Shown here in pieces: positions 1 to 64,000 of a stretch of 64,000 nt of DNA (position 1 is its first letter; each line of letters begins with the position of its first letter). The stretch comes from Nodosilinea foveolarum (GTDB taxonomy: Bacteria; Cyanobacteriota; Cyanobacteriia; Phormidesmidales; Phormidesmidaceae). Position numbers and translations under genes: made by a program. Location: the NCBI GenBank assembly GCA_003242035.1, contig QBMC01000002.1, forward strand, positions 1 to 64,000. The letters are read 5' to 3'. Below the pieces are notes generated by a model. The model saw only the letters and a program-made list of their open reading frames with translations. It searched no databases and was not told where the DNA came from.

Positions 1-454
1 TTGAGCTATCCTCTACCTTAGCTCTAAAGCATGAGCTTGTTTCTTAACGGCCCCTTAAGAGAATATTCGTTTGAGCATACAGAGGGGTGACTTTATTAGC
101 CATGAACAAATCCTTAGAAAATTAAAGCGATAAAAATAACAGAATGAGCGTTAGCGGAGCTTCTCCTTCGGAGACTTTCTCACTAAATACCGAAATCTCT
201 AGGTATAAGAACTCCTGTAAAAGCCTAATATCTACTTACGATGGATTTACGAACAATCCGCTCACTTCGCTATCGTTCCCCAAAAGCTATCAAGGGAACT
301 TGTTCTAACCGTAATCAGTTCGCTTCAAAGTTAAGGTGATATGCGTCAGTGTTTAGACAGACTTTATAAAAAACTGTCCACTCGCTCGCAGTCTCTTTAT
401 TTGCTACCTTTCACAGACTCCACTGATCGTCTGACAGCGAGTTAAGCGGTATCG

Positions 455-757
455 CATTTTAGCCTGATAAGAATTGATGCTCGCAGCGGGCGTAATGATG
501 CGATTAACTCCGCCTGCTAGAGCCATGTCGCATTCTTGCTGTCGCAGGCTTTGACAGACTAAATGTACGGCTACTAAAGATGAAGAGCAGGCAGTATCAA
601 CGGCTATACTAGTGCCGATTACGCCTAATAAATAAGATAGTCGTCCGGCGGCTACGCTGTGATTGTTGCCCGTGCCCAGATAAGCGTCAATGGTTTCGGG
701 CGATCGCGATAAAACCCGCTGCTAATAGTCAATGCTACTAATGCCAAAAACCGCCCT
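455..757 (-). pseudogene. Decayed type I polyketide synthase ketosynthase (KS) fragment
   Basis: Manual reverse-strand translation gives [97 protein letters not shown]. This contains the KS active-site motif [13 protein letters not shown], an in-frame TAG, and loses similarity after AKM. Confidence 0.85.
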
Positions 758-775
758 CAGACAAAACGCGTCTCT

Positions 776-1552
776 CTACATGCCCATGATTCCATAGCCA
801 GAATCAACATATATCACCTGCCCGGTAATGCCGCTCGCCAGGTCGCTACACAAAAAGGCCGCTGCATTCCCCACCTCGGTTTGCGTCACCGTCCGCCGCA
901 GCGGAGCCACTTCTTCCACATGGTGAATCATGTCCAAAATGCCGCCAATCGCAGAAGACGCCAGGGTACGAATCGGGCCAGCCGAAATGCCGTTAACCCG
1001 AATATTCTGCGGGCCTAAGTCTGCGGCCAAATAGCGAACGTTCATCTCTAAGGCTGCTTTGGCGATGCCCATAACGTTGTAGTTGGGGATGACGCGTACA
1101 CCACCTAGATAGGTTAGCGTCACGATATTGCCGCCCTCTGGCATTAGGGCTTTGGCACCCTTGGCAAGTTGAACTAAGGAGTAGGCGCTAACGCTAAGTG
1201 CCAGATCAAACCCGGCTCTAGAGGTGTCGCTAAAGTTGCCGGTCAAATCGTCCCGGTTGGCAAAGGCCAAGCAGTGAATGAGGATGTCGAAGCTGCCCCA
1301 TTTCTCTTTCACCGTGCCAAACAGCTCGTTTACCTGATCGTCGTCTTGGACGTTGCAAGGTAAAAACAGCGTAGGGCTTAGCGGCTCAGTCAGCTTTTGC
1401 ACCTTGCCTTCCGCGCGGCCTTTGTCGTCGGGCAAATAGGTAACGCCGATTTCTGCGCCCGCTGCATGAAGCTGTTGGGCAATGCCCCAGGCGATAGAAC
1501 GGTTATTGGCGATGCCGGTTACGAGGGCTTTTTTTCCAGTCAGATCTAGCAT
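776..1552 (-). CDS. fabI: Enoyl-[acyl-carrier-protein] reductase (NADH)
   Basis: 258 aa SDR; MLDLTGKKALVTGIANNRSIAWGIAQ and ISAGPIRTLA typical of FabI. Confidence 0.95.
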   Translation of the reverse strand: MLDLTGKKALVTGIANNRSIAWGIAQQLHAAGAEIGVTYLPDDKGRAEGKVQKLTEPLSPTLFLPCNVQDDDQVNELFGTVKEKWGSFDILIHCLAFANRDDLTGNFSDTSRAGFDLALSVSAYSLVQLAKGAKALMPEGGNIVTLTYLGGVRVIPNYNVMGIAKAALEMNVRYLAADLGPQNIRVNGISAGPIRTLASSAIGGILDMIHHVEEVAPLRRTVTQTEVGNAAAFLCSDLASGITGQVIYVDSGYGIMGM

Positions 1553-1623
1553 GACGCTTTGTTTCCATCCGTGAATACAGATAGGAGCATACTGAAAAAC
1601 GGGGATGTCAGTACAGCGATATC

Positions 1624-2298
1624 CTACCTCTTAATTTCACCCGGCACCGCTACCGCGCACCCTCGACGATATTTAATGCCCGCCCAGGTAATTACTCCAC
1701 ATAGCTGCGCCTGCGAAAAATCAGCCGCCCGAAAGAGCGTATCTCGCATGTCTGCCTGGTCTAAAACGGTATGGGTAAAGTTGGCGTCTTTAATATAAGC
1801 CTCGCGCAAGTCGGTTCCCCGCATCGACGCACTGGTTAAATCAGTCGTATCGAAAACGGCATAGCGCAAATCGGCCCCGTCAAAAACGGCGCTTTGAGCG
1901 CTGGCATAGCCCAGGTTAGCGTCAATCAGGTTAGCGCCTTCTAGTCGGGCACCGTCCAGATTGGCATAGTACAAATTGGCTCCCTCCAAGTCTGCGCCGA
2001 CTAGGTTAACGCCCGCTAAATTTAACCGGCGTAAATCGGCTCCGTGCAGGTCACAGCCTGGACATTCGCCCGTTTCTATGAGCTGTTTGATGGCGGATTC
2101 TTCGGCAGCGATCGCCCCTTGTCCGCCTCCCCATACGCCACTCACCGCACCCAAAATAAGTGTGCCGACTGCGAAAGCGACCCTTTGCTGAGCGCAATGA
2201 CGAATCAAATCATTTATCCCTGTATACATGACGTGGGGCAAACTCCAAGACTTTCTCCTCATGGTGTCAGACGCAATAGGAGCGTGGCAAGAGTACAC
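1624..2298 (-). CDS. Pentapeptide repeat protein, probably exported
   Basis: Repeated A(D/N)LxxANL pentapeptides; a hydrophobic signal-like segment follows an internal Met, so the true start may be near 2229. Confidence 0.8.
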   Translation of the reverse strand: MYSCHAPIASDTMRRKSWSLPHVMYTGINDLIRHCAQQRVAFAVGTLILGAVSGVWGGGQGAIAAEESAIKQLIETGECPGCDLHGADLRRLNLAGVNLVGADLEGANLYYANLDGARLEGANLIDANLGYASAQSAVFDGADLRYAVFDTTDLTSASMRGTDLREAYIKDANFTHTVLDQADMRDTLFRAADFSQAQLCGVITWAGIKYRRGCAVAVPGEIKR

Positions 2299-2540
2299 CC
2301 CACTTCCCGCGTATTGCCGTCCTTACAGGCGCTGCTCACACAGTCGTTTTACGGATGCGATCGCCATCATCTTTTAAGGTGATATCGCTAGTTTCACGGG
2401 TACTCTGGGAGCTGGCTATATCAAGATTAATTTGAATTAATTCGGTACAGCTATCTAGGCCGACGATTCAAACTGCCTTTTATAGAAGGTGCGATCGCCT
2501 ACGCGCTCACCTGAATCATCGTGAAATCTACCCAAAGGAC

Positions 2541-3848
2541 ATGCAGAAGATGAAATCACTCCGAACTCTCGCCGCCCTCACCGCCGCGACCTTAGCTATT
2601 TCCGTTGGCAGCGCCACCTCATTTGCGCAAACGCCCGGTACGATGCCCACAACGCCTGCCGCGACCGAAATGCCCACTGGCGCAGCGCCCAACCAGTCTG
2701 CCTTTGGCGTTCAAGAAACCGACCAGTCTGCTTACTTACTTTCTACCAACCCCACCAGCAGACTCGGTGGCAAGCAGTCTTACGGCTTAATGATCCTGGA
2801 GCAAAAGAAAGCTGGCGCTACCTGTTTTCAAACCGTTGGCTCCAATCCTACCGTTGTGATCCCACCTACAGTGGCCGCAGCCACTAGCGGCGATTGCAGC
2901 AAGAGCACAGACACCAACGGCTACATCCTTCGCGCCGCCGATGGCGATATCTCTTACGACCCCGTCCTCGAAGAAAAAGACGGCGTTTTGGCTCTCTATG
3001 CCAGACCTCGCCTGGGTCGCCAGGGTGCTTCGCTTTTGATTGGTCAGACAGACGGCATTGCCCCCTCTGGCTACACCAAAATCACCTTGAAATCTAACTG
3101 GCGCCTCGCTCGCCAAACGATCAGCGCCACTGGCAGCACCACAGGCCGCACCTACATTACCAGCAACCAGACCCTAGCGCAGCTCGTAGACCAAGCAGGC
3201 GGTACAGTCGTGGCTGGGCCAGGGCCAAGCCCCACGCCAACCCCAACGCCAACGCCAACCCCTAGCGTAAGTTTCCCAGACGTTGCAGGTGACATGTACA
3301 CCAGCGAAATTAACCGAGCCGTACAGCTTGGCTTTATCTCCGGCTTTAGAGAAGACAACACCTTCCGGCCTAAAGCCGCCCTCACTCGCGAGCAGCTCGT
3401 CTCCATGGTGATCGATGGCCTCGGCGTGACACAGCTCCCAGCGGTAACGACCCCGTCCTTCACGGATGTTGATCGCAGTCGCTGGAGTACGCCTAAAATT
3501 GAGGCGGCTAAGCGACTAGGTCTTGTCAGTGGCTACAGCAACGGCACCTTCCGCCCGACTCAAAACGTCACCCGCGCGGAACTTATGGCCATTATGAGTC
3601 AGGCGGCTAAGTATAAAAACAACACCACTCAGCTAGTCTCCAATCAGACTGGTCGCACCTTTAGCGACACGCAAGGCAACTGGGCGCAGAGCACAATCTC
3701 TAGCCTGTCTGGGTACTGTGGCATCGCTTCTCCACTCAACGAGACCGGCAACAACTTTGCCCCTCAAACGGCTGCTCAGCGCAACTACGCCGCCGCCGCC
3801 CTGGTACGCCTACTCGACTGCCCTCAGAACGCAGCAGCAGGTAAATAA
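2541..3848 (+). CDS. Exported DUF3747-like protein with C-terminal SLH domains
   Basis: Signal peptide, (PT)n linker, SLH motifs (FPDVAGDMYTSEINRAVQLGFISGFREDNTFRP...; FTDVDRSRWSTPKIEAAKRLGLVSGYSNGTFRP). Confidence 0.8.
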   Translation: MQKMKSLRTLAALTAATLAISVGSATSFAQTPGTMPTTPAATEMPTGAAPNQSAFGVQETDQSAYLLSTNPTSRLGGKQSYGLMILEQKKAGATCFQTVGSNPTVVIPPTVAAATSGDCSKSTDTNGYILRAADGDISYDPVLEEKDGVLALYARPRLGRQGASLLIGQTDGIAPSGYTKITLKSNWRLARQTISATGSTTGRTYITSNQTLAQLVDQAGGTVVAGPGPSPTPTPTPTPTPSVSFPDVAGDMYTSEINRAVQLGFISGFREDNTFRPKAALTREQLVSMVIDGLGVTQLPAVTTPSFTDVDRSRWSTPKIEAAKRLGLVSGYSNGTFRPTQNVTRAELMAIMSQAAKYKNNTTQLVSNQTGRTFSDTQGNWAQSTISSLSGYCGIASPLNETGNNFAPQTAAQRNYAAAALVRLLDCPQNAAAGK

Positions 3849-3898
3849 AAAGTTAATCGCAAATTAATTTGCAAGTTGATTGCAGACGCATCTACCTC

Positions 3899-3928
3899 AG
3901 CCCCGATTGGAATAAGCCAATCGGGGCT
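3899..3928 (+). terminator. Rho-independent terminator after the SLH gene
   Basis: AGCCCCGATTGG-AATAAG-CCAATCGGGGCT perfect hairpin, followed at a short distance by a T run. Confidence 0.8.
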
Positions 3929-4099
3929 TTGTCTTCAGGTTTTTTTTAGCATTTGACCAACCTTTGCCAGCAGATTGACATAGCATGTAATCGTTATTAA
4001 CTTTTGTCGGCAGATCTACGGAGTCCGCAATCGTTGTGTCTTAATTTAAGTACACGAACTTAGGTTGGTTCAATCTAAGGATTCGGACAGTCTAAGGGT

Positions 4100-5392
4100 T
4101 TGGACAAGCAATGTAGGAACGCTCAAGGGTGTAGGGAGACTGATTCAAATCAGCACCTCCCGAATAAGAGGAAGCTAGCCGTGACAATCAACTTGAACGC
4201 CACCTGCCGAGAAAATTCTCGGGTCTTAATATGGTCGCTGCGGAATATCCAGAATTTTGTTTACAACGCTTGTCTGTACGAGTTCGAGGACATTATCCGC
4301 CGCACTGACGAGGCTGATATTATTGCCCCGCCTGCCTACAACCCACTCAGCCGAGTTATTAACAAAACCATTTCGGTGGCTGCTCAAAAGGTTAAGTCTT
4401 CCGCTTTACTGTCTGTAAATCCGTATGGCAGCGCTATTGACCTATGGTATGAGTACGAGATTTATTTTGTCATTCTAGATTTTCCCTGGTACACGGCCTC
4501 GATTAATCTGTTGAAAAACTGGCGCAGACGTTGCCGGTTTGCGGTTTGCTACATTATCGAAACCTGGAGCACCGACATCCCGGCACTTGCCAATTTTATG
4601 CCGTTTTTCAATCAGTTCGATCTTCTTTGCGTGGGGACTTTTCACATTCTCCCAGCGATTAGTCAGATGGCGAGCTGTCCCTGCATGTTTTTAGCGCCCG
4701 GTATTGACACGCTTAAGTTTTATCCCAATCTGGAGGCTAATAATCGCTCTATTGATGTCTGTAGTCTGGGCAGGCGTTCCGCCATTACGCACCGTGCTTT
4801 GCTAGAAATGGCCGCTCAAAAACCGTTCTTCTACTATCACGAACTTACCAGCGGCTCGGTGCAGCGGCTGAGCAACCACTCGACCCACCGAACGATGACG
4901 GCTAACCTACTCAAAAACAGCCGGTACTTCATCACAAATCATGCCAAGGCAAATCTACCTGGATTGATTACCAGCGACTCTGAAATTGGGTATCGTTTTT
5001 TCGAGGGCGCGGCAGCAGGCACCGTAATGATTGGCTGTCCGCCACAGGGCGAGCATTTTAAGCGCTACTTCGACTGGCCAGATGCGGTAATTCCGATCCG
5101 GTTTGATGAGCCTAATATTAATGAGATCATCAGTGAGCTAGACGCTCGGCCAAACTATTTAAAGCGCGTCCAAATTAACAACGTGGTTAATTCTTTGCGC
5201 AAGCATGACTGGGTGTACCGCTGGGAGCAGGTACTCCAAAAGCTAGGGCTGCTCCCGACTCGTGCGATGGCGGTGCGTCAGACCCGTCTAAAAGTGCTGG
5301 CATCCGATCTTGAATCGACTCTCCCTACTCAGAATTGGCCGAGCTGCGTCTATAGCAGCAGATCCGATAGGTCTAGAACTGGTAAGGAGTGA
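4100..5392 (+). CDS. CgeB-like glycosyltransferase family protein
   Basis: C-terminal ...EIGYRFFEGAAAGTVMIGCPPQGEHFKRYFDWPDAVIPI... typical of CgeB-type glycosyltransferases; start codon uncertain. Confidence 0.6.
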   Translation: MDKQCRNAQGCRETDSNQHLPNKRKLAVTINLNATCRENSRVLIWSLRNIQNFVYNACLYEFEDIIRRTDEADIIAPPAYNPLSRVINKTISVAAQKVKSSALLSVNPYGSAIDLWYEYEIYFVILDFPWYTASINLLKNWRRRCRFAVCYIIETWSTDIPALANFMPFFNQFDLLCVGTFHILPAISQMASCPCMFLAPGIDTLKFYPNLEANNRSIDVCSLGRRSAITHRALLEMAAQKPFFYYHELTSGSVQRLSNHSTHRTMTANLLKNSRYFITNHAKANLPGLITSDSEIGYRFFEGAAAGTVMIGCPPQGEHFKRYFDWPDAVIPIRFDEPNINEIISELDARPNYLKRVQINNVVNSLRKHDWVYRWEQVLQKLGLLPTRAMAVRQTRLKVLASDLESTLPTQNWPSCVYSSRSDRSRTGKE

Positions 5393-5595
5393 CGGTTGCT
5401 GGATAGATCGTAAGTAACGACGTGAGAAACCCACCGCAGCGCTCGGGTTTGCCGCTGTTGGGGCGGAATGGGTTTGAGCGCATAGTTGGGAATGGCCATC
5501 AGGTCCGGGGATTCATGTTTTTGTATTTTCTAATACTTTTTGCGGCTCGCATCTACAGCCGAAACTGACGCTGCATTCGCTGGCCCATCATTCAA

Positions 5596-6480
5596 TTATC
5601 CTTTTGAGCCGCGTAGCAGACCGTAGCGGATAAGTCCTCGGCTAAAGCCGGTGGTCATTAGGGCGATCGCTGCTGTCCCTCGAATCGTTTGCATTCCCGC
5701 CTCAAAAATTCCTGCAATCACCGCCGGGTCGAGCGCCGATTGCACCACATCCTGCCAGAAAAATTCTACTTGTCGCGACCAGTCGGCTAGCTCTAGGTCA
5801 GTAAAACCAATGCTTTCGGCTAGCGTTCCATAACCAGAAAGTGAAATAACGTAAGGCAGATGGTAGAGCTGGTAGAGCCGTTTTAGATGGCGTTCTTCAC
5901 TGCTCGTCAATGGCCCAGCCAGCGTATGCGTCGGTCGATGACACCAGGTCGCCATCAAAAAAGTGCCGCCCGGTTTTAGCACTCGGTAGCATTCCTGTAA
6001 AAAGGCCAGCTTGTCTGGCATGTGTTCGCCGCTTTCCATCGACCAGACAAAGTCGAAGGAGTTGTCTGGGAAAGGGGTGTTTAGCGCGTCGGTAACCTGA
6101 AACTGTACGGCGGGCCGAACGTCGCCAAAGTTCTCGAATGCCTGTAGCGTGACGCCTTTTTCTTGAGCGCGATCGCCCGCCCGTTTTGCCTGCACCGGGC
6201 TGAGCGTAATCCCCACAGCCTGCGCGTTAAATTTTTCGGCCAAATACAGCGTACTGCCGCCAATTCCGCAGCCTACATCCAAAATGGTTTGGGCCTCGCT
6301 CACCCTACCCCAGTTCAACATCTCCTCTATCAGGTCAATTTGGGCCTGACGGCGGTTTTTCTTTTGTTGACCGGTGGGGCCGTAATAGCCGTGATGCATA
6401 TGCTCGCCCCAGGTGCGTTCCCACAGGGGTGAAGACTCGTCGTAAAACTGCTGAATTTTTTCGGTGAGAGGGTTAGTCAT
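5596..6480 (-). CDS. SAM-dependent methyltransferase, gamma-tocopherol methyltransferase-like
   Basis: LWERTWGEHMHHGYYGPTG, LDVGCGIGGSTLYLAEKF, ESGEHMPDK, ATWCHRP; start placed at MTNPLTEK rather than the longer ORF start at 6570. Confidence 0.75.
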   Translation of the reverse strand: MTNPLTEKIQQFYDESSPLWERTWGEHMHHGYYGPTGQQKKNRRQAQIDLIEEMLNWGRVSEAQTILDVGCGIGGSTLYLAEKFNAQAVGITLSPVQAKRAGDRAQEKGVTLQAFENFGDVRPAVQFQVTDALNTPFPDNSFDFVWSMESGEHMPDKLAFLQECYRVLKPGGTFLMATWCHRPTHTLAGPLTSSEERHLKRLYQLYHLPYVISLSGYGTLAESIGFTDLELADWSRQVEFFWQDVVQSALDPAVIAGIFEAGMQTIRGTAAIALMTTGFSRGLIRYGLLRGSKG

Positions 6481-6629
6481 AGGAGTGTCGGCAGTCTTTG
6501 AGAATTGAAAGGTCTTTAGTGTAAAGGCTTCTCGGTTTAAAAGTCGCATTTTTTCAAAGCAAGTCTGCAAACGGGCTGAGCAGTCCGTCCGTTAAGTGTC
6601 TTAATAGTAGAAACGATCATTTAGACGCT

Positions 6630-7964
6630 ATGACTGTTTCTAGAACCATTTGCACTGGCTTTTTGGCCCTGATTATAGTGGGCACGCTGCTGTTGATGCT
6701 GCCCTTTGCCACGGCTAGCGGTGACTGGAACAGTCCTTTGGTCGCTCTATTCACAGCTACATCAGCCGTCTGCGTGACGGGCCTGATTGTCGTAGATACG
6801 GGTACTTACTTTTCTTCCTTTGGCCAAGTCATTGTGCTTGCGCTCATTCAGTTAGGGGGGTTGGGCTACATGACGGCTACGACCCTGCTACTTTTGCTAG
6901 TAGGGCGGCGGCTTTGCCTTAAAGATCGGCTCGCCATTCAGCAAGCGATGGAAACTGCTGAGCTAGCCAATGTCAATAAGCTGCTGGTTTCTATCATTTC
7001 TATGACGCTGATTTTTGAGCTGGCGGGCGCATTTTGCTTGATGCCGACTTTTATCACAGACTTTGGGCTGGGGCGATCGCTCTGGCTCTCCATTTTCCAC
7101 AGCATCAGCGCTTTCAACAATGCGGGCTTTAGTCTTTTCTCCGATAGCCTGATACAGTATGCCGAAAACGCTTGGCCGATGGCTGTTATCTCGGCGCTGA
7201 TTATTCTGGGCGGCATTGGCTATCAGGTGATTATGGAGGCGTTTTTGTGGGGGCGCGATCGCCTTCAGGGTCGAAAAAAACGCACCGTTTTCTCTTTGCA
7301 CTTTCGCATTGTTACTAGCACTACGCTAGTCCTGTTGCTCTTAGGCACCCTCGCCTTTTTACTGATTGAGTACGACAATCCAAAAACTTTAGCAGGCGAA
7401 GGGTTTGGCCTAAAAATACTGCTTGCCGGATTTCAATCGGTGGTGATGCGTACCGCTGGATTTAACTCAATTGACATTGGGGCGATGGAGACTAGCGCTT
7501 TGTTTGTGGCGATCGCGCTGATGTTTGTCGGCGCTAGCCCTGGCAGCACCGGCGGAGGCATCAAAACAACCACAGTTCGCATTTTGCTAATGTCCACCTT
7601 GGCCGCGCTCAGAGGCAGAGACGAGGTGGACTGCTACCAACGCCAAATTCCCACCACCCGCGTCCTCAAGGCACTAGCCGTTGTGGTTGCTTCTGCGATT
7701 AGCGTGATTATCATCACCACCTGCATCTCCGTCACCGATCCAAATCTCAGTTTCATTGGTATTCTCTTTGAGGCGGTTTCAGCCTTTGCCACCGTCGGCC
7801 TCTCTACCGGTATTACTGCCGATCTGTCCATACTAGGACAGCTATTTATCATTGCCGCCATGTACATCGGCAGAGTCGGCATTTTACTGCTGATATCAGC
7901 GCTACTAGGCGATCCTAGCCCCACCTCAATTCACTTCCCCGAAGAAGATTTGCTGACTGGTTAA
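6630..7964 (+). CDS. TrkH/KtrB-family K+ transporter membrane subunit
   Basis: Four-repeat membrane protein with filter-like motifs TSAVCVTGL, SAFNNAGFSL, RTAGFNSI, SAFATVGLSTG. Confidence 0.85.
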   Translation: MTVSRTICTGFLALIIVGTLLLMLPFATASGDWNSPLVALFTATSAVCVTGLIVVDTGTYFSSFGQVIVLALIQLGGLGYMTATTLLLLLVGRRLCLKDRLAIQQAMETAELANVNKLLVSIISMTLIFELAGAFCLMPTFITDFGLGRSLWLSIFHSISAFNNAGFSLFSDSLIQYAENAWPMAVISALIILGGIGYQVIMEAFLWGRDRLQGRKKRTVFSLHFRIVTSTTLVLLLLGTLAFLLIEYDNPKTLAGEGFGLKILLAGFQSVVMRTAGFNSIDIGAMETSALFVAIALMFVGASPGSTGGGIKTTTVRILLMSTLAALRGRDEVDCYQRQIPTTRVLKALAVVVASAISVIIITTCISVTDPNLSFIGILFEAVSAFATVGLSTGITADLSILGQLFIIAAMYIGRVGILLLISALLGDPSPTSIHFPEEDLLTG

Positions 7965-8503
7965 GACAGCCGCAATTTCTTCGTATTCTCAACCAAACTC
8001 TTCACAAACGCATCTAGCCGCTGCGACAGTTTCTCATCGGTCAACTCACCCGCTTTGTCGAAGGCATTCCAGGCTCGCCCAATTGCAATCTGCTCAGGAA
8101 TCACCCAGGCGTGAACCCAGCGCATAATCACGCGCAAATCGTTGAGCGCGTTGCTATTCGACTGTCCGCCTAGCACACTGATCATGCCGGTAACTTTGCC
8201 GTCTAAATGGTCAAAGCTCATCAGATCTAGCGCATTTTTAATCACGCCGCTGACGCTGCCGTGGTACTCGGGCGTGGCAATCATCAGCCCATCGGCTGCG
8301 GTAACCGCTGTGCGCATAACGTCTACATCCGGATAGTCTGGGTAGTCGCTGCCGCCATCGCAAAAGGGCAGCGTCATCTCCTTCAGGTCTAAGATCTCCA
8401 CCTCTGCGCCTAAACTTTCGGCTCGCTTGGCCGCCAACTGTAGCGCTTGCATACTGTAAGAATCGGATCTCAAGCTACCGCCTATGCCCACAATCTTCAC
8501 CAT
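7961..8503 (-). CDS. NADPH-dependent FMN reductase family protein
   Basis: MVKIVGIGGSLRSDSYSMQALQLA, ATPEYHGSVSGVIKNALD. Confidence 0.85.
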   Translation of the reverse strand: MVKIVGIGGSLRSDSYSMQALQLAAKRAESLGAEVEILDLKEMTLPFCDGGSDYPDYPDVDVMRTAVTAADGLMIATPEYHGSVSGVIKNALDLMSFDHLDGKVTGMISVLGGQSNSNALNDLRVIMRWVHAWVIPEQIAIGRAWNAFDKAGELTDEKLSQRLDAFVKSLVENTKKLRLS

Positions 8504-8706
8504 AAACCTATCTCCTTAACTACGCGTGACCGGCTGAGCTTTCGACGAACTGGCAATTTTTTTTTATACGAGATGTTTCGAGTAATTCTCTCTACCTACA
8601 GAACTATTTCGTCAGGACTATCGTCTTTCAAGTTTTTCCCCTGTAGAATCGCGATCAACTCTGAACAACCAAAGCAAGCGGCTAGGTTCAAATTCAGCAA
8701 AAAACT

Positions 8707-9656
8707 ATGAACTTTCTAGCTAAGCAGTGGCACTATCTGACTGCCGACTGGCACGTTTTGCTAGAGAAACCCGTTTCGCCAAAGAAGCTGAGCTTTCTGC
8801 TCATCCAAACGTCACTGCCTTCTTTTGGCTTCTATTTCATGCTGACGCTGGCTACGATGATTGCCACGCTAGGACTGCTTTCTAACAGCGCCGCGACCAT
8901 TATTGGTGCGATGATTGTAGCGCCGCTGATGGGGCCAATTGTATCGGCAGCTTACGCGCTGGTTACCGCCGACCATAAGCTGCTTAGCCGTTCGCTGTTG
9001 ACGATATTAGATTTAGGGGTGGCGGTTTCGGCGGGCGGGGCGGGTGCTTTTGCGATGACGCGTAAGAGTATTTCGAATGCGATCGCCGGTGTTGCGATCG
9101 CCGTTGCCCTGGTTCCGCCGCTGTGCGTTTCGGGTATTGGCCTGGGGCTAGGCAGCGATGCCGTCATGGGTGTTGGGTTATCTTTGGGCGATCGCGGAAT
9201 CGTCCCTGGCGTTTTCTCCTGTTTACGACCAATCTCATTGGCATTATTGTCAGTGCGGGCTTGGTCTTTCTGCTTCAGGCATACGGCGATGTCAAAAGGG
9301 CTATTGTTGGTTTATTGGCAGCCGTGCTCTCGCTAGTGGCGATTAGCTATCCGCTAGGTTTCTCGCTCAACCGGCTGCTCATCCGCAACAAAATCTATCA
9401 CGGCCTGAGTGATATTAAGGCGCAGCGGCCCGATTTGTTCGCCAACCTCAACGGCTATTCCTGGAACGTGCGGTTCGACGAAAGTTCGGTCTATGTGGAT
9501 ATGGACTTGATGGCCCCGCCCAAGACCTTTGCGGGCGATCGCCTCTCGCTGATTGCCGACGCGATCGCTGAAGGATTAGGAATGCCCGTCAAAGTAAAAT
9601 TCCGGCTCATCCCGGTCAACGTGGTCGAAGTAAATGAACCCGACCAGCCCCCATAA
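8707..9656 (+). pseudogene. DUF389 membrane protein, disrupted by two frameshifts (or assembly errors)
   Basis: ORF 8707-9336 (frame 1) and ORF 9123-9656 (frame 3) together make one DUF389 protein; the expected bridging peptide LWAIAESSLAF is in frame 2 at about 9182-9214. Confidence 0.8.
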
Positions 9657-9675
9657 AAAAAGCGATAAAAAAGAG

Positions 9676-9712
9676 AGTCCCCAAAATTAGGAACTCCCTT
9701 TTTCTTTTTATC
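9676..9712. terminator. Hairpin between convergent DUF389 and ho1 genes
   Basis: GAGTCCC...GGAACTCCC imperfect stem with flanking A and T runs. Confidence 0.55.
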
Positions 9713-9745
9713 AGGCTCTGTTCGTCAAAACCGATCCGTTACAAT

Positions 9746-10462
9746 CTAGCCCTCAGTCGCTAACTCAGTGCTACCCCGGCGACGGCCACCTGTCAGACTG
9801 TTGAACAGCATCACGCCAACGGCCTTGATCAGGTTGCCTTCTAGCTCCTGGTACAGCTCCATATTGAGGCCAAATGCATCATTGGCCTCTTCCACAATCG
9901 CGTTAGCCGTCTCGTCATCTACCGGCGCTTCGTTTAGCGATTCACGATAGTTAGCCTTAAACGCCTTTTCATCTTCAATCGTAGGAAATTCATAGAAAGC
10001 AACGCCATCGCTGCCCGTTAAGTTCATTGCTCGCTGAGAAATTGTCTTCAGGATTTGACCACCGGACAAATCGCCTAGATAACGAGTGTAGGAATGACCC
10101 ACCAGTAGCTCAGGCTGATTTGCTGAAATCTCGCGGATGCGCTCAACGTATTTTTTTCCGGTTTTAGAAAGAGAGATTTGCTCTTTCCAGTTGTTGCCGT
10201 AGTAGAAGGCCAAATCTTCTTCTAGCGTCGCCTTACGGTTTAGTACGGGGAAGTAAATTTTGGAGACAACGGGATGATCCTTATGCTTTTCTAGCTCCTC
10301 TTCCATTGCGGAGTAGATGTAGTAAAAGTTTGCGACTAGCTTGCGATAGGACTTCTTTTCGACTACACCGCGCAAAAAGCATCGAACAAACCCGACGTTT
10401 TCGGCCATCGTGTGAGCCTTTTTAGTGCCCTCGCGGAGCTGAGTCGCTAAATTGGTGCTCAT
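9746..10462 (-). CDS. ho1: Heme oxygenase (biliverdin-producing)
   Basis: MSTNLATQLREGTKKAHTMAENVGFVRCFLRGVV; GHSYTRYLGDLSGGQIL. Confidence 0.95.
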   Translation of the reverse strand: MSTNLATQLREGTKKAHTMAENVGFVRCFLRGVVEKKSYRKLVANFYYIYSAMEEELEKHKDHPVVSKIYFPVLNRKATLEEDLAFYYGNNWKEQISLSKTGKKYVERIREISANQPELLVGHSYTRYLGDLSGGQILKTISQRAMNLTGSDGVAFYEFPTIEDEKAFKANYRESLNEAPVDDETANAIVEEANDAFGLNMELYQELEGNLIKAVGVMLFNSLTGGRRRGSTELATEG

Positions 10463-10698
10463 GTTATAAAAATCTCTAACTTAGGAAAACAGGGGAAAAA
10501 ACTAAACTTGCCTGTGGCGGGACGACGCTCACTTATAAACGTCCAAAATGAGAGTCGCTGAGTTTAAAGCTTAGAATGACGCCCTATCCAAAGAAAAAAT
10601 TCGCAACATTTTTTCACGTACAGGCACATCTAGAGCACAAGGTCTGAATCTTTCGAAACAAAGCAAGAGCGATCGCGCCAATCTAATGTTTTCAAACA

Positions 10699-10732
10699 AA
10701 ACCCTCTTCCACTGGCTATTGGAAGGGGGTTT
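10699..10732 (-). terminator. Terminator downstream of gyrB
   Basis: Minus strand AACCCCCTTCCA-loop-TGGAAGAGGGTT followed by TTGTTTG. Confidence 0.7.
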
Positions 10733-10759
10733 GCTTCTGCTTGCTTTAGAACTCGCAGT

Positions 10760-12697
10760 CTAGATATCTAGATCAGCCATGTTCAGCCGGGGGCCATAGG
10801 TTTCGATAAACTCACGACGCGGGGCCACGCGATCGCCCATCAATATCGTAAAGATCCGATCCGCCTCAGCCGCATCCTCAATCTCCACCCGCTTCAGCGT
10901 CCGCGACATCGGATTCATGGTCGTATCCCATAGCTGCTGCGGCATCATCTCGCCCAAACCCTTAAAGCGCTGTATGGTGTACTTTGCGTTCTCGGGCAAA
11001 GCCGCAATCCCATCCTGTAGCTCTTTTTCGCTGTAGCAATAGGTATGGTTCTTACCACGCTCTAGCTTGTAGAGCGGTGGGCAGGCAATGTAAATGTAGC
11101 CCTGGTCTACCAAATCGCGCTGATAGCGATAGAAGAAGGTTAGCAGCAGGGTGCGAATGTGCGAGCCGTCTACGTCTGCGTCTGTCATCAGACAAATGCG
11201 GTGATAGCGCAGGTTTGCCGGGTCAAACTCTTCGCCCTTAATGCCGAGGCCCAGCGCCGTAATTAAAGACTGAACTTCGTTGTTCTTGTAGATTTTGGCG
11301 TCGTCTGTTTTCTCAATATTGAGGATTTTACCTCGTAGCGGCAAGATGGCCTGGAATCGGCGATCGCGCCCCTGCTTGGCACTGCCGCCCGCAGAATCCC
11401 CCTCTACAATGAAAATTTCCGACTCCGATGGATCGCGAGAGCTACAGTCCGACAGCTTACCCGGCAACGTCGAAGACTCCAGCACCGACTTACGACGGAC
11501 TAAATCGCGCGCTTTCTTCGCCGCTTCTGCCGCATTAAAGGCGTTAATCGCTTTTTCTAGAATGGCGTCCGCCACACTCGGGTTAAAGTCCAGATACTCA
11601 CTGAGCGCTTCGCCGACCAAAGAGTCTACGATACCGCGCACTTCGGTGTTGCCCAGCTTAGTCTTGGTTTGCCCTTCAAATTCGGGGTCGGGCACCTTTA
11701 CCGAAACCACCGCCGTCAAACCTTCGCGGATGTTCTCACCCGCCATGTTCGACTCGCCATCTTTGCGCTTCTTCCGCTTTTTAGCAAACACGTTCATCGT
11801 GCGCGTCAGCACGGCCTTCAGACCTTCGAGGTGCGTACCACCGTCTACCGTGCGAATGTTGTTCGCGAAGCCCATCAGGTTATCAGAAAAGGCATCGCTG
11901 CACCATTGCAAAGCCGCTTCTACCTGGACACCGTTTTTATTGGAGTTAACGTAAATAACGTCGGGGTGCAGCGGCTCTTTTTCGCTGTTCATGTACTCGA
12001 CGTATTCTTTAATGCCGCCTTGGTAGCAGTAGTGAGAAACCCGAGGTTGCTTCGCTTTGATTAGCTCCAGGCGATAGTCTGTAAAGGTAATGTCTACGCC
12101 CGCGTTGAGGTAGGCCAGCTCTTTCAGTCGGCGCTCTAGCGTTTCAAACTCAAACTCGACGGTGTTTGTAAAGATTGTCGAGTCAGGCTGGAAGGTAACT
12201 TCAGTGCCTGTTTTGCTACTGCCCTTCGAGGTTTTGAGCGTACCAATGGCAAGCCCTCGCTCAAAGCGCTGATTGTGCACTTTGCCCTCGCGCCAAACGG
12301 TCACTTCTACCCACTCAGACAGCGCGTTTACGACCGAAATACCGACGCCGTGCAGTCCGCCCGATACTTTGTAGCCGCTGTCGCCGCCGAACTTACCGCC
12401 CGCGTGAAGCACCGTCAGCACCGTCTCTAGCGCCGACTTACCCGTAGTGGGATGAATGTCTGTGGGAATGCCGCGTCCATCGTCGGTTACCGTCACCGAG
12501 CCATCCGCGTTTAAGGCGGCGGTGATGAAGTTACAGTGACCGGCTAGTGCTTCATCAACGGCATTATCAACGACTTCGTATACCAGGTGATGCAGACCCC
12601 GTGGCCCAGTGCTCCCGATGTACATTCCCGGACGCTTCCGAACAGGCTCAAGTCCTTCTAATACCTGAATCTGCTGAGCGCCATAGCTGTTCGCCAT
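10760..12697 (-). CDS. gyrB: DNA gyrase subunit B
   Basis: [51 protein letters not shown]. Confidence 0.97.
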
Positions 12698-13034
12698 ACA
12701 ATTTCTCCTAGCGGTTTCTCTAAACCCGTTGTCTAAATTTTGGTCTAACCTTTGGTCTGACCTTTGAATTGGCCCTTTTACGAGTGCTGCCTTTCACGAA
12801 CGCTATCAGCGCGATCGCACAGACTGAGTGGCTTTATGCTACTTGCTCTACAGAACCGTTCTAAAAGGTCTAAATGGTATCTTGCCTACGAATTCTAACA
12901 CAATGGCGTTAAAAGCGATTTTAGAGCGGTTACAGCGCATATCTAAAAATAGGGTCGTAGTCCCGTTTTTCAACTGCCTTCAGTTTTCGCCTATAGTCGT
13001 CTATTAATGTCGTTCGATAATTTGTTGGCGTCCA

Positions 13035-13970
13035 TTGCAAAATAGTTCTTTTGTACCATGCCTAATTATAGTCGCTGGCCCTACGGCTGCGGGCAAGTCT
13101 GGGCTGGGGTTGGCGATCGCCCAACATTACCCGTCCGTCATTCTCAGCGCCGACTCCCGTCAAGTTTACAAATCGTTTGATATCGGTACGGCCAAGCCCT
13201 CTTTGGCAGATCGCGCGGCGGCTCCCCACCGCTTTGTGGATATTTGCGAACCCACTGAGACACTAACGGTCGCCAACTATCAGGCTCGGGCTCAGCATTT
13301 GATTAGAGAACTGCACGAGCGTAGAGAACAACTGCCTCTATTAGTCGGTGGAACTGGCCTTTACATAAATTCGATTGTTAAGGGACTCAAAATACCACGG
13401 GTTGCGCCGCACGAAGCGCTAAGGTCACAATTTCAAACCTTGGGGCAACCCCACTGCTATGATTTGCTGCGGCAGCTAGACCCAGATGCGAGTAGCAAAA
13501 TCCATCCGAACGACTCGGGAAGGACGGTGCGGGCGTTAGAAGTGTTTTACGTCACGGGACGAACAATTTCGAGCCAGCAGGGAGAAAATCCGCCGAGCTA
13601 TCCGATCCTATATATAGGTCTAAATTGTGAGCCTGAGCTGCTGCGATCACGAATTACCACCCGCGTCCATCAAATGATCGAAATAGGTCTAGTCGCAGAG
13701 GTCGAGCACATTATCCAGCGATATGGCCCAGACTTACCCTTGTTAAAAACTTTGGGCTATGCGGAAGTGCAGCAGTATCTGAATGGAGAAATGGATTTGG
13801 AGGAGGCGATCGCGCTGATCGTGCAGCACACCTGTCAGTTTGCCAAGCGTCAGCGCACCTGGTTTCGCAAGGAAGCTCAAATAGAATGGTTTGAGGTGGG
13901 CGATCCGAGATTGGAGGAAAAAGTTTTGGCCCGAGTTGAAGCGTTTGTAGACGGACTAAACGATAGATAA
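13035..13970 (+). CDS. miaA: tRNA dimethylallyltransferase
   Basis: VAGPTAAGKSGLGLAIAQHY, SADSRQVYKSFDIGTAKP; the given start is a non-ATG codon. Confidence 0.93.
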   Translation: MQNSSFVPCLIIVAGPTAAGKSGLGLAIAQHYPSVILSADSRQVYKSFDIGTAKPSLADRAAAPHRFVDICEPTETLTVANYQARAQHLIRELHERREQLPLLVGGTGLYINSIVKGLKIPRVAPHEALRSQFQTLGQPHCYDLLRQLDPDASSKIHPNDSGRTVRALEVFYVTGRTISSQQGENPPSYPILYIGLNCEPELLRSRITTRVHQMIEIGLVAEVEHIIQRYGPDLPLLKTLGYAEVQQYLNGEMDLEEAIALIVQHTCQFAKRQRTWFRKEAQIEWFEVGDPRLEEKVLARVEAFVDGLNDR

Positions 13971-13981
13971 GGCAAAGTTGA

Positions 13982-15310
13982 CTACTCCCGCGACTGAAGT
14001 ACGGGGGACTCCCCGGCTTCGGTCAGAGGTTTCAGCACTTCTGCTAATCTAGAAGTTCTTAGGCTCCAGATTCTCAGACGCCTTGGGCTGGTCAATTGCC
14101 CACTAGCCGGTTTGCACTGCATTCCGGTTACGTTTGCTTTCCTGCCGATATTCCAAGCACCATTGCAATCTGCATTGATCCGAGTTCCATCAGCGCTCTT
14201 ATACAGCCCGCGCTTTGGCTTAGTTCCAGACGGCTTCCATCCCTCGGGTTTTGCACCGAATACGGGAATTACGTCTAGGTCTAAAGCTGACGCTTTGGAC
14301 GTATAGCTTTCTTCCTGCGGGGTAAACTCAATCCCGTACAGCTCGCACAATTGGGAGATGCGCTTTTTGAGTTTGGCAGTCGGAATTTGAACAAACTTTT
14401 GATTGGTCTTGCGACCCATATTGGCTTTGTTTTTCTGGCCTTTATTCCAGCCAAAGACAACGACACCGATTTGATTAGCTACGCAGTAGTTCACGCCTTG
14501 GCGAGCAGCCTTGTTCACCGCATCCCGCATCTGTCGATTGCGCTTTGTCGTCAGCCGGTCGAGCAGGCGGCACCAGAAGTCTTGAGCTTTGTCGCGCTTA
14601 ATATTAGCTACCTGCTTGTTATAGAACTGGTTGACCGCCTTCAGTTGCTTGCCGTCAATGATGAAAGCTTCAGCGTCCGAAGGCGTACAGGTCAGCCAGT
14701 TATCAACCCCCTGGTCAATAGAAAGCGCCTTGTTTGGGTCTAGTTCTGGCTTTTCGGGCGCGTCAGCCGCCGACACCCAGACCGCGTCAAAGTACCCAGC
14801 ACGGGGAACGATCTGCAATTCCTTCACGGTTGCCCAGTCAAGATTAGATGGAAAGGGAATAAAGATTTCCCTCAGCCCAAACCACACTTTACAAGCTGTC
14901 CCCATTGCCACCCGAACGCCTTTATCTGTCAGCTTCAGCCATCGTTTAGGGTAGCTAAGCTGAAAGCGCCCACCCGACTTGCGATAGTTGGGCGCTTTCG
15001 GCTCGTCAGGTAGCTCACCTTGAAACCACAGCTTGCGCAGCTCTTTGAATCCCTTGAAGGCTTCGCCTACAGAGAAACAGGTTTGCTGCGCCGCCGAAGT
15101 GTAGAGCGCTTTCATATGAGGATTGCGCTTCATCTCAGTTGCTAGCCAAAATTTGTTGGCGTATTTCTTCTCCTTGAAATAGACCTGACGCGCTAGATAA
15201 GTTGTGCAGTTATAGAGGCTGTTGGACACTCTGCATAGAAACTCTAACGCCGCCGATAACGACGGGTCGGAAGGCAGTCTATTTACTTGTGCTGCAAACG
15301 TTTTAGCCAT
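13982..15310 (-). CDS. tnpB: TnpB, RNA-guided RuvC-like nuclease (IS605 OrfB family)
   Basis: Motifs ALSIDQGVDNW (D), TPQEESYTSKASALDLD (E), GTRINADCNGAWNI (D); start moved to MAKTFAAQVNRLP. Confidence 0.9.
   Translation of the reverse strand: MAKTFAAQVNRLPSDPSLSAALEFLCRVSNSLYNCTTYLARQVYFKEKKYANKFWLATEMKRNPHMKALYTSAAQQTCFSVGEAFKGFKELRKLWFQGELPDEPKAPNYRKSGGRFQLSYPKRWLKLTDKGVRVAMGTACKVWFGLREIFIPFPSNLDWATVKELQIVPRAGYFDAVWVSAADAPEKPELDPNKALSIDQGVDNWLTCTPSDAEAFIIDGKQLKAVNQFYNKQVANIKRDKAQDFWCRLLDRLTTKRNRQMRDAVNKAARQGVNYCVANQIGVVVFGWNKGQKNKANMGRKTNQKFVQIPTAKLKKRISQLCELYGIEFTPQEESYTSKASALDLDVIPVFGAKPEGWKPSGTKPKRGLYKSADGTRINADCNGAWNIGRKANVTGMQCKPASGQLTSPRRLRIWSLRTSRLAEVLKPLTEAGESPVLQSRE
13986..14008 (-). 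ncRNA. Right-end hairpin, probable 3' scaffold portion of a TnpB omega RNA
   Basis: TCCCG-CGACTGAAGTA-CGGGGGA stem-loop overlapping the 3' end of tnpB; omega RNA assignment is by analogy with characterised TnpB systems. Confidence 0.45.
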
Positions 15311-15364
15311 CCCCTTATTATAACTGTTATTGTGGATAAATACATAGTTATCAACAGTGAAGAT

Positions 15365-15769
15365 ATGAGAAAAAAGTCTGAAGGCTTCCGGCACGACGCG
15401 CACTCAGTCGGGCTGGCTACGGTTCATCTTGTCTTTGTTCCTAAGCGCCGAAAGCCTGTATTGAAAGGGCCGGTGAGAACCCGTTTGAATGAGATATTTC
15501 AGAGCGTTGCGATAGATAAGAAGTGGATCGTTCGCTCCGTTAAGATTGCCCCTGACCACGTTCATCTGCTAATTGAGTACGATTCCAAAACGTCTGTTGC
15601 AGAAGTGGCTAGAGCATTCAAGGGCCGGTCATCCCGTTACCTGCGTAAAGAGTTTCCTCACCTATTGAAATTACCTTCACTTTGGCCGCGTTCATATTTT
15701 TACGAGACGACCGGCAAAGTCAGTACGGCTAAGATAGAGGCGTATATTAATGACCCTCATCATTGGTAG
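15365..15769 (+). CDS. tnpA: IS200-like Y1 transposase TnpA
   Basis: VHLVFVPKRRKPVL, HUH motif DHVHLLIEYD, C-terminal Tyr in IEAYINDPHHW. Confidence 0.9.
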   Translation: MRKKSEGFRHDAHSVGLATVHLVFVPKRRKPVLKGPVRTRLNEIFQSVAIDKKWIVRSVKIAPDHVHLLIEYDSKTSVAEVARAFKGRSSRYLRKEFPHLLKLPSLWPRSYFYETTGKVSTAKIEAYINDPHHW

Positions 15770-15805
15770 ACTTTAGGCGGTTAAAACCGCTTGCCCCGCT
15801 TTTCT

Positions 15806-15828
15806 ACCCCGGACTGAAGCCACGGGGT
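15806..15828. repeat. Left-end subterminal hairpin of the IS605-type element
   Basis: ACCCCG-GACTGAAGCCA-CGGGGT, paired by sequence with the right-end hairpin. Confidence 0.7.
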
Positions 15829-15868
15829 TACCAAGCTTCTCAACTATTTCTCATGTTCTTGAGTAGTT

Positions 15869-15966
15869 GGGTTTCGGCTACGCTCAACCCACGGGTCAGG
15901 TGCCAATAACTTTGAGAATTGGCCCACTATGCCTTCCGCCTGGTGACTGAGCGTAGTCGAAGTCAC
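15869..15966. repeat. Paired interspersed repeats TTCGGCTACGCTCA / TGAGCGTAGTCGAA
   Basis: GGGTT-TCGGCTACGCTC-AACCC (15869-15890) and GTGACT-GAGCGTAGTCGA-AGTCAC (15943-15966) are related inverted copies, each forming its own hairpin. Confidence 0.7.
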
Positions 15967-16778
15967 AGCTCCTCGGTTTCTAGCTCCGGAATCGGCAAGG
16001 CTTCGCGTTTTTTCTCCATTGGCTCTACCTCCGGGGAGCGCGCTGGAATCAACTCCTTCTGGCGTTCTTCGGCCACTTCTTCGGTGCGCTCTTCTAGCTT
16101 CAGCGGTAGCTTCACCGCCTGCGGCACTTTCGCCTGCTTCGTCTTCGGCAGCGTTCGCTCCAAATCGCCTAGCGGTCTAGGAATCACCATCACCGAATTG
16201 AGTTCGCCAATGCGCTCGGCCTCGTTCATACCGGCTTCAACGGCGATCGCCACATTAGACAGCGACCCCTGAATAATAATCGTGCACAGCCCCTCACCAA
16301 TCGTCTCATGAGAAACCAGCGTCACCTCAGCCGACTTGGTCATCGCATCTGCCGCGCCCACCATTGCCGGAAATCCGCGCGTCTCTAGCAGACCAATCGC
16401 GCTGCCGCCCATCGACTGCCCTGCCCCTTCTAGCTCTTCCATCCGCACGCTGATCGGCAAAATCGCCTCTAGGTTTGCGCCCGGTCTAGGAATCATCGAA
16501 GACGAGACAAACTGACCAAACTGCTGAGCGGTCTTGGTCCCGGCATGAACCGCCATCCGCACATCCGCCACCCCGCCGCGCACAATCGCCGTACAGTGTC
16601 CGCCGCCGGTTTTTTCGTAGCCGACCAAAAACACGTTAGCAGACTTCATCATGGCATCCGCGACGCCAATAATCGCCGGAAAGCTCGTCGTCGAAACCAT
16701 CCCCAAGGCCGTATCGTGCATCCAGTTGCGACGAGTGGCCGTAAATGATTTGCGCTGAGGAGTGGCGTCTGATTGCAT
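15963..16778 (-). CDS. ccmO: Tandem-BMC-domain carboxysome shell protein CcmO
   Basis: Two BMC domains (FPAIIGVADAMMKSANVFLVGYEK...; FPAMVGAADAMTKSAEVTLVSHET...) plus a charged C-terminal tail; end of the ccm operon. Confidence 0.9.
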   Translation of the reverse strand: MQSDATPQRKSFTATRRNWMHDTALGMVSTTSFPAIIGVADAMMKSANVFLVGYEKTGGGHCTAIVRGGVADVRMAVHAGTKTAQQFGQFVSSSMIPRPGANLEAILPISVRMEELEGAGQSMGGSAIGLLETRGFPAMVGAADAMTKSAEVTLVSHETIGEGLCTIIIQGSLSNVAIAVEAGMNEAERIGELNSVMVIPRPLGDLERTLPKTKQAKVPQAVKLPLKLEERTEEVAEERQKELIPARSPEVEPMEKKREALPIPELETEEL

Positions 16779-16780
16779 AG

Positions 16781-17608
16781 CTATCGGTTGTCCTGGTTTC
16801 CGTTAAGTGACTGCCGATTGGGAAATAGCGTTGAGATTAGTTCGCTCACCTGATGGCGACCATACACTCTGTTATGAGAGGGTGCGCTAAGAGCAGAAGA
16901 CGGTTGGCTAGAGGGCTGAGCGCTATTTTCATCGCTGAGGTCATAGGTCTGATTTAATTGTACGCCATTCTTTGAGGGGTCGTAGCTAGTAGAACTGGCG
17001 CTGACGTCAATCGTGGGGATTTGAACAGGCTTGGGTTCAATCGGCCCCGGTTCTACAAAAGTGTTTTTGGGAAAGTCCTGGCTAGAAACGTTTGGCCCAA
17101 AGCTGCTTTGACTGAATCCGTTTTGGCTAAATTCGTTTTGGCTAAATTCGTTTTGACTTAGGCCGTTTTTATCTGAGCTATTGTCATGAAAACTGTTTGA
17201 ATTGAAACCTGCTGAGACGGCAGCCTTTTTCGGAGCCGCGCCCGACAGCGTGTTGGGCGGCAGCAGCGCATTGTCCTCTACTTGAGGATCCATCAGCGTA
17301 CTGCCCGGACTAATGCAGGCATTCGCACCCACCCGCCCGCTGCCGACAACCAGCACATTCGCGCCGAGCGTTGCACCGGACGAAATGGTCAACAGGCCCG
17401 CTTTGGACTGAACGCATACGCCGCCCGCTAAGCAAGCGCCGCTGCCGATGATAATACGACTACCGGGAAGCGCCTGCAAGACCACACCAGAGGCGATCGC
17501 GGCCGAAGCATCCACCGTGACATCACCCACTATGCAGTAGTGAGTATGGCTCACAGCCGTGGGTTCCCGCTGCGCCGCATTGAGTGTGGTGTCAGTAAGT
17601 GATTGCAT
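16781..17608 (-). CDS. ccmN: Carboxysome assembly protein CcmN
   Basis: N-terminal left-handed beta-helix repeats, variable linker, C-terminal encapsulation-like peptide NRVYGRHQVSELISTLFPNRQSL; position between ccmM and ccmO. Confidence 0.9.
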   Translation of the reverse strand: MQSLTDTTLNAAQREPTAVSHTHYCIVGDVTVDASAAIASGVVLQALPGSRIIIGSGACLAGGVCVQSKAGLLTISSGATLGANVLVVGSGRVGANACISPGSTLMDPQVEDNALLPPNTLSGAAPKKAAVSAGFNSNSFHDNSSDKNGLSQNEFSQNEFSQNGFSQSSFGPNVSSQDFPKNTFVEPGPIEPKPVQIPTIDVSASSTSYDPSKNGVQLNQTYDLSDENSAQPSSQPSSALSAPSHNRVYGRHQVSELISTLFPNRQSLNGNQDNR

Positions 17609-17651
17609 ATCCTACGCGCCGTAACTGAATGAATCAATAACGGACTTGCCG

Positions 17652-19664
17652 CTACGGACGTTGAATTGTCGCTTCAAGGACGCGCCGCTTAGCTTGAGGA
17701 TCGACGCCAATCAAACGCACATACTCACCTTGATGGCGGGCAAGCTGTTTGCCCAGCGCTGAGATGGCCTCTGCCGGACGACGCGCATCAATGGCTTCAC
17801 CGGTCTTCCAAATGCCGCTCCGGTAGCGCCGCTTATCCGCATACTCAACCGAGATTCGGTGGCCCTGGTTCACGAGCTGAGTGACCTGATCCATCACTTC
17901 GGATTCTATGCCACCGCCATTGCCGTTGCTACCAACACTCTGATTGCCGTAGCCACCGCCACTGCTATTGCCGTTGCTACCTGTACTTTGATTTCCGTAG
18001 CCACCGCCGCCACCGGCTTTTCTAGCACTGTATTCGTTGCCGTTATAGCTGCTAGGCTGGCCCCGAAAGGCAGGATCGTCATAGTGAGGAGGGTTGGCAT
18101 TAATCGGATCTTGGCCCGTGCCGGAAACGGTCTTATAGCTGGGCTGACCAGGGCGCTGAATCGTCTTTTCGACCACCCGACGCTTTGCTTTGGGATCGAC
18201 GCCGACTAGTCGCACGTAGTTGTCTTTATGATTGGCTAACTGCTTACCTAGCGCCGAAATAGCCTCTGCCGGACGACGAGCGTTAATAGCTTCACCCGTT
18301 TTCCAAATGCCGCTGCGATAGCGCCGCTTATCGGCGTACTCAATGGATATTTTGTGACCCTGGTTCACCAACTGCGTCACCTGATCCATGACCTCAGATG
18401 CCATACCGCCCGCATTTTTAGCGCTGTAGCCGTCGGCTCCGTAGCTGCTAGGCTGGCCGCGAAAAGCCGGGTCGTCGTAGTGAGGGGGGTTGGCATTAAT
18501 CGGGTCTCCACTAGAGCTGTCGCGACCCGCGTTACGCCCCGAACCAGATTGACTAGAACTAGAACCAGATTGCCCTGAACTGGACTTACCGGGCTTCTGA
18601 ATCGTCATCGAAGATCCGCGTGTCTTCATCTCGGGGTTAATGCCGAAGACCCGAACGTACTTGTCCGCATTTTGGCTCAAGAATCCCTGAAGCTGGCTGA
18701 TAGCCGCAGACTCACTGCTAGCCTTGATCGAAGGTGCGGTCTGCCAGATGCCGCTACGATAGCGCCGCTTGTCGGCAAACTCAATACCGATTTTGTTGCC
18801 GCTACGGAGGATCTGACTCACCGCTTGAGCCACTTCGTCACTGGCATTTCCGCCGTTTTGACTGTCGCCGCTCTGACTTCTGCCGCCCTGACTATAGCCA
18901 CCCGAGCTGCCAGCGCCGCCTGCTGGAGACTGACCAGACCCGTTCGCTTGAGGAACGGCGTGAGCCGAAATCTCTACGGGCTTACCGTCGGCTTTTTGAA
19001 TCGTAGTAGTCGCCATCCGGCTCTTTTCCTTTGGATCGATCCCAAACATGCGGATGTATTCACCGCTGTGCTCGTCGAGGCAATGCTCTAGTTTGGCAAA
19101 AACTTCTCTTTCGTTAGTAGTTTCAATCGGAGAGCACACTTTCCACACGTTGCTACGATAGTGACGCGGGCCAGCGTGTTCTGTGCCGATGAGGTAGCCA
19201 CTGCTCAGCAAATTTCGCACTTCTTGCGCAATACCAGGCGTGAGTCCACCGCCCTGGCCATTATGCTGCGAGGTGCCGTTCTGCGGGCCGTCGTTACGAT
19301 GCACAGAATAGCCGCTTTGCGTTGCCCGACTATCGCTACCATACGCGTCGCGAGGGGCTGCTGCATTGGCGGAGCCATCATTCACCTTGTCGCCCGGACG
19401 CCGTACGGTGGTCATACCCATTCTGCGCTTGGCTTTAGGGTCAATGCCAAACATCCGCACGTATTCGCCTTCGTGCTCTGCTAAACAGCGCTCTAGCCCA
19501 GAAAATACCGCTTGCTCGTTCTGCTCTCTAATCGGTGAGCAGGTCTCCCAAACGCCGCTTTGATAGTGACGTTTGTCGGCATGTTCCATCCCAATGCGAT
19601 AGCCCTGGCTCAGGTACTGGCGCACCTGCTGAACAATCTCGGGCGAGAGTCTCTGAGTCTGCAT
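17652..19664 (-). CDS. ccmM: Predicted short CcmM isoform (M35-like), internal start
   Basis: In-frame ATG at 19664 (MQTQRLSPEIVQQV) preceded by AAAGGAG with 5 nt spacing, immediately before SSUL module 1. Confidence 0.75.
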   Translation of the reverse strand: MQTQRLSPEIVQQVRQYLSQGYRIGMEHADKRHYQSGVWETCSPIREQNEQAVFSGLERCLAEHEGEYVRMFGIDPKAKRRMGMTTVRRPGDKVNDGSANAAAPRDAYGSDSRATQSGYSVHRNDGPQNGTSQHNGQGGGLTPGIAQEVRNLLSSGYLIGTEHAGPRHYRSNVWKVCSPIETTNEREVFAKLEHCLDEHSGEYIRMFGIDPKEKSRMATTTIQKADGKPVEISAHAVPQANGSGQSPAGGAGSSGGYSQGGRSQSGDSQNGGNASDEVAQAVSQILRSGNKIGIEFADKRRYRSGIWQTAPSIKASSESAAISQLQGFLSQNADKYVRVFGINPEMKTRGSSMTIQKPGKSSSGQSGSSSSQSGSGRNAGRDSSSGDPINANPPHYDDPAFRGQPSSYGADGYSAKNAGGMASEVMDQVTQLVNQGHKISIEYADKRRYRSGIWKTGEAINARRPAEAISALGKQLANHKDNYVRLVGVDPKAKRRVVEKTIQRPGQPSYKTVSGTGQDPINANPPHYDDPAFRGQPSSYNGNEYSARKAGGGGGYGNQSTGSNGNSSGGGYGNQSVGSNGNGGGIESEVMDQVTQLVNQGHRISVEYADKRRYRSGIWKTGEAIDARRPAEAISALGKQLARHQGEYVRLIGVDPQAKRRVLEATIQRP

Positions 19665-20387
19665 GTTTGCTCCTTTATTAGCGGTGGAATGAGTGGCGGC
19701 GGAATAGGCAGACGGGGCAGTCTGTCGAGCGGTGGCTTTGTGAATAGGCACCTGTCTAGATTTGGAGGTGTTGGCTCTAGAAATATTGGGCGATCGCCGA
19801 TTCTCATCTGGCAGAGTGCCAATGACTTCTCTAACAAATTCGGTGTCTTCGGGTCGAACGTTGGGGAGTTGATCGGCCTGATGCTGGCTGGTGATGATGC
19901 TGCCAGAGGGGATGCATTTACCCGGTGGTATTTCCACGTCCTGTACTAAGACATGCATCATGACGACGCAGCCGTCGCCCAGCCGAGCGTTATAGATTGT
20001 AGAGCGGAAGCCGATGAAGCAGTTTTTGCCGATGTAAGCGGGGCTGTGAATGAGAGATTTGTGAGCGATCGCACTCCCTGCCCCCACCCAAATAGAACAG
20101 GGCGACCCATCTTCACCCGTGACCTGTGGGCCAGCGGTGGCTTCTGCAATCACCCCCGGAAGTAGCTGAGCGCGATCGCTCACGACAATAGCAGCACCGG
20201 GTTCAGCCGTAACCGCTGTACCCGGTGCAATCATTGCGCCTGCGCCCACACTCACGCGACCCTCTACCAAAGAGAACTCATGCACATTCGCGGCGGCATC
20301 TACTGTGGGATACGCCCTAGAACTGGATTGAAAGCTGGGCCGCGAGCGAGCGATCGCCTGCGTCCGGCTAGATGTTTGGGCGACCAT
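17652..20387 (-). CDS. ccmM: Carboxysome scaffold CcmM: gamma-carbonic-anhydrase-like domain plus five RbcS-like (SSUL) modules
   Basis: N-terminal beta-helix domain and five copies of ...G(Y/H/N)xI(G/S)xE(H/Y/F)AxxRxYxSxxW...(Y)VR(M/L/V)(F/V/I)G(I/V)(D/N)P... Confidence 0.95.
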   Translation of the reverse strand: MVAQTSSRTQAIARSRPSFQSSSRAYPTVDAAANVHEFSLVEGRVSVGAGAMIAPGTAVTAEPGAAIVVSDRAQLLPGVIAEATAGPQVTGEDGSPCSIWVGAGSAIAHKSLIHSPAYIGKNCFIGFRSTIYNARLGDGCVVMMHVLVQDVEIPPGKCIPSGSIITSQHQADQLPNVRPEDTEFVREVIGTLPDENRRSPNISRANTSKSRQVPIHKATARQTAPSAYSAATHSTANKGANMQTQRLSPEIVQQVRQYLSQGYRIGMEHADKRHYQSGVWETCSPIREQNEQAVFSGLERCLAEHEGEYVRMFGIDPKAKRRMGMTTVRRPGDKVNDGSANAAAPRDAYGSDSRATQSGYSVHRNDGPQNGTSQHNGQGGGLTPGIAQEVRNLLSSGYLIGTEHAGPRHYRSNVWKVCSPIETTNEREVFAKLEHCLDEHSGEYIRMFGIDPKEKSRMATTTIQKADGKPVEISAHAVPQANGSGQSPAGGAGSSGGYSQGGRSQSGDSQNGGNASDEVAQAVSQILRSGNKIGIEFADKRRYRSGIWQTAPSIKASSESAAISQLQGFLSQNADKYVRVFGINPEMKTRGSSMTIQKPGKSSSGQSGSSSSQSGSGRNAGRDSSSGDPINANPPHYDDPAFRGQPSSYGADGYSAKNAGGMASEVMDQVTQLVNQGHKISIEYADKRRYRSGIWKTGEAINARRPAEAISALGKQLANHKDNYVRLVGVDPKAKRRVVEKTIQRPGQPSYKTVSGTGQDPINANPPHYDDPAFRGQPSSYNGNEYSARKAGGGGGYGNQSTGSNGNSSGGGYGNQSVGSNGNGGGIESEVMDQVTQLVNQGHRISVEYADKRRYRSGIWKTGEAIDARRPAEAISALGKQLARHQGEYVRLIGVDPQAKRRVLEATIQRP

Positions 20388-20404
20388 GTGCCCGCGTCCT
20401 CTAT

Positions 20405-20707
20405 CTAATAACTATCTTCCCGCTTGTCGTAAAGCAGGCCATTATCGAGACTGACCGTATCGACAATAGCGATAACTGCTGCATCGACCGGTCTTTGATC
20501 GTAGCCTCGCTGCTGCCTAGCCCCGCTACCGCGACTAACGAGCACCCACTCACCCACGCCCGCTCCGACGGCATCGGCGGCGACTTCATAGTCATCTAGG
20601 AGGTCGCCCGATTCACTCACGAGCTGAATGAACAAAAGCTTGACCCCCATTAAGCTGTCGTCTTTAACGGTACTCACGACCGTTCCTCTGACTTTAGCTA
20701 AGCGCAT
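20405..20707 (-). CDS. ccmL: Carboxysome vertex pentamer protein CcmL
   Basis: MRLAKVRGTVVSTVKDDSLMGVKLLFIQ; GVGEWVLVSRGSGAR. Confidence 0.95.
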   Translation of the reverse strand: MRLAKVRGTVVSTVKDDSLMGVKLLFIQLVSESGDLLDDYEVAADAVGAGVGEWVLVSRGSGARQQRGYDQRPVDAAVIAIVDTVSLDNGLLYDKREDSY

Positions 20708-20727
20708 GTCTTTGGTTTCCCGAGCGC

Positions 20728-21066
20728 CTATCTACCATAGGGGCGAATGCCGCTAACGCTCTCGCGAAACTGCTCAACCGCCTCGGTATAGCGAATCGGC
20801 AGCACAAACTCCAGGTTCTCGTGCGGACGCGCGATGATGTGAGTCGAAAGCACCTGACCGCCGTTAACGCGCTTAACGTTCTCTACGCCAGCCGCGACAG
20901 AAGCCTGTACTTCAGAAACGTCGCCGCGAACGATCACGGTGACCCGGCCGCTGCCAATTTTCTCGTAGCCAACTAGCGTAACGCGAGCGGCTTTCACCAT
21001 CGCATCGGCTGCTTCTACCACTGCGGGGAAACCCAACGTTTCTACCATTCCTACTGCAATTGCCAT
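20728..21066 (-). CDS. ccmK1: Carboxysome shell hexamer CcmK (CcmK1-like)
   Basis: Single BMC domain; C-terminal extension [11 protein letters not shown]. Confidence 0.9.
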
Positions 21067-21153
21067 AACTTTTTCCTAATTTTATAGGAGGATTAAAAAC
21101 AAATCAAAGATGCGGGCAGCTTGAACCCTGCCCCCGACATAGCCTGTATCCGC

Positions 21154-21462
21154 TTATGATCGGAACTGTTCGACTGCTTCGGTGTAGCGAATCGGCAGCA
21201 CAAACTCTAGGTTCTCATGCGGACGCGCAATAATGTGGGTCGAAAGCACTTCGCCTCCATTCACTCGCTTCACGGACTCAACGCCCGCAGAGACGGACGC
21301 TTGAACTTCAGAAACGTCGCCGCGAACGATCACGGTGACCCGGCCACTCCCAATTTTTTCGTAACCAACTAGGGTGACGCGAGCCGCCTTCACCATCGCA
21401 TCGGCCGCTTCCACCACTGCGGGGAACCCCTTTGTTTCAATCATTCCAACAGCAATAGGCAT
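21154..21462 (-). CDS. ccmK2: Carboxysome shell hexamer CcmK (CcmK2-like)
   Basis: Single BMC domain, 102 aa, only a few substitutions from the adjacent paralog. Confidence 0.9.
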
Positions 21463-21687
21463 TAATCGACATCTCCTTCTAATAAAAAGCCACTACAGAG
21501 TCGAATTTGTAATAGAAAAAGCTTCGTAATGACACCTCTTTTGTGCCCGCTGCTGCCTCACTTTTCAAGGGTGAGATCTCAGCCGACGGTGAACCAAAAT
21601 CCGCTGTTTCTACGCTTAAAAATTCTTTCGGGAAAGCCCTTAGTAACTCGTGCGTCATAACTCAGAATAAATTGGCGTCGTCCCTTT

Positions 21688-21755
21688 GACAATATAAGTG
21701 TCGATGATTGTCGCTAATAATGCGCATTATTAAACCTTATGACAATATCATTGCT
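21688..21755. promoter_or_regulatory. Palindrome cluster between divergent ccm and ndhF operons
   Basis: GACAAT-N13-ATTGTC (21688-21712); perfect 18-bp palindrome TAATAATGCGCATTATTA (21715-21732); a further GACAAT and CAAT-ATC-ATTG at about 21741-21752. Confidence 0.55.
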
Positions 21756-22107
21756 TTTTGTGCCAAAAAGTGAGGGTTGCTGAGCTAGGCAGTTTTCGCT
21801 GATCTAAGCTGATCTAATTGGTATTGGGGACGTCTAGGGAATAGATCGAGGTGGCAGGGATCGGAGGAGGTCGGGCGATCGCCCATGCGCCAAGTCTCGA
21901 TCTCCATGTTCGGGAGAATAAAAAATGTTCGAGGCGATCTATTGAGCAGCTTCGAGAGGAGCGCCCGCAATTCAGGTAATATAAAGCAATCGAATCCGCT
22001 TAATGGCGGTTGCTTACGGTTTAATTATTCGCTTCTAATCCATTTTTGCCAAACCGCTGAGGCAACTTTAGGCCATAGGTTGCGAAAGCTCTTTTGATGT
22101 ATTTGTA

Positions 22108-23940
22108 ATGCAGTTTTTGATTCAGTGGAGTTGGTTAATTCCAATGTATGGGCTGGTGGGTGCGCTGCTAGCTCTGCCTTGGGCAGCTAGAATCATCCGT
22201 CAAACCGGGCCTCGTCCGGCCATGTATATCAATGTTTTGATGACGGCGATCGCCTCACTACATGGCCTGCTACTCCTTCAGGTAATTTGGAATACAGGCC
22301 CGCAGCAGGTCAGCTTCGAGTGGCTAGACGTTGCCGGACTCACCCTTAGGCCGTCGTTGGATCTCTCAGCGGTCAATCTGATTTTTTTAGAGCTGACGGC
22401 GGGACTCAGTCTGCTAGCTCAAATCTACGCAATGGGCTACCTGGAAAAGGACTGGGCGCTGGCCAGATTCTTTGCTCTGATGGGCTTTTTTGAAGGGGCC
22501 ATCAGCGGCGTCATTCTCAGCAGCTCGCTGTTCACCAGCTACTTTTTGCTAGAGATGCTGACGCTTTCAACCTATCTAATCGTAGGCTTTTGGTATGCTC
22601 AGCCGCTGGTCGTTACCGCTGCTAGAGACGCCTTTTTAACCAAGCGGGTCGGCGATATTTTGCTGTTTATGGGGCTAGTGGCCCTGAGCACCTACGCCGG
22701 GTCGCTGAACTATGACGATTTAGCCGTTTGGGTAAAGGGCGCTGAAATTACGCCGTTAGCGGCAACGCTAACCAGCTTGGCGCTGATCGCTGGCCCGACC
22801 GGGAAATGTGCGCAGTTTCCGCTCCATCTCTGGCTAGATGAGGCGATGGAAGGCCCCAGTCCGGCCTCTATTTTGCGCAACTCAGTGGTGGTTACCTGTG
22901 GCGCTTATGTCTTGATTAAACTTCAGCCGGTGATTATCCTTTCCCCGTTTGCGCTGGATGCGCTCATTGCCATTGGCGTGACGACGGCAATTGGCGGCTC
23001 TTTTGTGGCACTGGCGCAAATCGATCTCAAGCGAGCATTTTCTTATTCTACGAGCGCCTATATCGGTCTAGTATTTATTGCAGTCGGCACTGCATGTCCA
23101 GGGGTTGCCCTGATGCTGCTTTTTACGCACGCAGTAGCCAAGGCGCTGATGTTTATGAGTGCAGGTGCCATTATTTACTCCTCGAACAATCAAGACCTGA
23201 CGGAGCTGGGCGGAATTTGGTCGCGGATGCCAGCGACCACCATTGCCTTTGTCACGGGCGCACTAGGTCTGGTGGGCTTACTGCCGTTTGGCTGTTTTTG
23301 GTCGTTCTGTCTGGGCATCGAGTTTTTGTGGGACGAGCATCCGCTTCTGGTGGGCGTCTTTTTGCTGGTTAACTTTCTCACGGCGCTGAATTTAGTTCGA
23401 GTCTTTCGACTGGTATTTTTGGGCCAGCCGCAGATGAAAACGCGGCGGACGCCGGAAGTCGGTTGGCTCATGGCTGTGCCGATGGTGTCGCTCTCGATTA
23501 TTGTGCTGCTGGTGCCGGTGATGATGTGGCGACTCTCGATGTTGCCGCCGACGGAATATTTCAATTTGGCGGCAGTGACGCTGCTGGTCGGTTCGGGGAT
23601 TTTGGGTGTGGGCTTAGGGTTTTATTTGCCCTTGAATAGAGCCTGGTCGCGCTCTAGCTTGGCACCGCTCCGCCGTCTGCAAGATTTGCTAGGCAATGAC
23701 TTCTATACCGGAAAGCTCTACGAAGCAACGGTAGTACGGCTAGTATCAGCGCTGTCTGCGGCGAGCAACTGGACAGATCGTTACGTGGTGGATGGGGCAG
23801 TGAATTTAGTAGGGGCTGCGTCTTTGCTGAGTGGCGAAGGGCTGAAGTACAGTGCATCGGGGCGATCGCAAAGCTACATCCTCACCATCGTGGTAGGCGT
23901 AGGGCTGCTAATTGCCATGACGACTTGGAAAATGTGGTAG
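22108..23940 (+). CDS. ndhF4: NDH-1 NdhF-type subunit of a CO2-uptake complex (NdhF4/NdhF3)
   Basis: NuoL-like membrane protein, GPTGKCAQFPLHLWLDEAMEGPSPASILRNSVVV; followed by ndhD and a CO2 hydration gene. The 4 versus 3 assignment rests on ccm linkage and no obvious cupS. Confidence 0.75.
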   Translation: MQFLIQWSWLIPMYGLVGALLALPWAARIIRQTGPRPAMYINVLMTAIASLHGLLLLQVIWNTGPQQVSFEWLDVAGLTLRPSLDLSAVNLIFLELTAGLSLLAQIYAMGYLEKDWALARFFALMGFFEGAISGVILSSSLFTSYFLLEMLTLSTYLIVGFWYAQPLVVTAARDAFLTKRVGDILLFMGLVALSTYAGSLNYDDLAVWVKGAEITPLAATLTSLALIAGPTGKCAQFPLHLWLDEAMEGPSPASILRNSVVVTCGAYVLIKLQPVIILSPFALDALIAIGVTTAIGGSFVALAQIDLKRAFSYSTSAYIGLVFIAVGTACPGVALMLLFTHAVAKALMFMSAGAIIYSSNNQDLTELGGIWSRMPATTIAFVTGALGLVGLLPFGCFWSFCLGIEFLWDEHPLLVGVFLLVNFLTALNLVRVFRLVFLGQPQMKTRRTPEVGWLMAVPMVSLSIIVLLVPVMMWRLSMLPPTEYFNLAAVTLLVGSGILGVGLGFYLPLNRAWSRSSLAPLRRLQDLLGNDFYTGKLYEATVVRLVSALSAASNWTDRYVVDGAVNLVGAASLLSGEGLKYSASGRSQSYILTIVVGVGLLIAMTTWKMW

Positions 23941-23950
23941 GGAAAAGACT

Positions 23951-25531
23951 TTGATACTGAGCGTACTTCTCATCATCCCGCTATTAGGCGCTTTGATAAT
24001 TAGCCTTTGGCCCGCCGAATTAGACACTAACCAAGCTCGACTCGGCGCATTAGTCACAATGGGCGTGAGCGTAGTTGGCTCGCTTTATCTAGTGTCTCAG
24101 TTTGATATTGCCAATCCGGGCTTTCAGTTTGTCGAGCGGTTTGAGTGGATTGATTCGCTAGGGCTAAGTTATGGACTGGCCGTCGATGGCATTGCCCTAC
24201 CGCTAGTGGTAATCAACAGCGTACTGAGCTTTGTCTCGGTTTATATCAGCGCCAACATTAAGCGGCCCCGACTTTACTATCCGCTGCTGCTCACGATTTC
24301 GGCAGCGGTTACCGGTGCGTTTGCCGCCCAAAACTTACTGCTGTTTTTCCTGTTTTACGAGCTAGAGCTGATTCCGCTGTATCTGCTGATTGCTATCTGG
24401 GGCGGGGCGCGGCGTGGATATGCGGCCACCAAGTTCCTAATTTACACCGCGTTCTCTGGAATTTTGATACTGGGCGCTTTTTTAGGTCTGGTATTTTTAT
24501 CGGGTTCGAACAGCTTCGATTACAATCCGGCCTTAGCGCAGGGGTTAACGTTGGCCCAGCAGACGGTGCTGATGGGCGCACTGCTCGTTGGCTTTGGTAT
24601 TAAAATTCCGTTGGTGCCTTTCCATACTTGGTTGCCAGATGCTCACGTTGAAGCCTCTACGCCGATTTCGGTGCTGCTAGCGGGCGTGTTGCTAAAGCTG
24701 GGCACTTACGGCATTTTGAGGTTTTGCGTGGAGTTGTTCCCGACGGCATGGCTAGATCTTTCGCCTTGGCTCGCTTGGTGGGCGGTGGTGAGCGTGCTGT
24801 ATGGATCTTTTGCGGCGATCGCCCAAACCGACATGAAAAAAATGGTGGCCTACAGCTCCGTAGGACACATGGGCTACATTTTGCTAGCCGCTGCTGCCGC
24901 TACGCCGCTGAGTATGCTGGGCGCAGTGCTGCAAATGATCAGCCACGGACTGATTTCAGCCCTGATGTTTTTGCTGGTGGGCGTGGTCTACAAAAAGACC
25001 GGCACTCGCGATCTCACGATTTTAAGGGGGCTGCTTGCGCCCGAGCGGGGCCTGCCCTTTATCGGTTCGCTAATGGTATTAGGGGCGATGGCGAGCGCTG
25101 GCATTCCGGGCATGGTGGGCTTTATCTCGGAGTTCATTGTGTTTCGCGGTAGCTTCGAGCGCTATGTGCCGCAGACGCTGCTCTGCATGGTCGGCTCGGG
25201 GCTAACAGCGGTATACTTTTTGCTAATGATTAACCGGGTGTTCTTTGGTCGGCTAAGCGTAACGCCTCCTAAGTTTGGTGAGACGATAGATACGCTGATT
25301 TCGGGGGTTAAATGGCGCGATCGCATCCCGGCTTTAGTGCTGGTGTTGCTGATCTTTGCCTTTGGCCTTCAGCCCGAATGGATGACCCGATGGACAGAAG
25401 CCACAACCACCGCATTTTTTCCCACGGCTCTCACGGCTAGGACTTCAGCGATACCCCCATTTAAAGCAGCCTCCAGCGTTGATTTCAGCGCCCCGCTGCC
25501 AACCGATCCCTCAGTTCATCTCACCTCCTAA
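23951..25531 (+). CDS. ndhD4: NDH-1 NdhD-type subunit (NdhD4/NdhD3)
   Basis: NuoM-like; LVPFHTWLPDAHVEASTPISVLLAGVLLKLGTYG. Confidence 0.8.
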   Translation: MILSVLLIIPLLGALIISLWPAELDTNQARLGALVTMGVSVVGSLYLVSQFDIANPGFQFVERFEWIDSLGLSYGLAVDGIALPLVVINSVLSFVSVYISANIKRPRLYYPLLLTISAAVTGAFAAQNLLLFFLFYELELIPLYLLIAIWGGARRGYAATKFLIYTAFSGILILGAFLGLVFLSGSNSFDYNPALAQGLTLAQQTVLMGALLVGFGIKIPLVPFHTWLPDAHVEASTPISVLLAGVLLKLGTYGILRFCVELFPTAWLDLSPWLAWWAVVSVLYGSFAAIAQTDMKKMVAYSSVGHMGYILLAAAAATPLSMLGAVLQMISHGLISALMFLLVGVVYKKTGTRDLTILRGLLAPERGLPFIGSLMVLGAMASAGIPGMVGFISEFIVFRGSFERYVPQTLLCMVGSGLTAVYFLLMINRVFFGRLSVTPPKFGETIDTLISGVKWRDRIPALVLVLLIFAFGLQPEWMTRWTEATTTAFFPTALTARTSAIPPFKAASSVDFSAPLPTDPSVHLTS

Positions 25532-25590
25532 CTGTCTCTATTCGGCTCGACTCTATTTGGTTTGGCTAATTTTAAGCCAGCGCTCAAGCT

Positions 25591-26775
25591 ATGACCTACT
25601 CCTCTGTCGCCATGCAGCTCCAGCCTGTCCCCATCTATTCGCCCGCCGAGTATATTAGCCGTTTGCTCAGTGGCGGCACCCTACTGCCCGACAATTTAGA
25701 AAACCTCAAAGAGGTGGTGGGCGTACTCGATGCCTATAGCGTAGTGCTCGATGCCTATTCCAAGAATTTGATCTACATTGCCGAAAGTCAGTTCCTGGTG
25801 CTGTTCCCTATTTTTAAATACTTCAACGGCAAAGTCACCCCTGAGCGCATTGTCAAGCATCTCTGGCACGACCGCATTAATTACGAATACGCCGAATATG
25901 TTATGCGGACGATGATGTGGCACGGCGGCGGCGGTCTGGATACGTATTTGGATTCAGAGGAATTTTGGGCCTGCTGCGCCCCAGCGGTACAGGCCAAAAC
26001 TCGGTTTAATCCCCTGTTAATGACGCTCGGACGACTTTTTCCCGACTACCTGGCAGAACAGGTGCGGCAGTTGGCCTATTATTCTGGATTAGGTCAGTTT
26101 TGGCGCGTAATGAGCGATATTTTTCAGCAGTTGGCTGAGGCGTATGACGCAGGCAAAATCGACGCAATTCCGCAGGTGGTTGAACTGATTAAGCAAGGGC
26201 TGGTTGACAATGCGACTCGGCCTATTACCTACAGCGTTAAAGTACGCGGCACGATTTACGACATTATTCCGGAGTCGGTAGGGATAACTTTTTTATCTGA
26301 TACAGCAGTGCCTTATGTGGAATCTATTTTCATTCGAGGTGCGCCCTTTTTTGGCACCGTTTCTTACAACGCGCAGGCGCATCAGGTGCCGATTGATCAG
26401 GCTCAGTTTGGCTATGGCGCACTGTTTGCCGATCCGCTGCCGATTGGCGGCGCGGGGATTCCGCCTACGCTGCTAATGCAAGACATGCGCCACTATGTGC
26501 CGGACTACCTCAGGGCTATCTATCAAGACACCAAGCGCGGCCAGGATGACATTCGTGTTCAGCTTTCGCAGAGCTTTCAAAAGTCAATGTTCTGCGTGAC
26601 CGAAGCTGCCGTGCGTGGGATGATGCCCTACCCCGCCGATACGGACGATCCTAAAGAGCAGGTGCTAAACCGCGATTATCTCAGCGGCTGGATGAAGCGA
26701 CTCTCCGAATCGAGGCTAGATGTGGTGCAAAGGGAAGGTCGGCAGCAGTCTCAAACGCCAGTGACCCCGCATTAG
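25591..26775 (+). CDS. CO2 hydration protein (ChpX/CupB or ChpY/CupA family)
   Basis: NLENLKEVVGVLDAYSVVLDAYSKNLIYIAESQFL, HLWHDRINYEYAEYVMRTMMWHGGGGLDTYL; downstream of ndhF/ndhD. Confidence 0.85.
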   Translation: MTYSSVAMQLQPVPIYSPAEYISRLLSGGTLLPDNLENLKEVVGVLDAYSVVLDAYSKNLIYIAESQFLVLFPIFKYFNGKVTPERIVKHLWHDRINYEYAEYVMRTMMWHGGGGLDTYLDSEEFWACCAPAVQAKTRFNPLLMTLGRLFPDYLAEQVRQLAYYSGLGQFWRVMSDIFQQLAEAYDAGKIDAIPQVVELIKQGLVDNATRPITYSVKVRGTIYDIIPESVGITFLSDTAVPYVESIFIRGAPFFGTVSYNAQAHQVPIDQAQFGYGALFADPLPIGGAGIPPTLLMQDMRHYVPDYLRAIYQDTKRGQDDIRVQLSQSFQKSMFCVTEAAVRGMMPYPADTDDPKEQVLNRDYLSGWMKRLSESRLDVVQREGRQQSQTPVTPH

Positions 26776-26850
26776 TCTGTTTCTTCTATCGTCGGGAGCG
26801 TTCAGCTCTTGTAGGATGGACCTCTGACCTGTCTCGATTCGGACTCAGTT

Positions 26851-28635
26851 TTAAATCAGTGTCTGCGAAACCACTCGACGCAGCAAGTCAGTCACCTCAG
26901 CCGCCATGAGCGCATCCACATAGCGAGATTCTTCATCTGCATCGCCTAAACCCTGGGCGGCAATGAGGGTAAAGCCCAAAGAATAGTGCTGATAGGCAGC
27001 GGTTGGGTCGCTTGCGCCTTGACGCGGCAGACTGAACTGAACTAGGGCGCAGTAGGTGAGTTCGGTGCGATCGCGTTCATCACTTCGACCAAACCCGCTT
27101 TTCGAAATCACCACAGGCGACTTCACCCAATTGCGCAGTCCTAGTGCTTCTAGCGCCACATCTGCATAGCGAGCGGTATCGGCCCCCATCGCTTTTACCA
27201 AGCTTTTTAGACTGTGCGCCTGGATGTCGGGAATGCGCGATCGCGTGGGCAGTCGCCAGTGCCAGCCAGCCATTGTAATCAACCGGGTCAAATCGTAGGT
27301 AGACACCAAGTTTTGGCCCCACTTTTGCCGCATAGGTGACTTTAGCAACTGTCTCTTCGTAGTCGGATGCCACAGCTCTGGGTTTTCGATAAAGGCCACT
27401 TCGCCATAGCGACCTTGAAAAGCTAGCGACTCATTGCCGGTTAGATCCTGCATCCAACGTTCTAAGCTCTCTGGCGTTTCAAACCGTTTAAACATCGCCG
27501 CTAGTGCGTTGGAAGTGGCTACCCGGTTGTCGTAGGTCATGATACTCCTGGCCAAATTATAAAAGGGGAAGCCGCCCTCTCCGCCCGCCGGACGAATACG
27601 ACAGCGGCCAATTTCCACTTCGGGCGCAATGCGATTTGCCTGAGCAATGGTGTTTAGCAGCGGCACAAATTTAGTGGAACTCCATAGTTGCCTGGGCGCG
27701 ATCGCCTCTCGACCCAGCCACCAGCTTTGCAATCGCCCATCTCGCACCGTGGAAAGACAAACGCAGCCCGAGAGAATATCGGGGGATAGAAAGCCCAGTC
27801 CTGGCTGTATCAGGGGGATATCGCCCCGGTCAGGGTAGGGTAAATAGCTGCCGTTTTGCTGAATAGAAGCGGCTCCTTCTGGGATCTGGAGCCTAACGGC
27901 GTAGTCGGCGATTTGATTTCGGTAGGGCGATCGCTCTATTTTGCGATCCAAAAAGGCAAGCTTCTCTGCATCAAATTCAGACTCTTGATTCAAGAACTGA
28001 GCAAAGACTGCCTGACGATCTTGCGCGGCTGCGATCGCTGGATATTGGCGTTCTAACTCTGCTGAGGGAATCTCTAAAACTCGGCAAAAAAGCGCAGCGA
28101 CTTCACCCCTGGTTATTGCCTGCATAGGCTTTAGTGTCCGAGGCTGGTCGAGCGTGATCAAAACCTTTTGGTCTAAGGCTTGATTGATTGCATCTCTGGC
28201 ATAGTCTGGAATTTCAGCCGCATCTAAAAACTGTTCCGATAAAGCATCAGGTGGCGCATTCTCTGACTCAAACCCAACCGGTTCTGCGCTTTGCCCCGAG
28301 GAAAATCCAGACATCAGCACTAGAATGGCTTGCGCTCTAGAAATGGTTTGTCCAGGGCGAAAGGTGCCGTTGTCGTAGCCGCTAAATAGGCCGCGATCGC
28401 TGGCCCAGGCGATCGCCTCACTCGCCCAATATTCAGCCTTGACATCGGTAAACTGAGTCGCGGATTGTTGGGGCAACAAATCGGGAAATACGCGCTGCAT
28501 GAGCGCCGCAAACTCAGCGCGAGAAACGGTTGCCAGCGGGCGAAAAGTGCCATTGGGATAGCCGTTGATTAGCTTTCGACGGGCCAGCGCCACAATGCAC
28601 CCACTGGCCCAATGATGGCCAATATCAGAAAACAC
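26851..28635 (-). CDS. SLH-domain protein fused to a serine hydrolase (class A beta-lactamase/PBP-like) domain
   Basis: N-terminal SLH motifs (FSDIGHHWASGCIVALARRKLINGYPNGTFRP; FTDVKAEYWASEAIAWASDRGLFSGYDNGTFRPG); C-terminal SxxK (SSTKF), SxN-like (ATSNA) and KSG (ISKSGFG) motifs in order. Confidence 0.7.
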   Translation of the reverse strand: MFSDIGHHWASGCIVALARRKLINGYPNGTFRPLATVSRAEFAALMQRVFPDLLPQQSATQFTDVKAEYWASEAIAWASDRGLFSGYDNGTFRPGQTISRAQAILVLMSGFSSGQSAEPVGFESENAPPDALSEQFLDAAEIPDYARDAINQALDQKVLITLDQPRTLKPMQAITRGEVAALFCRVLEIPSAELERQYPAIAAAQDRQAVFAQFLNQESEFDAEKLAFLDRKIERSPYRNQIADYAVRLQIPEGAASIQQNGSYLPYPDRGDIPLIQPGLGFLSPDILSGCVCLSTVRDGRLQSWWLGREAIAPRQLWSSTKFVPLLNTIAQANRIAPEVEIGRCRIRPAGGEGGFPFYNLARSIMTYDNRVATSNALAAMFKRFETPESLERWMQDLTGNESLAFQGRYGEVAFIENPELWHPTTKRQLLKSPMRQKWGQNLVSTYDLTRLITMAGWHWRLPTRSRIPDIQAHSLKSLVKAMGADTARYADVALEALGLRNWVKSPVVISKSGFGRSDERDRTELTYCALVQFSLPRQGASDPTAAYQHYSLGFTLIAAQGLGDADEESRYVDALMAAEVTDLLRRVVSQTLI

Positions 28636-28863
28636 GCTCTTTTCCTCTTGTCAAAGATTTTCTCTACAGACGCCAATATCCATCAAGGTAATTTGCTTAC
28701 TTAACAAATAGCCTCGCAGATGAAACGTCCATTTACAGATGCTTTCCCTATTCGTCCGTCTGTTATTGAATCATGCTTACGATTAGTTTCGCCTTTTCTA
28801 TGCCTGAAGCCGAAAATTTAGCTTACGCTCGAAGAACATGCCCACTCGCAACCGTCTCAATTT

Positions 28864-31428
28864 ATGACTCAGCTTGCACCTTCTCGCCAGCCAAATCCTC
28901 AAGGCGCTACGCCTCAAGATACTGATTCTGCGGCGCTCGCTCCCCCTACTGTCTCACCCCCTCAAACGGCGGTACTTGATGTAGAAGGCATGATGTGCGC
29001 GGGCTGCGTGAGCACCGTAGAAAAGAAACTGTTGCAGTGTGAGGGCGTGGTGGCGGCGACGGTTAATTTAGTCACCGAGATCGCCGCGATAGAATATGCA
29101 GACGAGGCTGATCCTAAGGCGATCGCGCAAACCTTGACCGACGCAGGCTACCCCAGCAAACTTCGCGAAACGCAAAACACAACTGCCCTCAGCGCCGAAA
29201 CAGACTGGCTCGCTCGCAAAGAAAATGAGCAAAAGAACCAGCGTCAACAGCTCATCGTTGCCGGTGGGCTGCTCGCGCTTTCAGTCATTGGCCACCTTCA
29301 GCATATAGAAGCGCTGAGCCGGTGGACTCAGGTGTGGCAGCAAATTCCGGTCTTGAACACGCTGTGGTTTCACGGCGCGTTGGCTACGCTAGTGCTGCTT
29401 TTTCCAGCTCGACAAATCCTCGTTGAGGGCTTTCAGGGGGCGCGTCGCGGCTCTCCGAATATGAACACGCTAGTTAGCCTGGGAGCTTTGAGTGCTTACA
29501 CAACTAGCTTGACCGCGCTAATTTTTCCACAGCTCGGCTGGGAGTGCTTTTTCGATGAGCCGGTGATGCTGCTGAGCTTCATTTTGCTAGGCCGTACCCT
29601 GGAGCAAAGAGCGCGGTTTCAGGCGGCGGGTTCACTGCGATCGCTCATTGCCCTTCAGCCCACCCTGGCCAGACTCATCCCCAATCCTGAAAAAACTGAC
29701 CAAAGTGTCAGCCAGCCTACTCCGGCAGGCGTTCAAGTTCCTGCCGCTCAAGTTCAGGTCGGCGAATGGCTGCGCGTATTGCCCGGAGAGAAGGTGCCGG
29801 TCGATGGCGTCATCACCGATGGCAAAACCACGGTCGATGAATCCATGCTCACGGGCGAATCTATGGCGGTGGCCAAGCAGCCGGGTGATGAGGTGGTGGC
29901 CGGGAGCCTAAATCAGTCTGGGGCGATCTCGCTACAGGTCTCGCGAACAGGGGCAGATACTACCTTGGGCCAGATGATCCAGCTAGTCGAAACCGCACAA
30001 ACGCGCAAAGCGCCGATTCAGGGACTGGCCGACTCACTTTCGGGCTACTTCACCTATGGCGTACTCACCTGCGCCGCGCTGACCTTTTGCTTCTGGTATT
30101 TCTGGGGCTATCAAATCTGGCCCGACTTGCTATCAGCCGTGATGGAGCGATCGCACCATATGGCTCATTCGCCCCAGACCTCCACAATGCCCGACATGGC
30201 GATCGCGAGTGCTGGGCGGCTGTTATTCAGTCTGAAGTTGGCGATCGCCGTATTGGTAGTGGCCTGTCCCTGCGCCCTGGGGCTAGCCACACCCACCGCG
30301 ATTCTAGTTGGCTCCGGCATCGGCGCTCAAAACGGTTTGCTGATTCGCGGCGGCGATATTCTAGAGGCCACACATGGTTTAGATACGATTGTTTTCGATA
30401 AAACCGGCACGCTGACGACGGGACAACCCCAGCTAACAGACTGCTTGCCGGTAAATAAGTCAGTAGAAAAGTCAGCCGACGTCGAATGCCAGCCATTCAC
30501 GCTGAGTTCAGACGAGCTGCTACAAATAGCGGCTACGGTCGAGAGCGGCACTCGTCACCCGGTTGGCAACGCCATTGAAAGAGCCGCTAGAGAGCAAGCA
30601 CTCTCCTTACTCCCCGCCCAAAATTTTACAACGGAGGCCGGTTTTGGCATTGCCGCCGAAGTTGAGTTGACTCAATTACCGCACCAGACGCCAACTCGCT
30701 TTGAGAAACAACATCGCGTTTGTGTCGGAAATGCAGCCTGGATGAACCAGAATGACTGCCAGATTGATCAGTCCTTACAGCGTGAAGCTAATACCTTAGA
30801 AAAGGCGGGCAAAACTGTAGTTTTCATTGCGGTTGGCAGTCAGCTAGTGGGCCTTATTGGAGTCGCCGATCAGCTCAGACCAGACGCGGTGCAAACTGTG
30901 AAAGATTTGCGATCGCTCGGACTAGCAGTGCAAATTTTAAGTGGAGATAGTATAGCGGCGGCTCAGGCGATCGCCCAACCGCTAAACCTAGCGCCAGAGC
31001 AAATCAAAGCAGAGATTACGCCACAGGGAAAATTGAAGGCGATTGCTCAACTGCAAAAAGCCGGTCACAAAGTGGGTCTAGTAGGCGATGGCATCAACGA
31101 TGCCCCGGCGCTGGCTCAAGCTGACGTGGGCATTGCGCTCGGTTCTGGCACCGAAGTAGCGATGGAAACCGCCGACATCGTACTGATGACCGACCAGCTC
31201 TCAAACGTGATCTCGGCCCTTCGACTCAGCCGCGCTACTTTTAATAAAATCCGACAAAACCTAGCTTGGGCCTTCACCTACAATCTCATCTGCATTCCGC
31301 TCGCTGCCGGAGCCTTTCTGCCCACCTTTGGCCTTTCGCTCAATCCAGGGTTTGCCGGAGGACTCATGGCCCTCAGCTCAGTCATCGTTGTGGTCAACTC
31401 ACTGTTGCTCAAAGCGCAAAAGATATAA
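28864..31428 (+). CDS. Copper-translocating P1B-type ATPase (CtaA-like)
   Basis: Heavy-metal domain GMMCAGCVSTVEKKL, CPC in VVACPCALGLATPTA, DKTGTLT, GDGINDAPALAQADVG. Confidence 0.9.
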   Translation: MTQLAPSRQPNPQGATPQDTDSAALAPPTVSPPQTAVLDVEGMMCAGCVSTVEKKLLQCEGVVAATVNLVTEIAAIEYADEADPKAIAQTLTDAGYPSKLRETQNTTALSAETDWLARKENEQKNQRQQLIVAGGLLALSVIGHLQHIEALSRWTQVWQQIPVLNTLWFHGALATLVLLFPARQILVEGFQGARRGSPNMNTLVSLGALSAYTTSLTALIFPQLGWECFFDEPVMLLSFILLGRTLEQRARFQAAGSLRSLIALQPTLARLIPNPEKTDQSVSQPTPAGVQVPAAQVQVGEWLRVLPGEKVPVDGVITDGKTTVDESMLTGESMAVAKQPGDEVVAGSLNQSGAISLQVSRTGADTTLGQMIQLVETAQTRKAPIQGLADSLSGYFTYGVLTCAALTFCFWYFWGYQIWPDLLSAVMERSHHMAHSPQTSTMPDMAIASAGRLLFSLKLAIAVLVVACPCALGLATPTAILVGSGIGAQNGLLIRGGDILEATHGLDTIVFDKTGTLTTGQPQLTDCLPVNKSVEKSADVECQPFTLSSDELLQIAATVESGTRHPVGNAIERAAREQALSLLPAQNFTTEAGFGIAAEVELTQLPHQTPTRFEKQHRVCVGNAAWMNQNDCQIDQSLQREANTLEKAGKTVVFIAVGSQLVGLIGVADQLRPDAVQTVKDLRSLGLAVQILSGDSIAAAQAIAQPLNLAPEQIKAEITPQGKLKAIAQLQKAGHKVGLVGDGINDAPALAQADVGIALGSGTEVAMETADIVLMTDQLSNVISALRLSRATFNKIRQNLAWAFTYNLICIPLAAGAFLPTFGLSLNPGFAGGLMALSSVIVVVNSLLLKAQKI

Positions 31429-31473
31429 GTAAAAAATGGCCATCGAAAAGCTATGAGTACAAAGGTTACAGGC

Positions 31474-31512
31474 AAAAAAAGCTCGACTGTATCTTCTTCG
31501 ATACGGTCGAGC
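31474..31512 (-). terminator. Rho-independent terminator for the minus-strand Crp-family gene
   Basis: Minus strand GCTCGACCGTATC-GAAGAA-GATACAGTCGAGC followed by TTTTTTT. Confidence 0.85.
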
Positions 31513-31551
31513 GACCTGTCTTCTGAACATCATTTTTTCATTTGTATCTGC

Positions 31552-32298
31552 TTACCCTTCTTTTTGCCACTCAGAGCCATGAGGGATACAAATCAGGTTG
31601 TCGCCGTAGCTCTGAATCATACCGCCGTGGCGCAGCTTGCCCATCAGCCGAGTCACCGTAACCCGAGTAGAGCCAATCGCGCTACCAATTTGCGCATGGG
31701 TTAGCGGGAAAGGCAGGTAGTAGCCTTGCTCGCAGGGTTCGCCATGCTCATCAATCAGCAAGGTTAAAAACCCGAGTAGCCGATCAATCGTGCGACGCTG
31801 ACCCAGGGTGCTCAGCCACAGCAGCTTACGCTGGTGCTGACGACGAAAAGCATCCAAGACTTCTTTTTGAAAGTGAGGCCAAGTGTCTAAGTCATTCCAG
31901 TAAAGCCAGATCACGGTGGTCTGGTCTACGTGGGCGAAGCTTTGCAGCGTGAAGGGAGGCTGGGCCACCACTTCGAAGGGCTGACCAGCGCCGACAAACC
32001 CTAGAAAGGCTTCTTCGGCCGCCACCAGGGGCATTCGCGAAACGCTGTTTTTCTTTCGCATAGTGGCGCTAACTTGAGCGTTGCCCAGCAGACGAACCGA
32101 TCCTTTCTGAACGAGATAAAGCAATCCAGGTCTTGCTGGAATCTTTTCGTCTTTGTTAAAAGTGCGGCAGCGATAATGCTCACTTGCCCAATCAGAAATA
32201 CGTTGCCACGCTAAAAAGGGGCGCGCATTATCTGGTTGAGAAGAAGAAGGCATATTGTCAAGATTGGAGTTGAACTTATTAGCAGTAGATAGTGTCAT
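31552..32298 (-). CDS. Crp/Fnr-family transcriptional regulator, NtcA-like HTH
   Basis: cNMP-binding-like N-terminus and [28 protein letters not shown]. Confidence 0.8.
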   Translation of the reverse strand: MTLSTANKFNSNLDNMPSSSQPDNARPFLAWQRISDWASEHYRCRTFNKDEKIPARPGLLYLVQKGSVRLLGNAQVSATMRKKNSVSRMPLVAAEEAFLGFVGAGQPFEVVAQPPFTLQSFAHVDQTTVIWLYWNDLDTWPHFQKEVLDAFRRQHQRKLLWLSTLGQRRTIDRLLGFLTLLIDEHGEPCEQGYYLPFPLTHAQIGSAIGSTRVTVTRLMGKLRHGGMIQSYGDNLICIPHGSEWQKEG

Positions 32299-32712
32299 CT
32301 AACGTATATGAATAATGGCATAGGTCTTGAGCATAAAAACGGACAAAGCACTTGATCGGATATGACTGATCCGTATTTACACGGAGAGCCTTCAACGAAT
32401 CGTTCCCCGCATGTGGGGGGCTTCTTTACGAGTCTTTTGTACAGATCGAGGTAGAAGGGGCCTTCCCCTCCGGGCGATTGCACATTTCCTTAAGGTTTCC
32501 ACACTAGACCAGCAGACGCAGTGGCAAGGTGGAATTTAAGACGAATCTGTAAGTAAGATTAATATAAATTGTTGGGTTTTGTATGATGAAATTACCTTCT
32601 TTACATCTACTTCAGCATTTACTAGGAAAGTCCATACAGAATTAGTCGGCGTTCACCGTAAATTCCCGGATAGATCCTTTGCTAACTATTATTTTAAAGT
32701 GCGATCGCCCCC

Positions 32713-33705
32713 GTGGAAATCCTGTCATTAAAGAGTGTCTTACTTTATCAATTAGGTAAGGCTTTAGTATGTGACTCCGACGCGAATGTAATTTGCTTTA
32801 CAGACTTTTTACGAAAACTAGGAAAAAGCGCTAGCAATGCTCGCTCAGTCGCCAGCAAAGAAATACTTGACTGGCGAGAAATACCCCTTACAAAGAAACA
32901 GCAGACGCCGCAAATTTTGTACGTTTCTCCACTGCCGCAAACGCTAGTTGCATTTGGCCAAGCTATCGCGGGGGCAGACCCTTCAGCCCCCATGCAGGCA
33001 ATCGCTAATAGATTAAATCAGTCCCACTCCAACTTAGAGTTAAACCGGACAAATGAACAGACACTCTGCTTAGATCAAACGCTTTCTATAGAAGCTCAAT
33101 TGTGGCTTGAGTTTAAGATAGAAACTCAAAGACCCGGCTGGATCGCATTTTGCCTGAGCGAAAAAGGCATTGATCGGTGGCTACAGCATCTACAAACACA
33201 GCCGCTTTCCACTTCCAAACCAAGCGCCATAGCGCAAAGCGCCCAACCTTTGATGGCCCCGCCAGCAGCAATAGACCTCCCTATCGTTGAGATGCTTTGG
33301 CAAGCGCAATACACATACGCCTGCTGCGCTCGCCTCTTAGAAAGAGAGCACACCGACAAACACCGTCTTTCTGCGCCAAATTCTCAGCGCCAGCGGCAAC
33401 GTCATGCTGCCGAGCGATCGCTCGTTCACAATTTAGTAGATACGGCAGACAGTCTGTTTTGGATTCCTTATCGGTGGCCAACTCAGCAATATCTATTACT
33501 TCTAAAGCGTGTAATGCCGCTCTGCCAATCCTTTGAGCGTTTTTACAGCGTCCGTTTGTGCGAGTCAGAGGGGCCTTACGCAGCTTTGAACTCGCAAGCG
33601 GTGGCCGAGCGATCGCTACAGTGGAGCCTAGTAAGCGCCACTAAAAACATCCTGAAAGTACTGCTGGAAGTACATTTAGGCGAATCGGCACCTGAACAAC
33701 TATAG
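32713..33705 (+). CDS. DALR anticodon-binding-like domain protein without a synthetase catalytic domain
   Basis: C-terminus ...RLLEREHTDKH...LVHNLVDTADSLFWIP...FERFYSVRLCESEG...RSLQWSLVSATKNILKVLLEVHLGESAPEQL resembles the ArgRS C-terminal DALR fold. Confidence 0.55.
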   Translation: MEILSLKSVLLYQLGKALVCDSDANVICFTDFLRKLGKSASNARSVASKEILDWREIPLTKKQQTPQILYVSPLPQTLVAFGQAIAGADPSAPMQAIANRLNQSHSNLELNRTNEQTLCLDQTLSIEAQLWLEFKIETQRPGWIAFCLSEKGIDRWLQHLQTQPLSTSKPSAIAQSAQPLMAPPAAIDLPIVEMLWQAQYTYACCARLLEREHTDKHRLSAPNSQRQRQRHAAERSLVHNLVDTADSLFWIPYRWPTQQYLLLLKRVMPLCQSFERFYSVRLCESEGPYAALNSQAVAERSLQWSLVSATKNILKVLLEVHLGESAPEQL

Positions 33706-33817
33706 GTCTTAGCAGGCGCGAGACCCCCTAATATGTGCCAATGCAGCAGATGTCCACTCAAGATGACAAAGTTAGAACTATCCCCTATATTGATGGAGTG
33801 TGAGGAGCGAACCAGTA

Positions 33818-33856
33818 AAGGCACCGAGACGAAACACGGCCAGTCGTCGGTGCCTT
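33818..33856 (+). terminator. Rho-independent terminator
   Basis: AGGCACCGAGACG...CGTCGGTGCCT followed by TTTCT. Confidence 0.7.
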
Positions 33857-34061
33857 TTCTGTTTTCAGGTTTTCCTGTTCCAGTATTCTCCGTTTCAACT
33901 TACCAACTGTTAGCTATCCACTACTGAGTTATTTAGTCTTGCGCCGCCACAAACCGCAGACTGATCGGAAGTATCGTTTTAGGCTATAAGACTACAGGCT
34001 AAAGAATTCTAGACGCCAGATCATAAGGTCAAATTGACTGCTTCGTGATAGCCTATGCGCT

Positions 34062-34991
34062 ATGAATTCAAGCGGACATCAGCGGCGCATCAGCTATCGT
34101 CTACTGCTCATGATATTGTGGGCAACTCTTTTGCTATTTGCCGTAGAGCTAACGGCAGGCTGGATCAGCCATTCGCTATGCCTGCTAGCAGAGTCGCTGC
34201 ATACCTTAATCGACGTTTTTAGCACGCTCTTTGGGCTGGTGGCTGTGGCCTCGCCGCAAAGAACACTTGGCAAAGAAATTTGGGGTCACGGTCGGACAGA
34301 AGTGGCCGGGGCCTTGGGGCTATCAGCCGTTCTGGGCTTTGCTGGCATTTCTCTCATCATTCTGGCAGTGAGTCAGTTTGAAACTCTATTGCAAACGAGC
34401 CGAGGGGCTTTTTCGGTGACGGTGATGCCTGCTTTGGTGGTGCTCATCAGCGGGATGGTCGCTTTGATGCTAGGCGCGGTTATGCTGGCCGCCCATCAGA
34501 CCAGCCGAAGCGCACGGCCCATCGGATCGCTGGCGCTGAAGCTCAACACCCGACATATTTTGCGGGATGCTTGGCTAACGGGACTGGTGTTACTCGGACT
34601 CGTGGCGGTCGCCAGAGGTCACCGTTGGGTCGATCCGGCGCTAACGTTGTTGCTAGTAGCGAGTTTGGTCGGCAGCCTTTGGCAAATGCTACAGGGCCAG
34701 CTACCGATGCTGCTAAGACCTACCGCGATCGCTCCCGAAGCCATCTCTCAAATTGCCTGCCAGGTGGAAGGCGTTATTCGCTGCACCCGCATTCTTTCGC
34801 GGGGGATGGTGGGCCGTCAGGTTTGGATAGAGCTGCATTTGGCCCTACATCCAGAGTTTATGGTAATTGCCAATACGATTGGCGAGCGAGTGGAGAAGTC
34901 GCTTCGCGAGCATTACGGCCCTGTACGTGCTCAAATCTGGCTCGACCAAAGCTACGCTAGGGCAATGCCAGAAGCTTCTACAGAGCACTAG
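34062..34991 (+). CDS. Cation diffusion facilitator family transporter
   Basis: ELTAGWISHSLCLLAESLHTLIDVFSTLFGL...; C-terminal regulatory-like domain. Confidence 0.8.
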   Translation: MNSSGHQRRISYRLLLMILWATLLLFAVELTAGWISHSLCLLAESLHTLIDVFSTLFGLVAVASPQRTLGKEIWGHGRTEVAGALGLSAVLGFAGISLIILAVSQFETLLQTSRGAFSVTVMPALVVLISGMVALMLGAVMLAAHQTSRSARPIGSLALKLNTRHILRDAWLTGLVLLGLVAVARGHRWVDPALTLLLVASLVGSLWQMLQGQLPMLLRPTAIAPEAISQIACQVEGVIRCTRILSRGMVGRQVWIELHLALHPEFMVIANTIGERVEKSLREHYGPVRAQIWLDQSYARAMPEASTEH

Positions 34992-35626
34992 CGACATTCA
35001 GACCCCATTGGCCCCAAATAGCGAATGAGATAGGGCGAGAAAACTTCATAGATTAAGGTCAGCGGCTCGCCATGATGCCAAAAGAGGTAATGCCGTCCCC
35101 AGAAAGGCCCTTTTTGCTCAAACGCGGCTTCTAGCTCCGCCGACTCGCCAAAGTAAATGCCTTGAATATCGCGATATAGCTCAGTGCGCAACTTTGCCAA
35201 ACTCGCCCAAATTGGCAGCTCGCGGTTCTCCAAGTACTCATCTACATGGCTCGCTTCCCACCAGGAAGTAGCATAGGCTAGCCGCTGTCCCGACGCTGTT
35301 CGAAGCCAAACCTGTCGTCGCAAATGCGGGCCAGGCACCTGATCTATATGTCTAGGGGCGGCATCGCCTGCATTACCAACCGGCGACATATCGATCACGT
35401 CTACCTCAGTTGGCTCTCTAGTCAATAGCTGTAGGTGTCGGGTCGGCGAGCCATCTCCGAGCATCAAAATTTGCCAAGCCGGAGAAAGCTGATCGTGGGG
35501 AAGACCCTGCTTTACAACGTCGCGATCGCCCTGCCATAGCGGACGCAAACAGTGCCAGCTCGTCTGCTCAGCAGAACGACTCGTTGGGAAGGCAGCGGCA
35601 CGGGCCGGAAGGTTAACTGCACTCAC
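34988..35626 (-). CDS. Cyanobacterial-type chorismate lyase family protein
   Basis: LRRQVWLRTASGQRLAYATSWWEASHVDEYLENRELPIWASLAKLRTELYRDIQGIYFG. Confidence 0.65.
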   Translation of the reverse strand: MSAVNLPARAAAFPTSRSAEQTSWHCLRPLWQGDRDVVKQGLPHDQLSPAWQILMLGDGSPTRHLQLLTREPTEVDVIDMSPVGNAGDAAPRHIDQVPGPHLRRQVWLRTASGQRLAYATSWWEASHVDEYLENRELPIWASLAKLRTELYRDIQGIYFGESAELEAAFEQKGPFWGRHYLFWHHGEPLTLIYEVFSPYLIRYLGPMGSECR

Positions 35627-35685
35627 AGATAATATTCACAAAAGTTTACTTCTCCAGTCCATCATAACGAAGTAGGAGAAGGTTA

Positions 35686-35767
35686 TGCGGATGGCGAGAC
35701 TCGAACTCGCAAGGCGTGAGCCACACGCCCCTCAAGCGTGCGTGTCTACCAATTCCACCACATCCGC
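35686..35767 (-). tRNA. tRNA-Leu (GAG)
   Basis: GCGGATGTGGTGGAATTGGTAGACACGCACGCTTGAGGGGCGTG...GCGAGTTCGAGTCTCGCCATCCGCA: acceptor and T arms pair, long variable arm, anticodon loop TTGAGGG. Confidence 0.95.
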
Positions 35768-35966
35768 AGATATATTCGACGCATCCAAAAAGAGGGGAAG
35801 ACGCATCGGCTTTTAACAATAAAGCATAATGCGCCGCTTTCGACGAGCTTTTTTTAAATCGGCTCACCGTATCCCACCGCCCTCTGAAGGTATCAGCGAG
35901 TCAGAAGAAGGCTGCGTGATACGATCATCTTCTTAAATGACTCAGCGAAAAAATGCTGGCTGCCTG

Positions 35967-37310
35967 ATGAGCTTTTCTAAAATTTTGATTGCCAATCGCG
36001 GTGAGATTGCCCTGCGGATTATTCGAACCTGCGAAGAGATGGGGATCGCGACGGTGGCCGTGCACTCTACCGTAGACCGCAGCGCCCTACATGTGCAGCT
36101 AGCCGACGAAGCCGTCTGTATCGGCGAAGCTCCCAGCAGCAAAAGCTACCTCAATATTCCAAATATCATTGCCGCTGCGCTCACTAGAGGCGCCAGCGCG
36201 ATTCATCCTGGCTACGGGTTTTTAGCTGAAAACGCTCGCTTCGCTGAAATCTGCGCCGACCATAACCTCACGTTCATTGGCCCCACGCCCCATGCCATGC
36301 GCTCGATGGGAGACAAATCGACCGCCAAAGCCACCATGCAAGCGGCCAACGTGCCGACCGTTCCTGGCAGCAAAGGACTGTTGGAGAACGCTAAAGAGGC
36401 GGCGATCTTGGCAGAGGAAATGGGCTACCCGGTGATTGTCAAAGCGACGGCGGGCGGGGGTGGACGCGGGATGCGAATGGTGAAAGAACCCGGCGAGATG
36501 GAGAAAATGTTTCTGGCAGCGCAGGGGGAAGCCGAGGCATCATTTGGTAATCCAGGAGTCTATTTAGAGAAGTTTGTTGAGAACCCGCGCCATATAGAAT
36601 TTCAAATTTTGGCAGATGGGCATGGCAACGTGGTGCACTTAGGAGAGCGTGACTGTTCTATTCAAAGGCGACACCAAAAGCTGCTCGAAGAAGCCCCTAG
36701 CGCGGTGCTAGACGCTGAGCTGCGCCGCAAAATGGGAGAGGCGGCGGTTAGAGCTGCCCAGTCTATTAACTATGTTGGCGCAGGCACCGTCGAGTTTTTG
36801 GTTGATGGCGACGGCGACTTCTATTTTATGGAGATGAATACGCGCATTCAGGTGGAGCATCCGGTGACGGAGATGATCACGGGTGTGGATCTAATTGCAG
36901 AGCAAATTCGAGCGGCGCAGGGCGATCGCCTCTCATTCACTCAAGACGACATTGTGCTGCGCGGCCATGCCATCGAATGTCGCATCAACGCCGAAGATCC
37001 CGACCACAACTTTAGGCCCAGTCCAGGGCGCATCAGCGGCTACTTAGCCCCCGGCGGTCTGGGTGTACGCATGGACTCGCATGTCTACACCGACTACGAA
37101 ATTCCGCCCTACTACGACTCGCTCATTGGCAAACTCATTGTCTGGGGGCCGAATCGGGCCACCGCTATTCGCCGGATGCGACGAGCGCTCAGAGAATGTG
37201 CCATTACAGGCGTACCTACCACCATCGGCTTTCACCAAAAGGTGCTAGATCATCCGAAGTTTTTGGCCGGAGAAGTCTATACCAACTTTGTGGCGATGAT
37301 GATGGAATAG
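35967..37310 (+). CDS. accC: Acetyl-CoA carboxylase, biotin carboxylase subunit
   Basis: [55 protein letters not shown]; start placed at MSFSK (longer ORF from 35937). Confidence 0.95.
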
Positions 37311-37343
37311 GGCAATCGCAGATTAACGCCTGAGGAGTAACGC

Positions 37344-37730
37344 TCAAACGGCGACCTTCGAAGCTACCACTTCATCTTCAATAAATCGCACGTTATAGAG
37401 TTCTACTAGAGCGGCACCCTCTACTTTAATGGCCAGACTCACTAGTCGGTTTAGCAAGCTACGTGAGGAAACGATGCCCGTTAAAATGACCACGCAGCCA
37501 CGTTGAGCCACGCTTAGCTGACTCACCTGATCGCTAAAAGCCTGCTCAAAGCTATGCTTGACCCGCTTAGCTAAGCCGTTGTAGTCGTACTCGCCCTGAA
37601 CGCCAATTCGCTCAGGCGGACTGGCTCGAAAGCTGCCCATCACAGAGTCTTGAGCCAGTGAGCCAAATGGCTGATCGACTACCGGAATTAATATTACTGA
37701 AGACTCGCCTAACACACCCATGATCCTCAC
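37344..37730 (-). CDS. Hypothetical protein with BON-like C-terminus
   Basis: GCVVILTGIVSSRSLLNRLVSLAIKVEGAALVELYNVRFIED resembles the BON pattern; weak. Confidence 0.45.
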   Translation of the reverse strand: MRIMGVLGESSVILIPVVDQPFGSLAQDSVMGSFRASPPERIGVQGEYDYNGLAKRVKHSFEQAFSDQVSQLSVAQRGCVVILTGIVSSRSLLNRLVSLAIKVEGAALVELYNVRFIEDEVVASKVAV

Positions 37731-38300
37731 CCTTAGTCCAGCAGCTATTTCAAACTGCTATGTCCAACCGCTGTCTCGAATTGTTTTACCGGCTAACTTT
37801 TATAAGTATCGCCTGACAAAAGAAGTCTCGGTATTGCCGCTTAGCCAGTCGTCTTAAGCTATACACCTTTAGCTTTGCAGCATTGGCTTTATAGCTTAAT
37901 AAGCATTACGGCTTGTAGAAGAAAGTGGTTTCACCTACGTCCGCATCGCATTTGTCAAGGTCGGTAGTGACGAAAAGCCTTGCACTACGTCTCTCTTTAA
38001 GAATTGGCAAAGATTGTATAAACAATACGGGGATATTTGCGTATATTCTGATACTCCCTTTGCTCATTCTCACAAATTGCCGTATTTACGGCGCGAGTAG
38101 GCGTACTTTTGACCAAGATTGGTCGCTGTTTGTAAAAGTACAGTAAAGCTTTTCACAATCGTAGGGATGTGCGGCCAGATACTAAAACTGTCATACCCGA
38201 TGTAGGGCAGTAGTTTGTCAGTCGGTAGGTCCCTCTAAGAAAATTCGCTGATTATTGACTTTTGTACACTTTCGCCGCCCATATTTACCGATCCCGTTGG

Positions 38301-38789
38301 CTAGTCGCTGCTTTCTTTTTTCAGAAGTACGACTGCATAGGCGGCAATGCCTTCTTCCTGACCTAAGGGACCTAGTTTTTCGTGAGTTGTTGCTTTTATG
38401 CCGATTTGATCGGGTTCAATGGCAAGCGTAGTGGCTAGGCGATCGCGCATCGTTGCAATGTGGGGCTTTAGCTTCGGCTGCTCGGCAATCACCACGCTGT
38501 CGATATTGCCAATTTCCCAGCCGCGATCTCGAATCAGTCCATTCACCTGCTCTAGTAGCTTTTGGCTATCGGCCCCGGCCCATTTGGGATCGCTCGGTGG
38601 AAAGTATAGACCGATGTCGCCCAGGCTCAGTGCGCCTAGCATGGCGTCCATAATGGCGTGGGTTAGGGCATCGGCGTCGCTGTGGCCTAGTAGCCCGAGG
38701 GTGTGAGGGATGTCGATACCGCCCAGGATGAGTTTGCGTTTTGGGGCTAGGCGGTGGATGTCGTAGCCGTTGCCGATGCGAATGTTCAT
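38301..38789 (-). CDS. ispF: 2-C-methyl-D-erythritol 2,4-cyclodiphosphate synthase
   Basis: [49 protein letters not shown]; start placed at MNIRIG. Confidence 0.95.
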
Positions 38790-38808
38790 GGGAGTAATGA
38801 ATGATGGG

Positions 38809-39591
38809 TTACGGATGGTCAGCGGGGGATTTGGGGGATTGCTGCCAGCGTTGGTATAGGTCGGGGCGGCGTTGTTGGGTGCGCTCGATTTGCTGCTGTT
38901 TTCGCCATTGGGCGATCGCGCCATGATCCCCAGATTTTAGAACATCAGGTACAGACCAGCCGCGAAACTCAGCCGGACGGGTGTACTGCGGATAGTCGAG
39001 TAGGTCGCTTTGGAAGCTCTCGTATTTGAGCGAGTCGGCTTTGCCTACGGTGCCGGGGAGCAGTCGGATAATGCCGTTGATAAGCGTGAGGGCGGGGATT
39101 TCACCGCAGGTGAGGACGAAGTCGCCGAGTGACACTTCTTGGGTGACTAAATGCGAAACGCGCTCGTCTACGCCTTCGTAATGTCCGCAAATCAGCACAA
39201 GCTGATCGTATTGGGTAGAGAGCGTCTGAAACATTGGCTGACTCATGGTTTCGCCCTGTGGCGTCATCAAAATGACGGCCCGATTAGGCAGCACGGGTAA
39301 GGACTCTATTGCGGCAAAAATGGGTTCTGGCTTCATTACCATGCCAACGCCGCCGCCGTAGGGAATGTCGTCTACCTTGTGGTGCTTGTCTGTGGCGAAG
39401 TCTCGCGGATTAGTGATGTGAACGGAGGCAATGTCTTTTTGCAGGGCGCGGCCTATTAACCCCGAGTTCAGCGGCGAAGTAAAGAAGTCAGGGAACAGAC
39501 TAATGATGTCGAAGCGTAGCGGGCTGTGAGCGATCGCATCAAGCGGCGAGATATCAGAATGTTGGTCTGAGAGTTGGGCAGAAGAATCCAT
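38809..39591 (-). CDS. trmD: tRNA (guanine-N1)-methyltransferase
   Basis: [42 protein letters not shown]. Confidence 0.95.
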
Positions 39592-39675
39592 GGGTGAAAG
39601 CTTTTAAGACCTCACAGGATATTACGTTTTTTGGGCGCTCGCAAATCTTGACCTTGGATGTTTTGGCCCAGATAT

Positions 39676-40743
39676 CTAGTTTGCTAGCCGTAAGGAGAGC
39701 GATCGCAATCGGTTAGACAGCTCAGCTTGAACAGGTTTTCGCTCTAGCTGCTGAGCGATCGCAAAGGCTTGACCAAATGCCTGGTAAGCTCGTTCTAAGT
39801 CGCCGTTCTCTTCGTAGATTTCGCCCAGGGTTCGCAGGGTTATCAAGCGTTGCCAATCGTCGTCGGTCCTTACGGTCAGGGCAATTCTATCTTCCAAATA
39901 TCTAGATAGCTCACGCGGCTCGTCGCGCTGACGATAAACGGAAATCAGTCCATCAAGGGCGCGCATTTGAATGTAGGGATCGTCAATGTCGCGAGCAAGT
40001 GAGAGCGACAGGCGATAGGCTCCGATAGCTTGACGCATTTGACCAGTGGCCAGGTATACGTCGCCTAAATTGCTGTCGGTGTTGGCTTGTCCGGCAAAGT
40101 CGCGGGCGCGGGCGCGGTAGTTAGCGGCGACTTCGTAGTATTTGCGGGCGTCGTTAATCTTGCCTTGGGCGGCGGCTATTAGGCCCAGATTGCTCAGCGA
40201 TAGTCCGATGCCGCTTTCGCTTTCTACATCTTGAGCCACTGTGAGCGCTTCGGCAAAGGCGGCTTGGGCCATGTTCAAATCGCCTTTTTGCAGGCCCAGA
40301 GTGCCGAGATTGTTCAGGGCCAGAATTTGATCGCTGAAATTGATATTGCTGCGGGCGATCGCCAACTGCTGACGCACCACGCGCTCGGCCTCGCGATATT
40401 GGCCCAGGTCGCTGTAGATGCGAACTAGCTGCTCGTAGGCTTCGCCCATGCCGACAAAATCACCCAGGTAGTGATAGGCGTCTGCCGCTGCGTTGAGCGC
40501 CACAATAGCATCAGGGTAGTCGCCCGAGCGAATTTGTTCTTGGCCCAGGAGCAAGAACTGATCGGCCACGTCTTGCCGCTGACGAATAGAGTCTGCGGGT
40601 GGGGTATGAAGCTGCTCGGTGAGGCTATTAGCGGCCAGAGCTGGTTTTGTGACATCCGCTGCGATCGCGCCTATAAACCCGCTGAAGCTCAATACCCAAA
40701 AAGCAATAGATAGCCGACTTAAACTCAGATTCTGGAAGCCCAT
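39676..40743 (-). CDS. Tetratricopeptide repeat protein with N-terminal signal
   Basis: Multiple TPR-like repeats (ALNNLGTLGLQKGDLNMAQAAFAEAL...). Confidence 0.85.
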   Translation of the reverse strand: MGFQNLSLSRLSIAFWVLSFSGFIGAIAADVTKPALAANSLTEQLHTPPADSIRQRQDVADQFLLLGQEQIRSGDYPDAIVALNAAADAYHYLGDFVGMGEAYEQLVRIYSDLGQYREAERVVRQQLAIARSNINFSDQILALNNLGTLGLQKGDLNMAQAAFAEALTVAQDVESESGIGLSLSNLGLIAAAQGKINDARKYYEVAANYRARARDFAGQANTDSNLGDVYLATGQMRQAIGAYRLSLSLARDIDDPYIQMRALDGLISVYRQRDEPRELSRYLEDRIALTVRTDDDWQRLITLRTLGEIYEENGDLERAYQAFGQAFAIAQQLERKPVQAELSNRLRSLSLRLAN

Positions 40744-40826
40744 GATTCTTTTCGCTTAACCCAAGCGCACAAAGCAGTATGGGGTTAAGATACCCACTTG
40801 GCTTTATGAGTCCGGCTGAATGCGTT

Positions 40827-41567
40827 TTAAGTCTGCAAATCGGTTTCATCTAGCTCAATCGTCATCGTCCCCTGAACGTCTTCAGCAATAGTCGGGGCGA
40901 TCGCAGGCACACCGTCTACAGTGCTATCTATATAAATTTTACGGATGTCGGCTGGAATAGCTCGCTCCAAGGCTTGATAAGCCAGCTTTAGCTCAGCTTG
41001 CACTTCGGCTGGGCTAAGGCGATCGTCCTCGGCCTGCAAATAGGCCGAAATGCGCGTATTGCTCCAGGCAAATGTTTGCGCCATTAAGATAATCAGCCGG
41101 TGCATGGGCGAAATATCTTCTAGCGCCCGTTCGGTATAGCACCACAGCGGCGGCGGCGCATCGGCCAGGGAATAGTGAATGGATTCCACGTCGGGCAAAA
41201 CAGCCTGATTAATGTGAGCCGCCGTGAGGTTGATTAGCCAGCCTTGCAAAGAAAACGCAGCCGCGCGGTCGGGGTTATCTTCTTGGGGCTGGGCGCGAAG
41301 ATGGGAAAGGTCGATGCCGCCTAATTCGTTGAGGATGAGCCGCCAAGAGAGGGCAAAGAGATAGTCGGACTGGACGGGCGATCGCGCTGAATGGCGAGTG
41401 AGCGAGTAAACCACCGGGCTATAGCGGCAAAATAAGGCGGTGAAATATTTTCCTTCGGTGGGCGATCGCTGAAGACGATCAACCAAATCGTAGTCGCTGA
41501 GGTAGGTCAGCGGCTTGATAAGATCGCGATCGCATTCGGGAAAAATAGGGATTTGCACAGGATTCAA
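40827..41567 (-). CDS. Sigma-70-like (ECF-related) regulatory protein
   Basis: DYDLVDRLQRSPTEGKYFTALFCRYSPVVYSLTRHSARS...ISPMHRLIILMAQTFAWSNTRISAYLQAE; diverged. Confidence 0.5.
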   Translation of the reverse strand: MNPVQIPIFPECDRDLIKPLTYLSDYDLVDRLQRSPTEGKYFTALFCRYSPVVYSLTRHSARSPVQSDYLFALSWRLILNELGGIDLSHLRAQPQEDNPDRAAAFSLQGWLINLTAAHINQAVLPDVESIHYSLADAPPPLWCYTERALEDISPMHRLIILMAQTFAWSNTRISAYLQAEDDRLSPAEVQAELKLAYQALERAIPADIRKIYIDSTVDGVPAIAPTIAEDVQGTMTIELDETDLQT

Positions 41568-41934
41568 ACAGAAATGTTCAGTGGAGAGCAGTGACCTTGA
41601 CAGCTACATCGAAACGCGAGTATTGAGACGCGGGTGAAAAGAGACGCTGGATGAAAAAGCATCAGATGAATCATATTTATGAATCATATTTATTTGATAT
41701 AACTCGAAGCAGCTTGCCCGATTTGATCCGAAACCTACCGTAGAACGAACTACTGACTATAAAACTACTGATTATAAATAGCACCCATATACTCGCCAAC
41801 CGCGCCATTTCCTCGACGCAACATGAGTCGATCTCTAAGCAATATTGATAAACTGTAGACTAAAGCATTGATCGAATCGCTCATCGACCTACGCGTCGTC
41901 TAACCTCTATTTACTCACACCGTTTGTTTTAAAG

Positions 41935-42540
41935 ATGAGTTTTGCCTGCCTTCCTGTATCTGTAGCCATGCTATCAGTCGCACCGCTTGCCAGTATCTTT
42001 CAGGGACTGCCGCTAGATGCGCTAGTGTCTACGCAAGGCATTATGGTGATGCTGCTGGTCGCCTACGCCGGTGCGATGTGGGCCTTCTTAAGCAGTGCGC
42101 CCAAAGTCCATACGGTCATGGTTTCCGATTTGGACATGGCGCGGCAGTTTTACGAAGGAATGCTGAGCCTATCCGCAGCGGATGTGCCTTTGCACTATTA
42201 CTACAACTACGAGCAAACGCTGGGTTCTAGCGGGATGGACCCGATGTCGATGTCGGCATTGGGCGGACTGAGCGGTGGGACGGCAAGTGCCTACAGTAGC
42301 CCTGAGGGGCTTTGGTATCAGCTAAAGAAGAATACTCAGCTACATGTGGTTGCGGGCGCGAGTTTAGGCAATCGCAATCGGCAACGACATGTTTGCTTCG
42401 ATCATGACTGTCTGGCTTATTTGCTGATGCAGGTGCAAACGCGAGGGATTCGGCATAAGTTACGGCGCGATCGCCCGCTCAATTTTTTAGTCAAAAACTT
42501 CAGTGGCGAAGTGATTGAGATGGCAGAAGTAGAAAGCTAA
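41935..42540 (+). CDS. Membrane-anchored VOC/glyoxalase-like protein
   Basis: N-terminal TM segment then [23 protein letters not shown]...[26 protein letters not shown]...[11 protein letters not shown]. Confidence 0.6.
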
Positions 42541-42572
42541 ACATTCGCTGGCACACATTCGCTGGCAGAATA

Positions 42573-43481
42573 GTGAATGGTCTTCCAAGGATAGGTAGGA
42601 TGAACGGTTTGGCTGATTGGATAGCGCTGGGTGTCTTTCGCTCACCTGGCCCCGAAATTGTCAGCATTGGCCCGCTGACGCTGCGCTGGTACGGCCTGCT
42701 CATTGCCTCAGCGGTGATTATCGGGGTCACCCTTTCGCAGTATCTGGCCAAAAAACGCGGCGTAGATCCCGAAAAAGTCGGCGACATGGTGATTTGGCTA
42801 GTGCTAGCCGCGATTCCCTTTGCCAGAGCTTACTACGTTCTGTTTGAGTGGAAATCCTACGCCAGCAGACCGGGCGATATTATTGCCATTTGGAAAGGCG
42901 GCATCGCCATTCATGGGGCGGTGCTAGGGGGAACGCTGGCGACCTGGCTATTTGCTAAATTCAACAAGCTCTCTTTTTGGGAGCTAAGCGATCTGATTGC
43001 GCCGTCTTTAATTTTGGGTCAGGCCATTGGGCGCTGGGGCAACTTCTTCAACTCCGAAGCCTTCGGTGCACCTACAGATTTACCTTGGAAACTGTTTATT
43101 CCCCTCGCCAACCGACCGGCCGACTACCGAGCGTTTGAGTACTTTCACCCGACCTTTTTATACGAGTCGCTGTGGAACTTGGGCGTGTTTTCCCTGCTGA
43201 TGGGGCTGTTTTTTTGGGGACTGCGTCATCCGGTCAAGCTCAGAAACGGTACGCTGTTTCTGGTTTATATGATTGCCTATGGCGCTGGACGCGTATGGAT
43301 TGAAGGACTGCGCACTGATAGCTTAATGATTGGGCCGCTGCGGATGGCTCAACTGATTAGTTTGGTGGGGATTGGGCTGGGCTGGGCTGGGCTGATTTGG
43401 ACGTATGGCCTGGGTAAGCGGTTGCCTGACACGGTTTCTGCTGCGAAGAACGCGCCAAAGAAAAAGCCCCAGGGGTCATAA
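42573..43481 (+). CDS. lgt: Prolipoprotein diacylglyceryl transferase
   Basis: [44 protein letters not shown]. Confidence 0.95.
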
Positions 43482-43728
43482 AACCGAAGTCTTAAAACTG
43501 CTGGAGCTTGGAATCAGGGTGCATCTACATACCAAGATGCCGGATTTTCAGGCCACATCCCGAGTTTCGACGGAGCCTTTATTTACTCTTCAAAAAAATG
43601 ACCGTGATAATAGGGTGTTGATGAATATTGGAACTTAAAATCAATATTTATTAATGCGTTTTATGCCAATCTAGCCCGCATTCAGCTATCAGCCAGTCTC
43701 TTTTTAGCCCCCTCTCGCACAGGTTTCC

Positions 43729-44604
43729 ATGACTTCAAGCTCGATCTCTCAGCCGCTTTCTCCTGCTGTTTATATTGTGGGAGCAGGGCCTGGAGACCCC
43801 GATTTGTTAACAGTCAAAGCGCTTAACTTGATTCAGCAAGCAGATGTTTTGGTCTACGCCAATTCGCTGGTGCCGCAACAAATTTTGGGCGCTACTAAAG
43901 CCGGGGCCGAGAAAATAGCGACCGCCAATATGACCCTAGAAGACATTGTGCCGCTGATGGTGGCGCGGGTGAACGCAGGCAAGTCTGTGGTGCGGCTACA
44001 GTCTGGCGATCCGAGTCTTTACAGTGCCATTCATGAGCAGATGCTGCGTCTGAGGGAGGCGGAGGTGCCGTTTGAGGTGGTGCCTGGGATCAGCGCTTTT
44101 CAAGCGGCGGCGGCGAATCTTCAGGTAGAGCTAACCATTCCAGGGGGCGTGCAGAGCATAATTTTGACGCGCATTAGCGGCCGGACGCAGGTGCCCGAGA
44201 GTGAAGATTTGGCGTCTTTGGCGGCGCATAAGACTAGCCTGTGTCTGTATTTGAGTGCGCGGCATGTACGGTCGGCGCAGGATGAGCTGATGAAGCATTA
44301 CCCGCCTGAGACGCCGGTGGCGATTTGCTTTCGGGTGGGTTGGCCGGATGAGCAGATTTTGGTGGTGCCGTTGGTGGAGATGGCGCAGGCGAGCGAGGAT
44401 GAGAAGCTGGTGAGGACGACGCTTTACATTATTTCTCCGGCGCTGAAGGGGAGTCAGGGAAAGGGAGAACGGCAGACGAAAGTGCGATCGCGCCTATACA
44501 GCCCTAGTCACGATCATCTATTTAGGCCGAAATCTAAGCAGGATTTCAGCGAGAATAATTTCAGTGAGAATAAAGTGAGTGAACAGGAGCAGGGGCGCGC
44601 ATGA
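43729..44604 (+). CDS. cobM: Precorrin-4 C11-methyltransferase
   Basis: VYIVGAGPGDPDLLTVKALNLIQQADVLVYANSLVP, RLQSGDPSLYSAIHEQ. Confidence 0.9.
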   Translation: MTSSSISQPLSPAVYIVGAGPGDPDLLTVKALNLIQQADVLVYANSLVPQQILGATKAGAEKIATANMTLEDIVPLMVARVNAGKSVVRLQSGDPSLYSAIHEQMLRLREAEVPFEVVPGISAFQAAAANLQVELTIPGGVQSIILTRISGRTQVPESEDLASLAAHKTSLCLYLSARHVRSAQDELMKHYPPETPVAICFRVGWPDEQILVVPLVEMAQASEDEKLVRTTLYIISPALKGSQGKGERQTKVRSRLYSPSHDHLFRPKSKQDFSENNFSENKVSEQEQGRA

Positions 44605-45113
44605 ATTATTTGGTATCGGTGTGGAGCGATCGCATTCAGGCAGAAGAAGCCTATTCCGCTTTGGAGAAAGCCAACATCACGATGAGCAACGTGTCGATTT
44701 TGGGCAAAGGCTTTAAGTCGGCGGATGAGTTTGGCCTGATCGATCCGCGAGAAGAAGCCCAAAAGCAAATCAGGCGGCTGACGCTGTGGACGGTGCCCTT
44801 TGGCTTTATCAGCGGTATTTCCTTCAATGCGATTACTGGGTTAAACACCTTTCCCTGGGCCGGGACGCTGGGTAATCAGCTCATTGGCGGACTGCTGGGC
44901 GCAGGGGCGGGCGCAATGGGTGGATTTTTTATTGGTGGCGGCGTCGGTGTTGGACTCGGCGGCGGGGATGCCACGACCTATCGCAATCGGCTGAAGGCAG
45001 GTAAGTATCTGGTCGTAGCTAAAGGCTCAGAAGGGCTGATTAATCAGGCGACCCGCATTCTTCGACCGATGAAGCCCGAAAACATTCAGGGCTATGGCGA
45101 TCCGGGCGATTAG
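44601..45113 (+). CDS. Hypothetical membrane protein with Gly-rich hydrophobic region
   Basis: SVWSDRIQAEEAYSALEKANI..., Gly-rich GAGAGAMGGFFIGGGVGVGLGGG; overlaps the cobM stop (ATGA). Confidence 0.6.
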   Translation: MNYLVSVWSDRIQAEEAYSALEKANITMSNVSILGKGFKSADEFGLIDPREEAQKQIRRLTLWTVPFGFISGISFNAITGLNTFPWAGTLGNQLIGGLLGAGAGAMGGFFIGGGVGVGLGGGDATTYRNRLKAGKYLVVAKGSEGLINQATRILRPMKPENIQGYGDPGD

Positions 45114-45200
45114 AGCTTGGTTAACCCGGTTTTGTTTAGGGCTAATTTGTTCAAAATTATGCTGAAAGGTACAAACTCACAATGATTACGAGTTTGTACC

Positions 45201-47417
45201 ATGAAGATCACTAGAAACGATGTTTATTCATCTACAACCCCAATCGCTATGACCGCTATTTCCTCGTCTGCACAAGCCTCTCAAGATAGTCATTTAGAAG
45301 CGCCTAACCCGCTGCTGATAGGTCGCGGGCTGCCGCCGTTTGAGAACATTAAGGCTGAGCAGGTGGAGTCGGGTATTGGGGCGTTGATTCAGACGCTGAG
45401 TGAAGAGGTGCGATCGCTCGAAAAATCCCTAACGCAAGGCACTACTGCCACCTGGGAATCGCTGATGACTCCGCTGACTGCCATTACCGAACGACTGGGA
45501 TGGAGCTGGGGGATTATCGGACATTTGATGGGCGTAAAAAACAGCCCGGAACTGCGAGCTGCCTACGAAAGCGTTCAGCCTGCGCTGGTGCAGTTTTCGA
45601 ACGACATCAGCCAGAGCCAGACTATCTATAAAGGACTAAAGCAGCTACGCGAAGGCGACCAGTGGGCGCAATTATCGCTCGCTCAGCAGCGAATTATAGA
45701 AGCCGAACTGCGAGATGCAGAGCTGTCTGGCGTGGGGCTATCTGGCGAACCCAAAGAAAGGTTCAACGAGATTCAGCAGGCGCTCGCAGAGCTATCGACC
45801 CAGTTCTCCAATCATGTTTTAGACGCGACCAAAGCCTTTAGCCTAACGCTCACTCAGCCAGAAGAAATCGCTGGGCTACCCCCCAGTTTGCTGAGCCTGA
45901 GTGCGCAAGCGGCTAGAGACGCGGGAGAAGACGCGGCCACTGCCGAAAATGGCCCCTGGCGGATCACGCTAGACATGCCAAGCTACGTGCCCTTTTTACG
46001 ACATTCTCAGCGCCGCGACCTGAGAGAAAAGCTATACCGCGCCTTTATTACCCGTGCCTCGGATGGCGAGCTGAACAATGCGCCACTGATTGAAAAAATC
46101 CTGGATTTGCGGCAGCAGCAGGCTCACCTTTTAGGCTTCGATAACTACGCCGAGCTGAGCTTGGCTCGCAAAATGGCTCCCTCTGTCTCGGCGGTAGAGT
46201 CACTGATGGAAGAGCTGCGCTCGGCTAGCTACGACGCCGCTAAGGGCGAACTCGCCGAGATTAAAGCCTTTGCCCAGCAGCATTCAGACGCTCAGACCAG
46301 CGATGCGGTAGAGATTCGGCAGTGGGACATGCCCTTTTGGACGGAGCGGATGCGCGAAGAACAGTTTGATCTAAATGATGAGGCGCTGCGTCCTTACTTT
46401 CCGCTGCCTAGAGTGCTAGAAGGGCTGTTTGGTCTGGCCGAACGGCTGTTTGGCATCACGATTTCGGCGGCAGATGGAAAGGCTCCGGTTTGGCATCCGG
46501 ACGTGCGCTACTTTCAGGTTGTGGATACGGAAGAGGGTGGGACGATCGCTCATTTCTATCTCGATCCGTACAGTCGGCCTGCCGAAAAGCGAGGCGGCGC
46601 TTGGATGGATGAGTGCATTGTCCGAGCAAAGGAAAGTGCTGATACGGATCAGGTACGCTTACCCGTGGCCTATCTGGTGTGCAACCAGTCGCCGCCGGTA
46701 GATGGCAAGCCTAGCCTGATGACCTTTAGCGAAGTCGAAACGCTCTTTCATGAGTTTGGGCATGGTTTGCAGCACATGCTGACTCGGGTGGACTATGCGG
46801 GGGCAGCAGGCATTAACAACGTGGAGTGGGATGCGGTGGAGTTGCCCAGTCAGTTTATGGAGAACTGGTGCTACGACCGAGATACGCTCTTTGGCATGGC
46901 GAAGCATTACGAAACCGGCGAGCCGCTGCCCGAGGTCGACTATCAAAAGCTGCTGGCGGCAAGGCATTTTATGACCGGCAGTGCCATTTTGCGGCAGGTG
47001 AATTTTGGCTGGTTAGATATTGCGCTGCACGCTGAGTATGAGCCGGGTGGGGAAGAGTCTGTGGGGGAAATGCGCGATCGCCTCACCGAAAAAACAACGC
47101 TGCTACCGCCCCTCCCCGAAGACGCCTTCTTATGTAGCTTTGGCCATATTTTCTCTGGCGGCTATGCGGCGGGCTACTACAGCTATTTCTGGGCAGAAGT
47201 GCTCAGCGCCGATGCGTTTTCAGCCTTTGAAGAAGTGGGCCTAGAGAACCCAAGCGAGATAGCGACGATTGGCCGACGGTTTAGAGATACGGTGCTAGCG
47301 CTGGGCGGCAGTCGTCATCCGATGGAGGTGTTCAAATCCTTTAGAGGGCGCGAGCCTAGCACTCAGGCACTGCTGCGACACAGAGGACTGGTAGAAGAGA
47401 TAGCGTCAGCAGCATAG
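45201..47417 (+). CDS. prlC: M3 family oligopeptidase A
   Basis: Zinc protease motif TLFHEFGHGLQHM; M3 architecture. Confidence 0.9.
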   Translation: MKITRNDVYSSTTPIAMTAISSSAQASQDSHLEAPNPLLIGRGLPPFENIKAEQVESGIGALIQTLSEEVRSLEKSLTQGTTATWESLMTPLTAITERLGWSWGIIGHLMGVKNSPELRAAYESVQPALVQFSNDISQSQTIYKGLKQLREGDQWAQLSLAQQRIIEAELRDAELSGVGLSGEPKERFNEIQQALAELSTQFSNHVLDATKAFSLTLTQPEEIAGLPPSLLSLSAQAARDAGEDAATAENGPWRITLDMPSYVPFLRHSQRRDLREKLYRAFITRASDGELNNAPLIEKILDLRQQQAHLLGFDNYAELSLARKMAPSVSAVESLMEELRSASYDAAKGELAEIKAFAQQHSDAQTSDAVEIRQWDMPFWTERMREEQFDLNDEALRPYFPLPRVLEGLFGLAERLFGITISAADGKAPVWHPDVRYFQVVDTEEGGTIAHFYLDPYSRPAEKRGGAWMDECIVRAKESADTDQVRLPVAYLVCNQSPPVDGKPSLMTFSEVETLFHEFGHGLQHMLTRVDYAGAAGINNVEWDAVELPSQFMENWCYDRDTLFGMAKHYETGEPLPEVDYQKLLAARHFMTGSAILRQVNFGWLDIALHAEYEPGGEESVGEMRDRLTEKTTLLPPLPEDAFLCSFGHIFSGGYAAGYYSYFWAEVLSADAFSAFEEVGLENPSEIATIGRRFRDTVLALGGSRHPMEVFKSFRGREPSTQALLRHRGLVEEIASAA

Positions 47418-47630
47418 TCCGATCTTCTTTGGCAGCACAATCTATGGGACAAATCAGTCCCATGACGGGAAAGGTGGTAAACAATGGCGCTGTGCCAGTA
47501 GACTAGCCGATAGACGATAGCGTCTGTTACTTTACTGAGAACCGTATTGACGACTGAAAGCCCTAATAGTTGAGGGCAAAGGGTCACGGTGACTTTTTTG
47601 TACAGGCGTTGCGCGTAGGGAGATCTGGCT

Positions 47631-49049
47631 TTGTCCAACAGCGAATCTACAGCTAAATCTCAGTCTGGGTCTCGAAGCGTTTCCCGCAGCGAGCTGACAG
47701 AATTGGTGCGATCGCAGCTCCAGGTGCTGCTAGAGCAAGACAATCTGCGCGGTGCGAAAGCGCTGCTGTTGCCGGTACAACCCGCCGATATTGCCGAAGC
47801 GATTGAGGGTTTGCCAAAAACGATGCAGGCGATCGCCTTTCGACTGCTTTCAAAAAATGAAGCCATCGAAGTTTACGAAAATCTAGACTCCAGCGTTCAG
47901 CAGGCGCTGATAGAAGACTTTAAGCGCCAGGATCTCATTGATATTGTCGATAAGATGTCGCCGGACGACCGGGTTCGACTCTTTGACGAGCTGCCCGCCA
48001 AAATTGTTCGCCGAATGCTGCAACAGCTAAGCGCTCAAGAACGGCAGGCCACCGCGCTACTGCTAGGCTACGAAGCCGAAACAGCAGGCCGGATTATGAC
48101 GCCGGAGTACGTGGCGCTAAAAGAAAACTGGACGGTAGAAAAAGCGCTGACTCACATTCGCGCCCAGGCCGACCTCAGCGAAACGGTCTATTACCTCTTT
48201 GTGACCAACTTTGCCCGACGGCTAACGGGCATTCTTTCGCTGCGCCAGCTAGTGCTAGGTCAGTCCGATCAGAGCATCGGCGAGATTATGACGCGCGAAG
48301 TGGTTTCGGTGCAAACTGGCACAGACCAGGAAGAAGTCGCTCGGATTATTCAGCGCTACGACTTTATTGCCATGCCGGTAGTCGATACCGAAGATCGGTT
48401 AGTCGGCATCATCACGGTTGATGATGTGCTCGATATTTTAGAAGAGGAAACGACTGAAGATATCTATGCGCTCGGGGGCGTTCAGTCTGGCGGGGAGAAT
48501 TATTTTCAGAGCAATTTGTTAGATGTCGCTCGCAAACGGGTGGTGTGGCTGTCGGTGCTGCTGGTGACCAATACCGTCACCGCAGCCGTGATTTCTAGCC
48601 AGGAAGAGGTGCTGACGAAATTTGTGGTGCTCGCGGCGTTTATTCCCTTGCTGATTGGCAGCGGCGGAAACGTGGGGGCGCAGTCTTCGACGGTGGTGAT
48701 TCGGGGATTAAATACGGATGAGCTGAGAATAAAAGACGCTTTTAGGGTGATTAAACGGGAGGCGATCGCAGGCGCATTTCTGGGTCTGATGCTGGGAATC
48801 GTGGTGACGGTGTGGGCCTACTTTTTGCAAGGCGGCGACATTAGCGGGCTACCCATCGCCATTACAGTCGGTGTCTCGCTAGTCGCTATCTCGATTTTGG
48901 CCTCTAGCGCTGGCGCAGGATTGCCCTTTTTGTTTCACTCCTTCGGCCTCGATCCCGCGCTGATGTCGGCTCCCTTTATTACAACGATTGTAGACGTACT
49001 AGGAGTGCTAATTTATCTCAATTTAGCCAAGAAAGTTCTAGGCATTTAG
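47631..49049 (+). CDS. mgtE: Magnesium transporter MgtE
   Basis: MgtE N domain, CBS pair, C-terminal TM region with GSGGNVGAQSSTVVIRGL; start is a non-ATG codon. Confidence 0.93.
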   Translation: MSNSESTAKSQSGSRSVSRSELTELVRSQLQVLLEQDNLRGAKALLLPVQPADIAEAIEGLPKTMQAIAFRLLSKNEAIEVYENLDSSVQQALIEDFKRQDLIDIVDKMSPDDRVRLFDELPAKIVRRMLQQLSAQERQATALLLGYEAETAGRIMTPEYVALKENWTVEKALTHIRAQADLSETVYYLFVTNFARRLTGILSLRQLVLGQSDQSIGEIMTREVVSVQTGTDQEEVARIIQRYDFIAMPVVDTEDRLVGIITVDDVLDILEEETTEDIYALGGVQSGGENYFQSNLLDVARKRVVWLSVLLVTNTVTAAVISSQEEVLTKFVVLAAFIPLLIGSGGNVGAQSSTVVIRGLNTDELRIKDAFRVIKREAIAGAFLGLMLGIVVTVWAYFLQGGDISGLPIAITVGVSLVAISILASSAGAGLPFLFHSFGLDPALMSAPFITTIVDVLGVLIYLNLAKKVLGI

Positions 49050-49183
49050 CGCTTCGCGGCAGAATTGACAGTAGGGATCACTTACGTAGTTTGCACGACT
49101 CGTTGTAATCGAAGAAGTTGATACAATAGTGATGGGTCATAGGTAAAATCTACGCTATTGGCGTAAGCGAGCCGTGCTGCGAA

Positions 49184-49885
49184 ATGCTGCAAAAATTCAA
49201 ACAAAACATCAAGAATGACCTGATTGCGGGGCTGGTGGTAATTATTCCACTGGCGACGACAATCTGGCTGTCGATTAACGTAGCTACCTGGATGGTGCGA
49301 TTTTTGACGCGCTTTCCCAAGCAGCTCAATCCCTTTACGGGGATCAATCCGGTCGGGGGCTATTTGATTAATCTGGGTATTGGTCTGGCCGTACCGCTGG
49401 TAGCGATATTGTTAATTGGCCTGATGGCTAGAAATATTGCCGGACGCTGGCTGCTGGATTGGAGCGAGCGCCTAGTTCAGTCGATTCCGCTGGCTGGCTC
49501 GGTGTATAAAACCCTTCAGCAGCTTTTGCAGACGGTGTTTCAAGATTCTAAAACGCGCTTTCGGCGGGCGGTGCTGATTGAGTATCCTCGACGGGGGCTG
49601 TGGGCGATCGCCTTCGTCACTGGGGTCGCCGTCACCGACTCACCCAACAAAATGCTTAGCGTGTTCATTCCTACCACGCCCAACCCCACTAGCGGCTGGT
49701 ATTCCATCGTCTCGGAAGACGACATTCTGAACCTGTCCATTTCGATTGAGGATGCGTTTAAGGTGCTGCTTTCGGGCGGGATTGTAGGGCCGAATTTAGC
49801 CTCAGAAGTACCCGCGCATATTGCTGAAAGCAGAGCCAAGAGTGCGACATTTAGCGCAGAAGCACCCTCTGAGCTGCCTTCTTGA
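49184..49885 (+). CDS. DUF502 family membrane protein
   Basis: LIAGLVVIIPLATTIWL...VFIPTTPNPTSGWYSIVSEDDI. Confidence 0.85.
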   Translation: MLQKFKQNIKNDLIAGLVVIIPLATTIWLSINVATWMVRFLTRFPKQLNPFTGINPVGGYLINLGIGLAVPLVAILLIGLMARNIAGRWLLDWSERLVQSIPLAGSVYKTLQQLLQTVFQDSKTRFRRAVLIEYPRRGLWAIAFVTGVAVTDSPNKMLSVFIPTTPNPTSGWYSIVSEDDILNLSISIEDAFKVLLSGGIVGPNLASEVPAHIAESRAKSATFSAEAPSELPS

Positions 49886-49979
49886 TTTGCCAGTGAGGTC
49901 TCCCCCAGATGTTTTGGCGGATGTTCTGGAGCTTTGACAAGCTGATAAAATAGCGAATTCCCATTGCAATGGTTACCTT

Positions 49980-50843
49980 ATGAAGGCGCGCTCTACTGCT
50001 CGCGAATTGGCTCTTTTGGGCATTAGCCAGCTCTCCGATAGTCCGGCTAAAGCGAGTACGGCTTCGGTGCTGCGCGGCGATGGGTCTATTTCGACCAATC
50101 AAATTGATGCGCTGCTAATGAAGGCGCTAAAGACATTGGCCGCCGATGCAGCGGAGGCGTTGGAGGGGGCCGAAGGCAACTTGCAGCGGAGCGAGCGGCT
50201 GATGCTGGAGAGTGAGACGCGGACGGTGGATGATGCCGAGGTGCGATCGCGCATTCAACCGGCGATCGCCCTAGTAGAATCAGCCATCAACCAAGTTGGC
50301 AGCATTCTTGAACTGATGCTATTTGCCAATCAGGGCAATGTGCGAGGACTCGCAGCGGTGCAAAAGGCCCTTTTAGCAGCAGCTACACGACTAGAAGCAG
50401 GCGACCGGCTATTACAAAACTTCGATCAAAAAGCGGCCAGCATCCAAGATGCGAGAACCGAGATTGAAGGGGCGATTGAAACCGTGCTCTCTGCCATTGG
50501 TGACCTAAATCAAACGCTAGAGCCAGCCGAATTTGCCAGCTTTATCGACCAAGCAGATATCCGCGCCTACGCCTGCGATTTGCTCTACAACTGGATTGTG
50601 CACCGCATCACCATTGACGAACAGCTCGACGAAGCGATGGAGAAATGGAATATTCGTCGCTTAGCCCGCGTAGACCGCGACGTTTTACGGCTGGCGATGA
50701 TCGAGATTATCTACATGGACGTGCCCAAAAGAGTCGCGATTGACGAAGCGATAGAACTGGCCAAGCGCTATAGCGATGAGGAAGGCTATCGCTTTATCAA
50801 TGGGGTGCTGCGGCGGGCGACTGATAAGCTAGAAGCAGGTTAG
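49980..50843 (+). CDS. nusB: Transcription antitermination factor NusB (long form)
   Basis: N-terminal STARELALLGISQL and C-terminal RVDRDVLRLAMIEIIYMDVPKRVAIDEAIELAKRYSDEEGYRFINGVLRR. Confidence 0.9.
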   Translation: MKARSTARELALLGISQLSDSPAKASTASVLRGDGSISTNQIDALLMKALKTLAADAAEALEGAEGNLQRSERLMLESETRTVDDAEVRSRIQPAIALVESAINQVGSILELMLFANQGNVRGLAAVQKALLAAATRLEAGDRLLQNFDQKAASIQDARTEIEGAIETVLSAIGDLNQTLEPAEFASFIDQADIRAYACDLLYNWIVHRITIDEQLDEAMEKWNIRRLARVDRDVLRLAMIEIIYMDVPKRVAIDEAIELAKRYSDEEGYRFINGVLRRATDKLEAG

Positions 50844-50981
50844 ACGTTAGGCTAGAAGCCGGTTAGCGATCGCGTCTAATAGCGGCTGCGTTAGGCTAAG
50901 CGTAGCGGCCCGAAAATGCGGGTTTGTCGATATCTTTGCGGTGTCTTTAAGTAGTTCTTTTCAAGTAGTGAGTTTCAGGTC

Positions 50982-52664
50982 ATGGCAGCTTTTAACTGGT
51001 TTCAACGCAGCTACGAAAAGCCAAAAGAACCGGAGAAGGATGAAGCTGCTGAAGAAAAAGTAGAAGAAGCTGCGCCGACGACGCAAGAAGATTATCTTAA
51101 GTGGGCGAAGGCGGCTTATCAGAATATTCAGGAGCGAAAAGTTAGTCCTGACAGCGAATCCAGTTCGTCAAAGCCAGAAGCCGCCGCTGAACCTTCGGTA
51201 GCTGAACCAGTCGGCGAGGAGGTTCGCGAAGAAGGTGAGCCTGAAGCACCTATCTCCGAGCCTATCTCTGAGGTGCCGATTGCGGACGCACCCGTGCCGG
51301 TAGAAACGACGCCAGAACCGGCTGAGCCTGAGGAATCAGAGACCTCAGAAGCGACTACTGAATCAGACGGTAAAGGGGCCAATGACGAGGCCAATGATGA
51401 GGTCAGCGAAGAAGGCGAGCCTGAAGCACCTGTTTCAGAACCTATCGCCGAGGTGCCGATTGCGGACGCACCTGTGCCGATAGAAACAACGCCGGAACCA
51501 GGGGCGATCGCTACCGACACTACTCAACCTTTCTGGGCAAAAGCTCAGGCCGAACGAGAGGAACGATTAGAGCGCTTAAAAGCAGAGGCGATTTTAGAGC
51601 CTGAGCCAGAACCCGAGCCAGCGCCCCCTGAACAGAAGTTTATTCCGCTAGACATTGACCTAGACGAAGCATTTTTATGGTCTGCGGAAGTACTGGCTTC
51701 TCAAGGGCGACGCCCGGATCAGATCTCGATTGAAGAGATTACCTGGCTGAACAAGCTGCGGCAAGGGTTAGACAAAACGCGTCGAGGGCTGGTTAATCAG
51801 CTTAAGTCGATTGTGGGGCAGGGGCCACTCAACGATGAGGCTGTTGATGAGATTGAGTCGCTGCTGTTGCAGGCTGATGTGGGCGTAGCGGCGACCGATA
51901 AGATTATTAATTCCTTGCAAGCGAGATTAAAAGAGGAAGCGTTGCCGCCGGAGCAGGCGATCGCCTATCTAAAATCTCTCCTACGCGATCTGCTAGACGC
52001 GCCGCTAGAAGGCGGCCACAATCTCACCTTTACGCCCGAGAAAAATCAGCTCAGTATCTGGCTGATGACCGGCGTTAATGGCGCAGGTAAAACAACCACC
52101 ATTGGCAAACTCACGCATATTGCAACAAAGTCCGGCTTTAAGTGCTTAATTGGCGCAGCCGATACCTTCCGGGCAGCAGCGGTAGAACAAGTGAAAGTTT
52201 GGGGCGAACGGAGCGGCGTAGAAGTCATTGCCAATCCGGGACAAAATACCGATCCGGCTGCCGTTGTCTTCGATGCGATTAGCGCCGCGACTTCTCGGGG
52301 CACCGAATTGTTGTTGATTGACACAGCGGGCCGCTTACAAAACAAGAAGAACCTGATGGACGAGCTGTCTAAGGTTCGCAAGATTATTGATAAAAAAGCG
52401 CCCGATGCCAAAGTGGAGTCGCTGCTAGTGTTAGATGCGACTTTGGGTCAGAACGGGCTGCGGCAGGCCCAGGTATTTGCGGAGGCCGCTCAGATCAGCG
52501 GCGTGGTGCTCACTAAGCTAGACGGTACGGCTAAGGGCGGTGTGGCTTTGGCCGTGGTGCAGGAGTTAGGATTGCCGATTCGCTTTATTGGAGCCGGGGA
52601 AGGCATTGAAGACTTGAGACCTTTTTCTAGCTATGAATTTGTAGAAGCTTTATTAAATGGTTAA
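50982..52664 (+). CDS. ftsY: Signal recognition particle receptor FtsY with long acidic N-terminus
   Basis: MTGVNGAGKTTTIGKLTHIA, DTAGRLQNKKNLMDEL, TKLDGTAKGG. Confidence 0.95.
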   Translation: MAAFNWFQRSYEKPKEPEKDEAAEEKVEEAAPTTQEDYLKWAKAAYQNIQERKVSPDSESSSSKPEAAAEPSVAEPVGEEVREEGEPEAPISEPISEVPIADAPVPVETTPEPAEPEESETSEATTESDGKGANDEANDEVSEEGEPEAPVSEPIAEVPIADAPVPIETTPEPGAIATDTTQPFWAKAQAEREERLERLKAEAILEPEPEPEPAPPEQKFIPLDIDLDEAFLWSAEVLASQGRRPDQISIEEITWLNKLRQGLDKTRRGLVNQLKSIVGQGPLNDEAVDEIESLLLQADVGVAATDKIINSLQARLKEEALPPEQAIAYLKSLLRDLLDAPLEGGHNLTFTPEKNQLSIWLMTGVNGAGKTTTIGKLTHIATKSGFKCLIGAADTFRAAAVEQVKVWGERSGVEVIANPGQNTDPAAVVFDAISAATSRGTELLLIDTAGRLQNKKNLMDELSKVRKIIDKKAPDAKVESLLVLDATLGQNGLRQAQVFAEAAQISGVVLTKLDGTAKGGVALAVVQELGLPIRFIGAGEGIEDLRPFSSYEFVEALLNG

Positions 52665-52676
52665 ATCCTGCTGGTT

Positions 52677-54074
52677 TTACACCGCTGTAGACATCACTTT
52701 AAAGTGCTTGTAAGTAAAGCCCACCAAAATAACGTTCCAAAGCACCATACTAATTGCCGTGGCGATCGCCGCCCCATTAATGCCATACGGCGGAATGAGC
52801 ACTGCGTTTAGTACCACATTTACCACCGCGCTCGCACTTACGCCTAAGGCCGTATCGCGATCATTCCCAGTCATAATCAGCAGTTGCGCGGTCGCCCCCG
52901 TAAACGCATTGACGAGCTGCCCGCCCATCAAAATAAATAGCGCCGTTCTACCCGCTAGAACCTCCGGGCCAAACATCAGCAAAAACCAGTGAGAAGATAG
53001 CACTAGCCCGACCGCCATTACCGCCGATAGCGCAAAAGTCGCCCGACAGCTCTGCTTAACTATTTTCCTCAGTCGAACAATATCGCCCGCCGCAAACACA
53101 GCGACAAAAATGGGTCCCAACGCAGTCGCGAAGGCAACCTGCACAAACGAAATCAGCCCCGCCCCCTGATTGGCCACTTTATAAACGCCCACTGATTCAT
53201 TGTCTTTTAAAATCCCCAGCATCACAGAATCGGTCTGCCCATTAATTACGTACATACTGCCAATCAGCAGCATCGGCATCGCTGCTTTTAGCCACAAACC
53301 ACGACTGTACTGAGGCCGCGATTGGTGCAAGTCGGGACTGAGCTTTCGTCGTAGCAGTCGGCTGCCGACGTAAAAGGCGATCGCCGTTGCCACCCAGTCG
53401 ATCACCATCACCACCGGCACCGGTAGCTCTCCTAATGCTAGCCATCCTAAACCAACAGATAGCCCTAAAGCCTGTAGTGCAAACAGCCCACCCGAACAGA
53501 CAAAGAGAATCCCCGGACGCACAATCGCCTCCGGTAGCTGACTAGCCACTACGCTTTTGACCGCCTGCAAAGCCCCTACCCGCAGCCGAGAAAGCGCCAC
53601 TAGAGGTAGCGAAGCTATACCAATCGCAAACGCCAGCAGCGCCTGCGAGTCCTCAGCCAAGCCCAGCAGCCAGCAGCCAGCCACCGCCGAGATCGCCAGC
53701 AGCACCGAACTGAGCAAAACCACCTGGTTAGAAAAACCCAGCAGCCCTTTCGCATCCGCCCATCTGCGCCGCACTGAATAAACAGCTAGCTCGCGGTTAA
53801 TCACGCCCTCCAGCCCCAGCGCCGCCGGAATCAACAGAATGTACACCCAGGCGATAATGTACGAATATTCGCCATAACCGCCCACGCCCGCTAGCCGCAC
53901 CAGCAGCAGACTGTTGGCATACATCAGCCCTACATTCAAAATCTTCAAGCCAACGGTGCCGCTCATCGCTTTGACTAAAAAGCGTCGCAAAGACTCGCTT
54001 TGACCTTCCAAATTCCCTTCCGAGTTCCCTTCGGACGATCCCATTGCTCGATCAAGCCATGCCTTTAGCTTCAT
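52677..54074 (-). CDS. Polysaccharide flippase (Wzx/MATE-like)
   Basis: Multispanning protein, GTVGLKILNVGLMYANSLLLVRLAGVGGYGEYSYIIAWV. Confidence 0.8.
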   Translation of the reverse strand: MKLKAWLDRAMGSSEGNSEGNLEGQSESLRRFLVKAMSGTVGLKILNVGLMYANSLLLVRLAGVGGYGEYSYIIAWVYILLIPAALGLEGVINRELAVYSVRRRWADAKGLLGFSNQVVLLSSVLLAISAVAGCWLLGLAEDSQALLAFAIGIASLPLVALSRLRVGALQAVKSVVASQLPEAIVRPGILFVCSGGLFALQALGLSVGLGWLALGELPVPVVMVIDWVATAIAFYVGSRLLRRKLSPDLHQSRPQYSRGLWLKAAMPMLLIGSMYVINGQTDSVMLGILKDNESVGVYKVANQGAGLISFVQVAFATALGPIFVAVFAAGDIVRLRKIVKQSCRATFALSAVMAVGLVLSSHWFLLMFGPEVLAGRTALFILMGGQLVNAFTGATAQLLIMTGNDRDTALGVSASAVVNVVLNAVLIPPYGINGAAIATAISMVLWNVILVGFTYKHFKVMSTAV

Positions 54075-54098
54075 CTATTTACCAACCAAAGCAACCAT

Positions 54099-55061
54099 TT
54101 AACAACAGCCGCCGCCATCGTAGTACCAAGTGGAGCCAGTGACTGTAATATCTTCAAACTTGTCTAAGTTACGCGCGGTTTTGTCACAAATTGCCAGCGG
54201 AATGCCTGGTTGCAGAATGTGTCCGGCGTTATCGTCGAAGTAGTCTGCTTCACCAGCATAGACGGCCATTTTTCCGGTAAAGATGCAGGCTCCATCTGCG
54301 GCAATCGGAACTTTGAATGAAACGCAGTCCAAGCTCTCTAGCATAAGGTGCTCGTCGAGCTGGTAGTTTTTGGCGTTGAGCAGGCGGTAAGGGCGACGGG
54401 CGCGAATCTCGACCTGACCAAATCCGGCTTCGATAATTTTCTGCGTATAGTCTTCGTAAGTGAGCGCCCCAGATAAGCACATGGCTCGCAGGCGGTCGTC
54501 GCTGCGTAGGTGAATAGGAATCTCGCGGGTGGTAATCGGATCGCTCATAACCAAGCGACCTTCGGGCTTGAGTACACGATAGGCTTCGGCTAGCGCTTTG
54601 GTTAAGTCTTCAGGTTCGAAGATGTTAAACAAGCAGTTTTGAGCCACTACATCCACTGAGTTGTCGGGCATGGGGATGTTGAAGGCATCGCCTGCTCGCA
54701 CGCTGACAAAGCTAGGATCGAACCATTCGTTTTGCTCGGCAGCGATCGCGAGATTGCGCTCGGCGGCAGCTCGCATAGAATCGATCGGATCGACCGCGAT
54801 GATAGCATTCGGACGACGAGAAAAGTAGGCGAACTGGAGTGCTTCGATACCGCCCCCAACGCCAATATAAAGCACGGTTGGATCGCCGGTGAGTTCGGCA
54901 GGGTGAACGGTAGTGCCACAGCCGTAGTTCATTGCTTGCATTTGCTCTGGCACCGTGAGTCCGGGCATTTGCAGGGGTGTACTTTGGACGCAGCAAAGGC
55001 CAACGTCTGGGGTTTCGGCAACTTCAGTATAAAAGTCGGCAACAGCTTCTAAATAAGTCAA
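54099..55061 (-). CDS. ArsM-like methyltransferase (arsenosugar-biosynthesis type)
   Basis: Class I SAM fold (VLYIGVGGGIEALQFAYFSRR), N-terminal GLCCVQST, C-terminal STWYYDGGGCC. Confidence 0.7.
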   Translation of the reverse strand: MTYLEAVADFYTEVAETPDVGLCCVQSTPLQMPGLTVPEQMQAMNYGCGTTVHPAELTGDPTVLYIGVGGGIEALQFAYFSRRPNAIIAVDPIDSMRAAAERNLAIAAEQNEWFDPSFVSVRAGDAFNIPMPDNSVDVVAQNCLFNIFEPEDLTKALAEAYRVLKPEGRLVMSDPITTREIPIHLRSDDRLRAMCLSGALTYEDYTQKIIEAGFGQVEIRARRPYRLLNAKNYQLDEHLMLESLDCVSFKVPIAADGACIFTGKMAVYAGEADYFDDNAGHILQPGIPLAICDKTARNLDKFEDITVTGSTWYYDGGGCC

Positions 55062-55246
55062 TGATTTCCCTGGGATAGGTTAAATTTGTCAGCAAAGCCA
55101 ACCGCACGATCCGGCCGCACGATCTAGATTGACTGCTGGCGGAGACTGCTTTGCAGTGTAGAGCTTTTATCTGAGTTTCTGCTGAATATCTGACAGAAAC
55201 TGAGTTGATGACTCTGACAATTTTGACCGTTCTCGCAGACCTCTAG

Positions 55247-55825
55247 TTATTCGTCCTCTTCCCATTTGCGCATACCCGCTTCTGCAAAGGCACTTTGCAA
55301 ATCTGCAATCTCGTCGCGATGCCCTTTGATCGTCAGCTTCGACAAAAAGCCCTGGTCGGCTTCGGACTCTACCTTAAAAATTACGGTTTCGGGGCGGCTG
55401 GACTTGCGCCAGTAAAACACGCCCGCTAGCGGAGAAATGGCCACCAGACCCAGGAGAAATTTGCCCCAGGTGGGGAATAACGTGGCCATAATCAAGCCAA
55501 AACAGGCAAACCCAACTGCCGCCAGCAAAGAGAGAAACACCGCTAGAAAAAGGCTGGGACTCACCATGCCGACTAGCGTCGTCGCCTCGGCGGTTTCGGC
55601 TTTGATCGTAGGTTTTAGGCCATTGGCTTCACTGGCTAAGCGAAAAGCTCGGCTCTGAAAATATCGCATCAGCGCTGGCTCTAACGCGTCGGCAGGCTGC
55701 TTTGCCCCGAAGCGCATCATTTCTACGCGGTCTTTGGTAGAGGCGCGAATAAAAAACCCTAGCCCGATCACCATAAGACCGGTGAGGATAAGGGTGGAAA
55801 GACGAGCCGGATCAGAGAAAAACAA
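55247..55825 (-). CDS. Two-TM protein resembling cofactor assembly of complex C subunit B (CCB family)
   Basis: LILTGLMVIGLGFFIRASTKDRVE ... YFQSRAFRLASEANG; architecture recognised, not verified. Confidence 0.5.
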   Translation of the reverse strand: MFFSDPARLSTLILTGLMVIGLGFFIRASTKDRVEMMRFGAKQPADALEPALMRYFQSRAFRLASEANGLKPTIKAETAEATTLVGMVSPSLFLAVFLSLLAAVGFACFGLIMATLFPTWGKFLLGLVAISPLAGVFYWRKSSRPETVIFKVESEADQGFLSKLTIKGHRDEIADLQSAFAEAGMRKWEEDE

Positions 55826-55876
55826 AGCAGTGCCTAAGAAAAGTGCGCGTCTTAGATTTTAGAACGAACTGACGAA

Positions 55877-56323
55877 CTATCCGCTGATCTGTCGAGCTGG
55901 TATCTCCGTTGGGATATGACTCGGTAAGGTGCTGGTCGCAACTTTGGGGACAGAGGCTCGCTGCTGACCCACCATATAACGCTGCCACAGGTCGGCTAGC
56001 TCGCGAGCCTTCATCTGCCAGTCTGGACGCAGGCGATACATCCGACGCGGACGACCTCGGCCTTCTACCTTTTTCCAGTAGCCCATAATGGCTGCCTGGT
56101 TCTCTAAAAACTTCAGGGCGCTGTAGAGCACCGTGTCTGACAGCCGATAGCTGGGGTAGGTTTGCTCAATATCGTGAATAAGTTCTGTGCCGTAGGAGTC
56201 ATGGCGCACCAGTACGGAAAGCACGTAGCAAACCGCCAGCTCTTTGTTGAGGTAAACCGGCGGTGGGTTTTCGAAAAACTGGTAGATATCCTCAAACTTC
56301 ATGGGTGCGGCTCCGGTAAGCAT
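55877..56323 (-). CDS. PadR-family transcriptional regulator
   Basis: ELAVCYVLSVLVRHDSYGTELIHDIEQTYPSYRLSDTVLYSALKFLENQ...GRGRPRRMYRL. Confidence 0.75.
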   Translation of the reverse strand: MLTGAAPMKFEDIYQFFENPPPVYLNKELAVCYVLSVLVRHDSYGTELIHDIEQTYPSYRLSDTVLYSALKFLENQAAIMGYWKKVEGRGRPRRMYRLRPDWQMKARELADLWQRYMVGQQRASVPKVATSTLPSHIPTEIPARQISG

Positions 56324-56503
56324 GTGCGTACAGTACGTAGCAGCGCCTTTAATACGCAGGGAGAGTGCCTTGTACGCTAGAACTGCTGATTCATTCTAGT
56401 CACTAAATAATAGATTCACTTAACTTTTGGACAATTAGTAACTATCCGAAAGGTTTCGTCAGCTTTCATTAGGGACGGTGACCTTATGACGAGCTTTCGT
56501 TGT

Positions 56504-57973
56504 CTAAGGTGACGCAGCGGCTCGGGTACGGAAGAGCACATCGCCGTCTTTTACAGCGGCTAGCTCTAGGTACACCGGCCCCGTTGGATAAATTGGCTGA
56601 CTGGCAAAGGCTTGAATCTCTATCGACTCGCCGTAGGCATCGACTCTAGTTAAAAAATCGTTGAGCGGTTCTGGCAGTCCGTTAGCGATAATCGGTCTGT
56701 AGCGGATGATGCCGCTGCGACGAGCTTCGAACTCTGCGGTGGCCTGGAGGATAATAAATCGCTCGACTAGCCGCTCATTGAGGATGTCTTCTGAGCTGAC
56801 GCTGACGCTGGCGAGAACGTCACCCGGCTGATAGATAATTTCGTTGGGGACGGCGGCTACGTTGACGAGTATACAAGGCGGGCCGCTTTTGCTCAGCGCC
56901 TCGGCAACGCAGGGTTCGCCAATGACGTAGTTGGCCGCTGAGGACACTTTGATGACGTAGCTCTGGCGGTCGGTGATGGAGCGGACGATTTCGGCGACGG
57001 CGAGCGGGTCGAATCGCAGCGTGAAGTTGTCTACGGTGTCGGTGCGAGGAAGCACGGTTTGAACGGCGAAGCGATTGGCTTCGGCTAGAGCCTGTTCTAC
57101 GGCTTGGACGGCGTTTTGCTCGGAGTCGGGCCGCGCGACGGTGTAGGCGAGGGTTTGGTTGCGAGCGATCGCCACATTCCCTAGCCGCAGCCCCTGAAAC
57201 TCTTCTTCTAGCCGACTAATTTCTTCTGTTAGAAACGCCTGCTGCTTTTGTAGCCCTTTCAGACGAGTCTCACGCTCGGCAATTTCGGTGTTGCGCTGCG
57301 CAATTTGCTGATCGCGCTCGGACAAATCTGTGGTTCGCTGCTGCAATTGCTGGTCGCGCTGCGCGATTTGTTGATTGCGCTGGGCAATTTCGGCATTTCG
57401 CTGGGTAATTTCCCGATCTCGCTGAGCAATTTGCGATCGCACCTTAGCCTGCTCTTCAATCAGCGCTTCCCGCTCCGAACGCAAATTGCCAATCTCGTCG
57501 CGTAAGCTGCCCGCCTGTTCAGACACCTGATCTAGCTGAGACTGCGTATCGAGTAAATTGGTGAGGGTTTCTGCTTCTCGGGCGATCGCCGTTTGCAAAG
57601 ACTTATTAGTTTCCGATAGCCGCGCTTGTGCCTGCGCCTGAAGCTTGGTCGATTTGGCTAACGTACTTTCAGCCTGTTCTTTTTCGGCCTCGGTAGCCTC
57701 CAAGTCGGTTTGCGCTTCAGACAGCGCTAGCTGAATGTCGTCTAGCTGGAAGACGCCTTTACGCAGACTCCCATCGAGTAAAAACAGCAGCGTTAACGTG
57801 GCAAAAGAGGCTATCATCCCCGTGACCACGCTGACTAACGTTGCGGTTTGGCGAGGTCGCAGGTTGAATAAACTCAGGCGAGATTTGCCCACCTTCATTC
57901 CGATGCGATCGCCCACTGTGGCAATCACACCGCCCAGACAGGCGACCGCAAAAAATAATACAAATCCTGTCAT
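56504..57973 (-). CDS. DUF3084 coiled-coil protein
   Basis: N-terminal TM region, long coiled coil with REITQRNAEIAQRNQQIAQRDQQ repeats, conserved C-terminal domain. Confidence 0.8.
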   Translation of the reverse strand: MTGFVLFFAVACLGGVIATVGDRIGMKVGKSRLSLFNLRPRQTATLVSVVTGMIASFATLTLLFLLDGSLRKGVFQLDDIQLALSEAQTDLEATEAEKEQAESTLAKSTKLQAQAQARLSETNKSLQTAIAREAETLTNLLDTQSQLDQVSEQAGSLRDEIGNLRSEREALIEEQAKVRSQIAQRDREITQRNAEIAQRNQQIAQRDQQLQQRTTDLSERDQQIAQRNTEIAERETRLKGLQKQQAFLTEEISRLEEEFQGLRLGNVAIARNQTLAYTVARPDSEQNAVQAVEQALAEANRFAVQTVLPRTDTVDNFTLRFDPLAVAEIVRSITDRQSYVIKVSSAANYVIGEPCVAEALSKSGPPCILVNVAAVPNEIIYQPGDVLASVSVSSEDILNERLVERFIILQATAEFEARRSGIIRYRPIIANGLPEPLNDFLTRVDAYGESIEIQAFASQPIYPTGPVYLELAAVKDGDVLFRTRAAASP

Positions 57974-58104
57974 TCACCGCGAGCCGAAACCGTCTACAGA
58001 GGCAAATCCTGCGCCCATCTATAGTATTAGGTTACTGTACCTTCCGGTTGCCTATGGTGGCGCAACGGCGATGCTGGTATTGCTAATGAATTTAGCTGGA
58101 TGTG

Positions 58105-58776
58105 TTAGCTAAATTGTTGAGAAAGCGTCACCGCATCGTGCACGGTAATCTTTTTCTTATGGATGGAGATCATGTCTTGCTCTCGCAGATCGCCTAGTAG
58201 CCGAGTGACCGTGACTCTAGTAGACCCGATGGCTTCGGCGATCGCCTGATGAGACAGCTTCAGATCAATCGTAATGCCCGACTCGCCCGGAACGCCAAAG
58301 TCTCGGCACAGAATTAGTAAAAAGCTCACCAGCCGAGACCCCATATCTCGGTGGGCCAGCGTTTCGATCATCATCTCAGTTTGCAAAATGCGAGAAGACA
58401 GGCCCCGCAGCATAACGCCCGACAGTTCTGGATTTTCTTTAAGCGCCGCGCCTACCTGATCGGCCTGTAAAGACAGCAGCTCGACTGGCGTAAAGGCCAC
58501 CGCATGATAAAAGCGGTCGGAGCGATCGCCCGTAATCAGTGAGAGCACCCCAAACACGCTATTTTCTCTCAGTAGGGCGACGGTAATTTCTTCACCCGCC
58601 TCGTACACTCGCGATAGCTTAACGGCACCTTTGGCTAAAAAGTAGACGCGCTCTGCGGGGTCGCCCGGAAAGAAGATCGTTTTGTTGCGCTCGTAGGTCT
58701 CGACCGTTGGAGGAAAACCGCTGCCCGCCATGGAGCGAAACATATCTGCGGTCTGAGTATTGGAGACGACGACCAT
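58105..58776 (-). CDS. ntcA: Global nitrogen regulator NtcA
   Basis: [82 protein letters not shown]. Confidence 0.95.
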
Positions 58777-58931
58777 GAGAAAATCCGGGGAGTGAAAGTG
58801 AAGGCTAGCAGGAGAGCTAGCAAAACATGCTGGAGAACCAATGGATGATTAGCCGCATTATATGGCGAATTGTCAGAGGACGCTCATTTTGCGCACAACA
58901 CTACTAAAACCTACCGGTTGAGACGCTTTTT

Positions 58932-58945
58932 GTATTACTTAATAC
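58932..58945. promoter_or_regulatory. Candidate NtcA-binding site GTAN8TAC
   Basis: GTATTACTTAATAC, near-palindromic exact match to GTA-N8-TAC in the intergenic region between divergent ntcA and a LysE-type gene. Confidence 0.55.
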
Positions 58946-59093
58946 CGAACTGGATTAAATTGCCTGGGAATCTTGCGCTAATAGCATTACAGCTTTGTCC
59001 GAGTAAGTCTTTTATGCCAAACATTGAGCATCTAAAACAATCAGATTTGCTACCTCAATAGACGCTTTTGATAGTGCGTATCGGCTTTGTTTT

Positions 59094-59795
59094 TTGATAT
59101 CAGGCGTGTATATGTACTATAAAAAAGCAGTTGCCTCTAAAAAGTCACGCTCTATGTTTGGAATTATTAATCTTCCAATCTTTATCTCCGCTAGTATTTT
59201 ACTCAACCTTGTTCCTGGCCCTGATGCCGTCTACATCATGACGAGAAGTCTTTCACAGGGAAAACGAGCAGGCTTTATCTCCTCTGCGGGTGTTTGTTCA
59301 GGTGCCCTGATTCACGCAATCGCTGCGGCTTTAGGACTGTCAGCGATCCTTACAACCTCTGCCTATGCGTTCACAGTCGTCAAGTTGATAGGCGCTGTAT
59401 ATCTCGTATTTTTAGGCGTAAGGACTTTTATTGATAAGTCTAATCCACTCTCTTTTAACGAAGATGACAACGAGAATTCGAGTTTAATAGATGAATGGAC
59501 ACTGTTTAAACAGGGCGTTCTTGTAGACGCTCTAAACCCGCAAGTTGCTATTTTTTTCCTTGCATTCTTACCGCAGTTCATCGATCCGAACTATGGCCAA
59601 AAAACTTTGACCTTCCTGATACTAGGAATGATCGTAATTGCGATCGCGCTAGTGTATGAAGCAATTCTAGTGGTACTGTGCGGAGCCATCAGCAATTATC
59701 TACGACGCAACAAAACGATTGGACGTTATCTCAACCGTTTTGTTGGCACTGTTTATGCTGCGCTTGGAATAAAGCTAGCTGCGGAGAGACTGTAG
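59094..59795 (+). CDS. LysE/RhtB-family amino-acid exporter
   Basis: FISASILLNLVPGPDAVYIMTRSLSQGKRAGFISSAGVCSGALIH; start may be internal (MFGIINL). Confidence 0.85.
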   Translation: MISGVYMYYKKAVASKKSRSMFGIINLPIFISASILLNLVPGPDAVYIMTRSLSQGKRAGFISSAGVCSGALIHAIAAALGLSAILTTSAYAFTVVKLIGAVYLVFLGVRTFIDKSNPLSFNEDDNENSSLIDEWTLFKQGVLVDALNPQVAIFFLAFLPQFIDPNYGQKTLTFLILGMIVIAIALVYEAILVVLCGAISNYLRRNKTIGRYLNRFVGTVYAALGIKLAAERL

Positions 59796-59829
59796 AGTCT
59801 CTTTTGTATCAGATCTGCTTGCTAGACCA

Positions 59830-62028
59830 CTACGCTTTAGCTACAAACCGATTGAACTGAGTGCCCGTATCGTCGCCCCATTCCCAGTTGGCAACCAGGC
59901 CCACCCGCTGAATAGACAGACGCTCGAACTTTGGATAGATATCGGTAATTGCCCTATACAGCACGGGTTCTTCACCTAAATAGACCGTAAAGTTGAGGCC
60001 ATCGAACGCAATGCGAAATGTTTGCTGCTGGCCCCACTGCACCCGAGTCCCCACGTTTGTCCAAACGGCGTCGTAAATTTCTTCGAACCCATCTATATGA
60101 AAGAACGAGGATACGGACGCGCCGCCGTAGCTGTCGTCTAGCCACTGGCTGACCGTAATGTAGTTGTCGGCGTCTTGCCAGAAAATGAGACCGCCTCTGC
60201 CCTTCTCGTCCTGATGGCGAGCGGTTCCCGGTGGCAGGATATCGACAGAAACATCTGCAAAGTTAGGGTTTGGCCAATCGACCGTATAGGCAAGACGGCC
60301 CGGATTAGGTTGCGCTACGGAGGCATCTACCTTCAGTGCGCCCTCTCCGGTGAGCTGCATTTTCCCGGTTCCCAATGTTCTTTGCCACTGGCCGTTGCCG
60401 ACTTCAACCAGGCGCTCGGATAGCTCACCGTGCGATCCAGCAAAGCTTTCGGTGACGAGGATTTCGGTGCCTGTGGTTTGCCAGGGATGTCGTAGATTAA
60501 ACTCGGTGGGAATGGGGATTTCTCGGGGGTGAGCTTCTAGCTGGGCCAAGGCGGGGCCGCTGCTTTGGTCGCTGGTGGTGTCTGGGCCGCCGTTTTTGTA
60601 GAGGAGTCCTAGTTGGGCGATCGCCTGCAAACGAGTATCGGTAAACCAGCGGTCGAACAGTAGCAAACCGTTGAGATAGAGACTAAAAGACGAGCCACTG
60701 TCTAAAATTTGTACGGTATTGCGCCCTTCGCGTAGCCCATAGCGTTCTTCTACCGCGATTTTCGTCCAGGTGCCCTCAGTTTGCAGCCTGAGCTGACATT
60801 GACCGTTCTCGAAAAATAATCCCCAGGTATTGCGCTCGTCTTGAGTTCGCCAAAGCAGGGCGCAGGCAGATAGCGGATCGTCCGCGTTAACGACGGCGTG
60901 GATTGCGCCTGCTGGTGCAGGCATTTCCAGGAGAGCTAAGCTATCTTCGGTTCGAGCGACTAAGCCCCGCGCCGTTTTTTCGAGTGTGCCTCTCAAACCG
61001 TGCCAGCGTCCGCCCACTTCTGCGGCCTGATCTGCCAAAGAACTTGCCTGATCTGCAACCAGCGTATCTGCCGTCTGAGCCGTTCCGTACCAGTTCGAGA
61101 GGGTGGGTAATAGCTGGGTCTGAAAATCATAAACGCGGGTATCTACCCGAAAGCCTACCTGCCCAAGCGCACTCTGATAGAGACCTGCATACAGCGTCTC
61201 CGAGGACTCTGCTGGACGCGAATCGGGCGCATCAATGCCGATTAGCCGCATGTTAGGAAAGGCCATTAATCCCTTCGCGTTGACAACAGAGGCCGCATAG
61301 TAGGCAGCGCCCTGCTCTCGCAGTAACACCAGGTAGTAAGTTTGCACATTCTGCAATCCTTGAAAGGCCGGGGTCAGCGAGGATTTTTCCGCAGAGTGAC
61401 GGCTACTATCGCAGCGCGTACACAGCTCGCCGTTATCTGGCCCTAGCGCTCGCACCACGATTGAATGGCCTGCCGCTGTGGGATCGGCAGGCACCGCATT
61501 GGGAAACCAGCCCAGGGCCAAGTTTTCCATCAGGTGAGCGTCTTGGCCGTCTTTTTTGAACCGGCCGCGATAGTTGCGCGCCCAGCGGTAAAACTGTCGT
61601 ACGGTGCCTTGGTGTTGAGAACTGCTCGCCCTACGCCATAGCCGATTGCCGATAGAGTTAGCTTGGCTACCGCGTACCCAGCGCCAGATTCTGCTTTTAA
61701 AGCTGTCTTCTCGGCTGTTGCCTTCGGAGGTGTTGTGCCCATTCAGCATAAAAACGGCTAGCGCGAGTCCAGCTTGCCTCTGAAAAGGGCCATAAGCCAG
61801 ACCTGCTCTGCCCCATCCCGGCGTAATCGGTGGCTGAATGCGCAGTGCGCCGTTGTCGATAGATATCAGCTTTTCAACATCAGTGCCTCGCCGGAAATGG
61901 CCGCTGGCGCTTTGGCTGCCAATTACGCGTCCCGGCTTACAGTCGATAGAAAAATCATCGACGATGGTGGCTGGAGCAGTTCCTGAAATGGCGTCTGAGC
62001 TAGAGGGACGGGCGGTGGAAGATTTCAT
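59830..62028 (-). CDS. Large protein with jelly-roll/concanavalin-like repeats, probably polysaccharide-related
   Basis: Related lectin-like segments such as GGLIFWQDADNYITVSQWLDDSYGG and NTVQILDSGSSFSLYLNGLLLFDRW; cluster with deacetylase and glycosyltransferase. Confidence 0.5.
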   Translation of the reverse strand: MKSSTARPSSSDAISGTAPATIVDDFSIDCKPGRVIGSQSASGHFRRGTDVEKLISIDNGALRIQPPITPGWGRAGLAYGPFQRQAGLALAVFMLNGHNTSEGNSREDSFKSRIWRWVRGSQANSIGNRLWRRASSSQHQGTVRQFYRWARNYRGRFKKDGQDAHLMENLALGWFPNAVPADPTAAGHSIVVRALGPDNGELCTRCDSSRHSAEKSSLTPAFQGLQNVQTYYLVLLREQGAAYYAASVVNAKGLMAFPNMRLIGIDAPDSRPAESSETLYAGLYQSALGQVGFRVDTRVYDFQTQLLPTLSNWYGTAQTADTLVADQASSLADQAAEVGGRWHGLRGTLEKTARGLVARTEDSLALLEMPAPAGAIHAVVNADDPLSACALLWRTQDERNTWGLFFENGQCQLRLQTEGTWTKIAVEERYGLREGRNTVQILDSGSSFSLYLNGLLLFDRWFTDTRLQAIAQLGLLYKNGGPDTTSDQSSGPALAQLEAHPREIPIPTEFNLRHPWQTTGTEILVTESFAGSHGELSERLVEVGNGQWQRTLGTGKMQLTGEGALKVDASVAQPNPGRLAYTVDWPNPNFADVSVDILPPGTARHQDEKGRGGLIFWQDADNYITVSQWLDDSYGGASVSSFFHIDGFEEIYDAVWTNVGTRVQWGQQQTFRIAFDGLNFTVYLGEEPVLYRAITDIYPKFERLSIQRVGLVANWEWGDDTGTQFNRFVAKA

Positions 62029-62806
62029 AGTTCTGAAAGAAGCAGGCTAAAAAATCGCCTTTAGCGATCTCGCCTAGCGTAGACCACTGAGGGTTATCTT
62101 CGAGCTTGCTCATCTGCGAAGCATGTTGGTTGAGGGCGGCTCTTTTTTGGGCGATCGCCGGTTCAATATAAACCGCATGTTGAAAGTCCTTAAACAAAGC
62201 CGTACCCAATCCACTTTTAAAGCTGGCCTTAAGCATTCTCAGCGCGTCCCTTTTACCGCTGCCCGCTGGCCCCATCCAAGGCCAATGCTCCCAGTACCAA
62301 ATGGGGTAGGCGTAGATCTGGGGTCGTACCGGCAGTCTTTTAACCGCGCCAATGACCGCTTCGTAGGTAGCGGCATGGTCGGCAGGCGGCTCTAGATGGT
62401 AAGGCACAAAAACCTCGTCCACCGGATTGGCCTGAAGCAGGTCGTAGATCCGGTCGGTCGCGGCGGCTATATGCTGGTCGAGCTGACCGTCGCCAAAGCC
62501 CAAAAAGGTGACGTTCGTGGCCTCAATGCCCAACGCTTTGGCCGCAGCCATCGCTTCCTGCTGGCGAATTTCGGCTAGCTTGGCGGTGTCCATCAGGCTC
62601 GCATGAGACTGACTGCCGTCCGTCATAAAGACAGTTTTGACGGCTGCGCCTGCGGCAATTTTGCGAATAATCGTGCCGCCGCAGCCTAACGTTTCGTCGT
62701 CGGGGTGCGGCGCAAACACGATGGCAGACCCGCTGAGATCGGCGATCGCCCGTTCGGCCATAACCTGATTGAGCTGCTGGCGATAGCGCCGCTGAACCCA
62801 ACTCAT
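62000..62806 (-). CDS. PIG-L family deacetylase
   Basis: VFAPHPDDETLGCGGTIIRKIAAGAAVKTVFMTDG. Confidence 0.9.
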   Translation of the reverse strand: MSWVQRRYRQQLNQVMAERAIADLSGSAIVFAPHPDDETLGCGGTIIRKIAAGAAVKTVFMTDGSQSHASLMDTAKLAEIRQQEAMAAAKALGIEATNVTFLGFGDGQLDQHIAAATDRIYDLLQANPVDEVFVPYHLEPPADHAATYEAVIGAVKRLPVRPQIYAYPIWYWEHWPWMGPAGSGKRDALRMLKASFKSGLGTALFKDFQHAVYIEPAIAQKRAALNQHASQMSKLEDNPQWSTLGEIAKGDFLACFFQNYEIFHRPSL

Positions 62807-64000
62807 AGTGCGCTACCGGCTACCGTCTGAGCCGACGGCTGAGGAGATCTCGAAGCCTTGAGGGTGCGGCGGCGTCGCCCTGACAGTGCCGGAGGGTCAG
62901 AGGGCTTCTCGGTAGATAGCAACTGACGATACTGGCTGGATAAGACCGTTGCGATCGCCTGCCAGGAGAACGTCTCTACGGCGCGCGCTCTACCGGCTTC
63001 ACCCATTTTTGCTCTGAGCGGTTGATTTAGGAGGAGTTGAGTGATCGCGTCGGCCATCGCTGCCGGACGCTCGGAAGGAACAATCAGGCCAGTTTCGCCA
63101 TGCCGCACGATCTCGGGCATCCCGCCAACCGCCGTGCCAATGGTCGGAGTGCTCGTGGCCATCGCCTCTACTAAGCTCATGCCAAAGGCTTCGCTAACAG
63201 AAGGATTAATGAGAATATCGGCCCGCTGGAAATACTCCTGAAGCTCTAGGTGAGAAATTTGCCCGGTGAAAATGACCCGGTCGGCAATGTCCGACGGAAG
63301 CTGGTTTTTAAGATGCTGTAGATAATTTACCGAGTTGAAGACAGCCAGATTTTTAACCAGCGGATCTTCGTTGGCATCAATCACAAATTCGGAGGTAATT
63401 TGCTTTTGGGAACCAATGACAAAAAGCTGCGCGGCAGGGAATTTGTCGGCGACTTCGGTAAAAGCAGAAATCAGCGTATGCAGTCCTTTTTCGGGGGAGA
63501 CTCTGCCTACAAACAACAAGTTGGGCGCGGCTTGAGCGTTCTCTGTAGCCTGAAGCGCCGCTTGCTGGGCGATCGCCTGAGCCTCAGCAAATTGCTGGGT
63601 ATCGACGCCGTTGTATACCGTTTGGCAACGAGCAGCAACTTCGGGGAACCGCGCTTTTATTTTGTCGGTAATGTAGTCGCTACAGCTCGTAATTAAATCG
63701 ACCTGGGCCAAGCGGGAGGCCAGCACTGCTCGATCAAACTGAGAAAGCCATTCGCAGTGCATGTGCAGCACGATTTTGACCTGCGGATTGAAGGCTCGGA
63801 TGACGGGGACGAACTGCGAGAAGTTGTGAATATGAACAATATCGCACTGCTGCTGGCGCAGATCGAGGGCGACGCGCAGCGCATACGGCAGATAGTAAAC
63901 CTGCGAGCTGAGGTAGCGGAAGGAGGTGAATAGCTTGGAGAACAGTTTGGCGCTGCCGTTGCTCAGCTTGGAGCCGCCGACCGAAACGCGACGATATTCA
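62803..64000 (-). CDS. Glycosyltransferase family 4/group 1 (5' part outside the window)
   Basis: NLLFVGRVSPEKGLHTLISAF, NPSVSEAFGMSLVEAMATSTPTIGTAVGGMPEIV. The reading frame stays open upstream to the window edge (EYRRVSVGGSKLSNGSAKLFSKL...DIVHIHNFSQF...), so the ORF-track start at 63771 is not the real start. Confidence 0.9.
   Translation of the reverse strand, partial: EYRRVSVGGSKLSNGSAKLFSKLFTSFRYLSSQVYYLPYALRVALDLRQQQCDIVHIHNFSQFVPVIRAFNPQVKIVLHMHCEWLSQFDRAVLASRLAQVDLITSCSDYITDKIKARFPEVAARCQTVYNGVDTQQFAEAQAIAQQAALQATENAQAAPNLLFVGRVSPEKGLHTLISAFTEVADKFPAAQLFVIGSQKQITSEFVIDANEDPLVKNLAVFNSVNYLQHLKNQLPSDIADRVIFTGQISHLELQEYFQRADILINPSVSEAFGMSLVEAMATSTPTIGTAVGGMPEIVRHGETGLIVPSERPAAMADAITQLLLNQPLRAKMGEAGRARAVETFSWQAIATVLSSQYRQLLSTEKPSDPPALSGRRRRTLKASRSPQPSAQTVAGSAL

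Follow-up and report, generated by a model that had tools for sequence, protein, structure and literature searches.

What controls transcription in the 645-bp spacer between two divergent CCM operons of Nodosilinea foveolarum, and does one regulator serve both? The window, i.e. the whole stretch of DNA that was analysed (64,000 nucleotides, positions 1 to 64,000 of contig QBMC01000002.1), carries a minus-strand operon, ccmK-ccmK-ccmL-ccmM-ccmN-ccmO, and a plus-strand operon, ndhF3-ndhD3-chpY/cupA. A first-pass annotation had described two CCM operons transcribed away from each other, and this was confirmed, with gene identities from family-profile matches:

15963-16778, minus strand: ccmO (NF053792, above cut-off)
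16781-17608, minus strand: ccmN (NF053793, above cut-off)
17652-20387, minus strand: ccmM, with five RbcS-like stretches (NF053794, PF00101)
20405-20707, minus strand: ccmL (NF053795, above cut-off)
20728-21066, minus strand: second copy of ccmK (BMC family matches)
21154-21462, minus strand: ccmK, BMC shell protein, first gene of the operon (PF00936)
22108-23940, plus strand: ndhF3, of the divergent operon (TIGR01960)
23951-25531, plus strand: ndhD3 (NF005060)
25591-26775, plus strand: chpY/cupA, CO2 hydration protein (TIGR01964)

An IS200/IS605-type pair at 13982-15769, consisting of a TnpB-like gene (minus strand) and a Y1 transposase (plus strand), adjoins the ccmO end of the operon.

The annotation had centred a putative regulatory site on an 18-bp palindrome and had proposed phylogenetic footprinting as a check. 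When this was run, 21664-21741 proved strongly conserved and the palindrome as such did not. The spacer was searched in 58 relatives and matched in 19; matches inside the genus extended at most from 21573 to 21773, and those outside the genus were all confined to about 21659-21746. The deeply conserved part is a 78-bp module on the minus strand (21664-21741; consensus of aligned sites TTTGACAATATAAGYCTCAATGATTGTYGCTAATATTAAGCATTATTAAAACTAATG), which reads, in minus-strand order, ATAAG-N5-ATAAT (IR1), a 7-bp gap, ATTAG-N5-ATCAT-N5-CTTAT, one base, TTGTCA, 17 bp and TATTCT. Judged by its sequence conservation, the block is a real promoter-operator of the carboxysome operon, and one of a known kind. 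Its predicted parts are as follows:

21664-21669, minus strand: -10 box TATTCT of the ccmK promoter (TATNCT conserved in 50 elements that were not selected for the -10)
21687-21692, minus strand: -35 box TTGTCA of the ccmK promoter (consensus scan with a 17-bp spacer; TTGNCA in homologues)
21694-21708, minus strand: IR3, putative activation-type LysR box ATCAT-N5-CTTAT, T21695-N11-A21707 (T/A invariant in 52/52 promoters)
21704-21718, minus strand: IR2, putative activation-type LysR box ATTAG-N5-ATCAT, T21705-N11-A21717 (T/A invariant in 52/52 promoters)
21726-21740, minus strand: IR1, putative recognition-type LysR box ATAAG-N5-ATAAT, T21727-N11-A21739 (T/A invariant in 50/50 elements and 52/52 promoters)

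IR2 starts 22 bp from IR1. IR3 starts 10 bp from IR2, overlaps it by one half-site (ATCAT, common to both) and abuts the -35 box. From the -10 box, the ccmK transcription start site (TSS) is predicted near 21656-21658. A search of Rfam at the site returned no match.

Two sets of sequences were used to assess conservation. The first comprised 50 distinct elements chosen by the pattern CAAYATAA-N6-ATGAT; as the pattern fixes 21690-21697 and 21704-21708, invariance at those bases is built in. Conserved half-sites in this set start at 21694, 21704, 21714, 21726 and 21736. The selection pattern fixes the T of IR2 and leaves its A unconstrained (invariant in 50/50), and it also fixes IR3, whose invariance is thus read from the second set only. 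The latter consisted of 52 aligned ccmK promoters, Nostocales included, anchored on the -35 and -10 boxes only; the TTG of the -35 served as anchor, the anchor pattern partly constrains 21695 of IR3, and 10 of 69 ccmK upstream regions were missed by it. Across all 52 promoters, Nostocales included, T21727/A21739, T21705/A21717 and T21695/A21707 (plus-strand coordinates) were invariant. N11 was the commonest repeated spacing between invariant T and A, in a count that ended just before the third pair; that pair was seen in the 52-promoter alignment.

The palindrome and the two GACAAT strings, which had first drawn attention to the spacer, are all present where they had been placed, and the palindrome is exact and fully self-complementary over its 18 bp. 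Set against the conserved block, they read as follows:

21688-21712, no strand assigned: GACAAT-N13-ATTGTC, the -35 box overlapping IR2/IR3 half-sites (perfect in 3/50 homologous elements)
21715-21732, no strand assigned: 18-bp palindrome TAATAATGCGCATTATTA, a composite of the IR2 right half-site and the IR1 left half (perfect in the window genome only)
21741-21753, plus strand: second GACAAT box GACAATATCATTG (unconserved within the genus)

TAATAATGCGCATTATTA is unique within the 64-kb window, even when 3 mismatches are allowed. As chance alone predicts about 0.25 perfect 18-bp palindromes per 64 kb and about 0.003 per 645-bp spacer, finding a single one in the window is nothing unusual; that it falls in this spacer is surprising only post hoc. 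The window copy was the only perfect palindrome among the 52 aligned ccmK promoters and also among the 50 elements, a set that partly overlaps the 52. On average, 4.2 of the 9 arm pairs were complementary, compared to 3.8 expected from column composition (n = 52), and the palindrome centre (21719-21725) is variable DNA in the 50 elements. By this conservation pattern, the palindrome is a chance feature of one genome and not a functional unit, and it was ruled out as an operator, being unconserved among the 52 promoters. The GACAAT boxes were likewise ruled out as a repeat family: the first consists of the -35 box together with half-sites, and the second is unconserved. The second box belongs to a 19-bp direct repeat (79% identity, spacing 53 bp), and the 13-mer GACAATATCATTG was not enriched in the 64-kb window at up to 2 mismatches (5 occurrences, 3.2 expected). 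Palindrome and boxes are incidental readings of the promoter-operator.

The distribution of the block across genomes bears on whether it serves one operon or two. Of 242 cyanobacterial genomes, 72 contained the pattern ATNAT-N5-YTTATRTTGNCA-N15-19-TATNCT, which covers the promoter-proximal part (IR3, -35 and -10), each of them a single time; its reversed control matched in none. The other 170 genomes held no exact match to this strict pattern, which undercounts, since 10 of the 69 ccmK upstream regions likewise escaped the -35/-10 anchor; the module may also be absent from some genomes of the class. The 30 matches retrieved for inspection all lay 94-348 bp upstream of a ccmK sharing 90-98% identity with the window ccmK, and six of these had no ndhF3 within 1.5 kb, with the element still at ccmK. 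In one locus (L120), a gyrase-like gene takes the place of ndhF3, and both the element and ccmK are retained. At nearly all loci the element lay 119-343 bp from ccmK, with a single locus at 55 bp, whereas its distance to ndhF3 ranged from 299 to 1889 bp, so that the element shows no fixed association with both genes.

The annotation had suggested possible joint control of the two operons by a regulator binding at this site, and a single palindrome-centred operator governing the divergent pair would be in keeping with the widespread divergent ccmK/ndhF3 layout and with Synechocystis, where both operons are RbcR targets (PMC13249358). Against it stand the unconserved palindrome, the persistence of the element at ccmK where ndhF3 is elsewhere, and the end of family-wide conservation at about 21741, with no conserved element found among genus members in the sequence before ndhF3. 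Moreover, Nostocales ndhF3 has a separate dyad of its own: ATAA-N7-TTAT, similar to the rbcL box, was seen at about -250 upstream of ndhF3 (loci such as L043, L055 and L060), so that in these loci an RbcR/PacR site separate from that of ccmK may serve ndhF3. The shared operator is accordingly the least credible of the alternatives considered here, and control of ndhF3 from the 21664-21741 element is not supported by these comparisons. A weak candidate on the ndhF3 side of the spacer lies at 21981-21995 (ATAAAGCAATCGAAT), with a better copy in L083.

As for the kind of operator, the annotation's claim of a CCM regulatory element is borne out by the conserved block, whose three T-N11-A boxes have the anatomy of a LysR-type operator: IR1 is an imperfect T-N11-A dyad upstream of the promoter, and IR2 and IR3 lie as activation boxes between it and the -35. 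In the published layout of LysR recognition and activation sites (RBS/ABS) and its sliding-dimer model, a recognition site is combined with two alternative activation sites at the -35 (PMC12609908, PMC8407307). The ccmK block resembles this classical layout in its T-N11-A boxes, its distal recognition site, its pair of alternative proximal sites that overlap or adjoin the -35, and its footprint of about 50 bp. It differs in that IR2 and IR3 of the window, offset by exactly 10 bp, have one half-site in common, and ligand, tetramer and switching are putative here.

On this model, a sigma-70-type promoter on the minus strand (TTGTCA-N17-TATTCT) would drive ccmK(K)LMN(O), with IR1 (21726-21740), centred at about -76, as the proposed recognition site and the overlapping IR2 and IR3 (21704-21718 and 21694-21708), lying against the -35, as proposed activation sites. 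IR1 would serve as the anchor of a LysR tetramer, whose second dimer would shift between IR2 and IR3 with inorganic-carbon status; in low CO2, the shift would expose the -35 and recruit RNA polymerase.

The A/T-rich half-sites recur every 10, 10, 12 and 10 bp, a phasing that could also mark an UP element or intrinsically curved DNA boosting a constitutive ccmK promoter. However, curvature alone would not predict single invariant T and A at N11 with variable bases between them, nor the variable gap between IR1 and IR2, and an IR1-like dyad is also found at rbcL, which makes this explanation very improbable.

The reading that we consider probable is that 21664-21741 is the ccmK(K)LMN(O) promoter-operator of classical LysR type, likely bound by RbcR/PacR and probably active in low CO2. 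The annotation had named CmpR and NdhR/CcmR as known LysR-type CCM regulators; the three T-N11-A boxes agree with the LysR type, but neither of these two is the best fit, the NdhR motif being absent from the spacer. The genome encodes two relevant LysR proteins, a full-length RbcR-like one (L160) and an NdhR-like one (L162). The RbcR identity of L160 is putative, no curated model naming it; the best solved relative of L162 is 5y2v (E = 1.3e-138).

Several observations link the block to RbcR. The published RbcR consensus is ATTA(G/A)-N5-(C/T)TAAT, and activation occurs from a position roughly 90 nt ahead of the TSS (PMC13249358). In Synechocystis, rbcLXS and ccmK2K1LMN are placed in the RbcR regulon and outside the NdhR, CmpR and cyAbrB2 regulons (PMC12014562). 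A dyad ATWA-N7-TWAT was present in 32 of 43 rbcL upstream regions of the same group, compared to 3.7 expected and at most 10 across 50 shuffles, and many of these rbcL dyads have a T-rich spacer that is oriented the same way relative to the gene. The rbcL upstream alignment was readable in its genus-only version, the MAFFT alignment of all sequences being too gappy. A matrix trained on rbcL picked IR1 as its top match in the spacer (score 10.0, next site 2.0); as IR1 was its best match in only 11 of 52 ccmK promoters, the rbcL-IR1 link is moderate. Conversely, a search of rbcL with the full ccmK operator matrix gave no convincing site, only its IR1 part matching there, and no clear dyad was seen in the region upstream of the genome's rbcR-like gene.

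Agreement with the RbcR consensus was 8/10 for both IR1 and IR2 in the window and 9/10 for the family IR1 consensus. A window scan at up to 2 mismatches showed no enrichment (74 matches, 68 expected), and since 2-mismatch matches are thus at chance level, a consensus match alone proves nothing. The block is like the operators described for cyanobacterial RbcR (PacR/Ycf30) in its target ccmK2K1LMN, its dyad type ATTA(R)-N5-(Y)TAAT, its upstream activating position and the similar dyad at rbcL, and unlike them in the 2 of 10 consensus positions at which window IR1 departs and in its overlapping pair of activation boxes against the -35, which the available parts of these two sources do not describe (PMC13249358, PMC12014562). 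The likeness is one of sequence, and binding at ccmK is putative. Because rbcL promoters share a similar dyad and the published RbcR regulon includes ccmK2K1LMN, the regulator of the ccmK block is likely RbcR/PacR.

A LysR-type operator at ccmK bound instead by an NdhR/CmpR-type regulator appears unlikely. Such a binder would be plausible in that T-N11-A-like sites are recognised by every CbbR-type LysR protein, that the genome encodes an NdhR-like protein, and that IR1 of Nostocales (TTAAG-N5-TTAAA) fits the CmpR motif TTA-N7/8-TAA. Yet the NdhR motif ATAG-N8-CTAT is missing from the 645-bp spacer at up to 1 mismatch, although it is present at ndhR, the published ccmK2K1LMN lies outside both the NdhR and the CmpR regulons (PMC12014562), and the rbcL dyad resembles IR1. 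An NdhR site in the spacer was ruled out by the absence of ATAG-N8-CTAT, so that an NdhR/CcmR operator shares with the block only the LysR family and its association with CCM genes. The CmpR motif is absent from window IR1 (ATTATTAAACCTTAT), which differs in this from the Nostocales IR1; the LysR family is in common, and ccmK is not assigned to the CmpR regulon in PMC12014562. An exact NdhR motif (ATAGACTTTCTTCTAT) was observed at -73 of ndhR itself (L162), as expected for autoregulation.

The block provides base-level coordinates, with mutable invariant bases, for what would be the switch controlling the main beta-carboxysome operon, one that belongs to ccmK and is not common to the neighbouring CO2-uptake operon. 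RbcR control of carboxysome synthesis thereby becomes directly testable in many cyanobacteria, and the coordinates are relevant to the engineering of carboxysome expression.

Downstream of the promoter, a conserved motif of the ccmK 5'-leader, roughly ATGRGC-N-TYCCCGTCAAAATTTT, lies about 35-55 nt past the -10 box in L018, L025, L034, L037, L041, L049, L066 and others. The window carries it in degenerate form:

21618-21641, minus strand: degenerate version of the leader motif (other cyanobacteria have a conserved form in their ccmK leaders)

In many species a reading of the motif as a short upstream ORF is possible, but a 1-nt insertion in L017, L020 and L023 disrupts its frame, which suggests an RNA motif. 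Searched against Rfam, it gave no match. A more far-reaching reading would make the ccmK module hard-wired, with fixed geometry across many cyanobacterial families, its half-site-sharing LysR boxes forming a two-position inorganic-carbon switch and the leader motif contributing a separate, RNA-level layer of control over carboxysome assembly; taken as a whole, it appears doubtful. The leader motif is often preceded by a small hairpin, GCTCAAGATGAGC.
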